A stretch of 8,252 nucleotides of DNA, taken from Ktedonobacter sp. 13_1_20CM_4_53_11 (GTDB lineage: Bacteria; Chloroflexota; Ktedonobacteria; Ktedonobacterales; Ktedonobacteraceae). Both the position numbers and the translations under genes were made by a program. How positions within the stretch are numbered: position 1 is the first letter of the stretch; the number at the start of each line of letters is the position of its first letter. Positions 1-8,252 of the stretch are shown here, in pieces. Under the pieces are notes generated by a model that did no database searches, had not been told where the DNA came from, and saw only the letters and a list, made by a program, of their open reading frames with translations. Location of the stretch: positions 1-8,252 of the forward strand of contig MNIY01000179.1 in assembly GCA_001919995.1 (NCBI GenBank), given 5' to 3'.

Positions 1-593
1 ATCGAGTTCACGTGTATGTTGATGGTTTTGGGGCTAATCCTGAGGTGTGCTGCAATCTGCTTGTTGGTCAGTCCAGTTGCCAGCAGGCGCAACACTTCAA
101 CCTCACGAGCGGTCAGCCCTCCAAAGGAGGGTGATGGGGACTCTGTTGAGACAGTCAAGGGAGAAACAGCGTTGACCCGCTCGCTGCTGGCAATCTGCCC
201 TTCTGCTGCCAGCGCCTCCTCAGGGGTCATGGCTTGCCCTTTTGCCCACAGCGCGGCAGAGGTCTCTTCACCAAGTTGGGTGCGTGCTTCTGCCAGGGTG
301 TGCTCGTAAAATGGTTGCTCAATCCCGACGGGATTACGAAACGCACCGAAAACACGCGAGGTCTCTGCCGCCGCAAAAAGTCGAACGGTCCACGCGGCTT
401 GTCCCTGGCTTAACGCGATTTCCCCCAGCCCCTCCAGGCAGGAGGCCAGTACCCATGCTATCCTTAAGGGTAACTTTGTGGCTCTCCCCGGTTCCATCAG
501 CGCGGTCAGACCTTCCTCATACAGCGCACGTGCCTGTATCAAGTTGCCCTGACGCAAGGCCAGAAGACCCAGAGCACAGAGCGTGCGCGCCAT
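1..593 (-). CDS. C-terminal TPR/LuxR-HTH part of STAND regulator (partial, after stop)
   Basis: This frame continues the 597-2606 reading frame beyond its TAA and stays open to the window edge (about 197 codons from the ATG at 593). It begins with TPR-like helices (ARTLCALGLLALRQGN, then ARALYEEGLTAL). Next comes an AAETSRVFGA-type segment usual near the end of such regulators, then a linker rich in Ser, Thr and Pro. It ends in a LuxR/GerE helix-turn-helix: LTAREVEVLRLLATGLTNKQ followed by IAAHLRISPKTINIHV, cut by the edge. The HTH would bind DNA. The ATG at 593-591 follows the stop by three bases, and GGGGAG lies about 12 nt upstream, so translation could restart here. More likely this is the severed end of one 870-plus-residue regulator. 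Identification of the HTH is secure; independent expression is not. Confidence 0.8.
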   Translation of the reverse strand, partial: MARTLCALGLLALRQGNLIQARALYEEGLTALMEPGRATKLPLRIAWVLASCLEGLGEIALSQGQAAWTVRLFAAAETSRVFGAFRNPVGIEQPFYEHTLAEARTQLGEETSAALWAKGQAMTPEEALAAEGQIASSERVNAVSPLTVSTESPSPSFGGLTAREVEVLRLLATGLTNKQIAAHLRISPKTINIHVNS

Positions 594-596
594 ATC

Positions 597-2606
597 TTAC
601 CGGCTCTCCCCTTGTTTCCCGAGCGTGAGCGCCTCTTCGAGGAAGGAAGCAGCCGTCGTTTCCTCCCCAAGGGCGGCCACTTCACACGCCAGGATGGTAA
701 GGACTTGCGCAGTGAATCCCGGGTTGCCCAGCCTTCTGAAGAGCGCGACGCTCTCCTCCGAAAGACGGCGCGCGGCCGCATACGCTCCCTGACAGTAGGA
801 TGCCCACCCGAGCGTGTGAAGAACGAGGGCGATATTCCACGGATCGCCCGACTCCCTAAAGAGTATCAGACTCTCCCCACACAGCTCATGTACGCCGGCA
901 AAATCCCCCCGGAAATGCGCCTGTATTCCCAGGGTCATCAGGACAGTAGCGATGCCCTTCCTATCCCCAACCTCTCTATACAACTGCAAGCTCTCTTCAA
1001 ACAAAGCATTGCCTGCAGCGTAATTGCCCCTATGAGTATCCTCGATCGTGCCCAGGAGGTTGAGTGCGTAAGCCATGGCTTGTTTGGCTCCCGACTTTCG
1101 AGAGAGTTCCAGGCTCTCTTCTAACAGCACCGTGGCTCGTTTTACGTCAAGTTGCCAGAGCGCCAGCCATCCCGCAACGTTCAGCACCTTCGCCATCACC
1201 TGGGGTGACACAGATGTGCCGCCTTCGCCACTTGGAGCCATTGCGTGCTCCAGGAAGCTGCGGCCCTCACTCACAAACCCGCGCAGAAACCAGAACCACC
1301 CGAGCGCTCCTGCTAGCCGCAAGACTGCTTCCGTCTCATTGCACTCTACCAGCCAATGCAGCGCAGCCCATAGATTGTCACGTTCCCGTTCCAACCGCTC
1401 CAACCATCTTATTTGCTTCATATCGAGCAATGCCGGCTCGGCTTGCTCAGCCAGCGCGAGGTAATACGTGGCATGGGCATGCCTGGTAATCTCTAACTCG
1501 CCGTACGCTTCCAGGCGCTCCAGGCCATACTCGCGGATCGTCTCCAGCATCTGGAAATGCCACACATCGCTCTCCTGCTTCGCTGGTTGGAGCAGGCTTT
1601 TATCTAAGAGGGATGCGACCACATGCATGACAGGCATGGTCACATCACCTGGAGCCGTGCAAACGACCTCCGCTGCTTCCAGCGTGCAGCCACCGGCAAA
1701 AACGGAAAGTCGCCGGAAGACTCGCTGCTCCTCAGTCGAGAGCAACTCATAGCTCCAAGAGATCGTGTTCCGCAGCGTCTGCTGGCGATCTGGCGCATCT
1801 GGTCCCCCGCGCGTCAACACTTCAAGCGGCTTCTCAAGGCGGGAGAGCAACTCACGAGGCGGGAGCAGTTTACTGTAAGCCGCCGCCAGTTCAATCGCCA
1901 GCGGTAAGCCATCCAGCCGGACGCAGATTGCTGCGATGATACCCGCGTTCTCTTCGGTCACCTGAAAATCGGGCTGAATCGCCTGTGCACGCCGCTTGAA
2001 GAGCATGATTGCCCCGAACTGCTCAATGGTTTCATATGTTGGAAGATGGTGCAGGTCGGGTACGGGTAGTGGAGGGACCAGAAACTCGTACTCGCCCTGC
2101 ACACGCAAGACGGCGCGGCTGGTCAGCAGGATCTTGAGTGTAGGACAGGCCGAGAGCAGTTCCGGGAGCAGCGCTGCCGCTGCCAATACCTGCTCGAAGT
2201 TGTCTAGCAGTAACAGGAGATGCTTATCGCGCAGGAAGCTTTGCAGGTGCTCAAATTGCAGTCGCTTCCTGGTCTCGCTGAGTCCGAGCGATTGCGCAAT
2301 GGTAAGCACGGCTTGTTGAGGAGTATCGATGTGAGCAAGTGGAACGAAGCAATATCCATCGGGAAATGTATGCTGCACGTCTAGCGCGACCTGTAAAGCC
2401 AGGCGAGTCTTTCCAATCCCCCCTGGGCCAGTCACGGTCAAGAGGCGCACATCAGGGTTCATCAGCAGTGTACATACCTGCTGTACCTCGTGTTCGCGTC
2501 CGATGAGTGTGGTGAAAGGTAGTGGCACCTGGTGGATTTGACGATGTGAGGAGCCAGCTGAACGTCTAGTTTCAAATGTTTGTTTGGAGGAGTGTTTACT
2601 GGACAT
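597..2606 (-). CDS. STAND (NB-ARC/AAA-like) ATPase with TPR region, N-terminal part of LuxR-family regulator, cut by a stop
   Basis: Predicted 669-residue signal-transduction NTPase of the MalT/AfsR-like STAND class; these usually bind ATP and an inducer, oligomerise and regulate transcription through a C-terminal HTH. Residues 1-30 are a polar leader, then FTTLIGREHEV opens the NTPase. Walker A GPGGIGKT is at 60-67, Walker B LLLLLDNFEQV at about 130-140, a sensor LTSR at 161-164 and the GLPLA motif at about 233-237. From about residue 430 onward TPR-like helical pairs recur (for example LNVAGWLALWQLDVKRATVL). The start at 2606 has AGGA five bases upstream and the family's normal lead-in; the longer frame to 2750 has no such support. 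The frame ends at TAA 597-599, yet TPR and HTH coding continues in the same frame to the left edge. This is a nonsense mutation, a sequencing error or a natural split. Confidence 0.85.
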   Translation of the reverse strand: MSSKHSSKQTFETRRSAGSSHRQIHQVPLPFTTLIGREHEVQQVCTLLMNPDVRLLTVTGPGGIGKTRLALQVALDVQHTFPDGYCFVPLAHIDTPQQAVLTIAQSLGLSETRKRLQFEHLQSFLRDKHLLLLLDNFEQVLAAAALLPELLSACPTLKILLTSRAVLRVQGEYEFLVPPLPVPDLHHLPTYETIEQFGAIMLFKRRAQAIQPDFQVTEENAGIIAAICVRLDGLPLAIELAAAYSKLLPPRELLSRLEKPLEVLTRGGPDAPDRQQTLRNTISWSYELLSTEEQRVFRRLSVFAGGCTLEAAEVVCTAPGDVTMPVMHVVASLLDKSLLQPAKQESDVWHFQMLETIREYGLERLEAYGELEITRHAHATYYLALAEQAEPALLDMKQIRWLERLERERDNLWAALHWLVECNETEAVLRLAGALGWFWFLRGFVSEGRSFLEHAMAPSGEGGTSVSPQVMAKVLNVAGWLALWQLDVKRATVLLEESLELSRKSGAKQAMAYALNLLGTIEDTHRGNYAAGNALFEESLQLYREVGDRKGIATVLMTLGIQAHFRGDFAGVHELCGESLILFRESGDPWNIALVLHTLGWASYCQGAYAAARRLSEESVALFRRLGNPGFTAQVLTILACEVAALGEETTAASFLEEALTLGKQGESR

Positions 2607-2940
2607 GTGAATCCTGTCTATCTCTATCTCTGTGCTCGTAGCTCTATCCTGCTCGCCACAACGAAAGTATGGAACGAGCGAAATTCGCAGAAACCTCGCG
2701 TCCTTGCACAAACGAGACATCCATGTCCTTCTCGCCCTGGCGCTGATCACAGCAAATCATCCAAGGCCCTTTTTCCTGGTTCCTGGCTTCTTATTCAATC
2801 AGGCATGTGCCTGAGGTAAATGATGATAGAGGACAAGCACGATTCATATCTTTTTAAGGCGATGAAAACTTCAAAAGCAACCCTAACAAGTCATTGTATA
2901 CGATAAATCACGAGAATACCAGGTAAAAGTGCCTGGATGC

Positions 2941-3087
2941 TCTAGACATTTGGAGAGAAGACTTCCCCTGAGTGGGCTTGAGAGGCGGCCTGCATGTCAT
3001 CCTGAGCGCAGCGAAGGATCTGTGCGTCCGTCGAGCTAGACCCTTCGCTGTGCTCAGGGTGACAAGCATGATCTCCAAATGTCTATA
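2941..3087. mobile_element. MITE-like palindromic element with terminal inverted repeats and 5-bp target duplication
   Basis: The ends are 16-bp terminal inverted repeats: TCTAGACATTTGGAGA at 2941-2956 and TCTCCAAATGTCTATA at 3072-3087 (15 of 16 pair). The sequence GATGC sits directly outside both ends (2936-2940 and 3088-3092), as expected for a 5-bp target-site duplication. Inside is a second large inverted repeat (2996-3020 with 3039-3063). No transposase is encoded, so it would be non-autonomous. It lies between the minus-strand promoter-like element (3117-3163) and the STAND regulator, that is, within that gene's presumed leader. Repeats and flanking duplication are seen directly; transposition is inferred. 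Confidence 0.7.
2996..3063. repeat. Internal inverted repeat of the CCTGAGC-GAAGG type
   Basis: Arms 2996-3020 and 3039-3063 pair at 22 of 25 positions around an 18-nt loop; the core is CCTGAGCRCAGCGAAGG. It could form a long hairpin in RNA of either strand. A related half-copy is at 8075-8100. Similar CCTGAGCG-AGCGAAGGATC palindromes are, from memory, common dispersed repeats in Chloroflexota and other bacteria. It lacks a U-tract, so terminator activity is only possible. Confidence 0.75.
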
Positions 3088-3116
3088 GATGCGCTATCAT
3101 GATTGGACACGTGTTG

Positions 3117-3163
3117 AGTATAGCGTATCACACGCAAAAGTACATCTTTAGAACGCGCTATTT
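3117..3163 (-). promoter_or_regulatory. Conserved promoter-like element, copy C (minus strand, toward the STAND regulator)
   Basis: Read on the minus strand, AAATAGCGCGTTC followed by TAAAGATGTACTTT (3163 to 3137) is followed by exactly 14 nt and then TATACT (3122-3117). This reproduces the plus-strand copies at 3325-3373 and 5789-5837 with the same box-to-TATACT spacing. A weak GAGTAACGATAA match to the upstream TGTAAAC box lies about 29 nt further upstream. No TTGACA-like -35 is present, so the conserved box may replace it or bind an activator. Transcription would run toward 2606 with a leader of about 500 nt that includes the MITE. Confidence 0.55.
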
Positions 3164-3277
3164 ATTAACTCATCGAGGCGCTTTTTAGCAGCTTATCGTT
3201 ACTCAACAATTGATATGGTGTCCGAAATTGCTTCAACGTGTTGAGGCTCCTTGTCGTCTTGATATGCAGCGCATCAT

Positions 3278-3373
3278 TAGTGTAAACAGATTACGTAGCT
3301 TATTCCTCTCGTCCCGGAATATATAAAAATAGCGTATTCTGAAGATGTGCTTTCGCCCTCAAGTCACTATACT
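3278..3373 (+). promoter_or_regulatory. Conserved promoter-like element, copy A (upstream of the 3570 gene)
   Basis: It has three parts: TAGTGTAAACAGATTAC at 3278-3294; the 31-bp box at 3325-3355 (AAAAATAGCGTATTCTGAAG, then ATGTGCTTTCG); and TATACT at 3368-3373. The box matches copy B (5789-5819) at 30 of 31 bases and the upstream part matches at 16 of 17. The distance from the shared CTTT to TATACT is 14 nt in all three copies. TATACT resembles a -10 hexamer, but there is no standard -35. The predicted leader to the ATG at 3570 is about 190 nt. The ATG at 3345, which could open a longer frame, lies inside the box and is therefore an unlikely start. Confidence 0.6.
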
Positions 3374-3569
3374 GGTAACAGTAGCTCACCTATGTGCGCG
3401 AGCAGTGACACAGGCAATTGTATCCACTGCTCTTGAGCAGATATCACGCGCCCTTTCTATTGTTTTAAGGAGCATTCATCAACGGTATGCCTTCCGGGGC
3501 TCAGGACGACGAAGAGCAATGGCGAGGAATGCGGTCTCGCCTATAGTCATGGCAGAAAGGGACCCATCT

Positions 3570-4070
3570 ATGCCTCGTTATACCGAAGAACAGCGGGCCA
3601 GGCTGATGGCACTACCAAGTGCCATGTTGACGGCTACGCTTGTGATGGGGGCCACTGATCCGGTGGCAACAGTGCGTGATGTGCTTGATGAGATGCGCTA
3701 TTTCCGAGAGATGAGAGAGGCCTATCCAGGCAATGACTTGATCCAGGGCATGTTGCAGGATGCTGAAAACCCTCTGCCGGGGCTCCATCTCTCATCCTCC
3801 TCCGATAGAGAAGCTGTTTTGCACGCATTACACCAATATATCGAGGAAGCAGGCGCACTGTTGGGTAATGACACCGAAGCCAAAGAGTTCAAGGCGTTTT
3901 TAGCCGCCCTGACAGAGATGGTTGCAGAAGACGTGGAAAAAGGCCAGTTTGGGAGCGACCCGGCAATCGAACAGGCACAAATGAAGTACCTGAGGACGTT
4001 GAAACAGCAATTCAGCCTGCTGCCACCCAGGCTGATGAATGGCACAGCATCCTCTGATGCAAGCTTGTGA
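3570..4070 (+). CDS. Uncharacterised acidic, mostly helical 166-aa protein
   Basis: I do not recognise this family with confidence. The protein starts MPRYTEEQRARLMALPSAML and has no signal peptide or membrane span. It looks mostly alpha-helical and acidic. A segment YPGNDLIQGMLQDAENPLPG (about residues 49-68) precedes a Ser-rich turn, and an acidic helix holding AALTEMVAEDVEKGQF (about 111-126) follows. The size and layout vaguely recall small cytosolic helical proteins of cyanobacteria and Chloroflexota that carry a conserved VAxxAKEGG-type helix, but this is from memory and weak. The start at 3570 has AGAAAGGGA about seven bases upstream; the upstream frame to 3345 overlaps promoter copy A. 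The kinase at 4202 follows after 131 bp on the same strand and may share its transcript. Confidence 0.65.
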   Translation: MPRYTEEQRARLMALPSAMLTATLVMGATDPVATVRDVLDEMRYFREMREAYPGNDLIQGMLQDAENPLPGLHLSSSSDREAVLHALHQYIEEAGALLGNDTEAKEFKAFLAALTEMVAEDVEKGQFGSDPAIEQAQMKYLRTLKQQFSLLPPRLMNGTASSDASL

Positions 4071-4201
4071 TCTCCTGCATGAAAAGCAGCCAGGGGAGGT
4101 ATGTCATCCTCAGGTTGAGAGAGGTCAGCACTCTTCAATCTGCTCACCTTTTCATATTTTTCACCAACTAGCATGACCTCAGTGAAAGGGGGAAAAGCAC
4201 A

Positions 4202-5062
4202 ATGGCACTCGAAACCATGAAAAATAACCGCTACCGCATGGTGCGCCCACTTGGCAGCGGCAGCACCGGCGAAGTTTACCTGGTCGAGGACACGTTAAGG
4301 AATCGACAGGAGGTGGTCCTCAAGCTTCTCCATGCCTATGCGCACCCCTTGACGCACGATGCGCAAAGTGCCTCGCGAGCCTTTCTATTTGAGGCGGGAG
4401 CCATTTCACAACTCACACACCCGAATATCTTACCCCTGCTCGATTATGGCACTGAGACAGTAGACGGGGAAGTCGTCCCTTTTATCGTGACTCCCTATTG
4501 CTCTGAAGGGTCACTGGCAACCTGGCTCGAGAAGCGGTCGAACGACGACGTGCTCACCCTGGAAGACGCGGCGCGTCTGGTGCGCCAGGTTGCCGCTGCC
4601 CTGCAATACGCCCATGACCAGGGCATCGTGCACCGCGATGTCAAATCTGCCAATGTCTTCATCCGCAGTACCTTGAATGGACCTCCAGCCATGCTGGTGG
4701 CCGACTTCAGTTTCGCGCAACCCATCCCTGAGGCGCGGGTCAGTGGCCTCGACATTCGCGGCACTCCCGAGTACATGGCGCCAGAGCAGTGGGAGGGACA
4801 GGTCGTCCCGGCAAGCGATCAATATGCCCTTGGGGTGCTGGTCTATCAATTGCTCACGGGTCGCCTCCCCTTTCAGGGCGGCATTGAGCAACTGAGGGAT
4901 GCACATCTCAAGAGCTGGCCAACCCCACCCAGCACCATCAACCCCACGCTTTCACCAGAGATCGACGCCGTCGTTGGACGGGCGCTGGCAAAAAAGCCGG
5001 GCGAGCGCTATCCTACCGTCACCGCCTTTGCCGATGCATTTACCCGGGCGATCCAGCCAGTG
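4202..5062 (+). CDS. Ser/Thr protein kinase catalytic domain (N-terminal part of a frameshifted membrane kinase)
   Basis: Bacterial Hanks-type kinase, phosphorylating Ser/Thr in the cytoplasm. Residues from the ATG at 4202: glycine loop GSGSTG 18-23, ATP-binding lysine in VVLKLL at 41, helix-C glutamate in LFEAG at 64, catalytic HRDVKSAN at 144-151, metal-binding DFS at 168-170, and GTPEYMAPEQW at 187-197. SDQYALGVLVYQLLTG and the KKPGERYPTV end motif follow. DFS replaces the usual DFG; the aspartate is kept, so activity is plausible. GGGGG about nine bases upstream supports the start; ATG 4217 is an alternative. The literal frame runs to 5257, but after about residue 283 its sequence is out of frame with the transmembrane segment that should follow. 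A shift of +1 (one extra base or two missing) is needed between about 5040 and 5065. Confidence 0.9.
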
Positions 5063-5684
5063 CCTGTACCTGTTGCCGCTGCTCGTAGTGCTGGGGGGTA
5101 TGGGTCTCATTGCAAATGCTTTCTCAAACAGGTCTGCGCAATCGAGCGCCAACGCCACGGCAACGGCCAACACCAATGTCACCGGCACGGCCAACGCTCA
5201 TGCCACGGGCACAGCTCAGTCCAACAGCAATGCCAATGGTACCGCCACGGCCAATAAGAACGCGACGGCGACAGCCAACACTCATGCCACGGGCACAGCT
5301 CAGGCGCATGGCAATGTCAACGCCACGGCCACAGCCAATGCCAGGGCGACGGCCAATGCTAACGCCACCGCTACCGTCCTGCCTGCTGCACAGTTGAGCG
5401 GGAACTGGGTCAATGCCGATCAGAACATCACCCAGGGTATCACGAAGATGGATATCACGAACAATGGCACCAATATCACCGTTCACCCGTTTTCCAAGTG
5501 TTCTCCGACCGACTGTGATTGGGGGACGAAAAGCAACAAGTATACAGGCTCTCCTTTCAATATCCTCTTTGTCGTCAATGGCAGTACGGAATCTCTTGCT
5601 ATTTCCCCGCAGGGAACACAACTCACGGTGGTTGACACGAGTTCGACCAATGGCACCCATACATATTTACTCGACAAAGGATAG
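5063..5684 (+). pseudogene. Transmembrane, stalk and sensor part of the kinase, in a different frame
   Basis: This is the natural continuation of the kinase but lies in the next frame. It begins with a membrane segment, LYLLPLLVVLGGMGLIANAF (5067-5126 region). Next comes about 75 residues of low-complexity Asn/Ala/Thr repeats (units such as ATATANTN and ANAHATGTAQ), then about 100 residues of a folded extracytoplasmic domain. That domain opens AQLSGNWVNADQNITQGITK and contains KCSPTDCDWG with two cysteines. Similar GxWVN...CxPTDCDWG domains are, from memory, found in secreted or sensor proteins of Chloroflexota and other phyla. No good start with a ribosome site exists here (the frame's ATG at 4899 is inside the kinase), so it needs the upstream frame. 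Joined, the protein would be about 494 residues. Break, sequencing error and recoding remain open. Confidence 0.75.
5140..5375 (+). repeat. Degenerate tandem repeats coding an Asn/Ala/Thr stalk
   Basis: Short units such as GCCACGGCCAAC recur through this interval and encode ANATAT-like peptides. Two longer copies, 5190-5219 and 5274-5303, match at 29 of 30 bases, 84 bp apart. The region gives a flexible Thr/Asn-rich linker between membrane and sensor domain. It is prone to slippage and length change. Many N-A-T, N-V-T and N-G-T triplets occur, which may be incidental to the repeat. Confidence 0.85.
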
Positions 5685-5727
5685 TAGGCATGATATGAGC
5701 CATGGTGATTATTCAGGAAGCAATGAC

Positions 5728-5837
5728 TAGTGTAAACACATTACCTGTCCCGGCTATCCCGTTTCCCTCACCTGCCTGTGGAGCGTCCAAAAATAGCGTG
5801 TTCTGAAGATGTGCTTTCGTCTCTATGGCACTATACT
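5728..5837 (+). promoter_or_regulatory. Conserved promoter-like element, copy B (upstream of the DUF6325 operon)
   Basis: TAGTGTAAACACATTAC at 5728-5744, the 31-bp AAAAATAGCG...GCTTTCG box at 5789-5819 and TATACT at 5832-5837 repeat copy A. The gap between the two upstream boxes is 44 nt here against 30 nt in copy A, while the box-to-TATACT spacing is identical. Similarity continues weakly past TATACT (CGAAGCAGCAG against GGTAACAGTAG). The predicted leader to the ATG at 6070 is about 225 nt. Outside this element I see no convincing gene between 5685 and 6069; a minus-strand frame there is discussed in the findings. Confidence 0.6.
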
Positions 5838-6069
5838 CGAAGCAGCAGTCAAGTTTATCCGGTGCGCCGCGACGGCAGCAGTTCGTTGTACATGAGCGCA
5901 AGTTGTACGGAACGGCCACCACAGTGTGCGGACATGGTGTTCGCATGCTGAGAGAGTTACCGCAAGCAATGTAGCGATGAACAAAGGAATAGCGAAGTGG
6001 ATCATACGTGGGTACGGCTCTGTAGAACCACGCATGACCTTCTTTCAAGAAAAGTAAAGGAGAAACGTT

Positions 6070-6534
6070 ATGACTCTCGGTCCCCTGGAATACGTCCTCA
6101 TCGGATTTGAGGGCAATCGATTCACGGGCCAGATTCTGCCGGAACTAGTCGCAGCGCGTGACAAAGGTATCATCCGGGTAATCGATCTGCTCTTGATTTT
6201 GAAAGATGAACAGGGCAACACTGCCGTGATGGAATTGAGCGACCTCAATAGCGAGGAGACGGAGCGGTTGGGCCCCATCGCCAGTGACCTACTTGAGGTG
6301 CTCGAGCAGGATGATGTCGAAGCGGTAGCGGGCTATCTCCCCAACAACAGTTCTGCTGCTCTCCTGCTGATCGAGCAAACCTGGGCCCTCGGCTTAAAGG
6401 AAGCGATCATGAACGCGGGCGGCATCCCTCTTGACGGAGGGCTGGTTGCACCGGCTGTAGTGCAGATGTTGGAGGCAGAACTGGCAGCGGAAGCTGCCAA
6501 GCAGAACCTGGTAGAAGTAAAAGCTGCCGAGTAA
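6070..6534 (+). CDS. DUF6325 family protein
   Basis: A 154-residue protein beginning MTLGPLEYVLIGFEGNRFTG, the characteristic opening of DUF6325 proteins. It continues with IIRVIDLLLILKDEQGNTAV, an acidic ELSDLNSEE stretch, SSAALLLIEQTWALGLKEAI and an Ala/Glu-rich tail. The length is normal for the family. The molecular function is unknown; members in Actinobacteria and Chloroflexota often stand next to a short SHOCT-domain protein, as here. No signal peptide is present; a soluble or membrane-peripheral location is likely. AAAGGAG seven bases upstream supports the start. It heads a row with only 13 bp before the next gene, so co-transcription is likely, probably from promoter copy B. Confidence 0.85.
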   Translation: MTLGPLEYVLIGFEGNRFTGQILPELVAARDKGIIRVIDLLLILKDEQGNTAVMELSDLNSEETERLGPIASDLLEVLEQDDVEAVAGYLPNNSSAALLLIEQTWALGLKEAIMNAGGIPLDGGLVAPAVVQMLEAELAAEAAKQNLVEVKAAE

Positions 6535-6547
6535 AAGGAGAACCACC

Positions 6548-6925
6548 ATGTTACGAAGACGAGTAGTTGGCCGGGCAGTTGTCCGAACAGCCGCGGTCGG
6601 CGGCGTTGCTTATGCAGCAGGCCATCACGTGGCCACGAAATCGGCACAGCAAACCCAGATGGATGCTCAGCAGAACGCACAGATTGACGATCTCCAGCAG
6701 CAGCAAGCCGCGGGGCAGGCGGCACCAGCGCAGCCCGTTTACCAGCAACCGCCACCTCCAATGTATCAACAGCCTGCGCCACAGGCGGCTGCACCAGCGC
6801 CATCTGGCGGGATGACGACTGAGAAAATGGAGCAGCTAAAGCAACTTGGGCAGTTGCATGAATCGGGTATCTTGACCGACGCCGAGTTTGATGCTGAGAA
6901 GCAAAAGATTTTGAACAGTTACTAG
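6548..6925 (+). CDS. SHOCT-domain protein
   Basis: A 125-residue protein in three parts. Residues 1-30 are basic (MLRRRVVGRAVVR), then small and hydrophobic (AAVGGVAYAAGHHVA), and may lie in or on the membrane. Residues 31-88 are a Gln/Pro/Ala-rich linker (QQQAAGQAAP, QQPPPPMYQQ). Residues 93-122 form a SHOCT domain (KMEQLKQLGQLHESGILTDA followed by EFDAEKQKIL). SHOCT is a short C-terminal module thought to mediate oligomerisation or partner binding. AAGGAG nine bases upstream supports the ATG. Pairing with DUF6325 is a recurring arrangement, suggesting a joint role, perhaps at the membrane; that role is not established. Confidence 0.88.
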   Translation: MLRRRVVGRAVVRTAAVGGVAYAAGHHVATKSAQQTQMDAQQNAQIDDLQQQQAAGQAAPAQPVYQQPPPPMYQQPAPQAAAPAPSGGMTTEKMEQLKQLGQLHESGILTDAEFDAEKQKILNSY

Positions 6926-6971
6926 CATTCAAGAGCAGGCTGGCACATAACAGAGGAAAAGGAGATCAATC

Positions 6972-7505
6972 GTGTTACGAAGAAGAGCAGGTGGGGGTCC
7001 ACCAGGGCCAGGAAGAAGAGAAGAAGGCAGTAGTCGCTATCGCATGCGGCAAAAACTTGTGGCGTTCGGCGACGATTACTGGATTGAGAATGGACTGGGC
7101 CAGCGCATGTACTTTGTCGATGGCAAGGCCTTCCGCTTACGAGAGCACCTGGCCTTTAAAGACATGCAGGGCAACGAACTGGCGGCGATCCAGGAGAAGG
7201 TCATGCACGTCAAAGACACCTACAGCATTTACCGCAATGGCCAGGTGTTAGCGACGGTGAAGAAAGCCCTGGTCACACCGCTGCGTCAACGGTACGACAT
7301 CCATGTGGCAGGCGGCGATAACCTGGATGCGCAAGGCAATATCCTGGATCATGAATATGAGATAAGCAATGGACGCAACCAGGTGGCGGAGATCTCCAAG
7401 AAGTGGTTCAGAGTTGCCGACACCTACGGGGTGAATATCTCTCCCGGTGCCGACGACGTCTTGATACTCGCCACTACGGCTGTCATTGACATGATGAACG
7501 ACTAG
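6972..7505 (+). CDS. LURP-one-related (Tubby-like beta-barrel) family protein
   Basis: The core from residue 25 (MRQKLVAFGDDYWIENGLGQ) through MYFVDGKAFRLREHLAFKDM, VLATVKKAL, LDAQGNILDHEYEI, ISKKWFRVADTYGVNI and DDVLILATTAVIDMM is typical of LURP-one-related proteins. These fold like Tubby and scramblase C-terminal domains, and their bacterial function is unknown. No catalytic site is evident. The start chosen is GTG at 6972, with AAGGAG about seven bases upstream; it adds a basic Gly/Pro-rich tail of 24 residues (MLRRRAGGGPPGPGRREEGS) before the domain. ATG at 7044 would give just the domain but lacks a good ribosome site. The first codons (TTACGAAGA, LRR) copy those of the SHOCT gene, so the two may share a leader peptide. 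It is 46 bp downstream of that gene and probably the last gene of the operon. Confidence 0.87.
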   Translation: MLRRRAGGGPPGPGRREEGSSRYRMRQKLVAFGDDYWIENGLGQRMYFVDGKAFRLREHLAFKDMQGNELAAIQEKVMHVKDTYSIYRNGQVLATVKKALVTPLRQRYDIHVAGGDNLDAQGNILDHEYEISNGRNQVAEISKKWFRVADTYGVNISPGADDVLILATTAVIDMMND

Positions 7506-7524
7506 GGGAAAGAAGTGCACTGCT

Positions 7525-7541
7525 CGTTGCCTGGGGCAGCG
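7525..7541 (+). terminator. Weak hairpin after the LURP-one gene
   Basis: CGTTGCC and GGCAGCG can pair (7 bp, one G-U) around a three-base loop, 20 bp after the stop at 7505. No T-run follows, so intrinsic termination is doubtful. No gene is seen between 7506 and 7645; a 13-codon frame (7558-7599) is too short to support. Confidence 0.25.
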
Positions 7542-7645
7542 TGATGAGGAACGGTTGATGAAGGTGGCTGATTTTACCGGCATCACGCTGGCAAAGTGAA
7601 CTGACCTGAGGGCTCTCGGGGAGAAACACAACGAGGTCAACAGCA

Positions 7646-7812
7646 ATGAACACGGATCATCAAAACAGAGCCGGAAACAGGCACACGGTGCTCTGCGCCT
7701 CATTGAAACGGTCATCCCGGGAGTCAGAGTAGCCCGCACCTACAAGTGGGTCTGGCTGCGGGCTGATGTGATTGCTGGAGTGACCATCTTCGCCATGCTC
7801 GTTCCCCAGGGG
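7646..7812 (+). pseudogene. N-terminal remnant of a SulP-family anion transporter
   Basis: The frame from about 7696 reads RLIETVIPGVRVARTYKWVW followed by LRADVIAGVTIFAMLVPQG. This is the amino-terminal signature of SulP (sulfate/bicarbonate) permeases: the cytoplasmic lead-in, then the first membrane helix ending in the conserved PQG. It stops there; the remaining 10 or more helices and the STAS domain are absent. No standard start codon exists in this frame. ATG 7646 with GAGG upstream is in another frame (MNTDHQNRAGNR...), so a frameshift near 7650-7690 is also likely. It is a non-functional fragment that abuts a different transporter fragment at about 7812. Confidence 0.7.
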
Positions 7813-7973
7813 GCGCGATCCTGGCGATTCCCATCGCGGGAGTCGCATCAGTCTTCGTCTATGCATCCTGGAAAGCCTGGCAAGCAGCGCATCCAGATCA
7901 GTTTCCACATGTGGAGGAGGAAGCGAAGGAGCTCCGCGCCAATGCTCCTGAGCTGGATGTTGCGGAGACGTAG
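7812..7973 (+). pseudogene. C-terminal remnant of an AI-2E/PerM-type permease
   Basis: The frame ending at TAG 7971-7973 reads GAILAIPIAGVASVFVYASW, then KAWQAAHPDQFPHVEEEAKE and LRANAPELDVAET. A final hydrophobic helix with G-ILAIPIAG, followed by a charged cytosolic tail of HPxxFP type, resembles the carboxyl end of AI-2E family (PerM-like) transporters. It is directly joined, out of frame, to the SulP N-terminus. No start codon or upstream helices are present, so it cannot make a permease. Assignment rests on about 50 residues and is tentative; that it is the end of some membrane protein is more certain. Confidence 0.5.
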
Positions 7974-7984
7974 AGATATGTTCA

Positions 7985-8021
7985 TGAAGCCCTCCTGGCT
8001 TTCAGGCCGCGGAGGGCTTCA
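7985..8021. terminator. Strong hairpin, possible bidirectional terminator
   Basis: TGAAGCCCTCC (7985-7995) pairs perfectly with GGAGGGCTTCA (8011-8021) around a 15-nt loop. It lies between the plus-strand transporter debris and the minus-strand regulator ending at 8151, where a two-way terminator would be expected. There is no strong T-run on either side, so the function is an inference from stem strength and position. Confidence 0.5.
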
Positions 8022-8035
8022 CATCAATGAGCTCA

Positions 8036-8144
8036 TTGCGCAACTCACATGGAGCTAGCTCTGGTTTCAAACATGTCATCCTGAGCGAGAGCGAAGGATC
8101 TAGCCCAAGTTGCGCAACTCACATGGAGCTAGCTCTGGTTTCAA
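8036..8144. repeat. Perfect 35-bp direct repeat pair around a 39-bp spacer
   Basis: Bases 8036-8070 and 8110-8144 are identical over 35 bp (beginning TTGCGCAACTCACATGG and ending GCTCTGGTTTCAA). Each contains the palindrome GAGCTAGCTC. The 39-bp spacer holds a CCTGAGCGAGAGCGAAGG unit related to the inverted repeat at 2996-3063. The second copy ends six bases before the stop codon of the minus-strand regulator. Flanks outside the pair do not match. Confidence 0.9.
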
Positions 8145-8150
8145 GCGCAT

Positions 8151-8252
8151 TTAGACAGCGCTGGGCACCTGCGCAACAATGCCAAGGCGCATCGCCACGA
8201 GGATAGCCTGGGTGCGGCGCTGCACACCAAGCTTGGCTATAATGCGACGGAC
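8151..8252 (-). CDS. LuxR/NarL-type regulator, C-terminal end only (partial)
   Basis: Only the last 33 codons are inside the window; the gene continues past the right edge. They read VRRIIAKLGVQRRTQAILVA, then MRLGIVAQVPSAV, and stop at TAA (8153-8151). This is the second half of a LuxR/NarL helix-turn-helix: the recognition-helix end (VRRIIAKLGV), the RRTQA turn and the final dimerisation helix. The rest of the protein, perhaps a receiver domain as in NarL/FixJ proteins or a STAND ATPase, cannot be seen. It is distinct from the HTH protein at the left edge, and on the same strand. Confidence 0.85.
   Translation of the reverse strand, partial: VRRIIAKLGVQRRTQAILVAMRLGIVAQVPSAV

What the first reader, a model, noticed from the sequence alone, without database searches (positions are those of the whole stretch)
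3117..5837. Three copies of one promoter-like module with fixed spacing define a possible local regulon
A box AAATAGCG-NRTTCT-RAAGATGTRCTTT, exactly 14 nt, then TATACT occurs at 3325-3373 (+), 5789-5837 (+) and 3163-3117 (-). Copies A and B match at 30 of 31 bases in the box, and both also have TAGTGTAAACANATTAC upstream (3278-3294, 5728-5744). Each copy faces a gene: the unknown protein/kinase, the DUF6325-SHOCT-LURP operon, and the STAND regulator. No usual -35 is visible, so the box may serve an alternative sigma factor or an activator, possibly the STAND-LuxR protein itself.
Basis: partly seen in the sequence, partly recalled or inferred. Interest (0 to 1): 0.75.

Follow-up and report, generated by a model that had tools for sequence, protein, structure and literature searches.

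The report
Shared promoter switch of gene islands
A long, strictly spaced promoter sequence seen three times in this stretch recurs about fifty times in it and three related bacterial genomes, mostly between genes and partly in dense blocks, which points to one dedicated genetic switch whose best candidate controller is a MalT-like sensor protein.

Summary
In detail: three copies of AAATAGCGNRTTCTRAAGATGTRCTTT-N14-TATACT lie where stated, and the core is not expected by chance. It is more than local. Of 47 held genomes of one class (probably Ktedonobacteria) three carry the module: 18, 15 and 3 whole-genome matches, reversed pattern 0. A profile finds 51 sites in these and the window. Of 41 hits chosen by the box alone, 34 have TANNNT at the same distance. 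46 of 48 sites lie outside long ORFs. In one genome 14 of 15 matches fall into two blocks of about 10 and 12 kb. A palindrome, TAGTGYN4RCACTA, centred near -107, accompanies the box in three lineages, not in the fourth. Best reading: activator-dependent promoters of a clustered regulon. The window's own STAND-LuxR does not follow the box across genomes; a different, MalT-like STAND-LuxR does (1007-1143 bits in both other box genomes, at most 466 in 44 without). The nearest published system is the MalT-controlled region of Actinoplanes. Regulator, start sites and direction of control are untested; the window's genome is not held.

The parts
3325..3353 (+). copy A, 29-bp box (predicted -55 to -27)
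   Evidence: read directly; 63.7-bit profile site
3368..3373 (+). copy A, -10 element TATACT; predicted +1 at 3380
   Evidence: TANNNT at this offset in 34 of 41 box-only hits
3278..3293 (.). palindrome-type element TAGTGTAAACAGATTA, centre -94.5 of copy A
   Evidence: 2 mismatches to TAGTGYN4RCACTA
5789..5817 (+). copy B, 29-bp box
   Evidence: 67.2 bits
5832..5837 (+). copy B, -10 element TATACT; predicted +1 at 5844
5728..5743 (.). palindrome-type element TAGTGTAAACACATTA, centre -108.5 of copy B
   Evidence: 1 mismatch to TAGTGYN4RCACTA
3137..3165 (-). copy C, 29-bp box (reads 3165 to 3137)
   Evidence: 44.6 bits
3117..3122 (-). copy C, -10 element TATACT; predicted +1 at 3110
   Evidence: no palindrome at the usual distance, the nearest at -175 is shared with copy A
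3549..4070 (+). unknown protein (173 aa from this start), first gene after copy A; a relative in G213 also has box and -10 upstream
   Evidence: L069:9787-10125, 85% over 73 aa, box at 10143
4202..5257 (+). Ser/Thr protein kinase, second gene after copy A
   Evidence: PF00069 1.5e-36
6070..6534 (+). DUF6325 protein, first gene after copy B; a relative (58%) in G117 also has the box directly upstream
   Evidence: PF19850; G117:C29 box 10209, gene 10296
6548..6925 (+). SHOCT protein
   Evidence: PF09851
6972..7505 (+). LURP-one-related (LOR) protein
   Evidence: PF04525; relatives behind or near boxes in G117 and G213
597..2750 (-). STAND regulator, NB-ARC and TPR part, facing copy C; listed frame from GTG 2750, start may be 2720 or 2606
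   Evidence: PF00931, TPR_12
3..593 (-). C-terminal LuxR (GerE) part in the same frame, separated by a TAA at 597-599; runs off the window
   Evidence: PF00196 1.4e-14

Best explanation
The module is an activator-dependent promoter that defines one regulon. SHOWN by sequence: a 29-bp box AAAAATAGYGYGTTCTRARGATGTRYTTT, a fixed 14-nt gap, TAYACT, and weakly conserved CAG with its A seven bases further on, at about fifty places, mostly between genes. INFERRED: that A is +1, TAYACT is a sigma-70-type -10, the box covers about -55 to -27, i.e. the place of a class II activator site overlapping a missing -35. The box holds a half-operator (TAGYGYGTT) like half of the palindrome that lies upstream, centred in 20 of 31 cases at -105 to -110 and in 9 others about 10 or 20 bp nearer, as if a regulator had to sit on one face of the helix. 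INFERRED, less sure: the activator is a MalT-like STAND-LuxR protein, which on a signal would oligomerise through its ATPase domain, occupy these sites and recruit RNA polymerase; its gene lies downstream of a box, behind other genes, in two of the three relatives, so it may feed back on itself. Genes behind the boxes are membrane, lipid, glycogen, redox and signalling genes, ECF sigma factors and kinases, which looks like a stress or survival programme.
For: Recurrence with 0 matches of the reversed pattern (with one stray, 51). 51 profile sites above 25 bits; best control score 1.4. -10 at fixed distance in 34 of 41 box-only hits; 26 of 33 without the eight copies first found with the help of the -10. 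Placement outside long ORFs. Conserved gene links: unknown protein (window, G213), DUF6325 (window, G117). Palindrome starting 26-80 nt upstream of the box in 24 of 26 G213, 4 of 5 G252 and 2 of 3 window sites against 1.3% of random stretches. Box positions 3-11 match its half-site (permuted-column p 0.005). MalT-like STAND of G213: 1143 bits in G252, 1020 and 1007 in G117, at most 466 in the other 44 genomes; domains NACHT/AAA, TPR_MalT, GerE; boxes upstream in G213:C23 and G117:C6. RGATGT of the box, at -37 to -32 on the inferred +1, sits near where MalT boxes (core GGA(T/G)GA) are reported (PMC7567727).
Against: The MalT-box likeness alone is not significant (p 0.09-0.13). G117 has 17 boxes but the palindrome at only 1, so the palindrome is not needed everywhere or serves another protein. 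The G252 copy of the MalT-like gene has no box on its 6.5-kb contig, nor has the second G117 copy in the 20 kb read around it. The co-occurrence rests on two genomes besides the query's own, may reflect shared gene blocks or kinship, and the search scored at most 16 candidates per genome. No transcript, binding or mutant data; the regulator has not been seen in the window's own genome, which is not held.
Confidence: 0.5

Rival explanations
1. Alternative-sigma promoter: an ECF-type sigma factor reads the GATGTR part of the box and TAYACT and activates its own gene and the rest; the upstream half of the box and the palindrome bind a helper.
For: ECF sigma genes carry the box in G213 (L105:9498-10178, box 9416) and twice in G117, at the ends of both box-rich contigs. 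Self-activation is typical of ECF sigma factors (recalled). The conserved C in TAYACT is unusual for a sigma-70 -10 (recalled).
Against: G213's ECF protein has no close relative in G252 (best 1.4e-19), while relatives of about 50% identity are in genomes without boxes; eleven such ECF loci (one of them another G117 gene) lack the -35/-10 part (best 2.1 bits against 30). The consensus shows neither GGAAC nor CGTC (the usual ECF elements, recalled). A sigma factor alone does not explain conservation out to -55.
Confidence: 0.2
2. Another activator, not the MalT-like one, binds box and palindrome: for example the NB-ARC STAND-LuxR of the window, the NarL-type response regulator near the unknown protein, or an unseen GntR-like protein.
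For: An NB-ARC STAND-LuxR lies beside boxes in the window and in G117 (L071:3567-6494, with a kinase domain); a response regulator lies near the box gene in G213 (L069) and a similar tail ends the window.
Against: Neither tested family is tied to box-bearing genomes: window STAND 590 bits in G252 against 584 in box-free G165; response regulator closer in box-free G353 (68%) than in G117 (52%) or G252.
Confidence: 0.2
3. Repression: a dimer binds the palindrome and the half-operator, loops the DNA and blocks polymerase at the -35 region.
For: Two related sites about six helical turns apart in most promoters with a palindrome; palindromes shared by divergent promoters (L067, L069, L105).
Against: No consensus -35 that would make the promoters strong without help (window); the box is conserved far beyond the half-operator; 16 of 17 G117 sites lack the palindrome.
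Confidence: 0.07
4. The copies are traces of a mobile or repeated DNA element, or chance.
For: Clustering in blocks; divergent pairs; genes shared by blocks in different order (window against G117).
Against: Spacers and flanks differ while box and -10 stay; placement relative to genes; reversed pattern once in 400 genomes and 0 times; no exact match in viral contigs.
Confidence: 0.03

Closest known systems
MalT-activated 'maltose-regulated large genomic region' of Actinoplanes sp. SE50/110 (PMC7567727; abstract, sections 13 and 15 and passages read; its supplement not read)
   Same: A block of tens of mostly unannotated genes, in different order between species, with a conserved motif over the -35 region of 17 starts and a MalT-like LuxR regulator encoded inside; no maltose genes in it.
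   Different: The motif there is TCATCC-N5-GGATGA; here the box is 29 bp, only the GGATG part is alike, and a separate upstream palindrome exists in three of four lineages. The genes named in its text (arginine, amino acid metabolism) are not among the families met here, but no full comparison was made. Phylum differs; deletion and transcriptome evidence exists there, none here.
MalT-dependent mal promoters of E. coli (MalT box GGGGA(T/G)GAGG as cited in PMC7567727; MalT activation in PMC10427625, passages only)
   Same: STAND-LuxR regulator with MalT-like TPR domain; site overlapping a missing -35; RGATGT near the reported position.
   Different: Last base of the core hexamer differs; no repeated sites within the box; no maltose genes recognised among the targets.
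Autoregulated ECF sigma factor regulons (recalled)
   Same: ECF sigma genes are themselves box targets in two genomes.
   Different: Element lengths and sequences do not fit, and the ECF protein does not follow the box across genomes.
GntR/YtrA-type operators (PMC6746942, passages only)
   Same: Palindrome with separated half-sites plus extra half-sites nearby.
   Different: YtrA sites are described there as typically 24 bp with distant half-sites, and the studied protein is a repressor; no such gene was looked for here.

Membership tests
MalT-type (STAND-LuxR) activated regulon | MalT-like regulator (ATPase/NOD, MalT-like TPR, C-terminal LuxR domain) present wherever the sites are | tested here: met
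   Query from G213; both other held box genomes have relatives at 1007 bits or more, none of 44 others above 466, at most 16 candidates scored per genome. Domains; the G252 copy is cut by the contig end before any LuxR part. Not testable for the window's own genome.
MalT-type (STAND-LuxR) activated regulon | core hexamer GGA(T/G)GA overlapping the -35 region | tested here: inconclusive
   RGATGT at -37 to -32, 5 of 6 bases; p 0.09-0.13 with permuted columns; +1 is inferred
MalT-type (STAND-LuxR) activated regulon | several repeated sites per promoter | tested here: not met
   no significant direct or inverted repeat inside the box (p 0.25 and 0.22); instead a half-site shared with an upstream palindrome. 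Not filed as a member on this ground.
MalT-type (STAND-LuxR) activated regulon | regulator binds the site and raises transcription | not testable with these tools
   needs bench work
ECF sigma regulon | sigma gene carries the promoter itself | tested here: met
   G213 L105, G117 C6 and C29
ECF sigma regulon | sigma factor follows the promoter across genomes | tested here: not met
   G252 best 1.4e-19; box-free genomes up to 50% identity
ECF sigma regulon | short -35 (GGAAC) and -10 (CGTC) elements (recalled) | tested here: not met
   column frequencies
sigma-70-type promoter | -10 hexamer TANNNT at a fixed place | tested here: met
   34 of 41 box-only hits
sigma-70-type promoter | recognisable -35 TTGACA | tested here: not met
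   none of the window's 4 matches is at a box; consensus GATGTR there

The most novel reading that the evidence does not exclude
A dedicated, previously undescribed promoter class in a little-studied lineage: a STAND-type signalling ATPase commands, through a 29-bp compound -35 element plus a phased upstream operator, whole islands in which gene after gene carries its own copy of the promoter, including ECF sigma factors, kinases and the regulator's own gene cluster, so that one signal throws a self-amplifying survival programme that can pass between species as a block.
Probability: 0.25. Interest if true: 0.75.

Novelty: new variant of a known kind. Interest (0 to 1): 0.6.

Why it matters
It gives a little-studied bacterial group a concrete regulon with a predicted promoter, a predicted controller and about fifty predicted sites, many before proteins of unknown function (DUF6325, DUF1269, LURP-one, SHOCT, DUF2252, and 13 of 46 submitted proteins without any Pfam family). 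It would also be a second case, beside Actinoplanes, of a MalT-like STAND protein that commands a gene block apparently unrelated to maltose, which makes the question of what such STAND-LuxR proteins sense directly testable.

Tried and rejected
Whole-genome search of the window's own genome: none held. Genome contigs with the DUF6325 alignment found only two distant loci of one Anaerolineae bin, used as a bridge to the phylum. A loose 17-mer scan with 3 mismatches in seven genomes was uninformative: matches exceeded the reversed control in box-free genomes too (G353 123 against 55). Viral contigs, exact pattern: 0. ECF sigma, response regulator and window STAND as box-tied regulators: rejected by distribution. 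Internal symmetry of the box: none significant. A G117-specific upstream motif: none listed. Rfam: no family at gathering threshold in the window. PADLOC: the kinase matches many kinase models (PD-T4-6, mad6 and others), read as kinase-domain similarity, not as a defence system. A phasing test of the palindrome was significant for every period tried, 9.5 to 12, so it shows clustering, not a particular period; the three clusters are only a hint. GntR/YtrA as palindrome binder: only read about, not tested.

Rows dropped before counts: three profile sites below 21 bits, namely L108 (20.0, inside a 355-aa ORF, no -10; with it the placement count would be 46 of 49), L109 (16.8, inside a 143-aa ORF, no -10) and L110 + 14263 (13.2, a box with TACACT one base further away). 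One search also leaves out loci fetched later (L130-L135). The contigs scanned by profile were chosen because they held matches; unbiased counts are. The 23-base pattern behind the 41 box-only hits was drawn from the window and from copies found with the -10 included; eight of the 41 are such copies and all eight have TANNNT.
Full report
1. What is in the window. The core with up to three mismatches occurs three times, 0.06 expected. Genes: a STAND-LuxR regulator on the minus strand, an unknown protein, a Ser/Thr kinase, and DUF6325, SHOCT and LURP-one-related proteins. Relatives that carry an organism name come from a Chloroflexi bin (DUF6325 protein, 90%) and a Ktedonobacteraceae bin (unknown protein, 78%), so the window is probably from Ktedonobacteria; its genome is not held.

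2. Recurrence elsewhere. From a distant Anaerolineae locus I reached the phylum (400 genomes drawn evenly; 22 with a relative of the DUF6325 protein) and one class (47 genomes). The core with N14 and TATACT, up to three mismatches, hit 3 of 47 genomes: G213 four times, G117 once (about 40 nt upstream of its DUF6325 gene) and G353 once; G353 had no match with the longer box, so that one is probably chance. The 23-base box with up to three mismatches gave 16 matches in G213, 9 in G117 and 5 in G252, reversed pattern 0, 0 and 1; seven other genomes had 1 to 3, the level of the controls. With two mismatches only G213 (14), G117 (5) and G252 (3) of 400 genomes of the phylum matched; the reversed pattern matched once in all. 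A degenerate box plus N18 plus TANACT gave 18, 15 and 3 in these three genomes, controls 0.

3. Profile. A profile on 16 loci (167 kb, chosen because they held matches, window included) separated 51 sites above 13 bits from the next at 3.6; reversed or complemented DNA reached 1.4. After six further stretches were added and the three lowest sites left out, 51 sites exceed 25 bits: 26 in G213, 17 in G117, 5 in G252, 3 in the window. Consensus: AAAAATAGYGYGTTCTRARGATGTRYTTT, 14 nt, TAYACT. Since the profile includes the -10, the fairer test is on hits chosen by the 23-base box alone: 34 of 41 have TANNNT at exactly this offset, and no other offset from 27 to 59 reached four; without the eight copies first found with the -10 it is 26 of 33. 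Weak conservation of CAG, its A seven bases after the hexamer, suggests the start; on that assumption the box covers about -55 to -27, centred near -41.

4. Placement. 46 of 48 sites lie outside ORFs of 150 aa or more, which cover 75% of the bases; the two exceptions lie in one 250-codon frame of L071. 39 of 51 have an ORF start with a ribosome-binding-like sequence within 420 nt downstream, against 43% of 1000 random places. In G117, 14 of 15 whole-genome matches lie in C29:274-10255 and C6:418-12874, and both contigs begin inside ECF sigma genes identical over the first 141 bases, each with its own box. G213 is too fragmented to judge clustering.

5. Targets. Pfam names genes behind or near boxes: radical SAM/SPASM/SEC-C protein (G213, G252, 80% identical), AI-2E transporter (G213, G252), pyridoxal-dependent decarboxylase followed by DUF2252 and an ion channel, MGH1-like glycosidase, pentapeptide repeat, NDH2-like and other FAD reductases, short-chain dehydrogenase, DUF3267, phosphodiesterase, phospholipase D-like, BrkB, LURP-one, DUF1269, SCP2 and glycogen debranching enzyme, kinases, ECF sigma factors, STAND-LuxR proteins; the pentapeptide, DUF3267 and phosphodiesterase genes are several hundred bases from their box. 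13 of 46 submitted proteins had no family. Calling this a stress or survival set is my inference from such families; there are no expression data.

6. Second element. Of 47 sites above 30 bits, 35 have within 150 nt upstream a match with up to three mismatches to TAGTGYN4RCACTA; the whole 167 kb holds 153 such matches, i.e. about 0.14 per 150 nt. With up to two mismatches, starting 26 to 80 nt upstream of the box: 24 of 26 in G213, 4 of 5 in G252, 2 of 3 in the window, 1 of 17 in G117, against 1.3% of random stretches. Centres: 20 of 31 at -105 to -110, 5 at -94 to -102, 4 at -86 to -90, 2 elsewhere. TAGTGYAAAYRCACTA with at most one mismatch occurs 13 times in G213, 4 times each in G252, G117 and G245, and 0 to 2 times in the others of 47; by position 11 of the 13 in G213 and all 4 in G252 lie within 100 nt of a profile site. 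Box positions 3-11 match its half-site (p 0.005), while the box has no significant symmetry of its own. G117 shows no substitute motif.

7. Which regulator? Four candidates were followed across the 47 genomes; all four families are found in all 47, so the scores matter. G213's ECF sigma factor: best elsewhere 205.5 bits in box-free G237, G117 202, G252 only 1.4e-19. G213's response regulator: 299 bits in box-free G353, G117 216. The window STAND: G252 590, box-free G165 584, G117 553, G213 540, then a gentle slope. The MalT-like STAND of G213:C23: G252 1143, G117 1020 and 1007, all other genomes at most 466 (at most 16 candidates scored per genome). Only the last has a gap that coincides with the box. 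Its gene lies downstream of a box in G213 (L130, box at 5540, a 141-aa frame between, a LURP-one gene after it) and in G117 (L110:6243-9341, box at 5014, short genes between); in G252 it lies beside a relative of the window's STAND (63% over 323 aa) without a box on that contig. The segment TxGTVKxHT of the LuxR domain is shared by the G213 and G117 proteins. The second G117 gene, C6:48176, has no box in the 20 kb read around it.

8. Literature. In Actinoplanes a MalT-like LuxR protein activates a region of 51 genes through a motif over the -35 region of 17 starts, none of them maltose genes; the gene order is shuffled between species (PMC7567727). That paper gives the MalT box as GGGGA(T/G)GAGG near -35. 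RGATGT in our box lies at -37 to -32, but the likeness alone is not significant. Searches for Ktedonobacter with promoter and regulon (2 papers, listing only, titles on other matters), with ECF sigma (0), Ktedonobacteria with transcription start and promoter (0), Ktedonobacter with LuxR and STAND (0), DUF6325 (0) and four motif strings (1, unrelated by its title) found no description; the library lacks most subscription journals.

9. Verdict. The feature is real and is a promoter module of a multi-gene regulon (near certain). That it is activator-driven is likely; that the MalT-like STAND protein drives it is the best current guess (about even). The system works like the Actinoplanes region but is not filed as a member, because repeated MalT sites were not found and binding was not tested.

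Noticed in passing
window 597-599 (-): An in-frame TAA separates the STAND regulator's NB-ARC/TPR part (597-2750) from its LuxR part (3-593); a recent nonsense change, a sequencing error or a real split.
   Followed up: partly
window 2940-3088 and 8072-8102: Inverted-repeat element (outer arms 17 nt, inner arms 31 nt) between copy C and the STAND gene, with a partial copy at the right end; looks like a small repeated extragenic element.
   Followed up: no
window 8036-8070 and 8110-8144: Perfect 35-bp direct repeat flanking the partial repeat copy.
   Followed up: no
window 4202-5257 and 4899-5684: The kinase frame and a second frame with a membrane-like stretch and Asn/Ala/Thr-rich repeats overlap; the coding frame may change there.
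   Followed up: no
window 8151-8252 (-): Tail of a LuxR-type response regulator, similar to the one next to the unknown protein's relative in G213 (L069:8999-9643).
   Followed up: partly
G117:C6:1-470 and G117:C29:1-330: Two contigs end in ECF sigma genes identical over the first 141 bases, each with its own box, suggesting a duplicated sigma gene that broke the assembly.
   Followed up: partly
L071:3567-6494: One protein with kinase, NB-ARC and LuxR domains, i.e. a fusion of gene types that lie near each other in the window.
   Followed up: no
L140:4133 (G165): An 18-bit, diverged box with TACACT at the right distance near a STAND gene of a genome otherwise without boxes; may be chance.
   Followed up: no
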